Source: Burkholderiales bacterium LSUCC0115 (GTDB lineage Bacteria > Pseudomonadota > Gammaproteobacteria > Burkholderiales > Burkholderiaceae_A). Taken from it: DNA of 64,000 nucleotides. Within the stretch, counting starts at the first letter, position 1; every line of letters starts with the position of its first letter. A program made the translations under genes and the position numbers. Positions 1-64,000 of the stretch are shown piece after piece. Under the pieces are notes generated by a model. That model had not been told where the DNA came from. It did not search any database and saw nothing but the letters and a program-made list of their open reading frames with translations. Location: positions 323,878-387,877 of the forward strand of contig WJBW01000002.1 in assembly GCA_009646425.1 (NCBI GenBank), given 5' to 3'.

Positions 1-81
1 GCCTACAACCAGGCCGATGCAGCCGGCTTCATCAAGCTCAACGCCCTGCGTATGCGCATCGCCGCCACCAAGCGACGTTAA
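1..81 (+). CDS. argG: argininosuccinate synthase, C-terminal end (partial)
   Basis: Only the last 26 codons and the TAA stop are inside the window. The visible tail contains DAAGFIKLNALRMRI, which resembles the C-terminal helix of argininosuccinate synthases (human ASS1 has DATGFININSLRLKE). That enzyme joins citrulline and aspartate in arginine synthesis. The stop is followed after 36 bases by yajQ on the same strand. The identification rests on a short conserved tail recalled from the family, so it is probable rather than certain; the start and catalytic part lie upstream of the window. Confidence 0.65.
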   Translation, partial: AYNQADAAGFIKLNALRMRIAATKRR

Positions 82-117
82 GCAGCCCGAAGACGAAACC
101 GATCAGGAGCCTGACCC

Positions 118-603
118 ATGCCCTCTTTTGACGCCACCCTCGAAGCCGATGCCACCGAGCTGCGCAACGCAGTGGAGCAGACCTCCAAAGAGATCGGCAC
201 CCGGTTTGACTTCAAGGGCACCAGTGCCAGCGTGGAGCAGAAGGACCGTGAACTCACCTGCATCGCCGACAGCGAATTTCAGCTGAGCCAAGTCAGAGAT
301 GTGCTGATCGGCAAGTGTGCCAAACGGGGGGTGGATGTCCGGTTCCTGAACATGGGCGACATCCAAAAGCTGGGTGGAGACAAAATCAAACAGGTCATCA
401 CCGTGCGCCATGGCATTGCCGGCGATGACGCCAAGCGCATCGTGCGTGTGATCAAGGACAGCAAAATGAAGGTTCAGGCCGCCATTCAAGGCGATGCAGT
501 CCGCATCACCGGCGGCAAGCGAGACGACCTACAGGCCGCCATTGCCTTGCTCAAAAAAGATGTCTCGGACCTGCCACTGACCTTCGGAAATTTCCGAGAC
601 TAG
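118..603 (+). CDS. yajQ: YajQ-family nucleotide-binding protein
   Basis: This 161-residue protein has the usual length of the YajQ/DUF520 family, which folds as two ferredoxin-like halves. It opens with [20 protein letters not shown] and has the family pattern TRFDFKGT at about residues 30-37. It ends in the conserved [11 protein letters not shown] tail. Family members bind nucleotides; the Xanthomonas homologue binds cyclic di-GMP and acts with a LysR regulator. No catalytic role is visible. The ATG is preceded by CAGGAG at a suitable distance. It is convergent with folE2, leaving only seven bases between the two stops. Confidence 0.93.
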
Positions 604-610
604 AGCAGCC

Positions 611-1459
611 TTACTGCTGGGGGCCGGTGATTCGGGCCCAGGCCGAGTGGTTGTGAATCGACTCGAAGTTCTCGGCCTCGACCACGTACTTGGCTACCCC
701 TGGCAAGCCAGCCACCGTCAGGGCCACATCCCGAACCAAGTCTTCAACGAACTTGGCATTCTCATAAGCGCGCTCGGTCACGTATTTCTCGTCGGGTCGC
801 TTGAGCAGACCCCAGAGCTCACAAGAGGCCTGGGATTCAACCGCCTTGATCAACTCCACCAGACTCGGGCCATTGTGTTGGCCGGGATCGGCTAGGGTCA
901 CACTGACCTTGACCTCGCTGCGCTGATTGTGGGCACCGTAATCAGAGATTTCTTTTGAACAGGGACAGAGGCTTTTGACGGGCACCGCCACCTGCATCAC
1001 CACCTGGGCGCGACCGTCAACGCTGTGGGCCTGAAAGCCCACTCGATAATCCATGAGGCTCTTCACGCCACTCACGGGTGCAGCCTTCTCAATGAAAAAA
1101 GGTGCGCTGAGTTCAATGCTGCCCTCGGTCGCCTCCAGCAGACTCACCATCTCCTGGACCAGCGTGGCCATCGAGGCAGGCGTCATCTGACGACCTTCCT
1201 TATTCATGGTCTCGAGCAGGGCCACAAAACGGCTCATGTGGGTGCCCTTGCGGTCTGCAGCCAGACCAACCGACAGTGAAAACTCTGCGATCGAAGGCAG
1301 ACGAGCGTCGCCCTCTAGGCCGAAGACCACTGGGTAGCGAAGACCCCGGACACCGACGCGATCGATGGGCAGGTTGCGAGCGTCGACGGAACCCTGCACA
1401 TCAGGCATGGCGGCGGAGGCGTGGCGCAGCACGCTGGAAGAATCGTTTGGCTTGTTCAT
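611..1459 (-). CDS. folE2: GTP cyclohydrolase FolE2 (type IB)
   Basis: The protein converts GTP to 7,8-dihydroneopterin triphosphate, the first step of tetrahydrofolate synthesis. Its 282 residues and the motif [17 protein letters not shown] near residues 165-181, which holds the metal-site cysteine, identify the metal-flexible FolE2 family rather than zinc-dependent Fol[13 protein letters not shown] near 72-83 is also characteristic. The ATG overlaps the dxs stop as ATGA, so translation is probably coupled. In some bacteria FolE2 is a zinc-starvation back-up; its position at the end of a housekeeping isoprenoid operon argues for constitutive use here. Confidence 0.95.
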
Positions 1460-3429
1460 GAGGCCAGTGTAAGGGATACGGGGCCTGGTTTACCCGCAGA
1501 GTCCTCTGACTGCCCTGTGGCTGATGGGGTCTTTGATTGAACCTGGGCAGCATGCCGGCGCACCGATGCCTCAATGCCAGCGGCATCCAAGCCCTCAAGC
1601 GACAGGAGCTTGGCATGATCGCCTTGGTCGATAAAACGATCGGGCAGGCCCAGGTGCATGATGGGGATCATAGGGATTCGGTCTTCCATGGCGACCAAAG
1701 CCTCCGCACAGCCAGAGCCCGCTCCGCCCGCGATCACGTTTTCTTCGATGGTGACCAGCAGATCATGGTGGTTGGCGGCCCAGGCCAGGGTGTCCAAGTC
1801 CAGGGGTTTGATAAACCGCATGTTAACGACCGTGGCATTGAGAGCCTCTGCAGCACCCAGAGCAGGCGCCACCATACTGCCAAAGGCCAGCAAGGCCACG
1901 CGCAGCCGGTGGGGTCCCTCACCACCTTGACGCAGTAACTCGGCCTTGCCGACGGGCAGAGGCTCCAGCGACTGGCCCGCCTCGACACCCATGCCAGCGC
2001 CCCGGGGGTAACGCACCGCCGAAGGGCCATCAACAACCAGGCCCGTGCTCAGCATGGCACGACACTCTGGCTCATCCTTGGGAGCCATGATGACCATATT
2101 GGGAATGCAACGCAGATAAGACAAATCGTAGGCACCCGCATGGGTGGCACCGTCAGCCCCAACGAGCCCCGCTCGATCGATGGCAAACAAGACGGGCAGG
2201 TTCTGCAGAGCCACGTCGTGAATCAACTGGTCATAGCCACGCTGCAAGAACGTGGAGTAAATGGCCACGACAGGGCGCAGGCCCTCGCAGGCCATGCCAG
2301 CGGCCACGGTGACAGCGTGCTGCTCGGCGATGGCCACGTCGTGATACCGATCCGGAAAGCGCTCCGAGAACTCGACCATGCCAGAGCCCTCGCGCATGGC
2401 TGGGGTCACCGCGACCACACGCTCGTCGGCGGCCGCCGCGTCACAGAGCCAGTCACCGAAGATCTTGGAGTAGGTTGGCTTGGGCACCTTGGCAGGTGAG
2501 ACCAGACCAACCGCCGGGTCAAACTTGCCGGGGCCGTGATAGGCGATGGGATCCTCTTCGGCCTTGTCGTAGCCCTGACCTTTTTTGGTGACCACGTGCA
2601 AGAACTGTGGGCCCTTGAGCTCACGTAAATTCTGCAGAGCGGGGACCAGGGCGTCGAGGTCATGGCCGTCGATGGGGCCAAAGTAGTGAAAGCCGAACTC
2701 TTCAAAGAGCGTGCCAGGACCCACCAAGCCCTTGGCGCCACCCTCTAGACGACGGGCGATCTCCAGGACCGGCGGCACCACACCCAAAACCTGCTTGCCG
2801 AGCTCGCGAGCAGCCGAATAAAACCGACCCGTCATCAACCGGGCCAGATAGTTGCTCATGGCCCCGACCGGCGGCGAGATGCTCATCTCGTTGTCATTCA
2901 GAATCACCAGCAGATCAATGTCTTTGTGAATGCCAGCATTGTTCAGGGCCTCATAGGCCATGCCGGCACTAATCGCCCCGTCACCAATCACGGCCAGGTG
3001 CCGGCGTCGGTGCTGACCTTGATGCTCACCCTTTTGCCGGGTGGCCAGCGCCATGCCCAAGGCGGCTGAGATCGAGGTCGAGGAGTGGGCGGTACCGAAA
3101 TGGTCGTATTCACTCTCGGATCGCTTGGGGAAGCCGGACAGCCCCTCGAACTGACGAAGGGTGTGCATCTGATCGCGGCGTCCGGTCAGAATCTTGTGCG
3201 GGTAGCTCTGATGACCCACGTCCCAGACCAGTCGATCGAACGGCGTCTGAAAGACATGATGGATCGCAATAGACAGCTCGACGGTGCCCAGGTTGGAGGA
3301 GAGGTGCCCCCCGGTACTGGCCACTGACTGCAACAGGTAAGCGCGCAACTCATCGGCGAGCTCTTTGAGTTGCCGACGGCTGAGACAGCGCAGATCAGCG
3401 GGGGATTGAATGTCTTGAAGTAAGGCCAT
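1456..3429 (-). CDS. dxs: 1-deoxy-D-xylulose-5-phosphate synthase
   Basis: DXS condenses pyruvate and glyceraldehyde-3-phosphate in a thiamine-diphosphate reaction, the first step of the MEP isoprenoid pathway. At 657 residues it is slightly longer than usual because of a low-complexity tail after about residue 620. The thiamine site is clear: [18 protein letters not shown] begins near residue 149, with N180 (NDNEMSIS) completing the metal site. The pyrimidine/transketolase half contains [19 protein letters not shown]. It follows ispA by 14 bases and overlaps folE2 by four. The MEP gene ispG lies elsewhere in the window at 43445-44707. Confidence 0.97.
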
Positions 3430-3443
3430 GGCTTGAAGATGAA

Positions 3444-4394
3444 CTAGTATGCGCGGTGCGTCAATGCCTGGGCGAGCCCGCGCAGGGCGTCCGCCGAGGC
3501 TCCGTAGCCTGAGAGCTCGGCCAGGGATTGTTGGAGGAGTTGGGCCGCGTGATCACTGGCACGGTCATGCCCCATGAGGCTCACAAAGGTGGGCTTGCCC
3601 TGGGCCTGGTCTTTGCCCGCCGTCTTGCCCAGGGTCTGGGTGTCTGCGCTGGCATCCAGTAGGTCATCGACCACCTGAAAGGCCAGGCCAAGGTTTTGGG
3701 CGTATGCCACCAGGTGCCTCAGGCCATCGGTCGACTGACTGGCCGCAGGGCCCATGAGGCCCCCCATCTCAACCGAAGCCACAATTAGAGCGCCCGTCTT
3801 GAGTCGATGCATGGCCTCGAGTTCTTGCTGCCCAGGGGTCTGCCCCACCGCCGCAATGTCAATGGCCTGTCCACCGGCCATGCCCAGCGCACCGGTGGCC
3901 TGGGCCAAGGACCGAATCAGACGAAGCTGGCGATCTGCAGGGCCAGGGCTCACAGACAGACACTCAAAGGCCAACGTCTGCAGCGCGTCGCCTACCAGCA
4001 GCGCAGTCGGCTCGTCATAGGCCACATGCACGGTCGGTTGCCCGCGCCGCAGGTCATCGTCATCCATACAGGGCATGTCATCGTGGACCAAGGAAAAGGC
4101 ATGAACAAACTCCACCGCACAGGCGGCGTCTAGGACGGCCTCCTGGGTCGGTTCTGCCCCGCTGGCTTGCGCTGCCGCCATGAGCAGCAGGCCCCGGGCC
4201 CGCTTGCCCCCATTCAAAACACCATGACGCATGGCCTTGATCAAACGCGACAGCGCGGCCTGCGCGCCAGGCGCTGCCCTCCCCTGGCTCGTCATCTGGT
4301 CCGTCATGCGCGACTGCGCCTGGTCCAACTGAAACGACAGTCGAGCCTCAATGGCCAACTTCCAGTTGGCAAAGGCGCCTAGACCGGCGGTCAC
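3444..4394 (-). CDS. ispA: farnesyl diphosphate synthase (polyprenyl synthetase)
   Basis: This short-chain prenyltransferase elongates dimethylallyl and geranyl diphosphates with isopentenyl diphosphate. The first aspartate-rich motif [15 protein letters not shown] spans about residues 104-118. The second, [13 protein letters not shown], lies near 239-251, and the family's [10 protein letters not shown] is near 62-71. At 316 residues it is slightly longer than typical IspA because of an N-terminal extension. It overlaps xseB by four bases and precedes dxs, the common xseB-ispA-dxs order. Farnesyl rather than geranylgeranyl product is assumed from that context. Confidence 0.95.
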
Positions 4395-4696
4395 GACTGG
4401 CTGTCCTCCAAGGCCGACCGACTCACCTGACTGGTCTGCCCCTGGGCGTCTATGACGGCTAGGGTCTCTTCCACATGGGTCAGCAGTGCCTGGGCATGCC
4501 TGAGCAAAGCCACGCCCCGCTCATAACTGCCCAGGGACTCGGCCAGGCCCTGGTCACCGGAGGACAGGCGGGCTGTTTCCTCGTCCAGGGCCGACATGGC
4601 CTGTTCGAAGGACATGGCCTGAATCTCGGCCTGCTCAGCAGCCGACAGGCCCTCGCTCGCCTCCTTGGTTTGGCTTGTTTTAGTCCGCATAAACAC
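4391..4696 (-). CDS. xseB: exodeoxyribonuclease VII small subunit
   Basis: This 101-residue protein is longer than E. coli XseB (80) because of a Lys/Thr-rich N-terminus. The core holds the family pattern SFEQAMSALDEETARLSSGDQGLAESLGSYERGVALL, given here as two recognisable parts: the LE-type helix around residues 29-48 and the YERG helix around 63-70. XseB binds the large catalytic subunit XseA, which is not in the window; together they degrade single-stranded DNA. It is the first gene of the minus-strand xseB-ispA-dxs-folE2 run and shares an 83-base divergent region with the Rieske oxygenase. Confidence 0.9.
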   Translation of the reverse strand: MFMRTKTSQTKEASEGLSAAEQAEIQAMSFEQAMSALDEETARLSSGDQGLAESLGSYERGVALLRHAQALLTHVEETLAVIDAQGQTSQVSRSALEDSQS

Positions 4697-4739
4697 TAGT
4701 GTAATTGAGCGTCATCAAGGACTGGATCCCTTCCGCGGG

Positions 4740-4745
4740 TATACT
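4740..4745 (+). promoter_or_regulatory. candidate -10 element upstream of the Rieske oxygenase gene
   Basis: TATACT matches the sigma-70 -10 consensus at five of six positions and lies 34 bases before the start codon. No convincing -35 hexamer sits 16-18 bases upstream, so activation or a weak promoter is possible. The same region must hold the xseB promoter on the other strand, which I cannot place. Confidence 0.35.
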
Positions 4746-4779
4746 GGAATGCTTTCTTTGGCTAACCGGGGGGATTTCG

Positions 4780-5895
4780 ATGTCGGATGTCGGAACCTTT
4801 TCTCGGCTTGCACCGAGCCAGGCTCAACTGCCGGTGCAGGCATATTTCAACGATGCGCTTCTTGCCCAAGAGCGCACTCAATGCTTCCAGGCAGGCCCTG
4901 GCTACGTCGGTCACCGACTCATGGTGCCGGAGCCTGGGCGCTACAGCACGCTGGCCCACGAGGACCACGGGCGCGTGCTCGTCCATGGCCCACATGGCAT
5001 CGAGCTGCTGTCCAACATCTGCCGTCACCGACAGGCCGTCATGCTCGAAGGTCAGGGTCAGACCGAATCCATCGTCTGTCCGCTGCACCGCTGGACCTAT
5101 GACCTGTCAGGCCAGCTGATCGGTGCACCCTACTTTGACCAAGACCCCTGTCGTCACCTCAAGCGCAAGCCGCTGACCGAGTGGAATGGGCTGCTTTTTG
5201 AGGGTCAGGCTGATCTGCTCAAAGAACTCTCGAGCGTCCCCTTCTTTGACAAGCTCGACTTCGAGGGCTTTGTTCACGCCAAGACCCAGGTCCATCACTG
5301 CGATTACAACTGGAAGAGTTTCATCGAGGTCTACATGGACGACTACCATGTGGTGCCCTTCCACCCCGGCCTGGGTAGTTTTGTTGACTGCGATGCGCTT
5401 CGCTGGCACTTCGGTGAGAACTTCAACATCCAGGCCGTCGGCATCACGCCGCTGACCAAGGGAGCCACCCCGGTCTATCAGCGTTGGCAGCAAGAGGTCC
5501 TGCGCATGCACGATGGCCAGCTGCCGGAATACGGCGCCATCTGGATGACCATCTACCCCAACATCATGGTGGAGTGGTACCCCAAGGTCTTGGTGGTCAG
5601 CCACCTGCACCCGCTGTCCCCCCAGAAGACGCTAAACGTGGTGGAGTTCTACTACCCAGAAGAGATCGCCCTCTTTGAGCCCACGTATATGCAGGCCCAG
5701 CAGGACGCCTACAACGAGACGGTGATCGAAGACGACGAGATTGCCATCCGCATGGACCGTGGCCGCGCAGCCCTGGCCAAGGCTGGTCGCAACGAGACCG
5801 GCCCCTACCACTCCCCCATGGAAGACGGCATGCTTCACTTCCATGAATACCTGCGTCGCCAGTTGGGCGACCAAGCCTTTGCCAACCTGACATGA
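4780..5895 (+). CDS. Rieske-type ring-hydroxylating oxygenase, alpha subunit family
   Basis: The 371-residue protein has the two metal sites of Rieske non-haem iron oxygenases. The [2Fe-2S] ligands are C81-R-H83 and C100-P-L-H103. A mononuclear iron site is suggested by DDYHVVPFHPG (H190, H195) with acidic residues further on (EDDE). I start at the ATG behind GGGGGGA; an in-frame ATG 75 bases earlier would add an untypical leader. No beta subunit, reductase or ferredoxin adjoins it. The stop overlaps the sseA-like start as ATGA, implying co-translation. The substrate is unknown. FdxA-Fpr at 13 kb is one possible electron donor, by inference only. Confidence 0.85.
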   Translation: MSDVGTFSRLAPSQAQLPVQAYFNDALLAQERTQCFQAGPGYVGHRLMVPEPGRYSTLAHEDHGRVLVHGPHGIELLSNICRHRQAVMLEGQGQTESIVCPLHRWTYDLSGQLIGAPYFDQDPCRHLKRKPLTEWNGLLFEGQADLLKELSSVPFFDKLDFEGFVHAKTQVHHCDYNWKSFIEVYMDDYHVVPFHPGLGSFVDCDALRWHFGENFNIQAVGITPLTKGATPVYQRWQQEVLRMHDGQLPEYGAIWMTIYPNIMVEWYPKVLVVSHLHPLSPQKTLNVVEFYYPEEIALFEPTYMQAQQDAYNETVIEDDEIAIRMDRGRAALAKAGRNETGPYHSPMEDGMLHFHEYLRRQLGDQAFANLT

Positions 5896-6752
5896 ACCCA
5901 CTCATTCGCCCAGCCGAACTCATTGCCGAGCCCAGCGAGGTTCTGGTGATTGACGTTCGCCACGACCTCACCGACCCCACCTATGGCTTTCGGGCTTACG
6001 CCGAAGGCCACCTGCCCAATGCCGCTTTCCTCTCAGTGGACGATGACCTGAGCGGCGAGGCAGGCCCCAACAACGGCGGGCGTCATCCCCTGCCGGATCC
6101 GCAAACCTTTGCCAAGCGACTCGAAGGCCTCGGCGTCACCGAGGACACCCTCATCGTGGGCTATGACAGCAGCGGTGGCAATTTCGCAGCCCGACTCTGG
6201 TGGCTCGTGCGATCCATTGGCCACCTCAAAGTCGCAGTGCTCGACGGTGGCATTCAGGCCTGGCTTCGTGCCGGTGGCGGCCTAAAAACGACCGACTTCA
6301 AGCCCCGACGCAAGGGCCAGCTCACGGTTCGGCCCACAGGCTGCCCCCGATGGGATCTGCCCATGGTCCAGCAATGGGTTGCCTCTGGCTCACACCCCGA
6401 TATTGCCTGCCTGCTCGATGCCCGGGCAGTGGAGCGATTTGCTGGTGAGTCAGAGCCGTTTGATCCCGTCGCGGGACACATCCCAGGCGCCCTCAACCGG
6501 CCCCAGTCCCTCAACCTAGATGCCGACGGCTGTTTCAAACCGGCCTCTGTGCTGCGAGAAGAATTCGATGCCCTGTTGCAGGGTCGTGACCCCATGTCGG
6601 TGGTCCACAGCTGCGGCTCCGGGATCAACGCCTGTCATAACCTGCTGGCCATGGAGGCTGCCGGCCTGATTGGCAGTGCGCTGTACCCAGGCTCTTGGAG
6701 TGAATGGTGCTCTGACGCCAGCCGCCCAGTGGCGACAGGGCGGCCCAGCTAA
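5892..6752 (+). CDS. sseA: 3-mercaptopyruvate/thiosulfate sulfurtransferase, two rhodanese domains
   Basis: Two rhodanese domains are present, an inactive N-terminal one (about 5-130) and a catalytic C-terminal one (about 155-280). The active-site loop is HSCGSGINACHN with nucleophile C241; CGSG[VI] is the mercaptopyruvate-type loop, whereas thiosulfate rhodaneses usually carry a CRxGx[RT] loop. The protein is 286 residues, normal for SseA. It transfers sulfur from 3-mercaptopyruvate to an acceptor, probably in the cytoplasm since there is no signal peptide. It is translationally coupled to the upstream Rieske oxygenase and ends two bases before the convergent maiA stop. Confidence 0.88.
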   Translation: MNPLIRPAELIAEPSEVLVIDVRHDLTDPTYGFRAYAEGHLPNAAFLSVDDDLSGEAGPNNGGRHPLPDPQTFAKRLEGLGVTEDTLIVGYDSSGGNFAARLWWLVRSIGHLKVAVLDGGIQAWLRAGGGLKTTDFKPRRKGQLTVRPTGCPRWDLPMVQQWVASGSHPDIACLLDARAVERFAGESEPFDPVAGHIPGALNRPQSLNLDADGCFKPASVLREEFDALLQGRDPMSVVHSCGSGINACHNLLAMEAAGLIGSALYPGSWSEWCSDASRPVATGRPS

Positions 6753-6753
6753 A

Positions 6754-7437
6754 TCAGGCCTTGGCGGGCAGCGCCAGTTCACCCTGGTCTGATGGCGCAT
6801 CGATCTGGCTGTATGGGTAAGCCTGACGCACCCAATCCAACTGCAACAAGTTGGACTCGACCCTGGCGATCTGGGGCAGATCGGCCATGTCCACCTTCAT
6901 GATGCGAGCGTTGAAAACCTGCGGCATCAGCAGGCAGTCGGCCATGCTTGGCGTGTCGCCGTGACAGAAGGCTCCGGTCTGTGGCTCAGACAGGTGTTGT
7001 TCAAACCGCTCCAGACCCTGACGAACCCAATGGGCATACCAGACCGACCGCTGTTCAGATGACACGCCCAAGGGCTTGCTCAGGTACTGCAGGGTTCGCA
7101 GGTTGTTCAAAGGATGAATCTCGCAGGCAATCCATTGAGCAAGTGCACGAACCCTGGCGCGACCCACTGGATCTGAAGGCAGCAAGGCTGGCTGGGGCCT
7201 GGTCTCCTCGAGGTATTCCAAGATGGCCATGGACTGCGAGAGTCGCAGACCATCGATCTCGAGCAAAGGAACCAGACCGTCGGGGTTCAACGCCTGAAAC
7301 GACGGCTGACGATGGGCCCCAGCGGGTAAATCGACCGGCTCGACATGCGCCTGGACGCCCTTGTAGGCCAAGCCCAGCCGAACCCGATAGGCGGCAGACG
7401 ATCGCCAATAGCTATAAAGGCGAACCGGTATGGTCAT
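6754..7437 (-). CDS. maiA: maleylacetoacetate/maleylpyruvate isomerase (zeta-class GST)
   Basis: The N-terminal thioredoxin fold carries the zeta-class glutathione motif SYWRSSAAYRVRLGL (residues 9-23), whose serines contact glutathione. The length, 227 residues, is also right. Such enzymes use glutathione as a cofactor to isomerise cis to trans double bonds in maleylacetoacetate (tyrosine/homogentisate route) or maleylpyruvate (gentisate route). The gene sits three bases downstream of an FAH-family hydrolase. That hydrolase is only about 230 residues, as in fumarylpyruvate hydrolases, so the maleylpyruvate role (NagL type) seems more likely. Neither ring-cleaving dioxygenase is in the window. 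Confidence 0.87.
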   Translation of the reverse strand: MTIPVRLYSYWRSSAAYRVRLGLAYKGVQAHVEPVDLPAGAHRQPSFQALNPDGLVPLLEIDGLRLSQSMAILEYLEETRPQPALLPSDPVGRARVRALAQWIACEIHPLNNLRTLQYLSKPLGVSSEQRSVWYAHWVRQGLERFEQHLSEPQTGAFCHGDTPSMADCLLMPQVFNARIMKVDMADLPQIARVESNLLQLDWVRQAYPYSQIDAPSDQGELALPAKA

Positions 7438-7440
7438 GAA

Positions 7441-8139
7441 TCAGGCCACCTTCAGCTCGAGGCTGGGCAGGCCCGGCACACTGGCCTGCAGCACGTCACC
7501 GCGCACGACCGGACCAACGCCCGCGGGCGTGCCGGTGTAGATCAAATCGCCCGGCAGGATGGTCCAGGCCTTTGACAGCTCGGCAATGGTCTCGGCGACT
7601 GACCAGATCATCTGGTCAAACTGACCCTGCTGGCGGACTTGACCATTGACCTTCAGGCTAATGCCCTGCTGGAGCAAATCGGGGACCGACTCAACCGGCA
7701 CCAGGGGAGTGATGGGGGCGGAGGCATCAAAGGCCTTGCCAATCTCCCAGGACTTGCCCTCTTTTTTCATCTGCGCCTGACGGTCCCGGCGGGTCATGTC
7801 CAGACCTACGGCATAGCCCCAGATCGCAGCGTTGGCCTGCTCGACCGTTAGGTTCGCGCCGCCACTGGCCATGGCCACCACCAGCTCAACCTCGTGGTGA
7901 CAGTCCTCGGTCGCCATGGGGTAAGGCCACTGGGCCTGACCAGCGGTCACCAGGAACAGAGACTGGGCGGGCTTCATAAAAAAGAAGGGGGGCTCGCGTC
8001 CGCTGGCACCCATCTCAACAGCATGGTCAGCGTAATTGCGCCCCACACAAAAGACTCGGCTCACCGCAAATCGCTTGGTGGCATCCGCTGGGGCGGCCAG
8101 GGGCAGTTCAACAGGCTTGACGACGGGCAGTGCTTTCAT
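7441..8139 (-). CDS. fumarylacetoacetate-hydrolase family protein, probable fumarylpyruvate hydrolase
   Basis: This 232-residue protein has the short FAH fold: VFCVGRNYADHAVEMG near residues 30-45 and the acidic metal site HHEVELVVAMA near 80-90. It also carries the C-terminal GDLIYTGTPAGVGP turn. It lacks the N-terminal domain of true fumarylacetoacetase (about 420 residues) and fits NagK-like fumarylpyruvate hydrolases or related acylpyruvases. It is co-transcribed with the downstream isomerase gene, giving an isomerase/hydrolase pair for the end of gentisate degradation. GGAGAGTTCGAA precedes the ATG. Substrate assignment is inferred from length and neighbour. Confidence 0.82.
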   Translation of the reverse strand: MKALPVVKPVELPLAAPADATKRFAVSRVFCVGRNYADHAVEMGASGREPPFFFMKPAQSLFLVTAGQAQWPYPMATEDCHHEVELVVAMASGGANLTVEQANAAIWGYAVGLDMTRRDRQAQMKKEGKSWEIGKAFDASAPITPLVPVESVPDLLQQGISLKVNGQVRQQGQFDQMIWSVAETIAELSKAWTILPGDLIYTGTPAGVGPVVRGDVLQASVPGLPSLELKVA

Positions 8140-8192
8140 TTCGAACTCTCCAGAGAAGAACGACGATGGGCTAGAACACTTAAACGAAAGGC

Positions 8193-8212
8193 GTGACGAC
8201 GGCTGTCGCCAC
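8193..8212 (-). terminator. possible hairpin terminator after dnaB
   Basis: Eight-base arms (one G-T wobble) enclose a four-base loop just after the dnaB stop on the minus strand, followed by GCCTTTCGTTT. The T-run is interrupted, so intrinsic termination would be weak. Confidence 0.3.
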
Positions 8213-8214
8213 CA

Positions 8215-9594
8215 TTAGAAAGGCGCAGGTGCACCGAATCCTGGTGCCGGCGCGTGATTGTCGAACTTGGTGAACTGACCCAGGAAGGTCAGTCGTACCG
8301 TACCAATCGGGCCGTTACGCTGCTTGCCAATGATGATCTCGGCCACGCCCTTGTCGGGTGAGTCGGGACGGTAGACCTCATCACGGTAGATGAACAAGAT
8401 GACATCGGCATCTTGCTCGATGGCACCCGATTCACGCAGATCCGACATCACCGGTCGTTTGTCGGTGCGCTGCTCAACGGTTCGATTGAGCTGGGAGAGG
8501 GCAATGACTGGGCACTTGAGCTCTTTGGCCAGACCTTTGAGTGACCGGGTGATCTCGGAGATCTCAGTGGTGCGGTTCTCGCCTCCACCGGTGCCACTCA
8601 TCAGCTGGATGTAGTCCACGATGATCAGGCCAAGACCACCAGACTGTCGCGCCAGACGTCGGGCACGAGACCGAAGCTCCAGGGGGTTGAGGCCAGGCGT
8701 CTCGTCGATGTGAACCTGGGCCCCATTCATGCGGCTGACGCAGTGGGTCAGACGATCCCAATCGTCTTCTTGCAATCGGCCCGTGCGCAGCCGCTGGGCA
8801 TCGATGCGGCCCACTGAACACAACATGCGCAAGGCCAGCTGTTCGGCACCCATTTCCATGCTGAACACGGCAATTGGCAAACCCTGGTCAATGGCCACGT
8901 GCTCGCCGATGTTCAAGGCAAAAGAGGTCTTACCCATACTGGGACGACCGGCCACAATGATCAGGTCGCCCGCATGCATGCCAGCGGTCTTCTGATCCAA
9001 ATCTAGAAAACCACAGGGAATGCCAGTGACGTCGGATGGATTGGGATTGTTGGCCAGCTCATCAATGCGCTTGACCACCGACTTCACGATCTCGTCAAAG
9101 GGCAGCACGGTGCCAGAGCCACGGGCACCCTCCTCGCCGATCTTGAAGATGCGGGTCTCGGCCTCGTCCAGAATCTGACGGGTTTCCCGACCCTCGGGGT
9201 TCAAGGCAGTGGTGGCAATCTCATCGCTGACCGAGACCAGCTGGCGCAGAATGGCGCGGTCTCGAACGATCTCAGCATAGCGGCGAATGTTGGCCGCCGA
9301 CGGGGTTTCTTGAGCCAGGCTGTTGAGGTAGGAGAGCCCTCCCACCTCTTCTGCACGCCCCACAGACTGCAGGGACTCGAAGGCGGTGACCACATCAGCC
9401 GGACGGGACTGCTCGATGAGCCGGCTGATGGCCTCAAAAATCAGACGGTGTTCGGCCCGATAGAAATCCCCGGCCCGAACCAGATCGCCAATGCGATCAA
9501 AAGCTTGATTGTCGATGAGCAAACCGCCCAGGACTGCCGCCTCTGCCTCGACAGAGTGCGGCGGCAGCCGAAGGGCTAGGGTCTGCTCATCCAT
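8215..9594 (-). CDS. dnaB: replicative DNA helicase DnaB
   Basis: DnaB is the hexameric 5'-3' helicase that unwinds the replication fork and interacts with primase. The N-terminal collar domain covers about residues 1-110 (LPPHSVEAEAAVLGGLL). The RecA-like domain follows, with Walker A GRPSMGKTS at 216-224 and Walker B LIIVDYIQLMSG further on. The 459 residues match the family and there is no intein. It is the last gene of the rpsF-priB-rpsR-rplI-dnaB run, three bases after rplI, an order common in betaproteobacteria. Confidence 0.98.
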   Translation of the reverse strand: MDEQTLALRLPPHSVEAEAAVLGGLLIDNQAFDRIGDLVRAGDFYRAEHRLIFEAISRLIEQSRPADVVTAFESLQSVGRAEEVGGLSYLNSLAQETPSAANIRRYAEIVRDRAILRQLVSVSDEIATTALNPEGRETRQILDEAETRIFKIGEEGARGSGTVLPFDEIVKSVVKRIDELANNPNPSDVTGIPCGFLDLDQKTAGMHAGDLIIVAGRPSMGKTSFALNIGEHVAIDQGLPIAVFSMEMGAEQLALRMLCSVGRIDAQRLRTGRLQEDDWDRLTHCVSRMNGAQVHIDETPGLNPLELRSRARRLARQSGGLGLIIVDYIQLMSGTGGGENRTTEISEITRSLKGLAKELKCPVIALSQLNRTVEQRTDKRPVMSDLRESGAIEQDADVILFIYRDEVYRPDSPDKGVAEIIIGKQRNGPIGTVRLTFLGQFTKFDNHAPAPGFGAPAPF

Positions 9595-9597
9595 TCA

Positions 9598-10050
9598 TTA
9601 AGCCGTCTCGCCAATCACTCGGACGGTAATGCTGACCACCACATCGGTGTGGGGGGCGACTTCCAGGCTGTGATCACCAATCATTTTCAGCGGACCTTCA
9701 GGCATGCGAACCTGCGCCTTGGCCAGCTTCATGCCTTTGGCGGCCAGTGCCTCGGCCACGTCAAAGTTGGTCACCGAGCCAAACAGACGGCCGTCCACGC
9801 CGGCCTTCTGCCGGATCTCAACGGTCAGACCGTTGAGCTGGGCTCCCAGCGCCTGGGCGTCTGCCAATTTCTGGGCGGCCAGCTTCTCGAGCTCAGCGCG
9901 ACGGGCCTCAAAGTCGGCAATCGCGTCTTTGGTGGCGCGACGAGCGACACCCTGAGGAATCAGGAAGTTACGGGCATAGCCGTCTTTCACACGAACCACC
10001 TCACCGAGCTGACCCAGATTGGCAACCTTTTCCAAAAGAATAACTTGCAT
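9598..10050 (-). CDS. rplI: 50S ribosomal protein L9
   Basis: The protein begins [32 protein letters not shown] in two parts: the RNA-binding N-domain with the [20 protein letters not shown] signature (residues 13-32), and a central helix around 50-75. A C-terminal domain rich in beta structure follows. The length of 150 residues is typical. L9 binds 23S rRNA domain V at the base of the L1 stalk. It follows rpsR by 14 bases in the S6-PriB-S18-L9 operon. Confidence 0.98.
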
Positions 10051-10064
10051 GATGACCTCGGTAT

Positions 10065-10340
10065 TTAGTGGTTGTCGGTGAAGGCCAACAGGGCCAGGAA
10101 GCGAGCACGCTTGATGGCCGTGGTGAGCTGGCGCTGGTATTTGGCGCTGGTGCCGGTGATGCGAGCGGGGATGATCTTGCCGGTCTCGGTCACATAGTCA
10201 CGCAGGGTGTCGATGTCTTTGTAATCGATCTGCTCAACGCCTTCGGCGGTGAACTTACAGACACGCTTACGCTTAAACAGGGCAGATTGGGCATTGCGCT
10301 TGGGGCGCTTCTTGTCAAAAGGTTTCTTGGCAAAGGCCAT
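10065..10340 (-). CDS. rpsR: 30S ribosomal protein S18
   Basis: Ninety-one residues from the ATG that gives [14 protein letters not shown]; the core [23 protein letters not shown] is typical of S18, which pairs with S6 on the 30S platform. A longer reading with 24 extra residues is open but would not resemble S18. Its start lies inside the end of priB: the two genes overlap by 26 bases in different frames, with the Shine-Dalgarno GGAG inside priB. This suggests translational coupling. Confidence 0.97.
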
Positions 10341-10683
10341 TTGAATTCTCCAGTTCGAAATCGGTGATGTGAAAGATGAGCGCGCCGGATGAAGTGGTTT
10401 GTTGGTGGGCATCGGGCTGGGCTGCTCGCCGCGGGGCTAAGAACCCCTGACACTGCAGCAACTGCCCCAGGGGCACATCGCTTAGACGTTTCACAATGTC
10501 ACCCACTGCTTTCGCTTGGGTTACAAAGGCCAGTCTTCGCTGCCCACCCGCATGTTCCAGTTCAGACTGATGTCTGAGGGTGCATTCCATGACCGATTGA
10601 CCGGTCGGACTCACCCGCATGGCACTGCGGTCCACCAGGCTTGCCATCAGAACCACATGATTCTGAAAGCCCGCCTTCTTCAT
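10315..10683 (-). CDS. priB: primosomal replication protein N (PriB)
   Basis: The 122-residue OB-fold protein lies between rpsF and rpsR, the standard place for priB in beta- and gammaproteobacteria. Family features are [19 protein letters not shown] and the ECTLRHQSE strand. It binds single-stranded DNA and helps PriA reload DnaB at collapsed forks; dnaB is in the same operon. The C-terminus ([10 protein letters not shown]) runs into the rpsR start region, so its last nine codons are shared with rpsR and its ribosome-binding site. The C-terminal residues beyond about 112 may simply be tolerated extension. Confidence 0.9.
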
Positions 10684-10709
10684 CTTGGGTCGGTCTCCGT
10701 CCTCCGTGA

Positions 10710-11081
10710 TTAGGCAGCGGCCGGAACGGCGTCGCTGGCAACCTTGCGGGCCTCTTCACGCTGAATAACCTTCAGCATGGGCGAGGGACCAGTCTGGGCC
10801 TTGGTCATCTTGACGACCAGGTGGCGCAGAACCGCATCGTTGAAGCGGAAGGCATGCTCAAGCTCGTCGAGCTCGGCCTGGCCACACTCGATGTTCATCA
10901 GAACATAGTGAGCCTTGGCGATTTTCTCGATGGGGTAAGCCAGTTGACGACGGCCCCAGTCTTCCAGACGGTGTACCTTGCCACCCTGAGCGGTGACCGT
11001 GGCGGTGTACTTTTCGATCATGGCCGGGACCTGTTCACTCTGGTCCGGATGAACGACAAAAACGACTTCGTAGTGACGCAT
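10710..11081 (-). CDS. rpsF: 30S ribosomal protein S6
   Basis: The start giving [21 protein letters not shown] is chosen because it is the invariant S6 N-terminus; an upstream ATG would add 23 unrelated residues. The 123-residue length and [21 protein letters not shown] core are typical. S6 binds 16S rRNA with S18. It is the first gene of the operon and has a long structured leader (see 11113-11146) behind a perfect -10 hexamer. Confidence 0.97.
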
Positions 11082-11112
11082 ATGCGTAACGCCTTTCTTC
11101 CTATGGTTAAAG

Positions 11113-11146
11113 CCACCCGGGTGGGGTTCAGACGGTGTCCGAACCC
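11113..11146 (-). promoter_or_regulatory. structured rpsF leader, candidate S6:S18 autoregulatory element
   Basis: In the minus-strand transcript a hairpin with nine perfect or G-U pairs (GGUUCGGAC / GUCUGAACC, 11125-11145) encloses ACC, giving the sequence ACACCGU at its apex. It is extended by one more G-C pair. A second short hairpin (CCACCCGGGTGG, 11113-11124) follows. rpsF leaders in many bacteria carry a motif with a conserved CCG bound by the S6:S18 complex. The position and the apical CCG fit, but I have not compared it with the family model. Confidence 0.45.
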
Positions 11147-11177
11147 TCAAAAAGGAACCGGTGCAGCAGGGTCCGTC

Positions 11178-11183
11178 ATTATA
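11178..11183 (-). promoter_or_regulatory. -10 element of the rpsF operon promoter
   Basis: A perfect TATAAT on the minus strand lies about 95 bases upstream of the rpsF start. The -35 region falls in the last codons of the hydroxyacid dehydrogenase gene and matches the consensus poorly (TGGCGA at 17-base spacing). This placement would put the whole hairpin leader in the transcript. Confidence 0.5.
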
Positions 11184-11195
11184 GCAATGGCTGGC

Positions 11196-12152
11196 CTAGA
11201 TCGCCACCGGGGTCTTTAAGGGCTGACCCTGGACGTGGGCCAGGAGGTTTTCCGCTGCCAGCATGACCATCCGGCCACGGGTGGCGCGGGACGAACTGGC
11301 AATGTGGGGGGTCAACACCACGTTGTCCAACTTGAGAAAGCCCGGGTTTAGCGCCGGCTCGTTCTCGAAGACGTCCAAGCCTGCGGCTCGAATCTGTTTT
11401 TTCTCAAGGGCCTGCAGCAGGTCGACGTCGTTGACCACGCCGCCGCGGGCAATGTTGACCAGGGTGGCTGTGGGCTTCATCTGGGCCAGGTCGGCCGCCG
11501 TGACCAGGTGATGGGTGGCAGGCGAGTACGGCACGACGATCATCAGGTGGTCAGACTGAGAGAGCAACTGGGCCTTGTCGACATACTGGGCACCGTATTC
11601 CTGCTGGGCCTTGGACCGGTTGTGATAGATCACTTTCATGTTGAAGCCGCTGGCCCGCCGGGCAATCGCCCCACCAATTCGGCCCATGCCCAGAATACCC
11701 AAGGTCGTACCGTGCAGATCGACACCCGTGAACTGGTCAAAGGCCCAACCCTTCCACTGGCCGTCGCGCACGTAACGCTCGGACTCACTGATGCGACGGG
11801 CGGTGGCCATCAACAGCGCCCAGCCAAAGTCCGCGGTGGTCTCGGTGAGCACATCCGGGGTGTTACTCAGGCCAATGCCACGGGCCTTGCAGGCCTGGAC
11901 ATCGATGTTGTTAAAGCCCACGGCACCAGTGGCGATCATCTTCAGGCGTGGGGCTGCCGCAATGACATCCGCATCGATCTTGTCGGCGACCGTGCAGAAC
12001 AGGTAATCGGCCTGCCCAATGGCCGCCACCAGGCCCTCTTTGGTGGTGGGGGTGTCGTTGGCCTGGTTGTCGGTGATCTCAAAATGAGGGCTCAGGGCCT
12101 CGATGGCCTCGGGATAAACACGTCGGGTGATGAGCAGGTGTGGCTTGGCCAT
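11196..12152 (-). CDS. D-2-hydroxyacid dehydrogenase (glyoxylate/hydroxypyruvate reductase-like)
   Basis: The NAD(P)-binding motif GMGRIG (155-160) and the catalytic triad R236 (NIARGG), E265 (VFENEP) and H283 (TPHIASSS) are all present in a 318-residue protein. This is the D-isomer-specific 2-hydroxyacid dehydrogenase family. The overall pattern, with GLDVFENEPALNP, is closest in memory to glyoxylate/hydroxypyruvate reductases and D-glycerate dehydrogenases. Substrate is not proven. The gene starts two bases after the LUD-family gene, so both are probably co-expressed in alpha-hydroxyacid metabolism. Confidence 0.85.
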   Translation of the reverse strand: MAKPHLLITRRVYPEAIEALSPHFEITDNQANDTPTTKEGLVAAIGQADYLFCTVADKIDADVIAAAPRLKMIATGAVGFNNIDVQACKARGIGLSNTPDVLTETTADFGWALLMATARRISESERYVRDGQWKGWAFDQFTGVDLHGTTLGILGMGRIGGAIARRASGFNMKVIYHNRSKAQQEYGAQYVDKAQLLSQSDHLMIVVPYSPATHHLVTAADLAQMKPTATLVNIARGGVVNDVDLLQALEKKQIRAAGLDVFENEPALNPGFLKLDNVVLTPHIASSSRATRGRMVMLAAENLLAHVQGQPLKTPVAI

Positions 12153-12154
12153 GG

Positions 12155-12832
12155 TTAGTCGTTCTCCAGAAGAATGATGTGAACCCGGTAGGGGCCATGA
12201 GCCCCCAACACCAGGGTCTGTTCAATATCAGCGGTCCGTGAAGGGCCCGAAATAAAGTTCAAGGCTCGAGGCGGCTGACCCAGCTCGGCTCGCAGCAGCG
12301 CAAAGACCTCTTCCATGTGGCTGACCAAACGAGACACGGGGACTACCGCAATGTGGGTCTCGGGCAGAAGAGTCATGGCGGCTGGGGTTTGGGGACCAGA
12401 GGTCATGGCCAGCGTGCCTGTCTCTGCAATGGCGGCAAAACAACCCGTGATGCCCACCAGGTCGGGCTGCGGCTCATCACGAACGGGGGCCCGGTGCTCC
12501 ACCTGAAGGCCGGCAGCCGCCCAGTCCAGATCCGAGAAGGCCGGCCAGGCAATGGCCCGACGCTCGAGCCCGTTGAAATCAATATAGGTGGCGACTGCGC
12601 TCGGCAGTTCGCTTCGGTGGGCAATGCGCTCGGTGGTCGCCGATAATTTGGCCGACTGCTGCTCGAATCGGCTAAGTCGCTCGGCTGGATCAACCGCCGG
12701 CAGAGGGCCAGAGGGGTGTCGGTCCAGGTAGGCCTGGGCCGCCTGGCGCTGATCATCAGAGGCAGGGCCCTGCCGACCCAAGGCTTCTCGGATGCGAGAC
12801 AGGATGCGGTCTTTTGCGGCGCTATTGGCCAT
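12155..12832 (-). CDS. LUD-domain (LutC/YkgG-type) protein
   Basis: The 225-residue protein begins with a helical RILSRIREALGRQ segment. Its C-terminal half carries the LUD pattern: GITGCFAAIAETGTLAM near 127-143, LPETHIAVVP and LNFISGPSRTADIEQTLVLGAHGP. In LutABC the C subunit helps oxidise L-lactate to pyruvate together with iron-sulfur proteins LutA and LutB. Neither is adjacent here; instead a D-2-hydroxyacid dehydrogenase follows directly. The precise reaction is therefore open. It is divergent from fdxA across 150 bases in which I could not identify a firm promoter. Confidence 0.82.
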   Translation of the reverse strand: MANSAAKDRILSRIREALGRQGPASDDQRQAAQAYLDRHPSGPLPAVDPAERLSRFEQQSAKLSATTERIAHRSELPSAVATYIDFNGLERRAIAWPAFSDLDWAAAGLQVEHRAPVRDEPQPDLVGITGCFAAIAETGTLAMTSGPQTPAAMTLLPETHIAVVPVSRLVSHMEEVFALLRAELGQPPRALNFISGPSRTADIEQTLVLGAHGPYRVHIILLEND

Positions 12833-12982
12833 GTTTGTCGCTCATCAAAAAAGGGCGTTTATGGCCCCAAAAACCAAATGGCTGGCCGGGCATCGGGTGA
12901 TGGCCAGGGTCAAACAGCGTTACCATTTCGTTTTAAGTGTAACCAGGGCCCAGAGCCTTGGGTATTCGGATATCACCCAATC

Positions 12983-13306
12983 ATGACCCACGTCGTTACC
13001 GAATCCTGTATCAAGTGCCGCTACACCGACTGTGTAGACGTCTGTCCCGTGGACTGCTTCCGCAAGGGCCCCAACTTTCTGGTCATTGACCCAGATGAGT
13101 GCATTGACTGCGCCGTCTGCATCCCCGAGTGCCCAGTCAACGCCATATACGCCGAAGAAGACGTACCAGACGATCAGCGGGAGTTTATTGCCCTGAACGT
13201 CGAACTGGCCAAGACCTGGCCCAGTATCACCCGCCTCGAGCCACATCCGGCCGATGCCGATGACTGGGCGTCCGTCAAAGAGAAAAAACACCTGCTCGAA
13301 CGCTAA
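12983..13306 (+). CDS. fdxA: 7Fe ferredoxin FdxA
   Basis: The 107-residue protein begins MTHVVTESCIKCRYTDCVDV and carries a 3Fe-4S site (C9, C17 and a distal cysteine) and a 4Fe-4S site in CIDCAVCIPECPVNAIY. It has the long C-terminal extension of Azotobacter-type 7Fe ferredoxins. The ATG shown is the family start, though no clear Shine-Dalgarno precedes it. The TAA stop is directly followed by the GTG of a ferredoxin-NADP reductase gene, so the two are very likely translated together as a donor/acceptor pair. Confidence 0.95.
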   Translation: MTHVVTESCIKCRYTDCVDVCPVDCFRKGPNFLVIDPDECIDCAVCIPECPVNAIYAEEDVPDDQREFIALNVELAKTWPSITRLEPHPADADDWASVKEKKHLLER

Positions 13307-14089
13307 GTGAGCACCGCGAACGACAAGGTTGCGAGCGTCCGCATCACGTCGATCTCGAGCTGGACCGACCACCTCTTTTCTTTCAAGACCGAGCGGCCGG
13401 CGGGCTTTAAGTTCACAGCTGGGCAATTCGCCCGACTCGGGCTGCCCATCCAACCAGGGTCGTCTGAACTGGTCTGGCGCGCCTACTCCATCGCCTCCGG
13501 CCCTTACGACGAAGAGCTGGAGTACTACTCGATTGTGGTGCCCAATGGGGCCTTAACCAGCCAGCTGAGCAGCCTGAAGGTCGGCGATGAGCTGCTCATG
13601 GAACGGCAGAACCACGGCTTTTTAACCATCGACCGGTTTGCCCTGACCGGGGACCTGTGGATGCTGGCCTCCGGTACCGGCTTGGCCCCGTTCTTGTCCA
13701 TCTTGCAGGACCCCCAGGCCTGGGAGGCCTTTGATCGCCTGATTCTGGTGCACAGCGTTCGGGCCCAGAACGAGTTGGCCTACAAAGACTGGATCGAGGC
13801 GCTGCCCAGTCACCCTATTTTTGGCGACTGGGCGACCGAGAAGCTGATATACCAGCCCATCGTGACCCGAGAGGCCACCGCCTACCCGTCCGCCCGAATT
13901 CCCAGCCTCATTGATTCGGGCAACTTGGCCCGCCTGATCGGCAGGCCCCTCACCCCAGAGGCCGCCAAATGCATGCTCTGTGGAAACCCAGAGATGGTCA
14001 GCGAAACCAGAAATGCTCTTAAAAAACATGGGTTTGTGTCCGCCAGAAGTTCTCGTCCTGGACAAATCGCGACGGAAAATTACTGGTAA
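13307..14089 (+). CDS. fpr: ferredoxin-NADP+ reductase
   Basis: A 260-residue Fpr-type flavoenzyme. The FAD motif RAYSIASG spans 58-65, the NADP(H) phosphate loop ASGTGLAPFLS spans 121-131, and CMLCGNPEMV follows near the C-terminus. It ends in an aromatic residue (ENYW), as bacterial Fprs commonly do. It moves electrons between NADPH and ferredoxin or flavodoxin, in response to oxidative stress in several bacteria. The start is GTG, contiguous with the fdxA stop, giving zero spacing; coupling with FdxA is therefore the likely expression mode. Confidence 0.93.
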   Translation: MSTANDKVASVRITSISSWTDHLFSFKTERPAGFKFTAGQFARLGLPIQPGSSELVWRAYSIASGPYDEELEYYSIVVPNGALTSQLSSLKVGDELLMERQNHGFLTIDRFALTGDLWMLASGTGLAPFLSILQDPQAWEAFDRLILVHSVRAQNELAYKDWIEALPSHPIFGDWATEKLIYQPIVTREATAYPSARIPSLIDSGNLARLIGRPLTPEAAKCMLCGNPEMVSETRNALKKHGFVSARSSRPGQIATENYW

Positions 14090-14141
14090 GACCAGCGGAC
14101 TTCTTGTTACCCTGCACCATCTGCCGTTCTGAGAGGTTGCC

Positions 14142-15467
14142 GTGCTCTATCAACTCCATGAAATGCGTCGGGCGTTTATGCACCCGGTGTCGGCCTGGGC
14201 CAATTCTGCGTCCCAGCTCTACACCAACCCCTACTCGCCCCTGTCGTATTCGCCAATGGCCCGCCGCATTGCTGCGGCCCTGGACCTGACGCATCGACTC
14301 GGCAAAGACTACGAAAAGCCCCCCTGGCGGATTCATGCTGTCGAAACCTCTGGTGGCACCGCCGTGGTGGAGCCAGAGATCGCCCTCGACAAGCCCTTTT
14401 GCAAACTGCTGCACTTCAAAAAACGCTACCGGGTCAAGAGCACGGACCCCGGGCCCAAGGTCCTGATTGTTGCGCCCCTGTCCGGACACCACGCTACCCT
14501 GCTGCGCGACACCGTGCGGACCATGCTGGCCGAGCACGATGTCTACGTGACCGACTGGGTCGATGCGCGGATGGTGCCGCTGACCGATGGGGATTTTGGT
14601 CTAGATGACTATGTTTTCTACGTACAGGATTTCATTCGGTTCCTGAGTCCCGACCTGCACCTCATATCGGTCTGTCAGCCCACCGTGCCGGTTCTGGCCG
14701 CGGTCTCGCTTATGGCTAGCAACCAAGACACTGCCAAGCCGTTGACCATGACCATGATGGGTGGGCCGATTGACACGCGGGTTGGCGTGACCCAGGTCAA
14801 CGATCTGGCCAAGTCGCACAACATGCAGTGGTTCGAGCGCAATGTCATTCACACGGTGCCCCAGCGCTACCCGGGCTACCTGCGCAAGGTCTACCCAGGC
14901 TTTCTGCAATACGCAGGCTTTGTGTCCATGAACCCTGGTCGCCATGCCAACTCGCATTGGGATTACTTTGAACACCTGGTGCAGGGGGATGAGCAGAGCG
15001 CCGAGGCCCACCGAGATTTCTACGACGAATACAACGCTGTGCTGGACCTGCCAGCCGAGTTCTACCTGGACACGATTCGCGTGGTCTTCCAAGATCACCA
15101 GCTGCCCGAAGGCCGTTGGCAGGTGGGCGGCCAGCTGGTGCGCCCCCAAGACATCACCGAGACCGCCCTGATGACGGTCGAAGGTGAGTTTGATGACATC
15201 TCTGGCGTTGGCCAGACAGCAGCGGCCCACGACCTGTGCAGCAGCATTCCCAAGTCCGCCAAGTCGCACTATCTGGTCAAGGGCGCTGGTCACTATGGCA
15301 TCTTCAGTGGCAAGCGTTGGCGCAACATTGTCGCGCCTCAGATCGCAGCCTTCATTGCCAAACATGGTGGTCACAAGCCGCCTGCTGCCAAGGCAAACGC
15401 CAAGGCCGCCACCAAGGCCGCGACCGCCAGCTCGGCCCGCTCGCCCAAAACCCGAAAGGCCGCCTGA
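14142..15467 (+). CDS. phaZ: intracellular polyhydroxyalkanoate depolymerase (PhaZ1 type)
   Basis: The protein matches the Ralstonia-type intracellular PHB depolymerase. It begins MLYQLHEMRRAFMHPVSAWA and has the cysteine nucleophile C178 in ISVCQPTVPVLAA, where other hydrolases have serine. The histidine lies in GAGHYGIFSGKRW. It mobilises stored PHB granules. A GTG start is preceded by GAGAGG. At 441 residues it is slightly longer than the R. eutropha enzyme because of a C-terminal tail after about residue 410, made almost only of Lys, Ala, Ser and Thr. No phaC or phasin gene is in the window. Confidence 0.92.
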   Translation: MLYQLHEMRRAFMHPVSAWANSASQLYTNPYSPLSYSPMARRIAAALDLTHRLGKDYEKPPWRIHAVETSGGTAVVEPEIALDKPFCKLLHFKKRYRVKSTDPGPKVLIVAPLSGHHATLLRDTVRTMLAEHDVYVTDWVDARMVPLTDGDFGLDDYVFYVQDFIRFLSPDLHLISVCQPTVPVLAAVSLMASNQDTAKPLTMTMMGGPIDTRVGVTQVNDLAKSHNMQWFERNVIHTVPQRYPGYLRKVYPGFLQYAGFVSMNPGRHANSHWDYFEHLVQGDEQSAEAHRDFYDEYNAVLDLPAEFYLDTIRVVFQDHQLPEGRWQVGGQLVRPQDITETALMTVEGEFDDISGVGQTAAAHDLCSSIPKSAKSHYLVKGAGHYGIFSGKRWRNIVAPQIAAFIAKHGGHKPPAAKANAKAATKAATASSARSPKTRKAA

Positions 15468-15509
15468 GGGGCTGCCCCCGGCTGGCCCCTCTCACCACAA
15501 GGTTCTCGG

Positions 15510-16106
15510 ATGTCGGTCGGTTCGGACTCGGCCCTGATCAACGCCATTGATGCGGCCCTGCCCCAGACGCAGTGCACCCGCTGCGGCTACCCTGCCTGTC
15601 GTCCCTACGCTCAGGCCATCGTCCAGGAACAAGCCCCCATCAATCGATGCCCGCCTGGCGGTGATACAGGTATTGCGACACTAGCCCAGCTCACCGGCCA
15701 ACCCACCCTGCCACTGGATGCCAGCTGCGGCGAGCACCAGCCGCCCCAACTGGCGGTCATTGACCCCAGCCGATGCATCGGCTGCACTCTGTGCATCGCG
15801 GCCTGCCCAGTCGATGCCATTGTGGGAGGCTTCAAGAAAATGCATCGAGTCATCGCACCGGACTGCACCGGCTGTGAGGTCTGCGTCGCACCCTGCCCGG
15901 TCGACTGCATAAGCCTGATCCCCCATCCCCAGATCGACCAGTGGAAGACCGAGCAGGCCGAGCACGCCCGTCATCTCTACGACGCCAGGCAGCGGCGGCT
16001 TCAGACCAAGACCGACGCCCGGGAAGCCAAACGCCAAGACAAGCGTCGGGCGCTGCTCGCCGCGGCCCGCCAGAAGGCCAAAGCCATGCAAGAGGCCGCC
16101 CAGTGA
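15510..16106 (+). CDS. rnfB: RnfB-like iron-sulfur protein
   Basis: Cysteines C22, C25, C30 and C47 (CTRCGYPAC ... RCPPGG) form the RnfB N-terminal 4Fe-4S domain. Two ferredoxin-type clusters follow: CIGCTLCIAACPVDAI and CTGCEVCVAPCPVDCI. The hydrophobic membrane anchor of true RnfB is absent and the C-terminal 50 residues are Arg/Lys/Ala-rich. There is no rnfA, C, D, G or E here. The gene overlaps nth by four bases (GTGA), an arrangement known in betaproteobacteria, where electron supply to the nth-encoded FeS protein has been an unproven idea. Confidence 0.85.
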   Translation: MSVGSDSALINAIDAALPQTQCTRCGYPACRPYAQAIVQEQAPINRCPPGGDTGIATLAQLTGQPTLPLDASCGEHQPPQLAVIDPSRCIGCTLCIAACPVDAIVGGFKKMHRVIAPDCTGCEVCVAPCPVDCISLIPHPQIDQWKTEQAEHARHLYDARQRRLQTKTDAREAKRQDKRRALLAAARQKAKAMQEAAQ

Positions 16107-16744
16107 ACGCCGAGAAACGGCTCGCGATCTATGAGCGTCTGGCCGCGGCCAATCCGAATCCAACGACCGAGCTCGAGTTCAGCACGCCTTTTGAATTGCT
16201 CATCGCCGTGATGCTTTCGGCACAGGCCACCGATGTATCGGTGAACCAAGGCACGCGAAAACTCTTTCCAAAGGCCAACACGCCCAAGGCCCTGCTCAAA
16301 CTTGGCGTGGATGGACTGATTCCGTTTATTCGACACATTGGCCTGTATCAGACCAAGGCCAAACATGTCATGCAGACCTGTCAGATCCTGCTCGACCAGC
16401 ACAAAGGCCAAGTCCCCGACGACCGAGAGGCTCTGCAGGCTCTTCCAGGTGTTGGTCGCAAGACGGCCAACGTGGTCTTAAACACCGCCTTCGGCCACGA
16501 GACTTTCGCCGTGGACACCCATATTTTTCGAGTCTGCAACCGTACCAAGCTGGCGGCTGGCCAAACCGTTCTGGCCGTGGAAAAAAAGCTGGAGAAGACT
16601 GTGCCGGCCGGCTACCGGGTCAATGCCCATCACTGGCTCATCCTGCATGGGCGATACACCTGCAAGGCTCGCCAGCCCCTGTGCAAACGGTGCATCATGG
16701 AAGACCTCTGCGAATACAAAGACAAGAGCAGCGATGTTTTTTAA
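16103..16744 (+). CDS. nth: endonuclease III
   Basis: This DNA glycosylase/AP-lyase removes oxidised pyrimidines. The helix-hairpin-helix LPGVGRKTANVVL holds the catalytic lysine and FAVDTHIFRV the catalytic aspartate. The C-terminal 4Fe-4S loop has the exact C-x6-C-x2-C-x5-C spacing (CKARQPLC, CKRC, CIMEDLC). The chosen GTG start overlaps the rnfB stop and gives 213 residues, the normal size. Its last 11 bases overlap the start of the DUF1841 gene. Confidence 0.96.
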   Translation: MNAEKRLAIYERLAAANPNPTTELEFSTPFELLIAVMLSAQATDVSVNQGTRKLFPKANTPKALLKLGVDGLIPFIRHIGLYQTKAKHVMQTCQILLDQHKGQVPDDREALQALPGVGRKTANVVLNTAFGHETFAVDTHIFRVCNRTKLAAGQTVLAVEKKLEKTVPAGYRVNAHHWLILHGRYTCKARQPLCKRCIMEDLCEYKDKSSDVF

Positions 16745-17165
16745 CCCCAGTCGAGACCAAGTCCGTGCCTTCTTCTGCGAGACCTGGGCCAAGATGCGAG
16801 CCCATGAGCCACTGGTCGGCCTGCAGCTGACCGCAGCCGAGTGGATTGCCGAACACCCCGAGTATCACGCGTTGCTCGAAGATCATCAGACAGCCCTTGG
16901 CCAGGATTTCAGTGTCGAGAGTGGTCAGATGAATCCCTTTTTGCACCTCTCTATGCACCTGAGCCTGGCCGAACAGCACAGCATCGACCAGCCGCCAGGG
17001 GTCAAATCCGCCCTGGATCAATTGACCCATCAGACCGGCAGCCTGCACGAGGCCATGCACCTGGCCATGGACTGCCTGGGTGAGATGCTCTGGACGGCCC
17101 AGCGCAATCAGACCGCCCCCGATCCACTCGAGTACCTGCAATGTCTGCAACGAAAAGGCCACTGA
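16734..17165 (+). CDS. DUF1841 family protein
   Basis: The 143-residue protein starts MFFNPSRDQVRAFFCETWAKM and contains NPFLHLSMHLSLAEQHSID and GSLHEAMHLAMDCLGEMLW, typical of DUF1841. Several conserved histidines (H95, H99, H105 region and HEAMH) could bind a metal, but no function is known to me. It follows nth with an 11-base overlap and overlaps the LysR gene by 25 bases. The conserved neighbourhood rnfB-nth-DUF1841 suggests a link to iron-sulfur or DNA-repair biology by association only. Confidence 0.85.
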   Translation: MFFNPSRDQVRAFFCETWAKMRAHEPLVGLQLTAAEWIAEHPEYHALLEDHQTALGQDFSVESGQMNPFLHLSMHLSLAEQHSIDQPPGVKSALDQLTHQTGSLHEAMHLAMDCLGEMLWTAQRNQTAPDPLEYLQCLQRKGH

Positions 17166-18067
17166 TCAACGCCCACCGGGTCGACCTCACCAGCCTGCGG
17201 ATTCTGCTGGCGGTCGCCCAGACCGGCTCGATCACCCAGGGCGCCGAGCAATGCCACCTGGCGCTGGGTGCAGCCTCGACTCGTATGAAGGAGTTGGAGC
17301 AACGTCTGGGCGTTGAGTTGTTGGAACGACACGCCCGAGGGGTGCGTCTGACCGAAGCGGGTCAGCTGGTTCTGGACCGAGCCCGGGCCATCGAACGCGA
17401 ACTGGGGCGGCTGCAGGTGGAGTTGGAGGATCACCAGCAGGGGGTCACCGGACACATCCGAGTCATTGCCAATGTCAGCTCGATTGCAACGGTGCTGCCC
17501 AACGACCTGACGGCATTTCTGCAGTCGCACCCAGGCATTCGCATCGACCTGTCGGAGTACACCAGCCGAGAGATCCAGCGCATGCTGGCCGATGGCCAGG
17601 CCGACATTGGGGTGCTAGCGGGTCCTGTCACCCGCGAGGACCTAGAGTCCGCAGCCTATTACAAGGACAGGTTGGTGATCATGCTGCCGCGCGACGCCGT
17701 CCCGGCTCATCAGAAGAAGATGAACATTGACCAGCTTCTGACCCAAGACCTGATCCTCTCCCAGGAGGGAGGCTCCATCTCAGAATGGCTGGCCGACCTG
17801 GCCAGACTCAAGGGTCAGCTGCTGCACGTCAGGGTCCGAGCCAAAGGCTTCGATGCCTTGTCCCAGCTGGTCGCTGCCGGCCTTGGCGTGACGGTCTTGC
17901 CCGAGATCGTGGCCAAGCGGTTTGCCAAGCTATTGGACCTGCGCATCCTGGGCCTAGAGGGCATCCAGGACCAGCGTCTGATCGCCGTTTCTCGACGTCT
18001 AGGGGGCAGCGCCCAGCCGGCCGCGCAGGACCTCTTCGCTCACCTGGCCGGCCGACTACAAGGCTAG
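17141..18067 (+). CDS. LysR-family transcriptional regulator
   Basis: The N-terminal helix-turn-helix spans about residues 18-75 (LRILLAVAQTGSITQGAEQC ... ELEQRLGVELLERH). A substrate-binding domain begins near residue 105. The length is 308 residues. The chosen ATG is the only reasonable start; it lies inside the end of the DUF1841 gene. It reads in the same direction as the prp genes and ends 99 bases before prpB, with an inverted repeat between. Control of the methylcitrate genes by this protein is a hypothesis. The usual proteobacterial regulator there is PrpR (sigma-54 type) or a GntR protein. Confidence 0.9.
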   Translation: MSATKRPLINAHRVDLTSLRILLAVAQTGSITQGAEQCHLALGAASTRMKELEQRLGVELLERHARGVRLTEAGQLVLDRARAIERELGRLQVELEDHQQGVTGHIRVIANVSSIATVLPNDLTAFLQSHPGIRIDLSEYTSREIQRMLADGQADIGVLAGPVTREDLESAAYYKDRLVIMLPRDAVPAHQKKMNIDQLLTQDLILSQEGGSISEWLADLARLKGQLLHVRVRAKGFDALSQLVAAGLGVTVLPEIVAKRFAKLLDLRILGLEGIQDQRLIAVSRRLGGSAQPAAQDLFAHLAGRLQG

Positions 18068-18072
18068 TCACA

Positions 18073-18095
18073 AGCCTTCGTATTTCACGAAGGCT
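18073..18095. promoter_or_regulatory. perfect inverted repeat between the LysR gene and prpB
   Basis: Nine-base arms AGCCTTCGT / ACGAAGGCT surround ATTTC. It contains T-N11-A (TCGTATTTCACGA, 18078-18090), the core pattern of LysR-type operators. No T-run follows, so it is a poor intrinsic terminator. If TAGAGT at 18136-18141 is the prpB -10 (a weak match), the repeat is centred near -64, where LysR activators usually bind. Confidence 0.5.
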
Positions 18096-18166
18096 CATCC
18101 CCCGATCCGGAATTCCCGGCCTCGGCCGAGCGGCGTAGAGTCAGGTGATTCGTCGAAAGGAAACCC

Positions 18167-19057
18167 ATGTCTGATCGCAAGCTAACCGCCGGCCAGAAAT
18201 TCCGCGCCGCCCTGGTCGAAGAACCCCCCCTGCAAATCATTGGTGCCATCAACGCCAACCACGCCCTGCTGGCCAAACGCGCCGGCTACCGGGCCATCTA
18301 CCTATCCGGTGGTGGGGTAGCGGCTGGCTCGCTGGGCCTGCCCGACCTGGGCATCTCCGGTCTAGACGACGTGCTGACCGATGTCCGCCGCATCACCGAT
18401 GTCTGTGACCTGCCCCTGCTGGTCGACGTGGACACCGGCTTTGGCTCCTCAGCCTTTAACATCGCCCGCACCACCAAGAGCATGATCAAGTTTGGTGCGG
18501 CCGCCATGCACATCGAAGACCAAGTCGGTGCCAAGCGCTGTGGCCACCGTCCAGGCAAGGCCATCGTCACCACCGAAGAAATGGTCGACCGCGTTAAAGC
18601 AGCCGTCGATGCCAGAACCGATGACAGCTTTGTGATCATGGCACGTACCGACGCCTTGGCCGTTGAGGGCCTTCAGGCCGCCATCGACCGGGCCTGCGCC
18701 TGTGTCGAGGCCGGTGCCGATGCCATTTTTCCAGAGGCCATGACCGAGTTGGGCATGTACAAGCAGTTCGCCGATGCGGTCAAGGTGCCCATCCTGGCCA
18801 ACATCACTGAGTTTGGTTCCACCCCACTCTTCACGGTCGATGAACTGCGCGCTCAACAGGTCGCCATGATTCTGTACCCGCTGTCGGCCTTCCGGGCCAT
18901 GAACAAGGCCGCCCAGGCGGTCTACGAGGCGCTGCGTCGAGACGGCACTCAGAAGAATGTTCTGGACCTCATGCAGACCCGCCAAGAACTCTACGATGCC
19001 ATCGGGTACTGGGACTTCGAGAACAAACTCGACGCCCTGTTCAACAAAAAATCCTAA
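18167..19057 (+). CDS. prpB: 2-methylisocitrate lyase
   Basis: PrpB splits 2-methylisocitrate into pyruvate and succinate, the last step of the methylcitrate cycle. The catalytic loop KRCGHRPGK with C125 and the metal/phosphate motif [16 protein letters not shown] (87-102) are diagnostic of PrpB against isocitrate lyase. The length of 296 residues is normal. AAAGGAAA precedes the ATG. It is the first gene of prpB-prpC-acnD-prpF-prpE, separated from prpC by 30 bases. Confidence 0.97.
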
Positions 19058-19087
19058 GTCTTCGAAAACCAGAAAGGACCCTCTCGG

Positions 19088-20245
19088 ATGTCTCAAGAAG
19101 CAGCGACCACCGCACCCAAGCCCAAGAAGTCAGTTGCCCTATCGGGTGTGACCGCCGGCAACACAGCCCTGTGCACCGTCGGACGAACGGGCAATGACCT
19201 GGCCTACCGTGGCTTTGACATTCTGGACCTGGCCTCTGCCTGCGAATTCGAAGAAGTCGCGCACCTGCTGGTCCACGGCAAGCTGCCCAACGCCGCCGAA
19301 CTGGCCGGCTACAAGAAAAAACTCAAGGCCCTGCGCGGCCTACCCGCTACCGTGATGAGCGCCCTGGAGGCCCTGCCCGCCTCGGCCCATCCCATGGATG
19401 TGATGCGCACCGGCGTCTCGGCTCTGGGCTGCACCCTGCCCGAGAAAGACGATCACAACGTGCCCGGTGCCCGTGACATCGCCGACCGCCTCATGGCCTC
19501 GCTGGGCAGCATGCTGCTCTACTGGTACCACTACAGCCACAACGGCCGCATGATCGACGTCGAAACCGACGACGACAGCATTGGTGGGCACTTCCTGCAC
19601 CTGCTGCATGGTCAGGCGCCCAGCGCCGAGTGGGTCAAGGCCATGCACGTCTCGCTCAACCTGTATGCCGAGCACGAGTTCAATGCCTCGACCTTTACCG
19701 CACGCGTGATCGCCGGCACCGGTTCCGACATGCACTCGGCCATCGCCGGTGCGATTGGTGCCCTGCGCGGCCCCAAGCATGGCGGCGCCAACGAAGTCGC
19801 CTTTGAGGTCCAAAAGCGTTACGACACCCCCGACGAGGCCGAGGCCGACATTCGTCGCCGTGTCGAAAACAAAGAGGTGGTCATTGGCTTTGGTCACCCG
19901 GTCTACACGGTCAGCGACCCCCGCAACAAGGTCATCAAGGAAGTCGCCCGCGACCTGTCCAAGCAGGCCAATGACATGAAAATGTTCAGCATCGCCGAGC
20001 GTCTGGAGTCGGTCATGTGGGATGTCAAAAAGATGTTCCCCAACCTCGATTGGTTCAGTGCAGTCAGCTACCACATGATGGGTGTGCCCACCGCCATGTT
20101 CACGCCGATCTTTGTGATCTCGCGCACCTCTGGCTGGGCCGCTCACGTCATCGAGCAGCGCCTGGACGGAAAGATCATTCGCCCCAGCGCCAACTACACC
20201 GGCCCCGAAGACCAGGCCTTTGTCCCCATTCACAAGCGTCCCTAA
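19088..20245 (+). CDS. prpC: 2-methylcitrate synthase
   Basis: A citrate-synthase-fold enzyme of 385 residues that condenses propionyl-CoA with oxaloacetate. The citrate-synthase histidines occur in [15 protein letters not shown] and [15 protein letters not shown]. The [12 protein letters not shown] stretch is typical of the PrpC branch. The short N-terminus ([18 protein letters not shown]) and location between prpB and acnD separate it from the housekeeping gltA. AGAAAGGACC lies upstream of the ATG. The stop is six bases before acnD. Confidence 0.96.
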
Positions 20246-20250
20246 TCACC

Positions 20251-22845
20251 ATGAACCACCAGTACCGCTCATCGCTCCCGGGCCAGGCCGTTGACTTCTT
20301 TGATGCCCGAGCCGCCGTCGAGGCCATTGCCCCTGGCAGCTACGATAACCTGCCCTACACCTCCAAGGTGCTCGCCGAGAACCTGGTCCGCCGCTGCGAA
20401 CCCAGCGCACTGACCGACTCTCTCAAGCAGCTCATTGAGCGCAAGCGGGATCTGGACTTCCCATGGTTTCCGGCCCGTGTGGTCTGCCACGACATCTTGG
20501 GTCAGACGGCCCTGGTGGACTTGGCCGGCCTGCGCGACGCCATCGCCGATAAGGGTGGCGACCCCGCCCAGGTGAACCCGGTGGTGCCCACCCAGCTGGT
20601 GGTGGACCACTCACTGGCCGTTGAGTGCGGTGGTTTCGATCCCGATGCCTTCGAGAAAAATCGGGCCATCGAGGAGCGTCGCAACGAGGACCGCTTTCAC
20701 TTCATCAACTGGACCAAGCAGGCCTTTCAAAACGTCGACGTCATCCCGCCGGGCAACGGCATCCTGCACCAGATCAACCTGGAGCGCATGTCGCCGGTCA
20801 TTCAGGTTCGAGACGGTGTGGCCTTTCCCGATACCCTGGTGGGCACCGACAGCCACACCCCCATGGTCGATGCCCTTGGTGTGGTCGCCATTGGTGTGGG
20901 TGGCCTTGAGGCCGAGAGCGTCATGCTGGGTCGTGCCTCCTACATGCGGCTGCCCGACATCATCGGCGTAGAACTCACCGGCAAGCCGGCGGCTGGCATC
21001 AGTGCTACTGACATCGTGCTGGCTCTGACCGAGTTCCTACGCAAATCCAAGGTGGTCTCGGCGTATTTGGAGTTCTATGGTCCCGGCGTCAAGTCACTGA
21101 CCCTGGGCGACCGCGCCACCATTGCCAACATGGCACCGGAGTTCGGTGCGACTGCGGCCATGTTCTACATCGACGAACAGACCATCTCTTATCTGCGACT
21201 CACCGGCCGCGAAGAGCAGCAGATCGCCCTGGTCGAGGCCTATGCCAAGCAGACTGGCTTGTGGGCCGATGGCATGGTCAAGGCCCAGTACGAGCGTGTG
21301 CTGCAGTTCGACCTGCGCACCGTGGTTCGCAACATCGCTGGCCCATCAAATCCCCACAAGCGCGTGGCCACCACCGATCTGGCGGCTGCCGGCATTGCGG
21401 GCGCCTACACCGAGCAGCCTGGGCTGATGCCTGACGGCGCGGTCATCATCGCGGCCATTACTAGCTGCACCAACACCAACAACCCCCGCAACATGATTGC
21501 GGCCGGTCTGCTGGCCAAAAAGGCCAATGCCCTGGGCCTGGGTCGCAAGCCCTGGGTCAAGAGCTCACTCGCACCAGGCTCCAAGGCCGTGGCGTTATAC
21601 CTGGAAGAAGCCGGCCTCATGCCCGAGCTCGAGAAACTGGGCTTTGGCGTGGTGGCCTTTGCCTGCACCACCTGCAATGGCATGAGTGGCGCGCTCGATC
21701 CCAAGATCCAGCAAGAGATCATTGACCGCGACCTGTACGCCACCGCCGTGTTGTCGGGCAACCGCAACTTCGATGGCCGTATCCACCCCTATGCCAAGCA
21801 GGCCTTCCTGGCCTCACCCGCCTTGGTCATTGCCTATGCCCTGGCTGGCTCGGTGCGCTTTGACATTGAAAAGGACAGCTTTGGCACCGATGCCAACGGC
21901 AAGCCCATTCGCCTGGCCGACCTCTGGCCCAGCGATGCAGAGATCGACGCAGTCGTGGCCACCAGCGTCAAGCCCGAGCAATTCCGCAAGGTCTATGACC
22001 CCATGTTCGCGGTTCGCGTTGAGACCAGCACCGAGAAAATCAGTCCGCTATACAACTGGCGAGCCCAGAGCACTTATATTCGTCGCCCGCCCTATTGGGA
22101 GGGTGCACTGGCCGGTGAGCGCACGCTCAAAGCCATGCGGCCCCTGGCCGTCCTGGGTGACAACATCACCACGGACCACCTCTCGCCCAGCAACGCCATT
22201 CTGTTGGACAGCGCAGCCGGTGAATACCTGGCCAAGATGGGTCTGCCCGAAGAAGACTTCAACTCCTACGCCACCCACCGCGGTGATCACCTGACGGCCC
22301 AGCGGGCCACCTTCGCCAACCCCAAGCTCATCAACGAGATGGCAGTGGTCGATGGTCAGGTCAAGCAAGGTTCTCTGGCCCGGGTCGAGCCCGAGGGCAA
22401 GGTCATGCGCATGTGGGAGGCCATCGAGACCTATATGTCTCGCAAGCAGCCGCTCATCATCATCGCTGGGGCCGACTATGGCCAGGGCTCCTCACGAGAC
22501 TGGGCCGCCAAGGGCGTCCGCCTGGCCGGTGTCGAGGCGATTGTGGCCGAGGGCTTTGAGCGCATTCACCGCACCAACCTGGTGGGCATGGGCGTGTTGC
22601 CGCTGGAGTTTCTGCCCGGCACCACCCGCAAGACGCTTGGCATCGATGGCACCGAGACCTTCGACGTCACCGGCTCTCGCACGCCCCGTGCGCAGCTGAC
22701 CCTGGTGATTCATCGCAAGGACGGCAGTCAGGTTCAAGTGCCCGTACTCTGCCGACTCGACACCGCAGAAGAGGTCTCTATTTACGAGGCGGGCGGTGTG
22801 CTGCAACGTTTTGCCCAAGACTTCCTGGAATCCAAGGCCGCCTAA
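20251..22845 (+). CDS. acnD: Fe/S-dependent 2-methylcitrate dehydratase AcnD
   Basis: An aconitase-family protein of 864 residues. The 4Fe-4S ligands are C406 (SCTNTNNPRNM), C472 and C475 (CTTCNG). The swivelling domain carries GADYGQGSSRDWAAKG. In organisms that use AcnD and PrpF together, AcnD dehydrates 2-methylcitrate in place of PrpD; prpF follows immediately and there is no prpD in the window, which supports AcnD over housekeeping aconitase. I start at the ATG giving MNHQYRSSLPGQAVDFFDAR; longer in-frame readings overlap prpC and are not credible. Confidence 0.95.
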   Translation: MNHQYRSSLPGQAVDFFDARAAVEAIAPGSYDNLPYTSKVLAENLVRRCEPSALTDSLKQLIERKRDLDFPWFPARVVCHDILGQTALVDLAGLRDAIADKGGDPAQVNPVVPTQLVVDHSLAVECGGFDPDAFEKNRAIEERRNEDRFHFINWTKQAFQNVDVIPPGNGILHQINLERMSPVIQVRDGVAFPDTLVGTDSHTPMVDALGVVAIGVGGLEAESVMLGRASYMRLPDIIGVELTGKPAAGISATDIVLALTEFLRKSKVVSAYLEFYGPGVKSLTLGDRATIANMAPEFGATAAMFYIDEQTISYLRLTGREEQQIALVEAYAKQTGLWADGMVKAQYERVLQFDLRTVVRNIAGPSNPHKRVATTDLAAAGIAGAYTEQPGLMPDGAVIIAAITSCTNTNNPRNMIAAGLLAKKANALGLGRKPWVKSSLAPGSKAVALYLEEAGLMPELEKLGFGVVAFACTTCNGMSGALDPKIQQEIIDRDLYATAVLSGNRNFDGRIHPYAKQAFLASPALVIAYALAGSVRFDIEKDSFGTDANGKPIRLADLWPSDAEIDAVVATSVKPEQFRKVYDPMFAVRVETSTEKISPLYNWRAQSTYIRRPPYWEGALAGERTLKAMRPLAVLGDNITTDHLSPSNAILLDSAAGEYLAKMGLPEEDFNSYATHRGDHLTAQRATFANPKLINEMAVVDGQVKQGSLARVEPEGKVMRMWEAIETYMSRKQPLIIIAGADYGQGSSRDWAAKGVRLAGVEAIVAEGFERIHRTNLVGMGVLPLEFLPGTTRKTLGIDGTETFDVTGSRTPRAQLTLVIHRKDGSQVQVPVLCRLDTAEEVSIYEAGGVLQRFAQDFLESKAA

Positions 22846-22875
22846 GGAGTCCACACCCATGAGGAACCAACGCCC

Positions 22876-24081
22876 ATGAGCAAACCGCAGATTCGCGTTC
22901 CGGCCACCTACATGCGAGGTGGCACCAGCAAGGGCGTCTTCTTCCGGCTGCAAGACCTGCCGGCAGCCGCCCAGCAGCCAGGTCCTGTTCGTGACGCCCT
23001 CTTGATGCGGGTCATTGGCAGCCCAGACCCCTATGGTAAACAGATCGATGGCATGGGCAACGGCAGCTCCAGCACCAGCAAGTCCGTCATCCTGTCCAAA
23101 AGCAGCCGGCCCGACCACGACGTGGATTACCTGTTTGGTCAGGTCAGCATCGACAAGCCTTTTGTGGACTGGAGTGGCAACTGCGGCAACCTGAGCGCAG
23201 CGGTCGGTCCCTTCGCAGTGGCCAATGGCTTCGTGGATCCCAGCCGCATCCCCCAGAACGGTGTCGTTGCGGTGCGCATCTGGCAGGTCAACATTGGCAA
23301 GACCATCATCGGCCATGTGCCCATCGTCAACGGCCAGGTGCAAGAGACTGGTGACTTCGAGCTCGATGGCGTCACCTTTCCAGCGGCCGAGATCCCCGTG
23401 GAGTTCATGGATCCTGCAGCGGACGAAGACGGCGGTGACGATGCGCCAGCCAGCATGTTCCCCACGGGCAACTTGGTTGACGACCTTGAAGTCCCAGGCA
23501 TCGGCGTGCTCAAGGCCACCATGATCAACGCCGGCATTCCAACGGTCTTTGTGCAAGCCGAGGCCATTGGTTACACCGGCTGCGAGCTGCAGGACGATCT
23601 GAACGGCGATCCCGCGGCACTGGCCCGCCTGGAGACCATCCGTGCGCATGCCTCCTTGCGCATGGGCCTGATCAAACAACTCGATGAGGCTAAGACACGA
23701 CAGCACACCCCCAAGGTGGCCTTTGTCGCAGCCCCCAAAACCTACACCGCCTCCAGCGGCAAGACCGTGCAGGCCAGTGACATCGACCTTCTGGTGCGGG
23801 CGATCTCGATGGGCAAGCTGCACCACGCCATGATGGGCACGGCCTCGGTGGCCATCGCCGCCGCAGCCGCCGTGCCTGGCACCATCGTCAACCAGGCTGC
23901 CGGTGGTGGTCAGCGCGATGTTGTGCGCTTCGGTCACCCCTCGGGCACGCTGCGGGTGGGTGCAGCCGCTCAGTTGGAGTCGGGCCAATGGAAAGTCACC
24001 AAGGCCGTCATGAGCCGCAGCGCAAGGATTTTGATGAAGGGCGAGGTGCATTGCCCCGCAGAGGTCTTGGAGGCCAGCTAA
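22876..24081 (+). CDS. prpF: 2-methylaconitate isomerase PrpF
   Basis: PrpF (401 residues) has the two-lobed diaminopimelate-epimerase-like fold and starts with the family signature RVPATYMRGGTSKGVFF (residues 7-23). SGNCGNLSAAVGPFA near 99 is the paired active-site region. It isomerises the trans-2-methylaconitate made by AcnD so that aconitase can hydrate it, and is found with acnD but not prpD. A second in-frame-looking ATG 16 bases upstream (ATGAGGAACC) is out of frame. Spacing to acnD is 30 bases. Confidence 0.96.
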   Translation: MSKPQIRVPATYMRGGTSKGVFFRLQDLPAAAQQPGPVRDALLMRVIGSPDPYGKQIDGMGNGSSSTSKSVILSKSSRPDHDVDYLFGQVSIDKPFVDWSGNCGNLSAAVGPFAVANGFVDPSRIPQNGVVAVRIWQVNIGKTIIGHVPIVNGQVQETGDFELDGVTFPAAEIPVEFMDPAADEDGGDDAPASMFPTGNLVDDLEVPGIGVLKATMINAGIPTVFVQAEAIGYTGCELQDDLNGDPAALARLETIRAHASLRMGLIKQLDEAKTRQHTPKVAFVAAPKTYTASSGKTVQASDIDLLVRAISMGKLHHAMMGTASVAIAAAAAVPGTIVNQAAGGGQRDVVRFGHPSGTLRVGAAAQLESGQWKVTKAVMSRSARILMKGEVHCPAEVLEAS

Positions 24082-24143
24082 AAAACCGGCCACTGTGCAG
24101 CCCAGCCACAGCGGTCACAAAACAAATGGGCAAGGAGAACAAC

Positions 24144-26057
24144 ATGAGCATCAATTACAACGACACCAAACTGGCCGGCGTTCACGCACGGTCTCTGTCT
24201 GACAAAGAAGGCTTTTGGGGCGAGCAGGCTCAGCACATCGACTGGTTCGAACAACCCAAGCAAGTCTTGGACTTCTCCAACCCGCCCTTTGCCCGCTGGT
24301 ACGTGGGCGGCAGCACCAACCTGTGTCACAACGCCGTCGACCGTCACCTGAAGGACCGAGCCAACCAGAAGGCCCTGGTCTACATCTCCACCGAGACCAA
24401 CGAGGAAAAGGTCTACAGCTACGCCGAGCTCCACCAAGAGGTTCAGCGCATGGCGGCCATCATGCAGTCCCTGGGTGTGAAGCGCGGAGACCGCGTGCTG
24501 GTCTACATGCCCATGATTGCCGAGGCCATCTTCGCCATTCTGGCCTGTGCCCGAATCGGGGCCATTCACTCCGTGGTCTTCGGCGGATTTGCGGCTCCGT
24601 CACTGGCGGCTCGCATCGATGACGCCACGCCGGTGCTGATGATTTCGTCTGACGCCGGCATGCGCAACGGCAAAGAAGTCCCCTACAAGCACCTGGTCGA
24701 CGAGGCCTGCAGCCTGGCCGCTAAACCGCCCAAGCATGTACTGCTGGTCAACCGTGGCCTGGCCAAGATGGACCTAGTGGCCGGACGCGACGTAGACTAT
24801 GCCCAGGCTCGTGCCCAAAACATGAACGCCCAGGTGCCCTGCGAAAAAATGCAGGCTACCGATCCCAGTTACATCCTGTACACCAGTGGCACCACTGGCA
24901 AGCCCAAGGGCGTGCAGCGCGACACCGGCGGCTATGCGGTGGCCCTGGCTGCGTCCATGAAGCACATCTACGACTGCAAGCCAGGCGAGGTCTTCTTCTG
25001 TACCTCGGACATTGGCTGGGTGGTCGGCCACTCTTACATCATCTACGGCCCGCTGATCAACGGCTCCACCACTATTGTTTACGAGGGCCTGCCACTGCGA
25101 CCCGACCCCGCGATCTGGTGGTCGATTGTGGAGAGGTACCAGGTCAGCACCATGTTCTCTTCACCGACAGCTGCTCGGGTTCTGAAAAAGCAGGACCCCG
25201 CCTACATGACCCAGCACAACACCAAATGCCTGCGCCGTCTGTTCCTGGCCGGTGAACCCTTGGATGAGCCAACGGCCAAGTGGATTTCAGAGGCCCTGGG
25301 GGGCGCTCGGATCATCGACAACTACTGGCAGACCGAGACCGGCTGGCCGATTTTGTCGGCCCAACATGGCCTTGAGGTGACCGAGACCAAGTTCGGCAGC
25401 CCCAGCTTCCCGGTTTATGGCTACGACATTCGTCTGGTTCATGAGAGCACCTTCGAAGAAGTCGGTGCCAACGAAAAAGGCATGCTCTGCGCCATGCCGC
25501 CACTGCCGCCGGGTTGCCTGCAGACCGTCTGGGGCGACGACGAGCGTTTTGTAAAGACCTACTTCAGTGCCGTACCCGGACAACACCTGTATTCCACCTT
25601 TGACTACGCCACCCGCGATGACGATGGCTACTACTTCATCCTGGGTCGCACCGATGACGTGATTAACGTGGCCGGACACCGGTTGGGTACCAGAGAAATC
25701 GAGGAGGCCATTCAGGCCCACAAGAACGTGGCCGAAGTCGCCGTGGTGGGCGTGGCCGACACCCTGAAGGGCCAGATGCCCATGGCCTTTGCCGTGCTCA
25801 AAGACGCCAGCGTGGCTGCAACACCCGAAGGAGCCAAGGCAGAAGAGAAGGCCATCATGGCTACCGTGGACCACGAGATCGGGGCCATTGCCCGGCCCTC
25901 ACGGGTTCACTTTGTCACCCTGTTGCCCAAGACCCGCAGTGGCAAGCTGCTGCGGCGAGCCATGCAGGCGCTGGCAGAGGGGCGTGACCCCGGAGACATG
26001 ACCACGCTTGAGGACCCCAGCGCGCTGGAGCAGATTAAAAAGGCGCTTGGCGCCTAA
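24144..26057 (+). CDS. prpE: propionate-CoA ligase
   Basis: An acyl-CoA synthetase of 637 residues that activates propionate, supplying the methylcitrate cycle. The AMP-binding loop YTSGTTGKPKG starts at residue 246. TETGWPI is present, and the C-terminal hinge lysine is K601 in RSGKLLRR, the usual target of reversible acetylation. AAGGAG precedes the ATG that gives MSINYNDTKLAG. It is the last gene of the prp run. The final codons contain a hairpin that serves as the rimM terminator on the other strand. Confidence 0.95.
   Translation: MSINYNDTKLAGVHARSLSDKEGFWGEQAQHIDWFEQPKQVLDFSNPPFARWYVGGSTNLCHNAVDRHLKDRANQKALVYISTETNEEKVYSYAELHQEVQRMAAIMQSLGVKRGDRVLVYMPMIAEAIFAILACARIGAIHSVVFGGFAAPSLAARIDDATPVLMISSDAGMRNGKEVPYKHLVDEACSLAAKPPKHVLLVNRGLAKMDLVAGRDVDYAQARAQNMNAQVPCEKMQATDPSYILYTSGTTGKPKGVQRDTGGYAVALAASMKHIYDCKPGEVFFCTSDIGWVVGHSYIIYGPLINGSTTIVYEGLPLRPDPAIWWSIVERYQVSTMFSSPTAARVLKKQDPAYMTQHNTKCLRRLFLAGEPLDEPTAKWISEALGGARIIDNYWQTETGWPILSAQHGLEVTETKFGSPSFPVYGYDIRLVHESTFEEVGANEKGMLCAMPPLPPGCLQTVWGDDERFVKTYFSAVPGQHLYSTFDYATRDDDGYYFILGRTDDVINVAGHRLGTREIEEAIQAHKNVAEVAVVGVADTLKGQMPMAFAVLKDASVAATPEGAKAEEKAIMATVDHEIGAIARPSRVHFVTLLPKTRSGKLLRRAMQALAEGRDPGDMTTLEDPSALEQIKKALGA
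26036..26055 (-). terminator. intrinsic terminator of the rpsP-rimM unit, inside prpE
   Basis: On the minus strand AGGCGC-CAA-GCGCCT is followed by a run of T residues and AATC, directly after the rimM stop. It lies within the last codons of prpE on the plus strand. It implies that the rpsP transcript ends here without trmD or rplS. Confidence 0.65.
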
Positions 26058-26066
26058 CGAGTCGCC

Positions 26067-26681
26067 CTAAACCGTCCACTCTGGCTGCCAGTCGACCGCA
26101 ATGGTCTTGGCAGCCAGGTCGACCTCGTCGATGTAGCAGTCCACATAGGGAATCCAGTGGCGGCCCACGACAATCCAGTCGTGCACGCCATTGGTCTCGA
26201 GTCGCTCCACATGGCCCAATGATTCACCTTGCCGGTTGGTCACAGTGCAGCCCACCAAGTCTTCCCAATAAAACTCATCAGGATCAGGCTCGGGTAACTC
26301 GGCACGGCTAACACCCAGCTCAAAGCCCAGCATCTGCTCAGCCAGGTCTCGAGAATCAATCTGGGCAAAGCCCATGCGGGCCTCTTTACCTACCGGCTGA
26401 CACAGAGTCACGTCCAGTTGCAGCCACCCCCCAGGTCCCTTGGCCCAGAGCTGCTCGGCATCGAACAACACCGACTCTTGAACATCGCCGGGAAACAGGC
26501 TGGCTACCCGCAGCTGACCCTTGATGCCCACAGGCGCGCGGACGCGACCCAGCACCACCAGGTCACTCGGACCAGGCGTTTTGGAAAAGATCAACTTGGG
26601 AGTCACAACCACTGGGGCTTGAGCCCCCAGCTTGGAGAGCCGGCGAGCGGCGAAGGAATCGTCCGGTTTTCTCGCGGGCAT
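26067..26681 (-). CDS. rimM: ribosome maturation factor RimM
   Basis: RimM binds S19 and assists 30S head assembly. The N-domain begins LVVLGRVRAPVGIKGQLRVAS (about residues 42-62) and the C-terminal PRC-barrel begins near EFYWEDLVGCTVTN. A 40-residue N-terminal extension precedes the conserved core; the start at MPARKPDD is the first available, and a later internal start is possible. It follows rpsP by 57 bases. The normally following trmD and rplS are absent; prpE converges nine bases away. Confidence 0.93.
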   Translation of the reverse strand: MPARKPDDSFAARRLSKLGAQAPVVVTPKLIFSKTPGPSDLVVLGRVRAPVGIKGQLRVASLFPGDVQESVLFDAEQLWAKGPGGWLQLDVTLCQPVGKEARMGFAQIDSRDLAEQMLGFELGVSRAELPEPDPDEFYWEDLVGCTVTNRQGESLGHVERLETNGVHDWIVVGRHWIPYVDCYIDEVDLAAKTIAVDWQPEWTV

Positions 26682-26738
26682 AAGGCCGGGTCGCCTGGGG
26701 TGCGCTGGACGCAGACCCCGGGTCGACCGGTTTAAATC

Positions 26739-26990
26739 TTAGGCGGCAGCCTTGGAGAAGTCTTTGAGCAGCTGCTCAACGCGGGGGCTCAGCTGAGCAC
26801 CGTTGGAGCGCCAGTGCTCAATGCGCTCAACCGACAGGTTCAGCTTGGTGTCGTTGCCACGAGCGATGGGGTTGAAGTAACCAACGCGCTCAATAAAACG
26901 ACCATCACGGCGATTGCGTGAATCTGTGGCAACCACGTGATAAAAAGGACGCTTGTGCGAACCGCCGCGAGCAAGTCGAATGACGACCAT
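26739..26990 (-). CDS. rpsP: 30S ribosomal protein S16
   Basis: The 83-residue protein begins [20 protein letters not shown], the S16 signature, and contains [16 protein letters not shown]. It binds the 5' domain of 16S rRNA. AAGGAATTTCT precedes the ATG. It is the first gene of a two-gene unit with rimM and is divergent from the lytic transglycosylase gene. Confidence 0.98.
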
Positions 26991-27067
26991 AGAAATTCCT
27001 TGTAAAAATTCTGGGGTAACCGGTCAGTCCGCGAGTCTTGAAAAGAGCGACCGGTGAAAAGCCCACG

Positions 27068-27095
27068 ATTTTAGCAGTCAGACGCCCAAATGCAA
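27068..27095 (-). promoter_or_regulatory. candidate rpsP promoter
   Basis: On the minus strand TTGCAT and TAAAAT (27068-27073) are separated by 16 bases. The -10 matches at five positions; the -35 matches at three. The -35 overlaps the start codon of the divergent mltB gene. The transcript would have a leader of about 70 bases. Confidence 0.45.
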
Positions 27096-28235
27096 ACAAA
27101 ACGCCAGCCTTCAGCCCAAAACCGACTCCAAAACAACAGCCGGCGGCTGATCCTGGGTCGCTTGGGCGGCCTGGCAGGCCTTGGAATGGCCTCTGGCAGC
27201 CTCTGGCTGCCCAAGTCCGCCCTGGCCTCGGCTAGACCCGACTGGGCCCCTGCGGGTGCCTGGCAGGCGCTTCTGAACCAGATGATTGCCACCAAAGGCC
27301 TGTCCGTTAGTGGCGCCCTGGCTGGGCTGGAATCCCTCCAACGCCAGGATCGGGCCATTGCCCTGGTCAATCCACCGCCTGATGCCCCCATCATCCCCCG
27401 ATCCCTCAACCGGGTGCTAGGCAAGAACCTAGACGCCCGAACCCTGGCCGACGGCCGGGCCTTCATGGCCAACCACCGAAGCATTCTGGATCAGGCCCAG
27501 GCCAAGTTTGGGGTGCCGGCCTCGGTCATCTGCGGCATCCTGGGCGTCGAGACGCGGTTTGGCCGCATTCAGGGCAGCTTTCCAGCCCGAGACACCCTAG
27601 CCAGCCTGGCCCTGCTCTCGCCCAGGCGCTCGGAGTTTTTTGCCAAAGAACTGATCGAGCTGCTGCTACTGGCCCAAGAAACCCAGTTGGATCTGCGAGC
27701 CATTCAGGGCTCCTTCGCCGGCGCACTGGGCATGCCACAGTTCATGCCCAGCAGCTGGCGTCAGTACGCGGTGGACTTCGATGATGACCGCCGGGTCGAC
27801 CTGATCAAGAGCCCTGCAGACGCAGTGGGCTCGGTGGCCAACTTCCTGGTCCAGCATGGCTGGCGCCGCGACTGGCCGACTCACCTGATTGTGCCCAGCG
27901 ACATTCGCCAGGCGCTCAAGGTTCGTCAACGAGCAGCCCTGGACCAGCTGGTGGTGACTCGACTGACCGCAGACCACCAACTGAGTGACCTTCGCAAGTC
28001 ACCTCTAGGGGCTTGGATCGATGAGTCCGAGCTCTGGCGACAGCAGCCCGCCACCATGCCCGCCAGCCTGGTTCACCTGCCCGAGCCGGACGCACCCGAT
28101 GCCCACCTGTGGCTGGCCACACCCAACTTTTTCGCCATCACCCACTACAACCGCAGCTACGTGTACGCGGGCAGCGTGCTCAGCCTGGCTGCGGCATTAG
28201 AAAATCCAGGCAGCCCACCGCTGCCTCGTGGTTGA
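27090..28235 (+). CDS. mltB: lytic murein transglycosylase B
   Basis: The 381-residue protein carries the SLT catalytic glutamate E154 in GILGVETRFGR and the family block GSFAGALGMPQFMPSSW. It cleaves peptidoglycan glycan strands to 1,6-anhydromuropeptides in the periplasm. The N-terminus has SRRLILG followed by a moderately hydrophobic segment and SALA-S, which looks like a twin-arginine (Tat) signal rather than a lipoprotein signal; there is no lipobox cysteine. The start codon overlaps the probable rpsP promoter. Its last 56 bases overlap the convergent Nudix gene. Confidence 0.9.
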   Translation: MQTKRQPSAQNRLQNNSRRLILGRLGGLAGLGMASGSLWLPKSALASARPDWAPAGAWQALLNQMIATKGLSVSGALAGLESLQRQDRAIALVNPPPDAPIIPRSLNRVLGKNLDARTLADGRAFMANHRSILDQAQAKFGVPASVICGILGVETRFGRIQGSFPARDTLASLALLSPRRSEFFAKELIELLLLAQETQLDLRAIQGSFAGALGMPQFMPSSWRQYAVDFDDDRRVDLIKSPADAVGSVANFLVQHGWRRDWPTHLIVPSDIRQALKVRQRAALDQLVVTRLTADHQLSDLRKSPLGAWIDESELWRQQPATMPASLVHLPEPDAPDAHLWLATPNFFAITHYNRSYVYAGSVLSLAAALENPGSPPLPRG

Positions 28236-28968
28236 ATTGGCCCTGTTGCCAGAGTCGCCAGATCTCATCCAGCGGCACGCAGGCAAAGGCCTGGACCTCA
28301 CCGTCTTGATTCGTCGGCGTGAAGTCCAAGGGCGCCTGCAGTCCATAGCTCATCACCTGCTCACGCTGCAGGCCCTGGCGACCATCGGCGCCCAAGACCC
28401 GCTGAACCAAGACCGAGCCCAGCACTCGCAGGCCTGACAACAGCGCCTCTGATAAACCCGCCTCCTCCCAGCACTCGCGCCTGAGCGCCTGCTGAGGCTG
28501 CTCGCCGTGGGTGAGGCCACCCGCCACCGCCGCATCCCACAGGCCTGGGTCCACGGCCTTGTGCAGGGCCCGTTGGCCGATCCAGACGCGTCCTTGCTCG
28601 GTCACCAGATTGAGTTGAACTGTCGTGTAAAAAAGTCCCAAGGGTCTAAACAGAGAACGCTCCAAACCCACTGCTTGATGCCGCACATCGACAATCGGCT
28701 CACCCGCCTCGTTACACAGTGTGAAGCACTCATCGCGCCAGCCGTCTGCAGCGGAGGTCTGACGCAGGGCCTCTACGAGATCGGAGATCGCGGCAATCGG
28801 CAGAGGCTCGGCGGGCAACAGAGAAACAAGATCTGGCCGCAACCAACCCATCGATTGGGGCCGACCCAGGCCATCGATCACCGACCATCGTCGGTAACCC
28901 AGCGTGGTCAGTTGGGTATCAGTGGGAGCAGCGCCAAATCGATCAGAGGCCAGTTGGATGGAAGGCAT
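28180..28968 (-). CDS. Nudix hydrolase with N-terminal DUF4743 domain
   Basis: The 262-residue protein carries a complete Nudix box: G-x5-E-x7-REC-WEEAGL in GGLTHGEQPQQALRRECWEE. The N-terminal half resembles the DUF4743 region found in plant and bacterial proteins related to thiamine-diphosphate or nucleotide pyrophosphatases. Substrate unknown. I start at MPSIQLASDRFG because the longer reading, 25 residues more, would run into rlmB. It begins 37 bases after rlmB on the same strand and converges with mltB with a 56-base overlap. Confidence 0.8.
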   Translation of the reverse strand: MPSIQLASDRFGAAPTDTQLTTLGYRRWSVIDGLGRPQSMGWLRPDLVSLLPAEPLPIAAISDLVEALRQTSAADGWRDECFTLCNEAGEPIVDVRHQAVGLERSLFRPLGLFYTTVQLNLVTEQGRVWIGQRALHKAVDPGLWDAAVAGGLTHGEQPQQALRRECWEEAGLSEALLSGLRVLGSVLVQRVLGADGRQGLQREQVMSYGLQAPLDFTPTNQDGEVQAFACVPLDEIWRLWQQGQFNHEAAVGCLDFLMPQPG

Positions 28969-29005
28969 GGGAGGCAGCTGCGCAACCCGTGATGACAGAG
29001 GCAGC

Positions 29006-29854
29006 CTAGCTGCGCTGGCGCAACGCCTCGAAGCAGGCCACACCGGTGGCCACCGAGACGTTCAGGCTCTCCACCCCACCCTTCATGGGCAGCTTGTAGA
29101 GGGCATCACAGTGGGACTTCACCAGTCGACGAATGCCATCGCCTTCGGCGCCCATCACCAGGACCAGAGAGCCTCTGAGATCAGCCTTGTAGAGCGACTG
29201 CTCGGCATCGCCATCGAGGCCATAGACCTGATAGCCCGCGTCCTGGACTTGCTCAATCGCGCGGCTCAGGTTGGTCACTTGAATATAGGGCACCCGATCG
29301 GCACCGCCTGCAGCCACACGCATCACCACATCGTTGAGCGGCGCGCTGTGGTCTTTGGGAGCGACCACGGCGGCGACACCGGCGGCATCGGACGTCCGCA
29401 TGATGGCGCCCAGGTTGTGTGGATCGGTCACGCCATCCAGAAACAACAAGAAGCGGTTGCTGGCCGGTTGATCCTCTAACTGTTCCAGTAGCGTGGGCAG
29501 GTCATCCACCAGCTGTCGGGCCTGCGCCACCGCCACCACACCCTGGTGACGCTGGCCAGCGGCCAGCCCATCGAGCCTGGCCATGTCGGCGGTCTTGACC
29601 GAGATGCCAGCCTTTTGTAATTCATCGACCAGGGCCTTGATACGTTGGTCTTTGCGACTGGGTTCTACCCAGACCTCGGTGATCGTGTCGGCTGCTGCCC
29701 GAAGGCGCGCCCGAACCGCATGAAAGCCGCAGAGCTTGACGGTCTGGCTGGACGTCTGCCCAGCAGCCTGCGCGGTGCCATGCGCCTGACCGTAAGGCCG
29801 GCCCTCTGGCTGACCGCGAGAGGGTGACGCCGATGACCGTGGACCCCTGGCCAT
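29006..29854 (-). CDS. rlmB: 23S rRNA (guanosine-2251-2'-O)-methyltransferase RlmB
   Basis: A SpoU/TrmH-family enzyme. Motif 1 DPHNLGAIMRTSDAAGV, motif 2 VLVMGAEGDGIRRL and motif 3 SLNVSVATGVACFE are in order in the last 160 residues. An N-terminal substrate-binding domain follows a 35-residue Arg/Gly/Gln-rich leader (GQPEGRPYGQAHG). RlmB methylates the P-loop of 23S rRNA. The ATG abuts the stop of rnr (TAGATG), the conserved rnr-rlmB pairing, so the genes are translated from one message. Confidence 0.95.
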   Translation of the reverse strand: MARGPRSSASPSRGQPEGRPYGQAHGTAQAAGQTSSQTVKLCGFHAVRARLRAAADTITEVWVEPSRKDQRIKALVDELQKAGISVKTADMARLDGLAAGQRHQGVVAVAQARQLVDDLPTLLEQLEDQPASNRFLLFLDGVTDPHNLGAIMRTSDAAGVAAVVAPKDHSAPLNDVVMRVAAGGADRVPYIQVTNLSRAIEQVQDAGYQVYGLDGDAEQSLYKADLRGSLVLVMGAEGDGIRRLVKSHCDALYKLPMKGGVESLNVSVATGVACFEALRQRS

Positions 29855-32245
29855 CTAGCGACCCTTTCGGCCACGTCGACCACGAGCCGCCTTGGGAGCC
29901 TTTGCGCTGGCTGCCTTGGCCGCTGGCGCAGCAGCACGGGGCGTCCTACCTGACTTACTGGCCTTGGCGCCCTTGGCAGCCTTGCCAGCCTGACCCGACT
30001 TGCCAGTGGCGCGGCCACGCCCTCTGGCGCCGCCTGGGCCACCAGCGCCGCGTTCCAACGCCCCCGTATTCAAGAAGTCATCGTCAGCATCCGCCCCACC
30101 CTGCAGAGCGTACTGCTCATCAAATTCTTCACGCGTCGGCAGACCGGTCTTTTTCACCGCCCGCATCATGGCCGGGATGAGCCGGAATTCAATCCGACGG
30201 GCATCCAGATCCACCCGCGAGACCTGGACATTGACCGGGTCATAGAGACGGAACCGGCGACCCGTTCGCTCACCGCGCAGCTCGTGAACGATGTCGTTGT
30301 GCTGAAAGTATTCCGCGCCCAGCTCTGAGACGTGAATCAGGCCCTCGACATACAAGGCATCGAGCGTGACGAACAGGCCAAACGGCGCCACCCCGGTGAC
30401 CGTGCCAGCCATTTGCTCGCCAACTTTGTCCTTCATGAACTGACACTTGAGCCAGGCCTCGACATCACGAGAGGCATCATCGGCGCGGCGTTCGGCCGCC
30501 GAGCAATGCTCACCAATCACACGCCAACGAGACAGGCTCTCATGGGTGTTGGCTGCCTTCTTGCGGCGACCCGATGGATCGGCCTGCAGCTCGCCGTAGA
30601 TGGGCGTGTAGGTCTTTTCCGCCAGGATGTTTTTGATCACCCGGTGGACCAACAGATCCGGATAGCGGCGAATCGGCGAGGTGAAGTGGGTGTAGGCCGG
30701 ATAGGCCAGACCAAAGTGACCCACGTTATCGGGGCTGTAGATGGCCTGCTGCATGGAGCGCAGCAACAGCGTCTGCAGCAGCTTGTAGTCAGGTCGCTGC
30801 TTCATCTCACGCGACAGACGCGCGTAGTCTGCAGGCGATGGGTCCTCGCCGCCAGCCAACCGCAGACCCTGCAGCTTCAGAAACTCGCGCAGCGCCGAGA
30901 GCTTCTCGGGCGTGGGTCCCTCGTGCACCCGGAACAGGCCCTGACGCTTGGAACGAATGATCAGATCGGCAGCGCTGGTGTTGGCCGCCAGCATGCACTC
31001 CTCGATCAGCCGGTGGGCATCGTTGCGCATGCGGGGCAGGATCTTGTCGATGCGACCCTGGGCATCGGTGCGCATGATGGTCTCCACCGTCTCGATCTCG
31101 AAGGCCCCGCGTTGCTCGCGAGCGGCCAGCAGCGCCCTAAAGACGGCCTCTAGGTGACTCAGCACCTGGAATCTGGGACCCAGCACCCGGGCCTCTGGTC
31201 CCGTGGGGTCTGACAGAGCAGTCCAGGCCTGCTCGTAAGTCAGACGCGCAGAAGACTCAATCACCGCCTCATAGAACTGGTAAGCCTTCACCAGACCATC
31301 TGAGCCCACCACCATGTCGCAGACCATGGCCAGGCGCTCGACGTTGGGGTTGAGCGAGCACAGGCCATTGGAGAGCTTCTCCGGCAGCATGGGCAGGACC
31401 TGACGCGGGAAATACACCGACGTCGCCCGAGCGAAGGCATCGCGATCCAGGCCATCACCGTCTTTGACGTAATGACTGACATCGGCAATCGCCACCAACA
31501 GGCGCCAACCCTTTTTGCCACCGGGCCCGAAAGGCTCTGCGTAGACCGCATCGTCAAAGTCGCGGGCGTCCTCGCCGTCGATGGTCATCAGGTCTACGTC
31601 TCGCAGATCGATCCGGTCTTTGACGTCGGTCGTGCGAACCTGGTCCGGCAGTTTGCTGGCGCACTTCAGGGCTTCTTCAGAGAACTGATGTGGGACGTCG
31701 AACTTGCGAACGGCGATCTCGACTTCGATACCCGGGTCCTCGATGCTGCCCAGGACCTCGACCACGCAGCCCACGGGTGGGGTGTAGCGAGTGGGTGGGT
31801 CGATGATCTCGACCATGACCACCTGACCGGGTTTGGCCCCCATGGTGTCGCCATTGGAAACAATGATGTCGTGCTTGATGCGCTGGTCCTCTGGCACCAC
31901 CAAGACAATCCCACGTTCATGGACCAGTCGGCCCACCAGCTTGTCAATGGTGTGCTCCAGGACTTCGACAATCATGGCCTCGGGTCGGCCACGCCGGTCC
32001 GAGCCAATGATGCGGGCGGTGACCCGATCGCCGTGCATGGCCTTGAGCATCTCGCGCGGCGACACAAAAACATCGTCACCACCCGTATCGGGGGCGATAA
32101 AGCCAAAGCCGTCGCGATGACCGATCAGGCGGCCAGAGAACTGTGGCCCACCGGCCTCCGCCTCGTCTGAGAGACGTGCAGAAGACCTGGGCAGTGACTT
32201 GCTATCCGCGGTCTGAGAGGGTCGATTGCGACGTGACTTTGACAA
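29855..32245 (-). CDS. rnr: ribonuclease R
   Basis: A processive 3'-5' exoribonuclease that degrades structured RNA. Cold-shock domains span about residues 35-200. The RNB catalytic centre is DGEDARDFDDAVYAEP (D226, D229, D231, D232). An S1 domain lies near 640-720, and a Lys/Ala/Gly-rich tail of about 50 residues ends the 796-residue protein. The start is a TTG: an in-frame TGA stands two codons upstream, and the first internal Met (residue 66) lies within the cold-shock region. The start codon overlaps the -35 of the divergent tRNA-Leu promoter. Confidence 0.95.
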   Translation of the reverse strand: MSKSRRNRPSQTADSKSLPRSSARLSDEAEAGGPQFSGRLIGHRDGFGFIAPDTGGDDVFVSPREMLKAMHGDRVTARIIGSDRRGRPEAMIVEVLEHTIDKLVGRLVHERGIVLVVPEDQRIKHDIIVSNGDTMGAKPGQVVMVEIIDPPTRYTPPVGCVVEVLGSIEDPGIEVEIAVRKFDVPHQFSEEALKCASKLPDQVRTTDVKDRIDLRDVDLMTIDGEDARDFDDAVYAEPFGPGGKKGWRLLVAIADVSHYVKDGDGLDRDAFARATSVYFPRQVLPMLPEKLSNGLCSLNPNVERLAMVCDMVVGSDGLVKAYQFYEAVIESSARLTYEQAWTALSDPTGPEARVLGPRFQVLSHLEAVFRALLAAREQRGAFEIETVETIMRTDAQGRIDKILPRMRNDAHRLIEECMLAANTSAADLIIRSKRQGLFRVHEGPTPEKLSALREFLKLQGLRLAGGEDPSPADYARLSREMKQRPDYKLLQTLLLRSMQQAIYSPDNVGHFGLAYPAYTHFTSPIRRYPDLLVHRVIKNILAEKTYTPIYGELQADPSGRRKKAANTHESLSRWRVIGEHCSAAERRADDASRDVEAWLKCQFMKDKVGEQMAGTVTGVAPFGLFVTLDALYVEGLIHVSELGAEYFQHNDIVHELRGERTGRRFRLYDPVNVQVSRVDLDARRIEFRLIPAMMRAVKKTGLPTREEFDEQYALQGGADADDDFLNTGALERGAGGPGGARGRGRATGKSGQAGKAAKGAKASKSGRTPRAAAPAAKAASAKAPKAARGRRGRKGR

Positions 32246-32266
32246 TTTTCAGAATCCCATTAAAGT
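32239..32266 (+). promoter_or_regulatory. tRNA-Leu promoter
   Basis: A perfect TTGACA (32239-32244) is followed after 16 bases by TAAAGT (32261-32266), 13 bases before the tRNA. The -35 overlaps the first codons of divergent rnr. Confidence 0.65.
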
Positions 32267-32279
32267 AGCGGGTCCGTAA

Positions 32280-32366
32280 GCCCAGATGGCGGAATTGGTA
32301 GACGCACTAGGTTCAGGTCCTAGCGGTGGCAACACTGTGGAGGTTCGAGTCCTCTTCTGGGCACCA
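32280..32366 (+). tRNA. tRNA-Leu, anticodon CAG
   Basis: An 87-base class II tRNA with encoded CCA. The acceptor arms are GCCCAGA/TCTGGGC, the anticodon stem is CTAGG/CCTAG around TTCAGGT, the variable arm is long and the T-loop is GGTTCGAGTCC. The CAG anticodon reads CUG, the dominant leucine codon in this G+C-rich sequence. It is a single-gene unit whose 3' end lies two bases from the convergent purA stop; no separate terminator is visible. Confidence 0.96.
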
Positions 32367-32368
32367 CA

Positions 32369-34920
<2,552 letters not shown>

Positions 34921-34937
34921 AACACCCGCATTATCGA

Positions 34938-35813
34938 CTACTTTTTAGATGACGGTGCCCGGAAGTACTTGAAGAAATCGGACTGCGGATCGGTCACGAT
35001 CACGTCGGAACGGCCAGCAAAGCTCTCACGATAGGCCTGCAGGCTGCGGTAAAAGGCAGCGAACTCGGGGTTCTTGCCAAAAGCAGCCGCATAGGCAGCC
35101 GTGGATTTGGCGTCGCCATCACCCTTGATGGTCTGGGCCCGGCGATAAGCCTGGGCCAGAATGCCCTCGCGCTGACGGTCGGCATTGGCTCGGATCTTTT
35201 CGGCCTCAGCCGCACCCTGGCTTCGACGCTCGCTGGCAATGGCCTTGCGCTCAGACTCCATGCGTCGGAAGACCGACTCACGAATTTCTTCGGCAAAGTC
35301 GACTCGGCGCAGACGCACATCGACAATCTGGACACCAATCTGCTTGGCATCCTCGGAGACACGCTTGAGGATGCCCTCCATCACCTTCTCACGAGCACCC
35401 GAGACGACATCGTTGACGGTTCGAGTGGCAATCTCGTTGTTCAGGCCATCGCGCAGGGCTCGGGAGATACGGTCTTCCGCACTGGCCAGACGACCAGCCA
35501 CCGAGGTGTAGAAGACCTTGGGATCCTCGACGCGCCACTTGACGTAGGTGTCGACCACCACGTTTTTCTTCTCGCTGGTAATGAAGCGATCGGCATCGGG
35601 GGTGTCAATGGTCAGAGTGCGTTTTTCAACAAAGACGACGTTCTGGAATGGGGGTGGCAGCTTGAAGTACAGACCCGGCTTGTCGATGACACGCTTGATC
35701 TCACCCAAGGCAAAGACCAGACCGTACTGACGCTGATCCACCACAAAGACGCAGGCGCTGGCAATCATGGCCAGGGCCAGAAGGGCCGACAGGGCCGCAA
35801 AGACTCGGTTCAT
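34938..35813 (-). CDS. hflC: HflC, FtsH-protease modulator
   Basis: A 291-residue SPFH/band-7 protein with an N-terminal membrane segment (about 7-24) and VFVVDQRQYGLVFALGEIKRV at the start of the SPFH domain. A long charged coiled-coil follows (about 160-230, RMESERKAIASERRSQGAAE). HflC and HflK form a membrane complex around FtsH that limits its proteolysis. The gene begins at the base after the hflK stop. The protein ends soon after the coil, as usual. Confidence 0.96.
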   Translation of the reverse strand: MNRVFAALSALLALAMIASACVFVVDQRQYGLVFALGEIKRVIDKPGLYFKLPPPFQNVVFVEKRTLTIDTPDADRFITSEKKNVVVDTYVKWRVEDPKVFYTSVAGRLASAEDRISRALRDGLNNEIATRTVNDVVSGAREKVMEGILKRVSEDAKQIGVQIVDVRLRRVDFAEEIRESVFRRMESERKAIASERRSQGAAEAEKIRANADRQREGILAQAYRRAQTIKGDGDAKSTAAYAAAFGKNPEFAAFYRSLQAYRESFAGRSDVIVTDPQSDFFKYFRAPSSKK

Positions 35814-37274
35814 TTATCTGGACTCCCTAAAACGATCACGCAGGCTGGGGATCAGGCCCCGGTTGTCAGTCGACGAACGGGCCGCATTGGCTGCCGTGTT
35901 GCCGGCTGCAGACGGCTGGCTGGTGCCCGTCTGACCTGCTGCGTTGGCATTGGCATCAACCGCTGCTGTAGCAGCCTGCTGAGCCTGCTGGGAAGTCTGA
36001 GACATGATCTTGTCGAGCGGCAGGTAGAGCAGATTGCTGTTGCTGCGGGACTCGACCATGACCTTGCTCACGTTGGTGAAGACCTGCTGCATGGTCTCGA
36101 GGTACATACGCTCGCGGGTGACCGCAGGCGCCTTGCTGTACTCGGCATTCACTCGGGAGAAGCGCTCTGCATCACCCTGAGCCTGCGCCACGACCCGCTC
36201 ACGATAGCCCTCGGCCTCTTCCATGAGGCGATCCGCCGCACCACGGGCCCGGGGAATCACGTCATTGGCGTAGGCCTGGCCTTCGTTCTTGACCCGCTCG
36301 GCGTCTTGGGCAGCCTTGATCGCATCGCTAAAGGCCGCCTGCACTTCCTCGGGAGGCTGAACGTTTTGAATGGTGATGTTGACGATGGTGAGACCCGCAC
36401 CGTATCGGTCTGCGATCCGCTGCGTGATCTGCAGGGCCTCGCGGCCGATGGCCTCTTTGTTCTCGTAGAGCACGGCATCGCTCAGGCTTCTGCCAACGAC
36501 CTCACGCATGGCGGTCTCGGCCGCCTGAGTGACGATGTCATCGGGGCGCACGTTGTTAAACAGATACTCCTCTGGGCGACCGACGCGATACTGAACCGCA
36601 AACTGCATGTCAATCATGTTCTCGTCTTTGGTCAGCATGAGCGAGTCACGGCTTTGCCCGCTGCGCTCACCACGAAAACCCACCGTCGCCTGACGCAACT
36701 GGGCGATATTGACCGTCTCGTGGGACTCAATGGGGTAAGGCATGCGCCAGTTAAAGCCTGCGCCGGATGCGTATTTGTACTCACCAAACCGCAGCACCAG
36801 GCTGGTCTGGCCCTCTTGAACAATATAAAAGCCTGAGGCCAGCCAGAGCACCAGCAGACCAACCAAGCCAACGCCCAGCAGGCTACCCGTCACCTTGATG
36901 CTGGGCATATTGGGCATGCTGGGGCCACCACCACCGCCGCCACCATTGCCGCCGCCGTTGTTGCCGCGATTCTGATTGGCCCAAGGATTGTTCGGCTTTT
37001 TCTTGCCCGTGAACAGCCCGCCTAGTTTGCGATTGAAATCGCGCCAGACCTCATCAAGATCAGGCGGTTCGCCTTGACGGTCCCGGCGGTCACCGGAACC
37101 AGATGGCCTGGCCTGCTGGGGGCGATCTTGGCCGGACTCGTTGGACGGGCCGTTTGAAGAACCGTTGGATTCGGCGTTGGGCTGATCCGGCTTGGAAGCC
37201 GAATCAGAGGACTCTTGGCCCTTTCCCCAGCGTGGGTCGCCGATGGAAAACAGGCCTCTGAAGCGTCTAATCAT
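35814..37274 (-). CDS. hflK: HflK, FtsH-protease modulator
   Basis: From MIRRFRGLFSIGDPRWGKG the protein has 486 residues. A polar Ser/Asn/Gln-rich N-region (about 15-100) and a run of glycines (about 104-117) are followed by a transmembrane segment (about 131-152). The SPFH domain and coiled-coil come next, then an Ala/Asn-rich C-tail. NDPRWG-type N-termini are usual for HflK. The unusually long low-complexity N-region is cytosolic. A longer open reading of 44 more residues overlaps hflX and is less likely. No strong Shine-Dalgarno is visible. Confidence 0.94.
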   Translation of the reverse strand: MIRRFRGLFSIGDPRWGKGQESSDSASKPDQPNAESNGSSNGPSNESGQDRPQQARPSGSGDRRDRQGEPPDLDEVWRDFNRKLGGLFTGKKKPNNPWANQNRGNNGGGNGGGGGGGPSMPNMPSIKVTGSLLGVGLVGLLVLWLASGFYIVQEGQTSLVLRFGEYKYASGAGFNWRMPYPIESHETVNIAQLRQATVGFRGERSGQSRDSLMLTKDENMIDMQFAVQYRVGRPEEYLFNNVRPDDIVTQAAETAMREVVGRSLSDAVLYENKEAIGREALQITQRIADRYGAGLTIVNITIQNVQPPEEVQAAFSDAIKAAQDAERVKNEGQAYANDVIPRARGAADRLMEEAEGYRERVVAQAQGDAERFSRVNAEYSKAPAVTRERMYLETMQQVFTNVSKVMVESRSNSNLLYLPLDKIMSQTSQQAQQAATAAVDANANAAGQTGTSQPSAAGNTAANAARSSTDNRGLIPSLRDRFRESR

Positions 37275-37320
37275 GGGGCTGATGAGGAGTGTGGTTGAGC
37301 GGATGATTGCATAGTCAAAC

Positions 37321-38511
37321 TTAGGGGTGGACTGCTGAGGTGGACAGAGGTTCCGCATGGCCTGACTGAGATGCCAGTTCTTCAGCCAGTGGGTCGGGCC
37401 ATCCATGACCGGCCACAGCCTGACGAACCAGATCCAAGCCCAAACCCTGGGCTGCGCTTACCCAGACCCGATGGATCCTACCATGGGCATCTCGCTCCAG
37501 CCTCGGGGGTAAGCCGACCAGGTCGATTTTGTTAAAGACCTCGATACAGGGCACCTCAGCCGCCCCAACCTCTTTGAGAACCTGGTGAACCGCGGCCTGA
37601 CGCAGGTCGCGCTCGGGGTCGGCGGCATCAATGACATGCAGCAGCAGGTCTGCCTGGGCTGCCTCGGCCAGCGTGGACTGAAAGGCCTCCACCAGGGTGT
37701 GCGGCAGGTCTCGGATAAACCCCACCGTATCGCTGAGCACCATGAACTGGTCGGGCCCTAGAAAAACCCGGCGGCTGGTGGTGTCCAAGGTGGCGAACAA
37801 TTGGTCAGCCGCCCAGACACCCGCATGGGTCAAGGCATTGAAAAGAGACGACTTACCAGCGTTGGTATAGCCCACCAGCGAGACATTGAGCGTGCCCGAT
37901 CGGGCGCGGGCCCGACGTCGGTTCACGCGTTGTTTGGCCAGGCTGGCGAGTTTGAGCTTGAGCTGCTTGACCCTTTGGCCAATCAGGCGCCGGTCGGTCT
38001 CCAGCTGGGTCTCACCCGGGCCTCGCAGGCCAATACCGCCTCGCTGGCGCTCGAGGTGCGTCCAACCGCGCACCAAGCGGGCGGACAGGTAATCCAGCTG
38101 AGCCAGCTCGACCTGCAGTTTGCCCTCATGGGTCTTGGCCCGCAGGGCAAAGATATCGAGGATCAGGGCCACTCGATCGATGACGCGGCGACCGATCAGT
38201 CTGGTGAGATTGCGCTGCTGGGCGGCCGAGAGCTCGTGGTCGAAGATCACCAAGTCCACGCCGTAAGCCTCGCAGGCCTGTTTGATCTCCTCTGCCTTGC
38301 CGGAGCCCACGAACAGGGCTGGATCGGGTCGGTCCCGCCGGCCGGTGACCACGGTCTGGACCCGGGCGCCGGCCGCGAGGGCAAGCGACGAGATTTCCTC
38401 GAGGTCGGCCGGTTGTCGACCGATCTCGAGGGCAACGATCAGGGTTCGGGGGTTTTGAGCGGCCGCGGCCTGCGCGGCGACCGAACTGCTAAAACTACCG
38501 AGGTCGCTCAG
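37321..38511 (-). CDS. hflX: GTPase HflX, probable CTG start
   Basis: A ribosome-binding GTPase. The G domain begins at GYTNAGKSSLF (about 214-224), with switch II SDTVGFIRDLPHTLVEAF and NKID. The conserved HflX N-terminal block (PRTLIVALEIGRQ ... SLALAAGARVQTVVTG) is fully encoded, but the first ATG/GTG/TTG in frame is a GTG after that block. The best start is CTG (38511-38509) with GGAG five bases upstream, giving 396 residues, normal for the family. A GTG start at 38352 would remove part of the ribosome-binding domain. It is the same frame as hfq, five codons past its TAA. Confidence 0.88.
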   Translation of the reverse strand: MSDLGSFSSSVAAQAAAAQNPRTLIVALEIGRQPADLEEISSLALAAGARVQTVVTGRRDRPDPALFVGSGKAEEIKQACEAYGVDLVIFDHELSAAQQRNLTRLIGRRVIDRVALILDIFALRAKTHEGKLQVELAQLDYLSARLVRGWTHLERQRGGIGLRGPGETQLETDRRLIGQRVKQLKLKLASLAKQRVNRRRARARSGTLNVSLVGYTNAGKSSLFNALTHAGVWAADQLFATLDTTSRRVFLGPDQFMVLSDTVGFIRDLPHTLVEAFQSTLAEAAQADLLLHVIDAADPERDLRQAAVHQVLKEVGAAEVPCIEVFNKIDLVGLPPRLERDAHGRIHRVWVSAAQGLGLDLVRQAVAGHGWPDPLAEELASQSGHAEPLSTSAVHP

Positions 38512-38523
38512 AAGAACTCCGGA

Positions 38524-38763
38524 TTAGCTCGCGTCTTCTTCGAGCGAGAAATTAACGGCCCGAGAGGGCACGATGGTCGAGATGGCGTGCTTGTAGACCA
38601 TCTGAGTCACGGTGTTTTTAAGCAAGACCACGTACTGATCGAAAGACTCGATGTGGCCCTGCAGCTTGATGCCATTGACCAAGTAAACCGAGACCGAGAC
38701 GTGCTCGCGCCGCAGAATATTCAGAAAAGGATCTTGAAGGGCCTGACCTTTGGCTTGTGACAT
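38524..38763 (-). CDS. hfq: RNA chaperone Hfq
   Basis: Seventy-nine residues: Sm1 motif [20 protein letters not shown], Sm2 core [14 protein letters not shown], and a short acidic C-terminus (SLEEDAS). The proximal-face residues Q8 and the YKHA motif are intact. Hfq pairs small RNAs with mRNAs. I use the family ATG; an in-frame ATG 105 bases upstream runs into der. GGAG lies eight bases before the start, and immediately upstream of it are four ARN triplets, the type of sequence bound by Hfq's distal face. Confidence 0.98.
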
Positions 38764-38776
38764 GAACCGCACTCCG

Positions 38777-38788
38777 TTTGTTGTTGTT
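38777..38788 (-). promoter_or_regulatory. (ARN)4 motif in the hfq leader, candidate autoregulatory Hfq site
   Basis: On the minus strand AAC-AAC-AAC-AAA lies one base upstream of the GGAG of hfq. The Hfq distal face binds A-R-N triplets, and hfq mRNA of E. coli is autorepressed by Hfq binding near the ribosome site. Function here is inferred. Confidence 0.45.
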
Positions 38789-38803
38789 TTAGGGTCAGAC
38801 ATC

Positions 38804-38832
38804 ACTATAGCGTGACGGTTCCCTTGCGTCAC
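38804..38832 (-). promoter_or_regulatory. candidate hfq promoter overlapping the der stop
   Basis: GTGACG (four of six) and TATAGT (five of six, 38804-38809) are spaced 17 bases apart on the minus strand. The -35 overlaps the last codons of der. A start near 38797 would give a leader of about 34 bases. Confidence 0.5.
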
Positions 38833-40196
38833 TCCGTCGGCGCGTAGGGGTTCTTGGAGACCTTCCACTCGATCCGAAGGGGCGTGCCCTCCAGATCAAA
38901 CTTGGTCCGAAACTGGGCCTCGAGGTAGCGCTTGTAGACGTCGCTGACCTGGTCCAGCGAGTTGCCATGAACCACCACGATGGGGGGATTCTGACCGCCT
39001 TGGTGGGCATAGCGCAGCTTGGGACGAATGGGACCCTTGCGCGGTGGCTGCTGTCGCTCCACGGCCTCACGCAGGGCGCGGGTCAGCTTGGGGGTAGAGA
39101 GCTTGCGCGTGGCGGCGGCGTAGGCTGCCAAGACCGAGCGCATCAGGCTGTCGATGCCATGCCCCTTGAGCGCCGATAGGTGATGAAACCGAGCCCAGCT
39201 GATGAAGGGCAGCTTGCGAGCGATCTGCCGTTTGACCTCGTCACGGGCCACGACATCCAGACCGTCCCATTTGTTGATGCCCACCACCAGGGCCCGCCCA
39301 CTCTCGGTGACGAATCCAGCGATGTGGGCGTCTTGGTCCGAGATGTCCTGCTGGGCATCGAGGAGCAGCACGGCCACATGGGCATCGGAAATCGCTTGCA
39401 GGGTTTTGATCACCGAGAACTTCTCGACTGCCTCGAAGACTTTGCCTTTGCGGCGCAGGCCGGCCGTGTCAATCAAACGATAGCGAACGCCATTGCGCTC
39501 GAAGGGCACCTCAATGGCGTCCCGGGTGGTGCCGGGCATGTCGAAGGCAATAACCCTCTCCTCGCCCAAGAGGCTGTTGATGAGGGTGGACTTGCCCACG
39601 TTGGGTCGGCCCACAATGGCCACCCGCAGACCTGCCCTGGGCAGGCCGTCCTCCTGCAGCTCGTCGTCCTCGTCTGAGTCCGGGGCTGACTCTGGCTCTG
39701 GCACCTGAGCCAGGGCCAGCTCGATCAGACTGTAGACGCCGTCGCCATGCGCACTGGAGATGGCATGCGGCTCGCCAAGGCCCAGCTCATAGAACTCGCC
39801 GGTGCGGCCCTCGCCGGTCAGGCCTTCGAGCTTGTTGACGGCCAACAAGCAGGGACGGCCGGTGCGGCGAAGCTGCTGGGCAATCTGCAGGTCTTGTGGC
39901 GTAACGCCCAGTCGACCGTCGACCAGAAAAATCACCACATCGCATTCATCGACGGCTGCCAGTGTCTGGCGAGCCATCTGGGCCAGGATGCCCTCTTTGA
40001 CAACTGGCTCAAAGCCCCCAGTGTCCACCACCAGGAACGGGCGCGGGCCCAGGCGACCCTCGCCATAGTGGCGATCGCGGGTCAGGCCCGGCAGGTCAGC
40101 CACCAGAGCATCACGGGAACGGGTCAGTCGATTGAACAGGGTGGACTTGCCCACATTGGGCCGGCCCACCAGTGCGACAACAGGTTTGGCGGCCAA
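38829..40196 (-). CDS. der: ribosome biogenesis GTPase Der
   Basis: A double-GTPase protein of 455 residues: two P-loops GRPNVGKST at 11-19 and 196-204, two DTxG switches, and a C-terminal KH-like domain. An acidic linker ([15 protein letters not shown], about 169-183) joins the two G domains, as in other Der proteins. It acts in 50S assembly. The start is two bases after the bamB stop. The last codons overlap the probable hfq promoter. Confidence 0.97.
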
Positions 40197-40198
40197 GG

Positions 40199-41440
40199 TT
40201 ATTTGGCCACTGCGCTGGCGGACATCAGCATCAGGCGTCCAGATTGGGTTTGAATCAACAACCCCTCACGGGTGACCAGCATGCGGCCTGCTGGCTTGCC
40301 GCCCGGCAGACTCAACCGGGCGGTGAACTGACCGCTGTCTCGGGACAATCCGTGCAGGTAACCGTCCTGGTCTGCAATCCAAATGGCCCGGTCAAAGCTG
40401 ACCGCCTCGGTGGCGCCTCGCAGGAAGAGGCCCAACTGCGACCAACGCTTCTCGCCCGTAGCCCGGTCATACGCATGAACACGGCTATTGGCCTCGACAC
40501 CAATTACCAGGGTCTGATCGGCTGCGACGGGCTGACTGACATCGAGTCGCTGGGTCCACTTGGCCCGGCCGGTACCAACCTCGTGACAGGAGACTTGGTT
40601 TTGATAGGCGGCCACGCAGACTGAGTCAGACACGACCGCAGCTTCACCCAATAGGTCTGAGAGTCGCTCGACCTCATTGCTGCCGCGTGGGGTCACCACT
40701 GTGGTCTCCCAACGCACCGCGCCATTGGTCGCGTTAAGCCACAGCAGTCGGGCGCCAGGCAGACCCACCACCAGGTCAACCGCACCCAGTTGATCCGAAC
40801 CAGACTCGACCGCCACGTCGGCGGCCGTCTTCATCCCGGATTGACCATGCAAGACCAGGCTGGGCAGGGTGCGCTGAATCACCCATCGGCGAGCGCCGGT
40901 CTCTTGCGAGAAGGCGGCCACGCGATTGTCGGCCAGACGCACCAAGACAGAGCCGCCCGCGATCACCGGGCGCTCATTGGAGACGCCTCCCATGGCCACA
41001 CGCCAGCGCACCGCACCTTTGGCATCAATCAACACCAGCTCACCACCAGTGGTGACAACGGCAAACAATCCGGATCCCAGGCCAGCACCCGCACCCACAC
41101 CAGCGGCCAGTTCTGTCTTTAGATTTTGCTCAAAGACTTGGACACCGCTCTCGAGCTTGAAGCCAGAGACCTGCCCCTTGGGGCCTGCCACCACAACCAG
41201 TCCACTGGAGACCGCTGGCGCGAAGGCGCTCTGACCCATCGCAACAGCAGGCAGGCGATCGACCGAGACAGTCCACTTGGCCTTGAGATCCAACGTCGGC
41301 GTGAACGACTCAAGCTTGGCGGGTTTGGGGCCCGACGACGAGCAGGCGGCCAGACCGAGAAGACTGGCTAGCAGGAGGCCGGTGGCGACGGCCCGCATCC
41401 GAAGGCTGGGGGAAGACAGAGGCAAGGGTTGAGTGTTCAT
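40199..41440 (-). CDS. bamB: outer-membrane assembly lipoprotein BamB
   Basis: A beta-propeller PQQ-repeat protein of 413 residues with a lipoprotein signal: [13 protein letters not shown]33 being the lipidated residue. An internal ATG (residue 15) would give a more typical signal peptide and could be the true start. Repeats such as [22 protein letters not shown] and [10 protein letters not shown] are visible. BamB assists the BamA complex. It lies between yfgM and der, 31 bases after the former. Confidence 0.94.
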
Positions 41441-41471
41441 GAGGGGCTTTCGTCAGTGGGACGTCAAAGGA

Positions 41472-42116
41472 CTACCGCGAGGGCGCAACCTGCGCGCCCA
41501 AGGCCGCCAATTTACGATCGAGCAGAGCGGCAAGCGCATTGCTAATGCCAGGCTTGGATTTGGCAGTGGTCCAGGCCGAACGGGCCTCGTCGTTGCGGTT
41601 CATCAGCGCGTAGATGTCGCCCCGGCGATCCAAGACGTCCGGCTCAAACGAGGCCGGTGGGGTGTCGGCCAGCACGGCCAAGGCCTGGTCAAACTGATTC
41701 AGATCGATGCGGATGGCGGCAACGCGCAGGCGTGCAGTCCAGGCCATGACCGAATCTTTAGAGGCCATGACCTTGCCCAATGAAGCAAGCGCGGGCTCAA
41801 AGTCACCGGCCCCATGTTGAAGCTTGGCCAGTTGTAGACCAGCCATGTCGGCCTGGGCCGAACTGCCATGCTGCTCAAACAAGACCTTAGCGGCCGCAGC
41901 CGCTGCCTGCAGGTTTTGATCCGTCACGGCACGCTCGAAGGGACCGTAGGCCTGGTTGGCGGCACGCGCCTGGCTGGCGGTATAGGCCTGCCAGCCCCCC
42001 CAGACGGCCCAGCTGCCGAAAATAACCACCAGCAGACCCAGAATCCACCAGCGGTTCTCCTGCCAAAAACCCTTGAGGGCATCGAGTTGTTCTTGCTGCT
42101 CTAAATCTTCACGCAC
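41472..42116 (-). CDS. yfgM: YfgM-like membrane-anchored TPR protein
   Basis: The 214-residue protein starts with a short cytoplasmic segment ([19 protein letters not shown]), one membrane helix (about 24-43, [20 protein letters not shown]) and a periplasmic Ala-rich helical domain with TPR-like repeats. The family (YfgM/DUF2133) associates with the SecYEG-PpiD translocon in E. coli. It overlaps hisS by eight bases and precedes bamB, the standard neighbours. Confidence 0.88.
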
Positions 42117-43419
42117 CTGAATGAGTCCTTTGCTCTTGAATCATCTGCTTGGCCACCATACCCGCTTGGGCCAGTGACACGGTCTGTTGAACGGCTTTGC
42201 TGGGGTCGGGGCCGCGCAGGGCCTTGATCACCATCGTACCCGCCTGTCGCTCATCGTCACCCTGAATAGCCGCCAGCCACGCGCCACTGCCATCCGCCTT
42301 TTTCATTTGAGACTTGATACTGGCCGCACCACTGTGCATGGCCACCCGCAGGCCCTGGCTGCGAAGGGCCTCAGCGGCATGCAAGGCAGCAGGCTCGCTG
42401 TTCTCACCAAAGTGGGCCAGGTAGACGTCCACACCGGGTGCTGGCGCAACCGGGGCGACTTCTTCGAGCAAGGCGATCAGACGCTCCACGCCAATGGCAA
42501 AGCCGCAAGCGGGGGCGGGCTTTCCGCCCATCTGCTCCACCAGGCTGTCGTAACGGCCACCACCACAGACCGTGCCCTGAGCGCCCAGTCGATCGGTGAC
42601 CCACTCAAAGACGGTCAGGTTGTAGTAATCCAGGCCGCGAACCAGACGGTCGTTCATTTGGAACGGCACGCCAGCGACGGTCAACGCCTGGCAGACCGCG
42701 TCTTGGTGGGCGCGAGAGGCCTGCCCCAAGAACGACGACAGCTTGGGGGCTCCCGAAATGAGCTCGGCCATGTCGGGGTTCTTGCTGTCCAGAATGCGTA
42801 AAGGGTTGGTCTGCAGACGGCGTTGGCTATCGGCATCCAGGCGATCCTTGGCCGCAGAAAAATAGTCCACCAGAGCCTGTCGATGAGCGAGCCGCTCAGA
42901 CAGATCGCCCAGCGAGTTCAGCTGCAGCTGCGGACGATCGGCGACCGAAAGCCCCAGGGTCTCCCAGAGTCGCCAGATCATGAGCAGCTGCTCGGCATCG
43001 ACAGCTGGCTGGCCATAGCCCAGGGCCTCTACGCCAAACTGATGAAACTGTCGGTAGCGCCCTTTTTGTGGACGCTCGTGCCGGAACATGGGGCCCAGGT
43101 ACCACAGGCGTCGCGGGCCGTCGTACAGCAGATTGTGTTCGATGCAGGCGCGCACCACCGCAGCGGTGTTCTCGGGACGCAGGGTCAGCTGCTCGCCATT
43201 CAGTGCATCGGTAAAGGAGTACATCTCTTTTTCAACGATGTCTGTAACCTCGCCGATACCGCGAATGAACAAGGCGGTGGGTTCCACAATCGGGGTTCGT
43301 ATGGCTGCGTAGCCATAGGCCCGAAACACATCAGCGACCTGCTGTTCAACCGACTCCCAAATGGCCGACTGCGGGGGCAGCAGGTCATTCATTCCCTTTA
43401 CACCAACAATTTTGTCCAT
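42109..43419 (-). CDS. hisS: histidyl-tRNA synthetase
   Basis: A class II synthetase of 436 residues from the ATG giving [17 protein letters not shown]. Motif 2 ([20 protein letters not shown]) and the histidine loop [13 protein letters not shown] are intact. The C-terminal anticodon domain ([10 protein letters not shown] ...) is present, which separates it from hisZ in this window. A longer reading with 18 residues is open but lacks family similarity. It follows ispG by 25 bases. Confidence 0.97.
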
Positions 43420-43444
43420 GCTCTTCTTTGGTCTTAAAGACTGA

Positions 43445-44707
43445 TCAGGCCCGACGGCCGTAGCGCTGCTCAACGTACTGGCCGAGCAAGGCTTGAAATT
43501 CTTCGGCGATGCGGTCGCCCTTTAGGGTGGGGCCTTTCTGGCCATCGATGTAAACCGGTGCCACCGGCTGCTCACCGGTGCCTGGCAGGCTGATGCCGAT
43601 GTCAGCGTGCTTGCTCTCGCCGGGGCCATTGACCACGCAGCCCATCACGGCGACGTTCATAGACTCCACACCGGGGTACTGGCTGCGCCAGATAGGCATC
43701 TGCTCACGCAGATAGGTCTGCACCTTGTCAGCCAATTCCTGGAAGAAGGTGGACGTGGTGCGACCGCATCCTGGACAAGCAATGACCAGCGGGGTAAAGG
43801 CTCGCAGCCCCAAGACTTGCAGCATCTCTTGGGCCACGACCACCTCTTTACGACGGTCACCTCCCGGTTCCGGGGTGAGGGATACGCGAATGGTGTCGCC
43901 AATGCCCTCTTGCAGCAGAACGGACATGGCCGCGGTGGAACTGACGATGCCCTTGCTGCCCATGCCGGCCTCGGTCAGACCCAGGTGCAAGGGATGCTCA
44001 GACCGCTTGGCCAATTCGCGGTAAACAGCGATCAAATCTTGAACGCCAGAGACCTTCGCCGACAAGACGATCTGATCGGCTGCCAACCCCCAGTCCATGG
44101 CCTGTTGGGCACTCTCGATGGCAGAGGTCACCAAGGCCTCACGCATCACCGCCTGGGCGTCCCAGGGCTGACTGCGCGCGGCATTTTCGTCCATGAGACG
44201 GGCCAGCAGGGCCTGGTCCAGACTGCCCCAGTTCACCCCGATGCGCACGGGGCGCTTGTTCTTCATGGCCATCTCGATCATGGCGCCGAATTGCTGGTCG
44301 CGCTTTTGGCCCTTGCCCACGTTGCCTGGGTTGATGCGGTACTTGGACAGGGCCAGCCCGCAATCGGGGACCTCGGTCAACAGCTTGTGCCCATTGAAGT
44401 GAAAGTCGCCCACCAGTGGCACCGTGCAGTTCATCTTGTCGAGCTGCTCACGGATCGCGACCACCTCGCGAGCGGCTTCGGGGGTGTTGACCGTGATGCG
44501 GACCATCTCAGAACCAGCAAAGGCGAGGTCACGGACTTGGATGGCGGTGGCGACCGCATCGGCGGTGTCCGTGTTGGTCATGGACTGCACCACCACGGGT
44601 GCGCCCCCACCAATCTGAACCAGCTTGTCAGCCCACTGAACCCGAACACCATGGGTCTGTCGGCGCGGCAGGCTACCGCAGGGCATGGGGCCTTGATCAA
44701 TCGTCAT
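43445..44707 (-). CDS. ispG: 4-hydroxy-3-methylbut-2-enyl diphosphate synthase (flavodoxin)
   Basis: IspG makes HMBPP from MEcPP, the penultimate MEP step. The TIM barrel starts [20 protein letters not shown]. The 4Fe-4S domain includes [12 protein letters not shown] and [17 protein letters not shown]. At 420 residues it is typical for betaproteobacteria. It overlaps the rlmN stop by four bases (ATGA), leaving no room for the rodZ or pilF genes often found here. dxs and ispA are at 1.5-4.4 kb. Confidence 0.97.
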
Positions 44708-45834
44708 GGTCGACCTCGGGATTGAAAACGCACGGGTTGTTCTTGGCGCTGCGCAGCCATGCGCCCACTGATCTGTGTCTTGTCCTTGATCTCACCCGCC
44801 AGCTGACCGCAAGCGGCATCGATGTCATCGCCTCGGGTCTTGCGGATGGTGGTCACGATGCCCGCATCCGACAAGATGGTGGCGAACTGACGAATGGTGG
44901 ATCGCGGCGAGGCCTTGAGCCCCGACTGTGGAAATGGGTTAAACGGAATGAGGTTGAACTTGCAGTAGACGTCGTAACTGCGCACCAGATCAATGAGGGC
45001 CCAGGCCTGCTCTGGCTGATCGTTGACCCCATCGAGCATGACGTACTCAAAGGTGATGAAGTCGCGAGGTGCCACCTGCAGGTAACGACGGCAGGCCGCC
45101 ATGAGTTCGGCCAGCGGATACTTTTTGTTGATGGGCACCAGATCGTCGCGCAGTGCATCGGTCGGCGCATGCAATGAGACCGCCAATGCGACCGGACAGG
45201 CCTGAGCCAGTCGATCCATCATGGGCACCACACCAGAGGTCGAGACCGTGACCCGGCGCCTGGACAAACCATAGGCGTTGTCATCGAGCATGAGCCGCAG
45301 AGCCGGCACGACGGCATCGAAATTGAGCAAGGGCTCACCCATGCCCATCATGACCACATTGGTCACCGGCGTATCGAGCAGACGGTTGGCCATGTGCAGC
45401 TGACCAATGATCTCGTCTGTCGTCAGGTTGCGGGCAAAGCCCTGGTGTCCGGTCGAGCAAAACCGGCAGGCCACCGTGCACCCGGCCTGAGACGAGACAC
45501 ACAGCGTGCCGCGGTCATCCTCTGGGATGAAGACCGTCTCAATCGCATTGTTCTGTCCGGCATCCAGCAGCCACTTACGGGTGCCGTCTGCAGACAGATG
45601 GTCTTTGAGAATGGGCAGGGTCTGGATACAGGCTAAGGATTCCAGCTCGGCCCTGAAGTCCTTGGCCAGGTCGGTCATCACCGAAAAGTCGGTGGCCGTG
45701 CGTTGGTGCAGCCACTTGAGCAGCTGCTTGGCCCGAAAAGGCTTTTGGCCAATCCCAGCCACCCAGTCGGTCAGGGCAGCTGGTTCAAACGACAGGAGAT
45801 TGGTTTTGGCGGGATCGCCCACAACGGTCTGCAT
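44704..45834 (-). CDS. rlmN: dual-specificity 23S rRNA/tRNA m2A methyltransferase RlmN
   Basis: A radical-SAM enzyme of 376 residues. The 4Fe-4S motif CTVACRFC has C119, C123 and C126. A conserved C-terminal cysteine lies in [13 protein letters not shown], the methyl-carrying residue in the E. coli enzyme. It methylates A2503 of 23S rRNA and A37 of some tRNAs. It starts 44 bases after ndk and overlaps ispG. The final 25 residues are a basic tail ([17 protein letters not shown]). Confidence 0.96.
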
Positions 45835-45878
45835 GCTGGTCGTGGTGTCTGGAAAGACGACGCTCCCGCCGGCCGCGC

Positions 45879-46304
45879 TTAGCGGCTGTAGACGGCCAGA
45901 CCAGCAAAGAAGAACGACACTTCTTGGCGGGCGGTGTCGGGGCCATCAGAGCCATGAACGGCGTTGGCATCGATGCTGTCAGCAAAGTCAGCACGAATGG
46001 TGCCGGGCTCGGCTTTCTTGGGGTCGGTGGCGCCCATCAGATCGCGATTCTTGGCGATGGCGTTGTCGCCCTCGAGAACCTGAATCATGACCGGACCAGA
46101 GACCATGAAGTCGACCAGGTCTTTGAAGAAGGGGCGCTCTTTGTGAACGGCGTAGAAGGCCTCGGCCTCGCCACGCGACAGGTGACGCATTTGAGCGGCA
46201 ATGATCTTCAGGCCGGCTTTTTCGAAGCGGGCATAGATTTGTCCAATAACGTTCTTGGCAACGGCATCGGGTTTGATGATCGACAGGGTGCGTTCTACGG
46301 CCAT
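45879..46304 (-). CDS. ndk: nucleoside-diphosphate kinase
   Basis: The 141-residue protein has the phospho-histidine H117 in [12 protein letters not shown] and begins [14 protein letters not shown]. It equilibrates nucleoside di- and triphosphates. It heads the long minus-strand run through rlmN, ispG and hisS to purA, though promoters within the run (for example before hfq) are likely. It is divergent from the YccA-like gene across 215 bases of more A+T-rich sequence. Confidence 0.98.
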
Positions 46305-46390
46305 GATTTCACTTTCTTTCTTGCCAATTGGCGAAACAATTCAAAAACGGATGTCTGCTACAAAAACTCTGATGGAGTTGAATTTTTTGA

Positions 46391-46427
46391 CCGAAGCCCC
46401 ATCTAATGGGTTCGGGCAATACCCATT
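46391..46427. promoter_or_regulatory. two mutually exclusive hairpins in the ndk/yccA-like intergenic region
   Basis: Arms CCGAA-GC-CCCAT (46391-46402) pair with ATGGGTTCGG (46406-46415) around CTA. The alternative AATGGGT/ACCCATT (46405-46427) uses the same ATGGG segment. The region lies about 90 bases from both divergent starts. Whether either transcript includes it is unknown. Nothing else in the intergenic region is firm: TTATAG at 46482 is a possible -10 for the plus strand. Confidence 0.35.
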
Positions 46428-46519
46428 TCAAACCAGGCCAAATCTCTGCAAACGGCTTGATTTGTAACGGAAAGTCCTCAATTATAGCTGGTGAGTCTTT
46501 CTAAAGGAGATTAAAGACC

Positions 46520-47224
46520 ATGATTCCTTCGTTTAACCAAGTCGGCACCACGGGCCGCTCCGGCCGCCTCGATGCCGCGACCCAGAACCGCGTCCTGCGA
46601 AACACCTACTGGATGCTGGCTGCCACCATGGTTCCCACAGTACTGGGCGCCTGGCTTGGAACCGTCATGGGATTCTCTTTCCTGGCGGGCAGCCCTCTGC
46701 TGTCCACCCTGCTCTTCCTGGGCATTGCCTTCGGCTTCTTTTACGCCATCGAAAAGACCAAGCACAGCACCATGGGGGTCTACCTGCTGCTGGGCTTCAC
46801 CTTCTTCATGGGCCTGATGCTCTCGCGGCTCATCGGCTTTGCCATGGGCATGAGCAATGGCGCTCAGCTGATTGGCGTGGCCGCTGGCGGAACCGGCGTG
46901 GTCTTTTTTGCCATGGCCAGCCTGTCCACAGTCATCAAGCGCGACCTGTCCGGCATGGGCAAATTCCTGTTCGTCGGTGTGATCATTTTGCTGGTGGCCT
47001 CCGTGGCCAACATCTGGCTGCAGATGCCTGCCCTCATGCTGACCGTCTCGGTGCTGGCCCTGGCTATCTTCTCGATCTTCCTGCTGGTGGACCTGCAGCG
47101 CGTGGTCAATGGCGGCGAGACCAACTACATCAGTGCCACCCTGGCGGTCTACCTAGACGTCTACAACATCTTCAGCAATCTGCTGGTGCTGCTGATGTCG
47201 CTCTTTGGTGGCAATCGGGAATAA
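46520..47224 (+). CDS. Bax inhibitor-1/YccA family membrane protein
   Basis: The 234-residue protein has seven hydrophobic helices, starting near residue 28 and ending at about 230, and matches the BI-1/YccA family. In E. coli YccA is a substrate and modulator of FtsH that interacts with HflKC; hflK and hflC are in this window at 35-37 kb. AAAGGAGATTAAAGACC precedes the ATG, a strong ribosome site. The transcript ends at the terminator at 47283. Confidence 0.88.
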   Translation: MIPSFNQVGTTGRSGRLDAATQNRVLRNTYWMLAATMVPTVLGAWLGTVMGFSFLAGSPLLSTLLFLGIAFGFFYAIEKTKHSTMGVYLLLGFTFFMGLMLSRLIGFAMGMSNGAQLIGVAAGGTGVVFFAMASLSTVIKRDLSGMGKFLFVGVIILLVASVANIWLQMPALMLTVSVLALAIFSIFLLVDLQRVVNGGETNYISATLAVYLDVYNIFSNLLVLLMSLFGGNRE

Positions 47225-47282
47225 GCCACAGCGTTGAACCTCAGGGCTCGCCGGCCCCAAACAGTCGGCAGCCCCTCCCTGG

Positions 47283-47308
47283 AAACGCCCTCTTCTTAGA
47301 GGGCGTTT
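47283..47308. terminator. bidirectional intrinsic terminator
   Basis: Eleven perfect pairs (AAACGCCCTCT/AGAGGGCGTTT) enclose TCTT and are flanked by T-rich sequence on the plus side. The convergent rlmD stop codon (47296-47298) overlaps the loop and the first base of the 3' arm, so the hairpin serves the plus-strand YccA-like gene and lies partly within rlmD on the other strand. Confidence 0.85.
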
Positions 47309-48699
47309 TCTATTGGAGAAGCCTGCGGGGGCATTGAAGACTCTGGCGGCAGGCGATCAAAGACCACGATGGACTCAACGTGAGCGGTCTGCGGGAACAT
47401 GTTTACCGCACCGGCTTGGCTCAGTTGATAGTGGCCCTTGTGGACCAGGATCGCGGCATCACGGGCCAGGGTGGCTGGGTTGCAAGAGACCATGACGATT
47501 CGGGCTGGGCCTTGGCCATCGAGTGACTGCTCGGCCAGGGCTTCGGACAAGGCCTGAGCACCTTCTCTGGGCGGATCGATCAAGACCCGATCAAACGAAC
47601 CCAACGCGTCCAGCCAAGTGCGATCCACTCGAAAAAGATCCAATCGACTAAACGACATTCGCTCACCCAGCCCATGCACCCTGGCATTGGCCATGGCCTG
47701 ATCGGTCAGGGCCTGGCTGCCTTCAATGCCCACCACCTCCCGGGCCCGACGGGCCAGGGCCAGGCTAAAGTTGCCCAGGCCACAAAAGAAGTCGGCCACT
47801 CGGTGATGAGACTGAACATCGAGCAAGTCAATCGCCCGCTTGACCAAGACGCGGTTGATGGGAAAGTTCACCTGGGTGAAATCCACCGGCGAGAACGGCA
47901 TCGACAAGTTGAACTCTGGGAGCGAGTAGGTCAGGGTTGGCTGGTTGGGGCTGATCGGTGCAGCCGTGGCCGGACCTTTGGGCTGGAGCCAGATCTGCAC
48001 ATGCCACTGCTGCTCAAACGCCCGGCACTTGTCCAGGTCCTCGTCCGTCAGCGGGCTCAGGTGGCGCATGACGTAGACCTGGGTGTTGTCGCCAACGGCC
48101 ACCTCCAGCTGTGGGATGTCTCGAACCACCGACAGGCTGCTGATCAGCTGGTTGAAGTGAGGCAACAGGGCCGAGACCTGGGGCAGCAAGACCTCGCAGC
48201 TGTCCATCAAGGCCACATGCCAGGTCCCCCTCTCTCTAAAGCCAATGAGCAACTGGTCCTTTTTGTCCACCCACCGAACCGACAGACGGGCTCGGCTGCG
48301 ATAGCCAAATGACGGCCCTCGAAGTGGGGACAAAATGGCGAGCGGTTTGATCTGGCCGATGTGCCAGAGGGCATCTTCCAACGCGCGTTGCTTGATGGCG
48401 ATCTGCGCCTCATTCGAGGCATGCTGCATCGAGCAACCCCCACAGACTCCAAAATGAGGGCAGCGCGGTCCCACGCGGTCTGACGATTCTCGGTGCCAAT
48501 AAACGGCCTTGGCCTTGGCGTAACGCGGCTGCTCTCGCATGACCTCCACATCCACCCGCTCACCGGTCAGGGCGCCCGCTACAAAAATCACTTTGCCCTC
48601 GGCATGGGCTACGCCTTGGCCCTCCAGGTCCACAGACTCAATGGTCAGGTTGGTCATGACCCGCTGCGCGCGAGGCGCGCCCATGGTGCGTCGGCCCAT
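47296..48699 (-). CDS. rlmD: 23S rRNA (uracil-1939-C5)-methyltransferase RlmD
   Basis: A TRAM domain (about 17-75) precedes a 4Fe-4S motif CPHFGVCGGCSMQH and a C-terminal SAM methyltransferase with DFFCGLGNFSLALAR. The nucleophile cysteine is in VSCNPATLARD. The 467-residue length is for the ATG giving MGRRTMGAPRAQ, one base after the exonuclease stop; a start at MTNLTIESVDL, 14 residues later, is also possible. Its stop overlaps the loop of the bidirectional terminator. It follows the exonuclease gene. Confidence 0.94.
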   Translation of the reverse strand: MGRRTMGAPRAQRVMTNLTIESVDLEGQGVAHAEGKVIFVAGALTGERVDVEVMREQPRYAKAKAVYWHRESSDRVGPRCPHFGVCGGCSMQHASNEAQIAIKQRALEDALWHIGQIKPLAILSPLRGPSFGYRSRARLSVRWVDKKDQLLIGFRERGTWHVALMDSCEVLLPQVSALLPHFNQLISSLSVVRDIPQLEVAVGDNTQVYVMRHLSPLTDEDLDKCRAFEQQWHVQIWLQPKGPATAAPISPNQPTLTYSLPEFNLSMPFSPVDFTQVNFPINRVLVKRAIDLLDVQSHHRVADFFCGLGNFSLALARRAREVVGIEGSQALTDQAMANARVHGLGERMSFSRLDLFRVDRTWLDALGSFDRVLIDPPREGAQALSEALAEQSLDGQGPARIVMVSCNPATLARDAAILVHKGHYQLSQAGAVNMFPQTAHVESIVVFDRLPPESSMPPQASPIENAL

Positions 48700-48700
48700 C

Positions 48701-49525
48701 TCAGCTGACCTTCTGGTCTGACCAGGCCGCCAAAAACTTCTGCCAATGCGCACCTTGTAAGGGGCTCTTGGTATCCCCAATCAGCTTGTTCAGGCTCTCA
48801 CGCACCAGATCACATTCCTGCTGATGACTGGTGGCTGAGAGCTCACCGCGCATGAGCCGAAAACGCAGATACAACAGATAGGTGTTGACCACATCGGTCT
48901 CGCAGTAGGCGGCCACTGACTCGGCCCGCCCCTCGAGGTAAGCATCCCAGACCTTGGCGCCATCCTCGCCCAGCTTGCCCGGCAGCCCACAGAGCTGACT
49001 CATGGCATCCAGCGGCGCATTGGCTCGACCGGTGAAGTTAGCCAGGACGTCCATCAGGTCCAGGTGACGATGGTGGTACCGGCTGAGGTAGTTGTTGTAC
49101 TTGAAATCGCGGTTCAGGTCGCCCTGATCCCAATAGATGGGCGCGGCCAGGCCATGGACCATGGAGCGGTAATGCAACACTGGGGCATCAAAACCGCTGC
49201 CATTCCAACTGACCAGCTGTGGGGTGTGTCGTTCGATGATGCCGAAGAACTGGCGAATGCGCGTCGCCTCATCCGCATCGGAAACCCCGTACCCGTCACC
49301 CAGGCAGCGGACTCGAAATCCGTCGGCGTCTCGAAAGGCGCAGCCCACGATCCAGATGCGATGCAGGTGATGGGGCAAGAAGGTGGACTGCCCAGCTGCC
49401 TCGCGCTCAGCCATGAGCGCCGCCACAGAGTCCGCCTCGGGACCATCGGGCTGGATCAGCCCCAGTCGACGCAGACCGGAGACATCGGGAATGGTCTCCA
49501 GATCAAAAACAAGGGTGGGGGTCAT
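48701..49525 (-). CDS. 3'-5' exonuclease of the PolB-like/Rv2179c-type group
   Basis: A DEDD-type nuclease of 274 residues. The Exo I motif is LVFDLETIPD (residues 5-14); Exo II is SWNGSGFDAPVLHYRSM. Exo III is in the C-terminal part (YCETDVVNTYLLY). It resembles predicted 3'-5' exonucleases related to the proofreading domain of family B polymerases. Natural substrate unknown. It lies between nlpD and rlmD, where rpoS is often found. It begins nine bases after the nlpD stop. Confidence 0.8.
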   Translation of the reverse strand: MTPTLVFDLETIPDVSGLRRLGLIQPDGPEADSVAALMAEREAAGQSTFLPHHLHRIWIVGCAFRDADGFRVRCLGDGYGVSDADEATRIRQFFGIIERHTPQLVSWNGSGFDAPVLHYRSMVHGLAAPIYWDQGDLNRDFKYNNYLSRYHHRHLDLMDVLANFTGRANAPLDAMSQLCGLPGKLGEDGAKVWDAYLEGRAESVAAYCETDVVNTYLLYLRFRLMRGELSATSHQQECDLVRESLNKLIGDTKSPLQGAHWQKFLAAWSDQKVS

Positions 49526-49534
49526 GAGGTGGGA

Positions 49535-50362
49535 TTAACGGTTGGGCAGATAGCCCAGGGGGTCCACGGGCTTGCCGGCTTTGCGGATCTCGAAATGCAG
49601 CATGGGCTTGTCGGCATCGGTCATCCCCAGTTCGGCAATCTGCTGGCCACGCTTCACCAGCTGCCCCTCCTTGACCAGGATGTTGCGGTTGTGGGCGTAG
49701 GCCGAGAGCAAGTCGTTGTCATGCTTAACAATCACCAGATTGCCGTACCCACGCAGACCGTTGCCCGCATAGACCACCTTGCCCGTCTCGGCTGCGAAAA
49801 CCGCCTCCCCGGGCGCGCCGGCAATCGCAATCCCCTTGCGTCCACCCTCTGAGAACTGTGACACCACCTGGCCATTGGAAGGCCAGCGCCAGCCCGATGC
49901 CACCGGACTCGCGGATGCGGCAGCAGGCGCTTGGCCGGGCGCCGCATCGGCCGGCTTGGCGGCAGTTGGTGGCGTGGTTGGCTGGGCAGCCTGCGCTTGA
50001 GCGGCTGGTGCAGACTTTTTGGTGGGCAGCCTGAGCTTGGGGTCCCGAATGCGCAGCAATTGACCCACGTCGATCAGGTTGGGGTCCGTGATCTGATTCC
50101 ACTGCGCCATCTCACGCCAGTCCAAACCATGCTCCAAGGCAATGCTCGCGAGGGTGTCCCCCCGCTTGACCCTATAAAAGCCATCGGGCACCGGGCCTGC
50201 ATTCATCAGCCGCATACCGCTGGCCGATCGCTGTTCCAACTCTGGGTCAACGGTGACCGACCGAGACTCCACAGGCGCGACTCGACCCTTCTGGGCACAA
50301 CCAACCAGAAGAACGCAGATCACAGCAGCAGAGAGGTGGAGAAATATCTTGTTGTTGTGCAT
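49535..50362 (-). CDS. nlpD: NlpD-like LysM/LytM lipoprotein
   Basis: The signal peptide ends in a lipobox LVGC with C22. A LysM domain lies near 62-106 (YRVKRGDTLASIALEHGL), then an Ala/Pro-rich linker (about 117-160) and a LytM/M23 domain to residue 275. The M23 zinc site is incomplete: GRKGIAIAGAPG replaces the usual HxGIDI-type motif. The protein is therefore a degenerate NlpD-type activator of amidases rather than an active peptidase. It overlaps pcm by one base (TAATG). rpoS, normally next, is missing. Confidence 0.9.
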   Translation of the reverse strand: MHNNKIFLHLSAAVICVLLVGCAQKGRVAPVESRSVTVDPELEQRSASGMRLMNAGPVPDGFYRVKRGDTLASIALEHGLDWREMAQWNQITDPNLIDVGQLLRIRDPKLRLPTKKSAPAAQAQAAQPTTPPTAAKPADAAPGQAPAAASASPVASGWRWPSNGQVVSQFSEGGRKGIAIAGAPGEAVFAAETGKVVYAGNGLRGYGNLVIVKHDNDLLSAYAHNRNILVKEGQLVKRGQQIAELGMTDADKPMLHFEIRKAGKPVDPLGYLPNR

Positions 50363-51183
50363 TAGTTCTGAACGCCCCGAAGGATCGGGACAAAAGCTAC
50401 GGACTCAAATTCAAACGTCTGGTAGGGCTGCGGCGCAAAGGGATCCAGAGACCGGCGAATCACCTTTAAGCGCTGCTCAGGCTGGCCCAATGGGGCCACC
50501 ATGACGCCACCCAACCTCAATTGTCTCAACAAATCCACTGGGATGTCAGCCATACCCGCTGCAAGGACGATGACATCAAACGGACCATGGGCCTGCGCAT
50601 CCACCAGACCATCGCCCAAGACCAGTCGCAATTGGGGCAGATCCATGCCAGATAGATTTTGCTTGGCCAGCTCATGCAGGCCGGCAATGCGCTCGACTGA
50701 GACCACCTGGGGGTAGAGCAAGGCCATCACCGCCGCCTGATACCCGCAGCCGGTGCCGACCTCTAGAGCCACCTGGGGGCCATCGGGGACCTGGCAATAG
50801 TCCCGCGCCAGGGCCTGTGACCGAGCCACCACATAGGGCTGCGAAATCGTCTGCTGAAACCCGATGGGCAGTGCCGTGTCCTCGTAAGCACGAGACGCCA
50901 GGGCATCGTCGACAAACCGGTGCCGCAGGGTCTGCCCCATGGCCTGCAGGACACGCTCATCGGTAATGCCCTGCCGGGACAGTCGAGCAACCATGGCAGA
51001 ACGCAGACGCTCACTGGCCAGACCAGGGTTGTCGGAGGACTTGGGTGGTGCTTTGGCGAGGGGCTGGCTTGACTGAGGTTTCGCAGTGGGCTTGGAGACG
51101 GATTGGCCCCACTTCGGGGTGAGTTGCGTTGGTGGCGGCAGCGTCGCGCGCTCGCCAGGCTTCAGTGCAGGCCGTTTAGCCAA
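50362..51183 (-). CDS. pcm: protein-L-isoaspartate O-methyltransferase
   Basis: The 273-residue protein has a Lys/Pro/Ser-rich N-terminal extension of about 50 residues before the catalytic core. The SAM motif is [19 protein letters not shown], followed by [14 protein letters not shown] and [12 protein letters not shown]. It repairs isoaspartyl damage in proteins. Its start overlaps surE by 22 bases and its stop overlaps the nlpD start, the conserved surE-pcm-nlpD arrangement. Confidence 0.93.
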
Positions 51184-51911
51184 GCGCCCACCTCATCAGT
51201 CGCCTGATCATCGCCCAGGTCCACGCGAAGCGGCGTGACCGATGCATACCCGTTGGCCAGCGCGTGAAAGTCAGTGCCCGGTCCGGCATCCCGCTGCCCG
51301 CCTGGTGGCCCAACCCAGTACATGGTCTCGCCCCGTGGCGAACTGGCCGTCACCACCGGTTGCGCAAAATGCCGCCGTCCCAGGCGACTGAGCACCAAGC
51401 CCTTGAGATCCGAAGGCATCACGCTGGGGATGTTCACATTCAAGAGCCGAGGCTCTGAGAACGGCTGCTTGAGCAGGCCGTGTACCACCCGCTTGGCGAC
51501 CATCACAGCGGTCTCTAGGTGATCGAAGCCACGATCAGCCAAGGAAAAGGCCACCGACGGAATCCCCAGTAGATAGCCCTCCATGGCTGCGGCCACGGTG
51601 CCGGAGTACAGGGTGTCCTCAGCCACGTTCTGGCTGTTGTTGATGCCGGAGACCACCAGATCCGGCCTTTGTTTTAAAAACCCGGTCACTGCCACATGGA
51701 CGCAGTCCGTTGGGGTGCCATTCACGTAATAAAAGCCACTGGCTGACTGCCTGACATACAGGGGCCGATCCAGGGTGAGTGAGTTGCTGGCCCCGCTGCG
51801 ATCCGCCTCAGGCGCAACCACGGTGACCTGGCCAAACTCGGCCATGGCCTGGGCCAGTGCCGCGATCCCCGGCGAAAAATATCCATCGTCATTAGAGACC
51901 AGGATGTGCAT
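51162..51911 (-). CDS. surE: 5'/3'-nucleotidase SurE
   Basis: A 249-residue metal-dependent phosphatase from the ATG giving [16 protein letters not shown]. The metal ligands D8 and D9 and the serine and asparagine in SGASNSL and SGINNSQNV are present. It dephosphorylates nucleoside monophosphates under stress. A longer reading of seven residues is open but lies within the CBS gene. It overlaps the CBS stop as TGATG and pcm by 22 bases. Confidence 0.95.
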
Positions 51912-52374
51912 CAGGACTCGGCCTCGGGCCAATCACGAATGTAGGCCTTGAGCATCTTGTTCTCAAAGCTCTGGGCCTCTAATACCGCGCGGGCCACGTC
52001 ATGAAACGAGACCACGCCCATGAGAGTCTGGTCATCCATGACCGGCAGGTAGCGCTCGCCGCAGTCATTCATCACTCGGCGCAGTTCATCAACGGACATG
52101 TCCGGCAGCGCCAAGGTCGGCGTCTTGTTCATCACATCGCCCACCCGAATCTCCGACATGGTGGGGGTGGGGCCAATTCGTTGCTCTTTCTGACGGGCTG
52201 CGAGCACCCGCAGCACCTCTCGGAAGGTCAGCATGCCGGCGAGTCGGCCAGCCTGCATCACCACCACAGATCCAATGTCGTTCTCGGCCATGGTGACCAC
52301 GGCATCCGACAGCAGGGTCTCGGGGGCCACTGTGAACAGGGTCGAGCCTTTGACTTTTAATATTTCGGCGACTT

Positions 52375-52378
<4 letters not shown>
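51911..52378 (-). CDS. two-CBS-domain protein
   Basis: Two CBS domains occupy the whole 155-residue protein: about 8-65 ([20 protein letters not shown]) and 82-145 ([19 protein letters not shown]). Such proteins bind adenine nucleotides as energy sensors. No effector domain is attached, and the target is unknown. It overlaps the YihY-like gene by four bases (ATGA) and surE by one, forming yihY-CBS-surE-pcm-nlpD. Confidence 0.85.
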
Positions 52379-54281
<1,903 letters not shown>

Positions 54282-55269
54282 GAGGCGACTGACCCTCACA
54301 CATAGCGCGTCGCCAAGCGCGTGCACCGGGCTGCCCGTGGAACAAGCCATGCCAGTGTCGAGCCATGGATTTAGCCGACTGCGCTGGGCCAATCCGGTGA
54401 GTCAAATACCGATCAAGGGCAGCCACCACGTCCTCACGTTGAGCAGGACGAGCTGATGCCCTTGGGCCATCGGCAAACCACCGGGCATCGAGGTCTCTGA
54501 GCAGCCAGGGGTCATGGTAAGCGGCCCGACCCAGCATCACACCATCGACAGCAGGGCCCTCGTCGCTGTCCCGAAGAAAATCGTCGGCCTGATCACGCTG
54601 CGAAATCCCACCATTGGCCACCACCACAGCCTCTGGAAAATCTTGTTTGAGGGCTCGCACCACCGACCACCTGAGCGGTGGGATCTCCCGGTTTTCCTTT
54701 GGAGACAGTCCCTTCAGAATGGCGCCACGGGCATGAACGATAAAGACCCGACAACCCACCGCATAGAGCTGGCCAACAAAATCACGAACAAAGCCGTAGT
54801 CATTCTGATCATCGACACCAATTCGATGCTTGACAGTGACCGGCACCGATACCGAGTCTTGCATGGCTTTGATGCCATCGGCCACCAGGCCAGGCTCCTT
54901 CATCAGACAGGCACCGAAGGCCCCTTTTTGCACCCGCTCACTGGGGCAGCCGCAGTTTAGGTTGATCTCGTCGTAGCCCCAGTCCGCACCGATCTTGGCG
55001 GCCCGCGCCAGATCCTGTGGCTCACTGCCACCGATCTGCAGGGCCACCGGATGCTCAGCCGGATCAAAGTCCAACAGCCTGGGAAGGTCGCCATGCAGGA
55101 TCGCGCCGGTGGTGATCATCTCGGTATAGAGCAGGGCATGCGGCGCCAACAGGCGATGAAAAAATCGACAGTGTCGATCGGTCCAATCCATCATCGGCGC
55201 AACACACAGGCGATAAGGGTTTGGCCAAGCGGTCTGAACAACGGGGGAAGTCATGCGAGCATTCTGCCA

Positions 55270-55299
55270 TCGACGCTGAGTCGGTCGGACCGGTAAACT
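55270..55299 (+). promoter_or_regulatory. candidate tRNA-Arg promoter
   Basis: TCGACG and TAAACT (55294-55299) are separated by 18 bases. The -35 matches at four positions and the -10 at four. It would start the transcript about 14 bases before the tRNA. Confidence 0.35.
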
Positions 55300-55319
55300 G
55301 GCGCCTGCAGTCTGTTCTG

Positions 55320-55395
55320 GCCTCCGTAGCTCAGTGGATAGAGCATCCCCCTCCTAAGGGGAGGGTCGCACGTTCGATTCGTGCCGGAGGCGCCA
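55320..55395 (+). tRNA. tRNA-Arg, anticodon CCT
   Basis: A 76-base tRNA with encoded CCA. The acceptor arms are GCCTCCG/CGGAGGC, the anticodon loop is CTCCTAA and the T-arm is GCACGTTCGATTCGTGC. It reads AGG, a rare codon here. trhO starts 18 bases downstream and may be on the same transcript. Confidence 0.97.
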
Positions 55396-55413
55396 CCCCA
55401 TTTTTTAAAGCCC

Positions 55414-56175
55414 ATGAGCCCCATCCTCAACCTCGCCGCCTATCGTTTCTGGCCCATCGACCATCCTGCCGAGCTCCGAGAGAGCCTGTTGGCCAAAGGT
55501 GAGGCCCTTGGGATCAAAGGCACCATCCTGGTGACGCCAGAGGGACTCAACGCCTTTCTGGCGGGGCCGGAACCGGTGGCACGAGAAATGCTGACAACCC
55601 TTCGGGCGGTACCCGGCTTTGCCGAGCTCGAGGCCAAAGAGAGTTGGTCGACTGATATTCCCTTTAAGCGGTTCAAGGTCAAGCTCAAGAGAGAAATCAT
55701 CCGCATGGACCACCCAACGATCCGACCGGTCGAGGGACGAGCACCAGCGGTGGACGCCAAGACACTGGCCCGTTGGCTAGACCAGGGCCACGATGACCAG
55801 GGTCAGCCCGTGGTCATGCTCGACACACGCAATGACTTCGAGGTGGATTTTGGCAAGTTTGAAAACACCATCGACTGGCGTATTCAGAAGTTCACCCAGT
55901 TTCCGCAGGCCGTCCAAGACCACCTCAACGAACTGCAAGGCAAAACGGTGGTGAGTTATTGCACAGGTGGCATTCGATGCGAGAAGGCCGCCATCTATAT
56001 GCAGAATCTGGGGCTGAACAACGTGCTGCAGCTAGAGGGTGGCATCCTGAAATACTTTGAAGAGACAGACGGCCGTCACTGGGAGGGCAGCTGCTTTGTC
56101 TTTGATGAGCGAGAGGCGCTGGAGCCCAGTCTAAACGCCACCAACACCAAGCTCGCGCTGCCCACGCCAAGCTAA
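55414..56175 (+). CDS. trhO: tRNA uridine-34 hydroxylase TrhO (YceA)
   Basis: A rhodanese-related protein of 253 residues. The N-terminal domain (about 1-95) precedes a rhodanese domain with C183 in SYCTGGIRCEKAAIYM, the TrhO signature. It hydroxylates U34 of tRNAs with UNN anticodons using prephenate-derived chemistry in E. coli. I start at MSPILNLAAYRFW; 11 codons upstream an ATG would lie inside the tRNA. It converges with cysM. Confidence 0.92.
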   Translation: MSPILNLAAYRFWPIDHPAELRESLLAKGEALGIKGTILVTPEGLNAFLAGPEPVAREMLTTLRAVPGFAELEAKESWSTDIPFKRFKVKLKREIIRMDHPTIRPVEGRAPAVDAKTLARWLDQGHDDQGQPVVMLDTRNDFEVDFGKFENTIDWRIQKFTQFPQAVQDHLNELQGKTVVSYCTGGIRCEKAAIYMQNLGLNNVLQLEGGILKYFEETDGRHWEGSCFVFDEREALEPSLNATNTKLALPTPS

Positions 56176-56185
56176 TCGCTTAGCT
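56170..56185. terminator. candidate hairpin between trhO and cysM
   Basis: AGCTAA-TCGC-TTAGCT forms six perfect pairs with a four-base loop at the trhO stop. No T-run follows on either strand, so efficiency is doubtful. Confidence 0.35.
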
Positions 56186-56197
56186 GGGTTAGACGGT

Positions 56198-57115
56198 TTA
56201 GCCGGGAAAGAGCCCCGTGCTCAGGTAGCGATCGCCTCGGTCGCAGACGATGAATACCACCGTCGCATGCTTCAGGTCCTGGGCCAGGCGCAACGCCACA
56301 TGACATGCGCCTGCGGCTGACGGTCCGCAAAACAGGCCATCCTCAACGGCCAGACGTCTCGCCATCGCCTCGGCATCGGCCTGACTGACCTCCTCAATCT
56401 GATCGATGAAGGCCTTGCTGCGAATCGGCGGGACGTACTCGGGTGACCATTTACGAATGCCAGGAATCGATGAGCCGTCCGTGGGCTGCGCTCCAATGAT
56501 TTGTATGGCCGGGTTGCGCTCTTTGAGATAGCGCGAGACACCGGTGATGGTCCCCGTAGTACCCATGGCCGAGACAAAGTGGGTCACGCGCCCCTGGGTC
56601 TGCTCCCAAATCTCTGGCCCGGTTCCTTCGTAATGGGCCATCCAGTTGTCGTCGTTGGCAAACTGATCCAGGACACGACCCTGCCCCTGGGCCTGCATCT
56701 GGCTGGCCAAGTCTCGAGCGCCTTCCATGCCCTGCTGCTGGGTCACCAGAATCAGTTCTGCACCAAAGGCCTTCATGGCCTGTCGACGTTCAATCGACAG
56801 GTTGTCCGGCATGATCAAGACCATTCGGTAGCCCCGGATGGCCGCAGCCATGGCCAATGCAATGCCCGTGTTGCCACTGGTAGCCTCAATCAAGGTGTCA
56901 CCGGGCTTGATCTCGCAACGCGCCTCGGCGCGAGCAATCATCGACAGCGCTGGGCGGTCTTTGACCGAACCAGCGGGGTTGTTGCCCTCGAGCTTGCCCA
57001 GGATGACATTGCCCGATGCGCTGACTGACGCCGGCACCACGCGCCGAATAGCCACCAGCGGTGTCTGGCCAACAGCCGTCTCGATGGTGGGATAAGGCGC
57101 TGACGATTGGGTCAT
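56198..57115 (-). CDS. cysM: cysteine synthase B
   Basis: A PLP enzyme of 305 residues from MTQSSAPYPTIE. The lysine is K52 in EGNNPAGSVKDR, a motif typical of CysM rather than CysK, and the phosphate loop is TSGNTG (79-84). It makes cysteine from O-acetylserine and sulfide or thiosulfate. The start overlaps the oxyR stop by four bases, so expression follows oxyR-recG transcripts, linking cysteine supply with oxidative stress. Confidence 0.93.
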   Translation of the reverse strand: MTQSSAPYPTIETAVGQTPLVAIRRVVPASVSASGNVILGKLEGNNPAGSVKDRPALSMIARAEARCEIKPGDTLIEATSGNTGIALAMAAAIRGYRMVLIMPDNLSIERRQAMKAFGAELILVTQQQGMEGARDLASQMQAQGQGRVLDQFANDDNWMAHYEGTGPEIWEQTQGRVTHFVSAMGTTGTITGVSRYLKERNPAIQIIGAQPTDGSSIPGIRKWSPEYVPPIRSKAFIDQIEEVSQADAEAMARRLAVEDGLFCGPSAAGACHVALRLAQDLKHATVVFIVCDRGDRYLSTGLFPG

Positions 57116-58062
57116 GATTTCTTTCTCTTCTTGGGCTGTGCCCCGACATGCTGGCAACCCGGCAAATCGGTCGCCAGAATGACATCCGCCAGCTTCTGAA
57201 CAGCGGCCTGACGGGCAAAGCTGCGGCGGCTCACCATGACGACCCGACGCGTTGGAATGGGCTTTTCAAATCCAATGTGAACCAGCATGGGGTCTTTGGC
57301 CAGAGACTCCACAGCCATTTTGGGCAAGACGGTAATCCCCAGGCCCGAGGCCACCATATGCCGAATGGTCTCCAGAGAACTGCCCTCAAACGACTTCTGG
57401 ATGCCACCTGAGTTCTGCGCGTAACGGGCAGCCTCGGGGCAGACCTCGAGCACCTGATCTCGAAAGCAGTGACCAATGCCAAGCAACAACATGGTCTCTT
57501 TCTCGAGATCACCCGAGGCCACTGCTTTTTTGGTCGTCCAGGCATGGCCCTTGGGCACCGCCACCACGAAATCTTCGTCGTAGAGTGGGAGTACCTCAAG
57601 GCCGGTGGTGTCAAAAGGTTCAGCCAAAATCGCCACGTCGACCTCTCCGTTTCGCAGCTGCTCCAGTAGCTTGTGAGTCTGGTTCTCAAACAGGATCAAG
57701 GGCATGCTGGGGTGCTTGCGGATCACCGACTTCATGATTCGGGGCAGCAGATAGGGACCGATCGTAAAGATCACACCAACGGTCAGTGGGCCGCTGAGTG
57801 GGTCGCGACCCTGAACGGCCAGGGTCTTGATCTTGGCCACCTCGTCCAGAACCAACTGGGCCTGGGACACGATCTCATTGCCGATCGGCGTGAGGGTCAC
57901 CTCGGCGCCACCACGCTCAAATATCTGAGTGCCCAACTCATCTTCGAGTTTCTTGATGCTGATCGAAAGGGTGGGCTGGCTCACGAAGCATGCCTCAGCT
58001 GCCCGGGAAAAATGGCGTTCTCTGGCCACTGCAACAATGTAACGAAGCTCAGTCAGGGTCAT
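57112..58062 (-). CDS. oxyR: hydrogen-peroxide regulator OxyR
   Basis: A LysR-family protein of 316 residues. The N-terminal helix-turn-helix is LRYIVAVARERHFSRAAEAC. The redox cysteines C199 and C208 in GIGHCFRDQVLEVCP are at the same positions as in E. coli OxyR, so the protein should form a disulfide on peroxide exposure. A basic tail (QPKKRKKS) ends it. It begins at the base after the recG stop, the recG-oxyR order known in several proteobacteria, and overlaps cysM. Confidence 0.95.
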   Translation of the reverse strand: MTLTELRYIVAVARERHFSRAAEACFVSQPTLSISIKKLEDELGTQIFERGGAEVTLTPIGNEIVSQAQLVLDEVAKIKTLAVQGRDPLSGPLTVGVIFTIGPYLLPRIMKSVIRKHPSMPLILFENQTHKLLEQLRNGEVDVAILAEPFDTTGLEVLPLYDEDFVVAVPKGHAWTTKKAVASGDLEKETMLLLGIGHCFRDQVLEVCPEAARYAQNSGGIQKSFEGSSLETIRHMVASGLGITVLPKMAVESLAKDPMLVHIGFEKPIPTRRVVMVSRRSFARQAAVQKLADVILATDLPGCQHVGAQPKKRKKS

Positions 58063-60141
58063 CTAGGTACTCGTCAGAAGGTCATCTGCCTGATGGGCCC
58101 AGCGATCTAACAGGGCATGCAGCTGGTCCATCGATACCCCCATGGCTTTTCTTGCAACTGGATCGGACCAGGCCGCGATCAGGCGCTGCCCATAGTCCAC
58201 TGCAAAGGCCACCAGGTCTTGGTCTCGGGTTAGATCGCTAAACCTCAGGCTTGGTTCGCCTGATTGTCGCATGCCGAGCAGCTCACCTGGACCTCGCTGA
58301 GCCAGGTCTCGGTTGGCGAGCTCAAAGCCATCGTCGGTTTCGTAGAGCGCCTTGAGGCGCTGTCGGGCGGCCTCAGACAAGGGCTCGTCAAACAACAAAA
58401 TACAGCTGCTCTGGCCGGCCCCCCGCCCCACCCGCCCTCGAAGCTGATGGAGTTGGGCCAAACCAAAACGCTCGGCATGGTCAATCACCATCAGCCGGGC
58501 CTGGGGCACGTCCACACCGACCTCAATCACAGTGGTGGCTAGCAACACGCGGAGCTCTCCGCTGGCAAACCGGGCCATCACGGCCTGTTTGTCCTTCGCA
58601 GGCATGCGCCCGTGAACAACCCCAAGGCGCTCTCCCAACAAAGGGGCCAGCCAGGCCTGCGTCTCCTCTAGGGCCAGCAAAGCGCGCTCGGCGTCCTGCT
58701 GCTCCTCGATGACCGGGCAGACCCAGTAGGCCTGCCCATCCTGAGTGTCAATGTAGTGCAGCAGACGCTGCGCCAATTCCTCTCGCTTGGCCATGGCCAT
58801 CAATCGGGTCCGAATGGGCGTTCGACCCGGTGGACGTTCATCGATCACCGAGACGTCCAAATCGGCCAGGAAGGTCATGGCCAGGCTTCTAGGAATCGGG
58901 GTAGCCGACATGCCAATGGTGTGCGACACCAATCCATCCACGGTCTCACGCAAGGCCAATCGTTGCCCTACGCCGAATCGATGCTGCTCATCGACCAGGG
59001 CCAGCCCCAGCCTGTGAAAGTTCACTGACTTTTGAATCAAGGCATGGGTACCCACCACCACGTGGGCCTGACCCTCGCTGATCTGAGACAAGGCCTCACG
59101 ACGAGCAGCCGCTGGCATGCCCCCTTTGAGCAGGAGAACGCTGATACCCAACGGGCTCAGCCACTCGCTGGTTTTCTGAAAAAGCTGCTGAGCCAGAATC
59201 TCGGTGGGGGCCATGAGGGCCGCCTGCCAACCCGCCCCAACGGCCTGGGCTGCCGCCAGCACAGCCACCACCGTCTTGCCGCTGCCCACATCGCCTTGGA
59301 TCAAGCGGTGCGCAGGACGAGACTGTGCCAAGTCTTGGCTCACCTGCTGCCAGGCCCGCTGCTGGGCGCCCGTCAACTGAAAAGGCAAACCAGCCAGCAG
59401 GCGGTCACACAAGCCCTGCTGGTCGACCAAGGCGGGGGCCTGCCGAACAGCTCGACGGGCCCTGGCCCGACGCAGTGCGATCTGCTGCGCTACCAACTCG
59501 TCGAGTCGAATCCGCCGCCAACATGGCTCTAACGCGGCTGGCCCGTGGGCATGAATCGGTGGCCTGTGAAGGGTCTCAATGGCCCTGGGTAGATCGGGTA
59601 GTCCCAGCATCTGTAAAGTCTGCTGATCCAGCCACTCGGCCGGCATGGCACTGGCCAGCGCCTGGGCAATGTGTCGGGCGATGACGGGCTGTGTGAGACC
59701 CTGGGTGGTGGGATAGATCGAGACCAGAGTTGGACTGACCGGTTGGTCGGGCTCCAGCCAACCCCAGCGAATCTTGGGGTGAATAAATTCCAGACCGTTG
59801 GGGGCCCGGCGGGCCTGACCGATGAATCGCAACTGTTCGCCTGGCACAAATCGTTGACGCAGGGACTCGTTAAAATAAATAAACCGAAGACTTGCCTGGG
59901 TCAGGTCACCCTGAACCAATACGACCAGCATGCGACGGGGCTTGAAGACCACCTGGGCTGAGAGCACCGTGACCTGACACTGAACCGTCTGTCCAGGCAG
60001 CACAGCACCCAGTAAAACCACCTGCGACTCGTCTTCGTAACGCAGCGGAAAATGCAGCACACGGTCGATCGGCCTGCTCAGTCCGAGCTTGATGAGTCCG
60101 GCCGGCAGCGGACGGGTTTTGACCGTCGCCGCGGCCGGCAT
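58063..60141 (-). CDS. recG: ATP-dependent DNA helicase RecG
   Basis: A branch-migrating helicase of 692 residues for stalled forks and R-loops. The N-terminal wedge domain (QCQVTVLSAQ...) precedes the helicase core with Walker A GDVGSGKTVVA and box II DEQHRFGVGQR, motif III MSATPIPRSL and motif VI QLRGRVGRGAGQS. It lies two bases after ridA and abuts oxyR, so it is co-transcribed with both. Confidence 0.95.
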   Translation of the reverse strand: MPAAATVKTRPLPAGLIKLGLSRPIDRVLHFPLRYEDESQVVLLGAVLPGQTVQCQVTVLSAQVVFKPRRMLVVLVQGDLTQASLRFIYFNESLRQRFVPGEQLRFIGQARRAPNGLEFIHPKIRWGWLEPDQPVSPTLVSIYPTTQGLTQPVIARHIAQALASAMPAEWLDQQTLQMLGLPDLPRAIETLHRPPIHAHGPAALEPCWRRIRLDELVAQQIALRRARARRAVRQAPALVDQQGLCDRLLAGLPFQLTGAQQRAWQQVSQDLAQSRPAHRLIQGDVGSGKTVVAVLAAAQAVGAGWQAALMAPTEILAQQLFQKTSEWLSPLGISVLLLKGGMPAAARREALSQISEGQAHVVVGTHALIQKSVNFHRLGLALVDEQHRFGVGQRLALRETVDGLVSHTIGMSATPIPRSLAMTFLADLDVSVIDERPPGRTPIRTRLMAMAKREELAQRLLHYIDTQDGQAYWVCPVIEEQQDAERALLALEETQAWLAPLLGERLGVVHGRMPAKDKQAVMARFASGELRVLLATTVIEVGVDVPQARLMVIDHAERFGLAQLHQLRGRVGRGAGQSSCILLFDEPLSEAARQRLKALYETDDGFELANRDLAQRGPGELLGMRQSGEPSLRFSDLTRDQDLVAFAVDYGQRLIAAWSDPVARKAMGVSMDQLHALLDRWAHQADDLLTST

Positions 60142-60143
60142 GC

Positions 60144-60545
60144 TTAGGCGATCACCATGATGGCCTCAGCCTCAAAGGCGGCCCCTCTGGGTAGGCTGGC
60201 CACCCCGACTGCCGCACGGGCTGGATAGGGCTGATCAAAATACTGGGCCATGATCTCGTTGACCTTGGCAAAGTGAGACAGGTCGGTCAGAAAGAGATTG
60301 ACCTTCACCACATCGTTGAGGCTACCGCCAGCAGCATGGGCTACTGCAGCCAGGTTTTTAAAGGCCTGATGAATCTGTAACACCACACCCTCGGGGCTGT
60401 CATCGCCAACCAGGGTCATGGTGGCGGGATCCAAGGGGATCTGTCCCGACAGCCAAACGGTCTGCCCCACCTTCACTGCCTGTGAGTAGGTGCCAATGGC
60501 CGCTGGTGCATCTGGGGTTGAGACGATCTGTCGTGTGGTGCTCAT
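60144..60545 (-). CDS. ridA: RidA family protein (enamine/imine deaminase)
   Basis: A 133-residue protein with the RidA pattern [11 protein letters not shown] near 33-43 and the catalytic arginine in [15 protein letters not shown]. It hydrolyses reactive 2-aminoacrylate-type enamines from PLP enzymes, possibly including cysM nearby. It lies between a ferric-reductase-like gene (nine bases upstream) and recG (two bases downstream). Confidence 0.92.
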
Positions 60546-60554
60546 GCAGTGCTC

Positions 60555-61784
60555 CTAGGTTTTAAAAGTTTCCATGTGAATCTGGTTCCGCTTGAACCCG
60601 TGCTTCACCAATACGGACTGAACAGTCTGCATCATCGGCGGCGGCCCACAGACCAGCGCCTGCCAGTCCGCCGGGTCCGCCGGTAACAGGGGTCCCAGGC
60701 CTGTGGCGTCTGTCTGGCCAACCAGACCAGTCCACGACTTGGTCGGCTCACTGACCAGGCGATGCACCTGCAGACCCAAGCCCGGGGAATCGGTGAGGTC
60801 TTGGTCTGCAAAGTATTGTCCCGGATGGCGGTTGCCAATCACAACCTGAGTCACCAGGCTGGCCGGATTGGATCGCAGCCAGTCACGGCGTGCCTGCAAC
60901 ACGGACAACAAGGGTGCCAGACCAATGCCGCCGGCCACCAACAAAAGCCGCGGGGCCTGCACCAATCCCTGGCCAAAGGTGCCATAGGGGCCATCCAGAT
61001 AAACCGTCTGACCCAGGGGGACATGCTGCTCCAAGTGGCTCGTGAAGTCCCCCACGGCCTTGATCAGAAACCCCAACTCGACCGGCCGGTCGGCGGCCTC
61101 TGATTGCGCTGGTGCCGTTGCGATCGAAAAGGGATGGTCATGAAGACCAAAAGCCGACTGGGTCTTGATCCAGGCGAACTGGCCGGCCTGGTAGCGAAGG
61201 GCCGGGCCACTCACCTGCTGAAGACGTAGCGCCCAGGTTCGATCCGCCATCTCTCGCAGACCAACCACCCGAAAGGGCCGACGCAGCAGCGCCCAGGGGC
61301 GGATGACATAGATCCAAGCCAAGGCCATCACACCGACCGCCGTAGAGCCCACCAAGCCCCAATGAACGGCCGGGATGGTCTGGCCGAGCCAGCCCCCCGA
61401 CTGGGCATGGGCCAGACCCAGCCCCAAAGCACCGATCGCCAACAGACCGTGCGAGCGTCGCCAGGCCTCATAGCGCATGGGCAGCTCATCGCGCGAGAGG
61501 GCCATCACCACCACCGCAATCAGAGCGAAAAGGGCCAGGAACCCCAGACCGAGCCCACTGCCGGACATGCGGATGTCACCCAGAAAGTAAAACAGGGGGT
61601 GCGCCATGAACAGGATCAACACCACACGGCCCAGTTGCTGGTGAATGCGCATGACCGCGTCGATCGACCAGCGGCCGGTCAGCCAGGAAAAACGGCCTGA
61701 GAGCAAGCCAATGGCGGCCAGCAGCGCCATGCCCAACACGGCAGCCCACGAGGAGAGATACGCTAGCAAATCGGTGATCGCCAT
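60555..61784 (-). CDS. ferric-reductase-like transmembrane flavoprotein
   Basis: About six membrane helices (residues 5-180), with conserved haem-type histidines (for example RIHQQLGRVVLILFMAHPLFYF), precede an FAD domain (HDHPFSIATAP) and an NAD(P) domain (VAGGIGLAPLLSVLQA, LVCGPPPMM). The 409 residues resemble bacterial members of the FRE/Nox family that move electrons across the membrane. The substrate is not clear. It is divergent from mmsA. Confidence 0.82.
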   Translation of the reverse strand: MAITDLLAYLSSWAAVLGMALLAAIGLLSGRFSWLTGRWSIDAVMRIHQQLGRVVLILFMAHPLFYFLGDIRMSGSGLGLGFLALFALIAVVVMALSRDELPMRYEAWRRSHGLLAIGALGLGLAHAQSGGWLGQTIPAVHWGLVGSTAVGVMALAWIYVIRPWALLRRPFRVVGLREMADRTWALRLQQVSGPALRYQAGQFAWIKTQSAFGLHDHPFSIATAPAQSEAADRPVELGFLIKAVGDFTSHLEQHVPLGQTVYLDGPYGTFGQGLVQAPRLLLVAGGIGLAPLLSVLQARRDWLRSNPASLVTQVVIGNRHPGQYFADQDLTDSPGLGLQVHRLVSEPTKSWTGLVGQTDATGLGPLLPADPADWQALVCGPPPMMQTVQSVLVKHGFKRNQIHMETFKT

Positions 61785-61833
61785 GGTTTCAAGGGTTTTC
61801 CCATCGGGTTTTCATGGGTCTGGTTGTTTATTA

Positions 61834-61852
61834 TTGAAGACTTTCTCTTCAA
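61834..61852. promoter_or_regulatory. inverted repeat upstream of mmsA
   Basis: Seven-base arms TTGAAGA/TCTTCAA enclose CTTTC in the 96-base divergent region. It could be an operator or a leader hairpin; no promoter could be placed with confidence. Confidence 0.3.
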
Positions 61853-61880
61853 CGCCTAAACCAAGCCTCGCGAGTCGGTC

Positions 61881-63386
61881 ATGAATCAAATCCTCCAATA
61901 CATCAATGGCGCATCGGTATCCGGTGCCAGCCAGCGTTTCCAAGACATTACCAACCCCGCCACCGGTCAGGTTACCGGCCGCGTCCAACTGGCTTCGCGT
62001 GATGACGTCGCCAAGGCGGTGGCCAACGCCCAAGAGGCTTTTGCCAGTTGGTCGCAGGTGCCGCCGCTGCGCCGGGCCCGCATCATGTTCAAGTTTCTGG
62101 ACCTGCTCAACCAGCACCGTGATGAGCTGGCCAAGTCCATCACCGCAGAACATGGCAAGGTCTTTACCGACGCCCAGGGAGAGGTCACCCGTGGCATCGA
62201 GATCGTGGAATTTGCCACCGGTATTCCACAGTTGCTCAAGGGCGACTACACCGAACAAGTCTCCACCAACATCGACAACTGGACCATGCGGCAGCCCCTT
62301 GGTGTGGTCGCGGGTATCACCCCATTTAACTTCCCCGTCATGGTGCCCATGTGGATGTACCCCGTGGCCATCGCCTGCGGCAACACCTTCGTGCTCAAGC
62401 CCAGCCCCATCGACCCCAGCCCCAGCCTCTTGCAAGCCGAGTTACTCAAAGAGGCCGGGCTGCCTGACGGCGTCTTCAACGTCGTTCAGGGCGACAAAGA
62501 GGCGGTCGATGCGCTGTTGGATCACCCCGATGTCAAAGCCATCAGCTTTGTCGGCTCCACGCCCATTGCCAATTACATCTACGAGACCGGCGCGCACCAC
62601 GGCAAGCGGGTGCAGGCGCTCGGTGGCGCGAAGAACCACATGGTGGTCATGCCCGATGCAGACGTGGATCAAGTCGTCGACGCCCTGATTGGCGCGGCCT
62701 ATGGCTCAGCCGGTGAGCGCTGTATGGCGATCTCTGTCGCCGTCATGGTCGGTGATGTGGGCCAGAAGGTCATGCCCAAGCTGGTGGAGCGCACCAAGGC
62801 CTTGAAGGTTCTCGATGGCATGAACCTGGCAGCCGAGATGGGGCCCATCGTCACCCAGGCGGCTCACGATCGAATCACCGGCTACATCCAGGCTGGTGTG
62901 GACGAAGGTGCCAAGCTGCTGGTCGATGGACGTCAATTCGATGCCAAGCAGACCGGCACCGGCTGCGAGAAGGGTTTCTGGATGGGTGGCAGCCTGTTTG
63001 ACCAGGTCACCCCCGACATGAAGATCTACAAAGAAGAAATCTTTGGCCCTGTGCTGTCTTGCGTGCATGTCAAAGACTTTGCCCAGGCTGTCGACCTGAT
63101 CAACGCCCACGAGTTTGGCAACGGCACCAGCTGCTACACACGCGATGGCAACATCGCCCGTGAGTTCGCCCGGCGGATTCAGGTGGGCATGGTGGGTATC
63201 AACGTGCCCATTCCTGTGCCCATGGCCTGGCATGGCTTTGGCGGCTGGAAGCGCTCGCTCTTCGGTGACATGCATGCCTACGGCGAAGAGGGCGTGCGGT
63301 TCTACACCAAACAGAAATCCATCATGCAGCGCTGGCCCGAGAGCATTGCCAAGGGGGCAGAGTTTGTCATGCCCACCTCGAAGTAA
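61881..63386 (+). CDS. mmsA: methylmalonate-semialdehyde dehydrogenase (CoA-acylating)
   Basis: An aldehyde dehydrogenase of 501 residues. C281 in [12 protein letters not shown], and the motifs [16 protein letters not shown] and [10 protein letters not shown], are specific for the CoA-acylating MMSDH branch. It converts methylmalonate semialdehyde (from valine, beta-alanine-type or inositol routes) to propionyl-CoA, which the prp genes at 18-26 kb can consume. No mmsB or other valine genes adjoin it. It converges with the VOC gene. Confidence 0.93.
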
Positions 63387-63401
63387 AAGACCACAACTGC
63401 G

Positions 63402-63800
63402 TTAGACGTACTCGGCGACCTCGACCAGATTCTGGTCGGGGTCTCGCAGATAAACCGAACGAATGGGGCCCATGGCCCCTCGACGCGGCACGGGACCTGT
63501 GTCAATCGAAACCCCCACTGCCTGCAAGTGCTGGATGAAATCATCGAGTGGCACCTTGCTAATCAGACAGAAATCTCCTGAGCCAATGGTGGGAACACCC
63601 GCCTTGGTGGGCGTCTCGGTGTCCTTGTCTTGCAGATTGATCTTGAGCTGACCAAAACGCACCGCATACCTGGGCTGGCCCTCGGGTCCTTTGAAGAATT
63701 CACGCTCAAAACCCAGGGTCCTCTCGTACCACTGGGTGGTGGTCTCAATGTCGGTGCAGGTCAAGACGATGTGGTCAATGCGGTCGATCAGGTGGCTCAT
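63402..63800 (-). CDS. VOC (glyoxalase/bleomycin-resistance) family protein
   Basis: A 132-residue protein with the two beta-alpha-beta-beta-beta modules of the VOC superfamily. It starts IDRIDHIVLTCTDIETTTQWYERTLGF and ends IRSVYLRDPDQNLVEVAEY. Candidate metal ligands are H11 and E128. Substrate unknown. It lies between mmsA (convergent) and a GST gene (divergent). Confidence 0.85.
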   Translation of the reverse strand: MSHLIDRIDHIVLTCTDIETTTQWYERTLGFEREFFKGPEGQPRYAVRFGQLKINLQDKDTETPTKAGVPTIGSGDFCLISKVPLDDFIQHLQAVGVSIDTGPVPRRGAMGPIRSVYLRDPDQNLVEVAEYV

Positions 63801-63850
63801 GCAGACATCTCCCTAGGGGCTTTTCCGAACTATTAAAAAAAATTTCTCAG

Positions 63851-63872
63851 TGAGATTGTCAATCAAATCTCA
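63851..63872. promoter_or_regulatory. inverted repeat between the VOC and GST genes
   Basis: TGAGATT and AATCTCA flank GTCAATCA, and the spacer edges also form ATTG-T-CAAT. It lies 27 bases before the GST start in an A+T-rich region and could be an operator for one or both divergent genes. Confidence 0.4.
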
Positions 63873-63898
63873 TCCAACGTTGCAGATAGGAAAACACC

Positions 63899-64000
63899 AT
63901 GATTCGCCTCTGGGGCCGAACCAATTCCATGAACGTCCAAAAGGCTCTCTGGACGCTTGATGAACTCGGCCTGCGCTACGAACGCCTGGATGCCGGTATG
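63899..64000 (+). CDS. glutathione S-transferase, N-terminal part (partial)
   Basis: The 34 residues inside the window begin [20 protein letters not shown], the start of a thioredoxin-fold GST domain with the glutathione-contacting SMNVQK region. The rest lies beyond the window. The class and substrate cannot be assigned. GATAGG precedes the ATG, and an inverted repeat lies upstream. Confidence 0.75.

Follow-up and report, generated by a model that had tools for sequence, protein, structure and literature searches.

In Bordetella bronchiseptica and Ralstonia solanacearum, the enzymes that hydroxylate putrescine at carbon 2 are reportedly Rieske proteins. Hydroxyputrescine is placed within the class Betaproteobacteria by the title of Hamana et al., 2006 (as given in the references of PMC11999265), and a passage of PMC10385936, citing Li et al., 2016, suggests that the betaproteobacterial compound may derive from putrescine hydroxylases like those of these two species. 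The same source describes hydroxyputrescine as part of alcaligin (PMC10385936). In the passages available, the polyamines of Ralstonia pickettii are given as putrescine and 2-hydroxyputrescine (PMC7857480) and 2-hydroxyputrescine is named as a minor polyamine beside putrescine in Massilia antarctica (PMC9028926).

Here we describe an overlapping gene pair in Burkholderiales bacterium LSUCC0115, the first member of which we predict, as a very likely assignment, to be a core betaproteobacterial putrescine 2-hydroxylase, with the second, a sulfurtransferase, as an independent enzyme that belongs to a long-standing gene neighbourhood. The window, meaning the whole stretch of DNA analysed, comprises 64,000 nt (GCA_009646425.1, WJBW01000002.1, positions 323,878-387,877, forward strand). 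Its relevant features are:

1456..3429, minus strand: dxs, divergent neighbour, named by eye, matching the region annotated as dxs in locus L118 at 72%
3444..4394, minus strand: ispA (farnesyl diphosphate synthase), divergent neighbour; NCBIfam FPPsyn 292.7 bits, cut-off 275
4391..4696, minus strand: xseB, divergent neighbour, which together with ispA is the conserved anchor of the neighbourhood
4780..5895, plus strand: Rieske oxygenase, probable putrescine 2-hydroxylase, 371 aa; Pfam Rieske and Ring_hydroxyl_A, alcE-type paralogues within the family
5020..5088, plus strand: Rieske cluster ligand motif C81-x-H83 ... C100-x2-H103, the ligands of which do not vary across the 180 core rows
5338..5364, plus strand: mononuclear iron motif D187-D-Y-H190 ... 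H195, from the alignment of core rows
5892..5895, plus strand: ATGA stop/start overlap of the oxygenase and sulfurtransferase ORFs
5892..6752, plus strand: two-domain rhodanese, 3-mercaptopyruvate sulfurtransferase-like, loop C241-G-S-G; Pfam Rhodanese twice, 1urh, alignment

A folE2 ORF, read by eye, lies further upstream after dxs, and a convergent maiA-type gene and a FAA-hydrolase-family gene are found downstream of the pair. A first-pass annotation had described an intact Rieske oxygenase that overlaps a sulfurtransferase by an ATGA, and the ORFs at 4780-5895 and 5892-6752 bear this out. It had also noted the lack of an adjoining reductase or beta subunit; indeed, no reductase, ferredoxin or beta-subunit gene was found among the neighbours scanned on both sides of the pair. 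Such adjoining genes would be expected of an aromatic ring-hydroxylating dioxygenase system, which the locus does not resemble in this respect. Elsewhere in the window, a 4Fe-4S ferredoxin-type gene (12977-13306) is directly followed by a FAD/NAD-binding (flavin) reductase gene (13307-14089), the products of which are possible candidates for electron donors of the oxygenase. Promoter and terminator scans around the pair returned no hits and Rfam has no match at the pair. The only Rfam matches in the window at gathering threshold are two tRNA genes (32280-32363 and 55320-55392). Recent horizontal gain is not favoured, given the even GC along the window and the wide occurrence of the gene in the order.

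The oxygenase retains a complete set of metal ligands, and its closest solved relatives include oxygenases acting on small amines. Both the Rieske and the Ring_hydroxyl_A domain score above the Pfam cut-off. The window protein has all four ligands of the 2Fe-2S cluster, as well as both iron-binding histidines and a bridging acid. A Rieske 2Fe-2S domain joined to a catalytic alpha domain with its ligands in place is the make-up of a Rieske-type putrescine 2-hydroxylase. All 180 core rows share the two iron-binding histidines. The bridging residue is Glu in 164 rows and Asp in 16, the latter including the window protein. Three acidic residues (E265, E289 and E313) are conserved across at least 97% of core and alc-type rows of the alignment but occur in 0 of 4 outgroup rows. 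The AlphaFold model of the oxygenase is weak (mean pLDDT 63.3), notably in the Rieske domain, and the three residues are identified from the alignment. Carnitine monooxygenase CntA (6y9c) is the top match among solved structures by both profile and fold, and stachydrine demethylase (4qup) stands near the top of both lists, with the aromatic-acid oxygenases salicylate 5-hydroxylase and terephthalate dioxygenase also ranking high, close behind, in each. TM scores of the first five PDB matches are low (0.43-0.50 by query length) and are used for ranking only. A single-sequence search of solved structures placed 3n0q, which has no assigned function, first.

The presence of quaternary-amine oxygenases among these relatives could indicate that the family acts by hydroxylation or demethylation on a different small amine, such as a betaine or a further polyamine, and that putrescine is the substrate of the alc-type copies only. 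The predominance of Glu as bridging residue would agree with this, Glu being the corresponding residue of CntA. However, all six NCBIfam models matching the oxygenase do so far below their cut-offs, and identity as the glycine betaine monooxygenase GbcA was rejected at 64.6 of the 670 bits of the equivalog cut-off. Moreover, the alc-type copies nest inside the core family, which makes a single substrate the simpler assumption. We thus regard another amine as an unlikely substrate.

The oxygenase looks like a lineage-wide core gene and not a catabolic accessory. It was detected in 252 of 300 genomes of the window's order, each with one match at E <= 1e-60. A class-wide draw of 275 genomes yielded three matching genomes, all from the window's order and including the window's own; 20 of the non-matching genomes are listed as other members of the class, with kinship listed for none of the 252 more. 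The genome of LSUCC0115 (1.84 Mb, 99.96% complete) contains one oxygenase match, and a search for Ring_hydroxyl_A proteins at E <= 0.001 yielded no further one. Many of the 48 genomes of the order without the oxygenase belong to a few families (e.g. f178, f181, f182 and f207) and some are small. Within the window's own family, the oxygenase copies of L143 and L145 (genus g218) are just 47-49% identical to that of the window, and L143 forms a long branch in the oxygenase tree.

Paralogues of the oxygenase are found in siderophore operons and point to putrescine as the substrate. A protein search of plasmid records returned core-like matches of 46-59% identity followed by a gap to at most 28% (40 best rows of 672 records). 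Two of the most divergent of these core-like matches come from a Caballeronia grimmiae replicon (L115) and a Cupriavidus campinensis replicon (L116) and represent the nearest paralogues, 47-52% identical to the window protein. In both, the Rieske gene ends an operon encoding a Lys/Orn-type N-monooxygenase, an MFS transporter, a GNAT protein, an IucA/IucC synthetase and a FhuF-type reductase, an order that we take to be the alcABCDE layout of alcaligin-type siderophores. A tree of 66 rows places both alc-type proteins among the core members, in a clade of 32 rows supported at 98/97, and separates four other Rieske proteins from the core family at 100/99. The exact position of the alc pair is less certain (85/77), with the bootstrap incompletely settled. 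The window protein is close kin to the Rieske protein of these alcaligin-type operons. Caballeronia sp. M1242 carries an alc-type Rieske gene in two pieces beside a TonB receptor (L117, 10001-10746) as well as a core-like copy (H7) on another replicon.

Since these alc-operon paralogues nest in the family and the published hydroxylases are reportedly Rieske proteins, the window oxygenase most likely forms 2-hydroxyputrescine, an assignment made from sequence. At the level of the order, the spread of the gene is compatible with that of a group marker metabolite. The first-pass annotation knew of no described pathway for such a pair, a view that finds no support here, given the alcaligin-type operon members in the family and their indication of putrescine hydroxylation. 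LSUCC0115 encodes one Orn/Lys/Arg decarboxylase, which reaches no NCBIfam cut-off for its substrate. In a comparison of 80 genomes, the decarboxylase family was present in 28 of 32 oxygenase-bearing genomes, the remaining four giving no match, versus 28 of 48 oxygenase-less ones (Fisher p 0.006, relatedness ignored), so that 20 of the latter are without both. Massilia is a genus common among the oxygenase matches; M. antarctica itself is absent from the 80 best loci with species names. A search of one limited literature collection returned nothing on putrescine 2-hydroxylase, or on 2-hydroxyputrescine together with Rieske.

The second gene of the pair encodes a rhodanese-family sulfurtransferase. 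Pfam Rhodanese exceeds its cut-off over two stretches and the best solved relative is 1urh, of the E. coli SseA type. The two rhodanese domains and a CGSG loop, presumably the SseA-type active site, are features shared with SseA. With the NCBIfam SseA equivalog model the protein reaches 118.6 bits, the cut-off being 250. The earlier label "mercaptopyruvate-type" is therefore apt at the family level and too specific if taken to mean an SseA equivalog.

Oxygenase and sulfurtransferase show a genuine, long-standing linkage that is nevertheless not obligatory, and their tight coupling is a local feature. With sulfurtransferase presence called at E <= 1e-50, 196 of the 300 genomes of the order contain both genes, 56 the oxygenase only, 24 the sulfurtransferase only and 24 neither (odds ratio 3.5, p 1.5e-4, relatedness ignored). 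Positions of both genes are listed for 103 genomes, a non-random sample drawn from the best matches, and in 70 of these the sulfurtransferase follows the oxygenase on the same strand at a distance of no more than 5 kb. The linked genomes cover 18 of 30 families, a lower bound, as L160 carries the pair although its family was scored as lacking the linkage. Among the best 80 of at least 593 loci, a set biased to close relatives, 78 have a same-strand sulfurtransferase, the exceptions being L034, where the contig ends, and L037. Of 98 loci of the order, 73 have xseB or ispA in divergent orientation no more than 3 kb away. The pairing is hence not restricted to one narrow lineage; such a restriction, with no conserved coupling, is what the first-pass annotation had named as fatal to its proposal. 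A chance overlap is ruled out because the neighbourhood recurs across families.

The gene immediately downstream of the oxygenase is often a transporter. In 95 loci with at least 1.4 kb of downstream sequence, the first gene encodes an EamA/DMT transporter in 36, the sulfurtransferase in 25 and neither in 33; in one of these 95 loci, L141, the sulfurtransferase is on the opposite strand. Where 4 kb is available (36 loci), the sulfurtransferase is found within 3 kb in 16, 10 of them behind the transporter, and the rest show the transporter alone (6) or neither (14). In Mitsuaria sp. 7 the order is xseB, Rieske, DMT transporter, sulfurtransferase, universal stress protein and ZIP transporter. 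EamA/DMT genes between Rieske and sulfurtransferase are located at 7209-8204 in L082, 7157-8083 in L054 and 9213-10109 in L118, and no such gene is present in the window. As a guess, the transporter may be a candidate polyamine exporter.

The coupling by overlap is local and not conserved. Of 39 parsed junctions, two belonging to the window itself, only those of the window, L006 and L087 show the exact four-base overlap; starts were chosen automatically, which left six starts unresolved and two rows misread. No oxygenase-sulfurtransferase fusion was detected in 130 same-strand loci, some of them the same gene counted twice, the Rieske frame always ending before the sulfurtransferase, and among 186 loci no Rieske frame exceeds 430 codons from the match start.

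Based on these surveys, two ways of joining the enzymes functionally can be weighed. The first-pass annotation had suggested that the two enzymes share a pathway and a thiol or sulfur-containing substrate, and the same-strand linkage in 18 of 30 families together with the associated presence of the two genes would be in line with this. Against it, 56 of 252 oxygenase genomes are without the sulfurtransferase while 24 of 48 oxygenase-less genomes keep it, the EamA gene so often comes first downstream, no fusion occurs and the alc-type copies of L115 and L116 have no sulfurtransferase match within 10 kb on either side. We consider a common substrate very unlikely. Rieske-type clusters are loaded by cysteine desulfurase-based Isc or Suf systems, and this, along with the same 56 genomes, makes it highly improbable that the sulfurtransferase serves the Rieske cluster in sulfur supply or repair, even though the tight packing in the window's lineage and the order-wide neighbourhood could be read that way. 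The sulfurtransferase thus looks like an old neighbour of the oxygenase rather than a proven partner. In one limited literature collection, a search joining 3-mercaptopyruvate sulfurtransferase with Rieske and oxygenase gave just matches that look unrelated by listing, and records matching the neighbour gene names make no mention of Rieske or sulfurtransferase.

Most simply, the locus can be read as encoding a putrescine 2-hydroxylase whose conserved gene neighbourhood is tightly packed in a small-genome lineage. The Rieske protein would hydroxylate carbon 2 of putrescine to yield 2-hydroxyputrescine, the betaproteobacterial marker polyamine, with O2 as cosubstrate and a general ferredoxin or reductase, encoded at another site, as electron source. 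The AlcE-type Rieske protein of the alcaligin operon would be a derived copy that carries out the same step for a siderophore. The old neighbourhood would comprise xseB-ispA-dxs, divergent to the Rieske gene, the EamA transporter gene and the sulfurtransferase gene. In the window's lineage, the lack of an EamA gene between the two genes and their end-to-end arrangement suggest co-transcription and probably translational coupling, with no shared reaction implied. This account leaves the conserved downstream sulfurtransferase and EamA transporter without explanation. Another reading would be that the Rieske hydroxylase, an EamA exporter of hydroxyputrescine and the rhodanese form one ancient betaproteobacterial module in which the sulfurtransferase provides a link to sulfur metabolism, for example through a thiolated derivative or persulfide guarding of the cluster; we view such a module as decidedly unlikely. 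On the putrescine 2-hydroxylase reading, the enzyme is of an established kind and its gene sits in a long-standing neighbourhood, and the data do not provide evidence for a new joint pathway.

Tying a gene found in most sampled genomes of one large order to the signature polyamine of the group would make the purpose of 2-hydroxyputrescine, an old chemotaxonomic question, testable by deleting one gene. The 48 oxygenase-less genomes represent a natural contrast set for hydroxyputrescine. The observed pairing would reflect an old neighbourhood in which two non-obligate partners were tightly packed in one small-genome lineage.

Compared with described systems, the window protein shares its Rieske oxygenase type with CntA (6y9c) and stachydrine demethylase (4qup), which also act on small amines, but these are only ca. 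20% identical to it and use quaternary-amine substrates. The sulfurtransferase resembles the E. coli SseA-type 3-mercaptopyruvate sulfurtransferase (1urh) in its two rhodanese domains and CGSG loop, yet falls below the NCBIfam equivalog cut-off. AlcE-type proteins belong to the same family branch, with an identical domain layout in L115; in contrast to the window protein they are located in a siderophore operon and are longer as read (397 and 405 residues versus 371). The putrescine 2-hydroxylases of B. bronchiseptica and R. solanacearum are likewise betaproteobacterial and reportedly of Rieske type, and at the level of the order the distribution of the window's family is compatible with that of the metabolite. 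Those enzymes have been assayed, whereas the window protein is known from its sequence and would be linked to them indirectly, through the alc-type copies.
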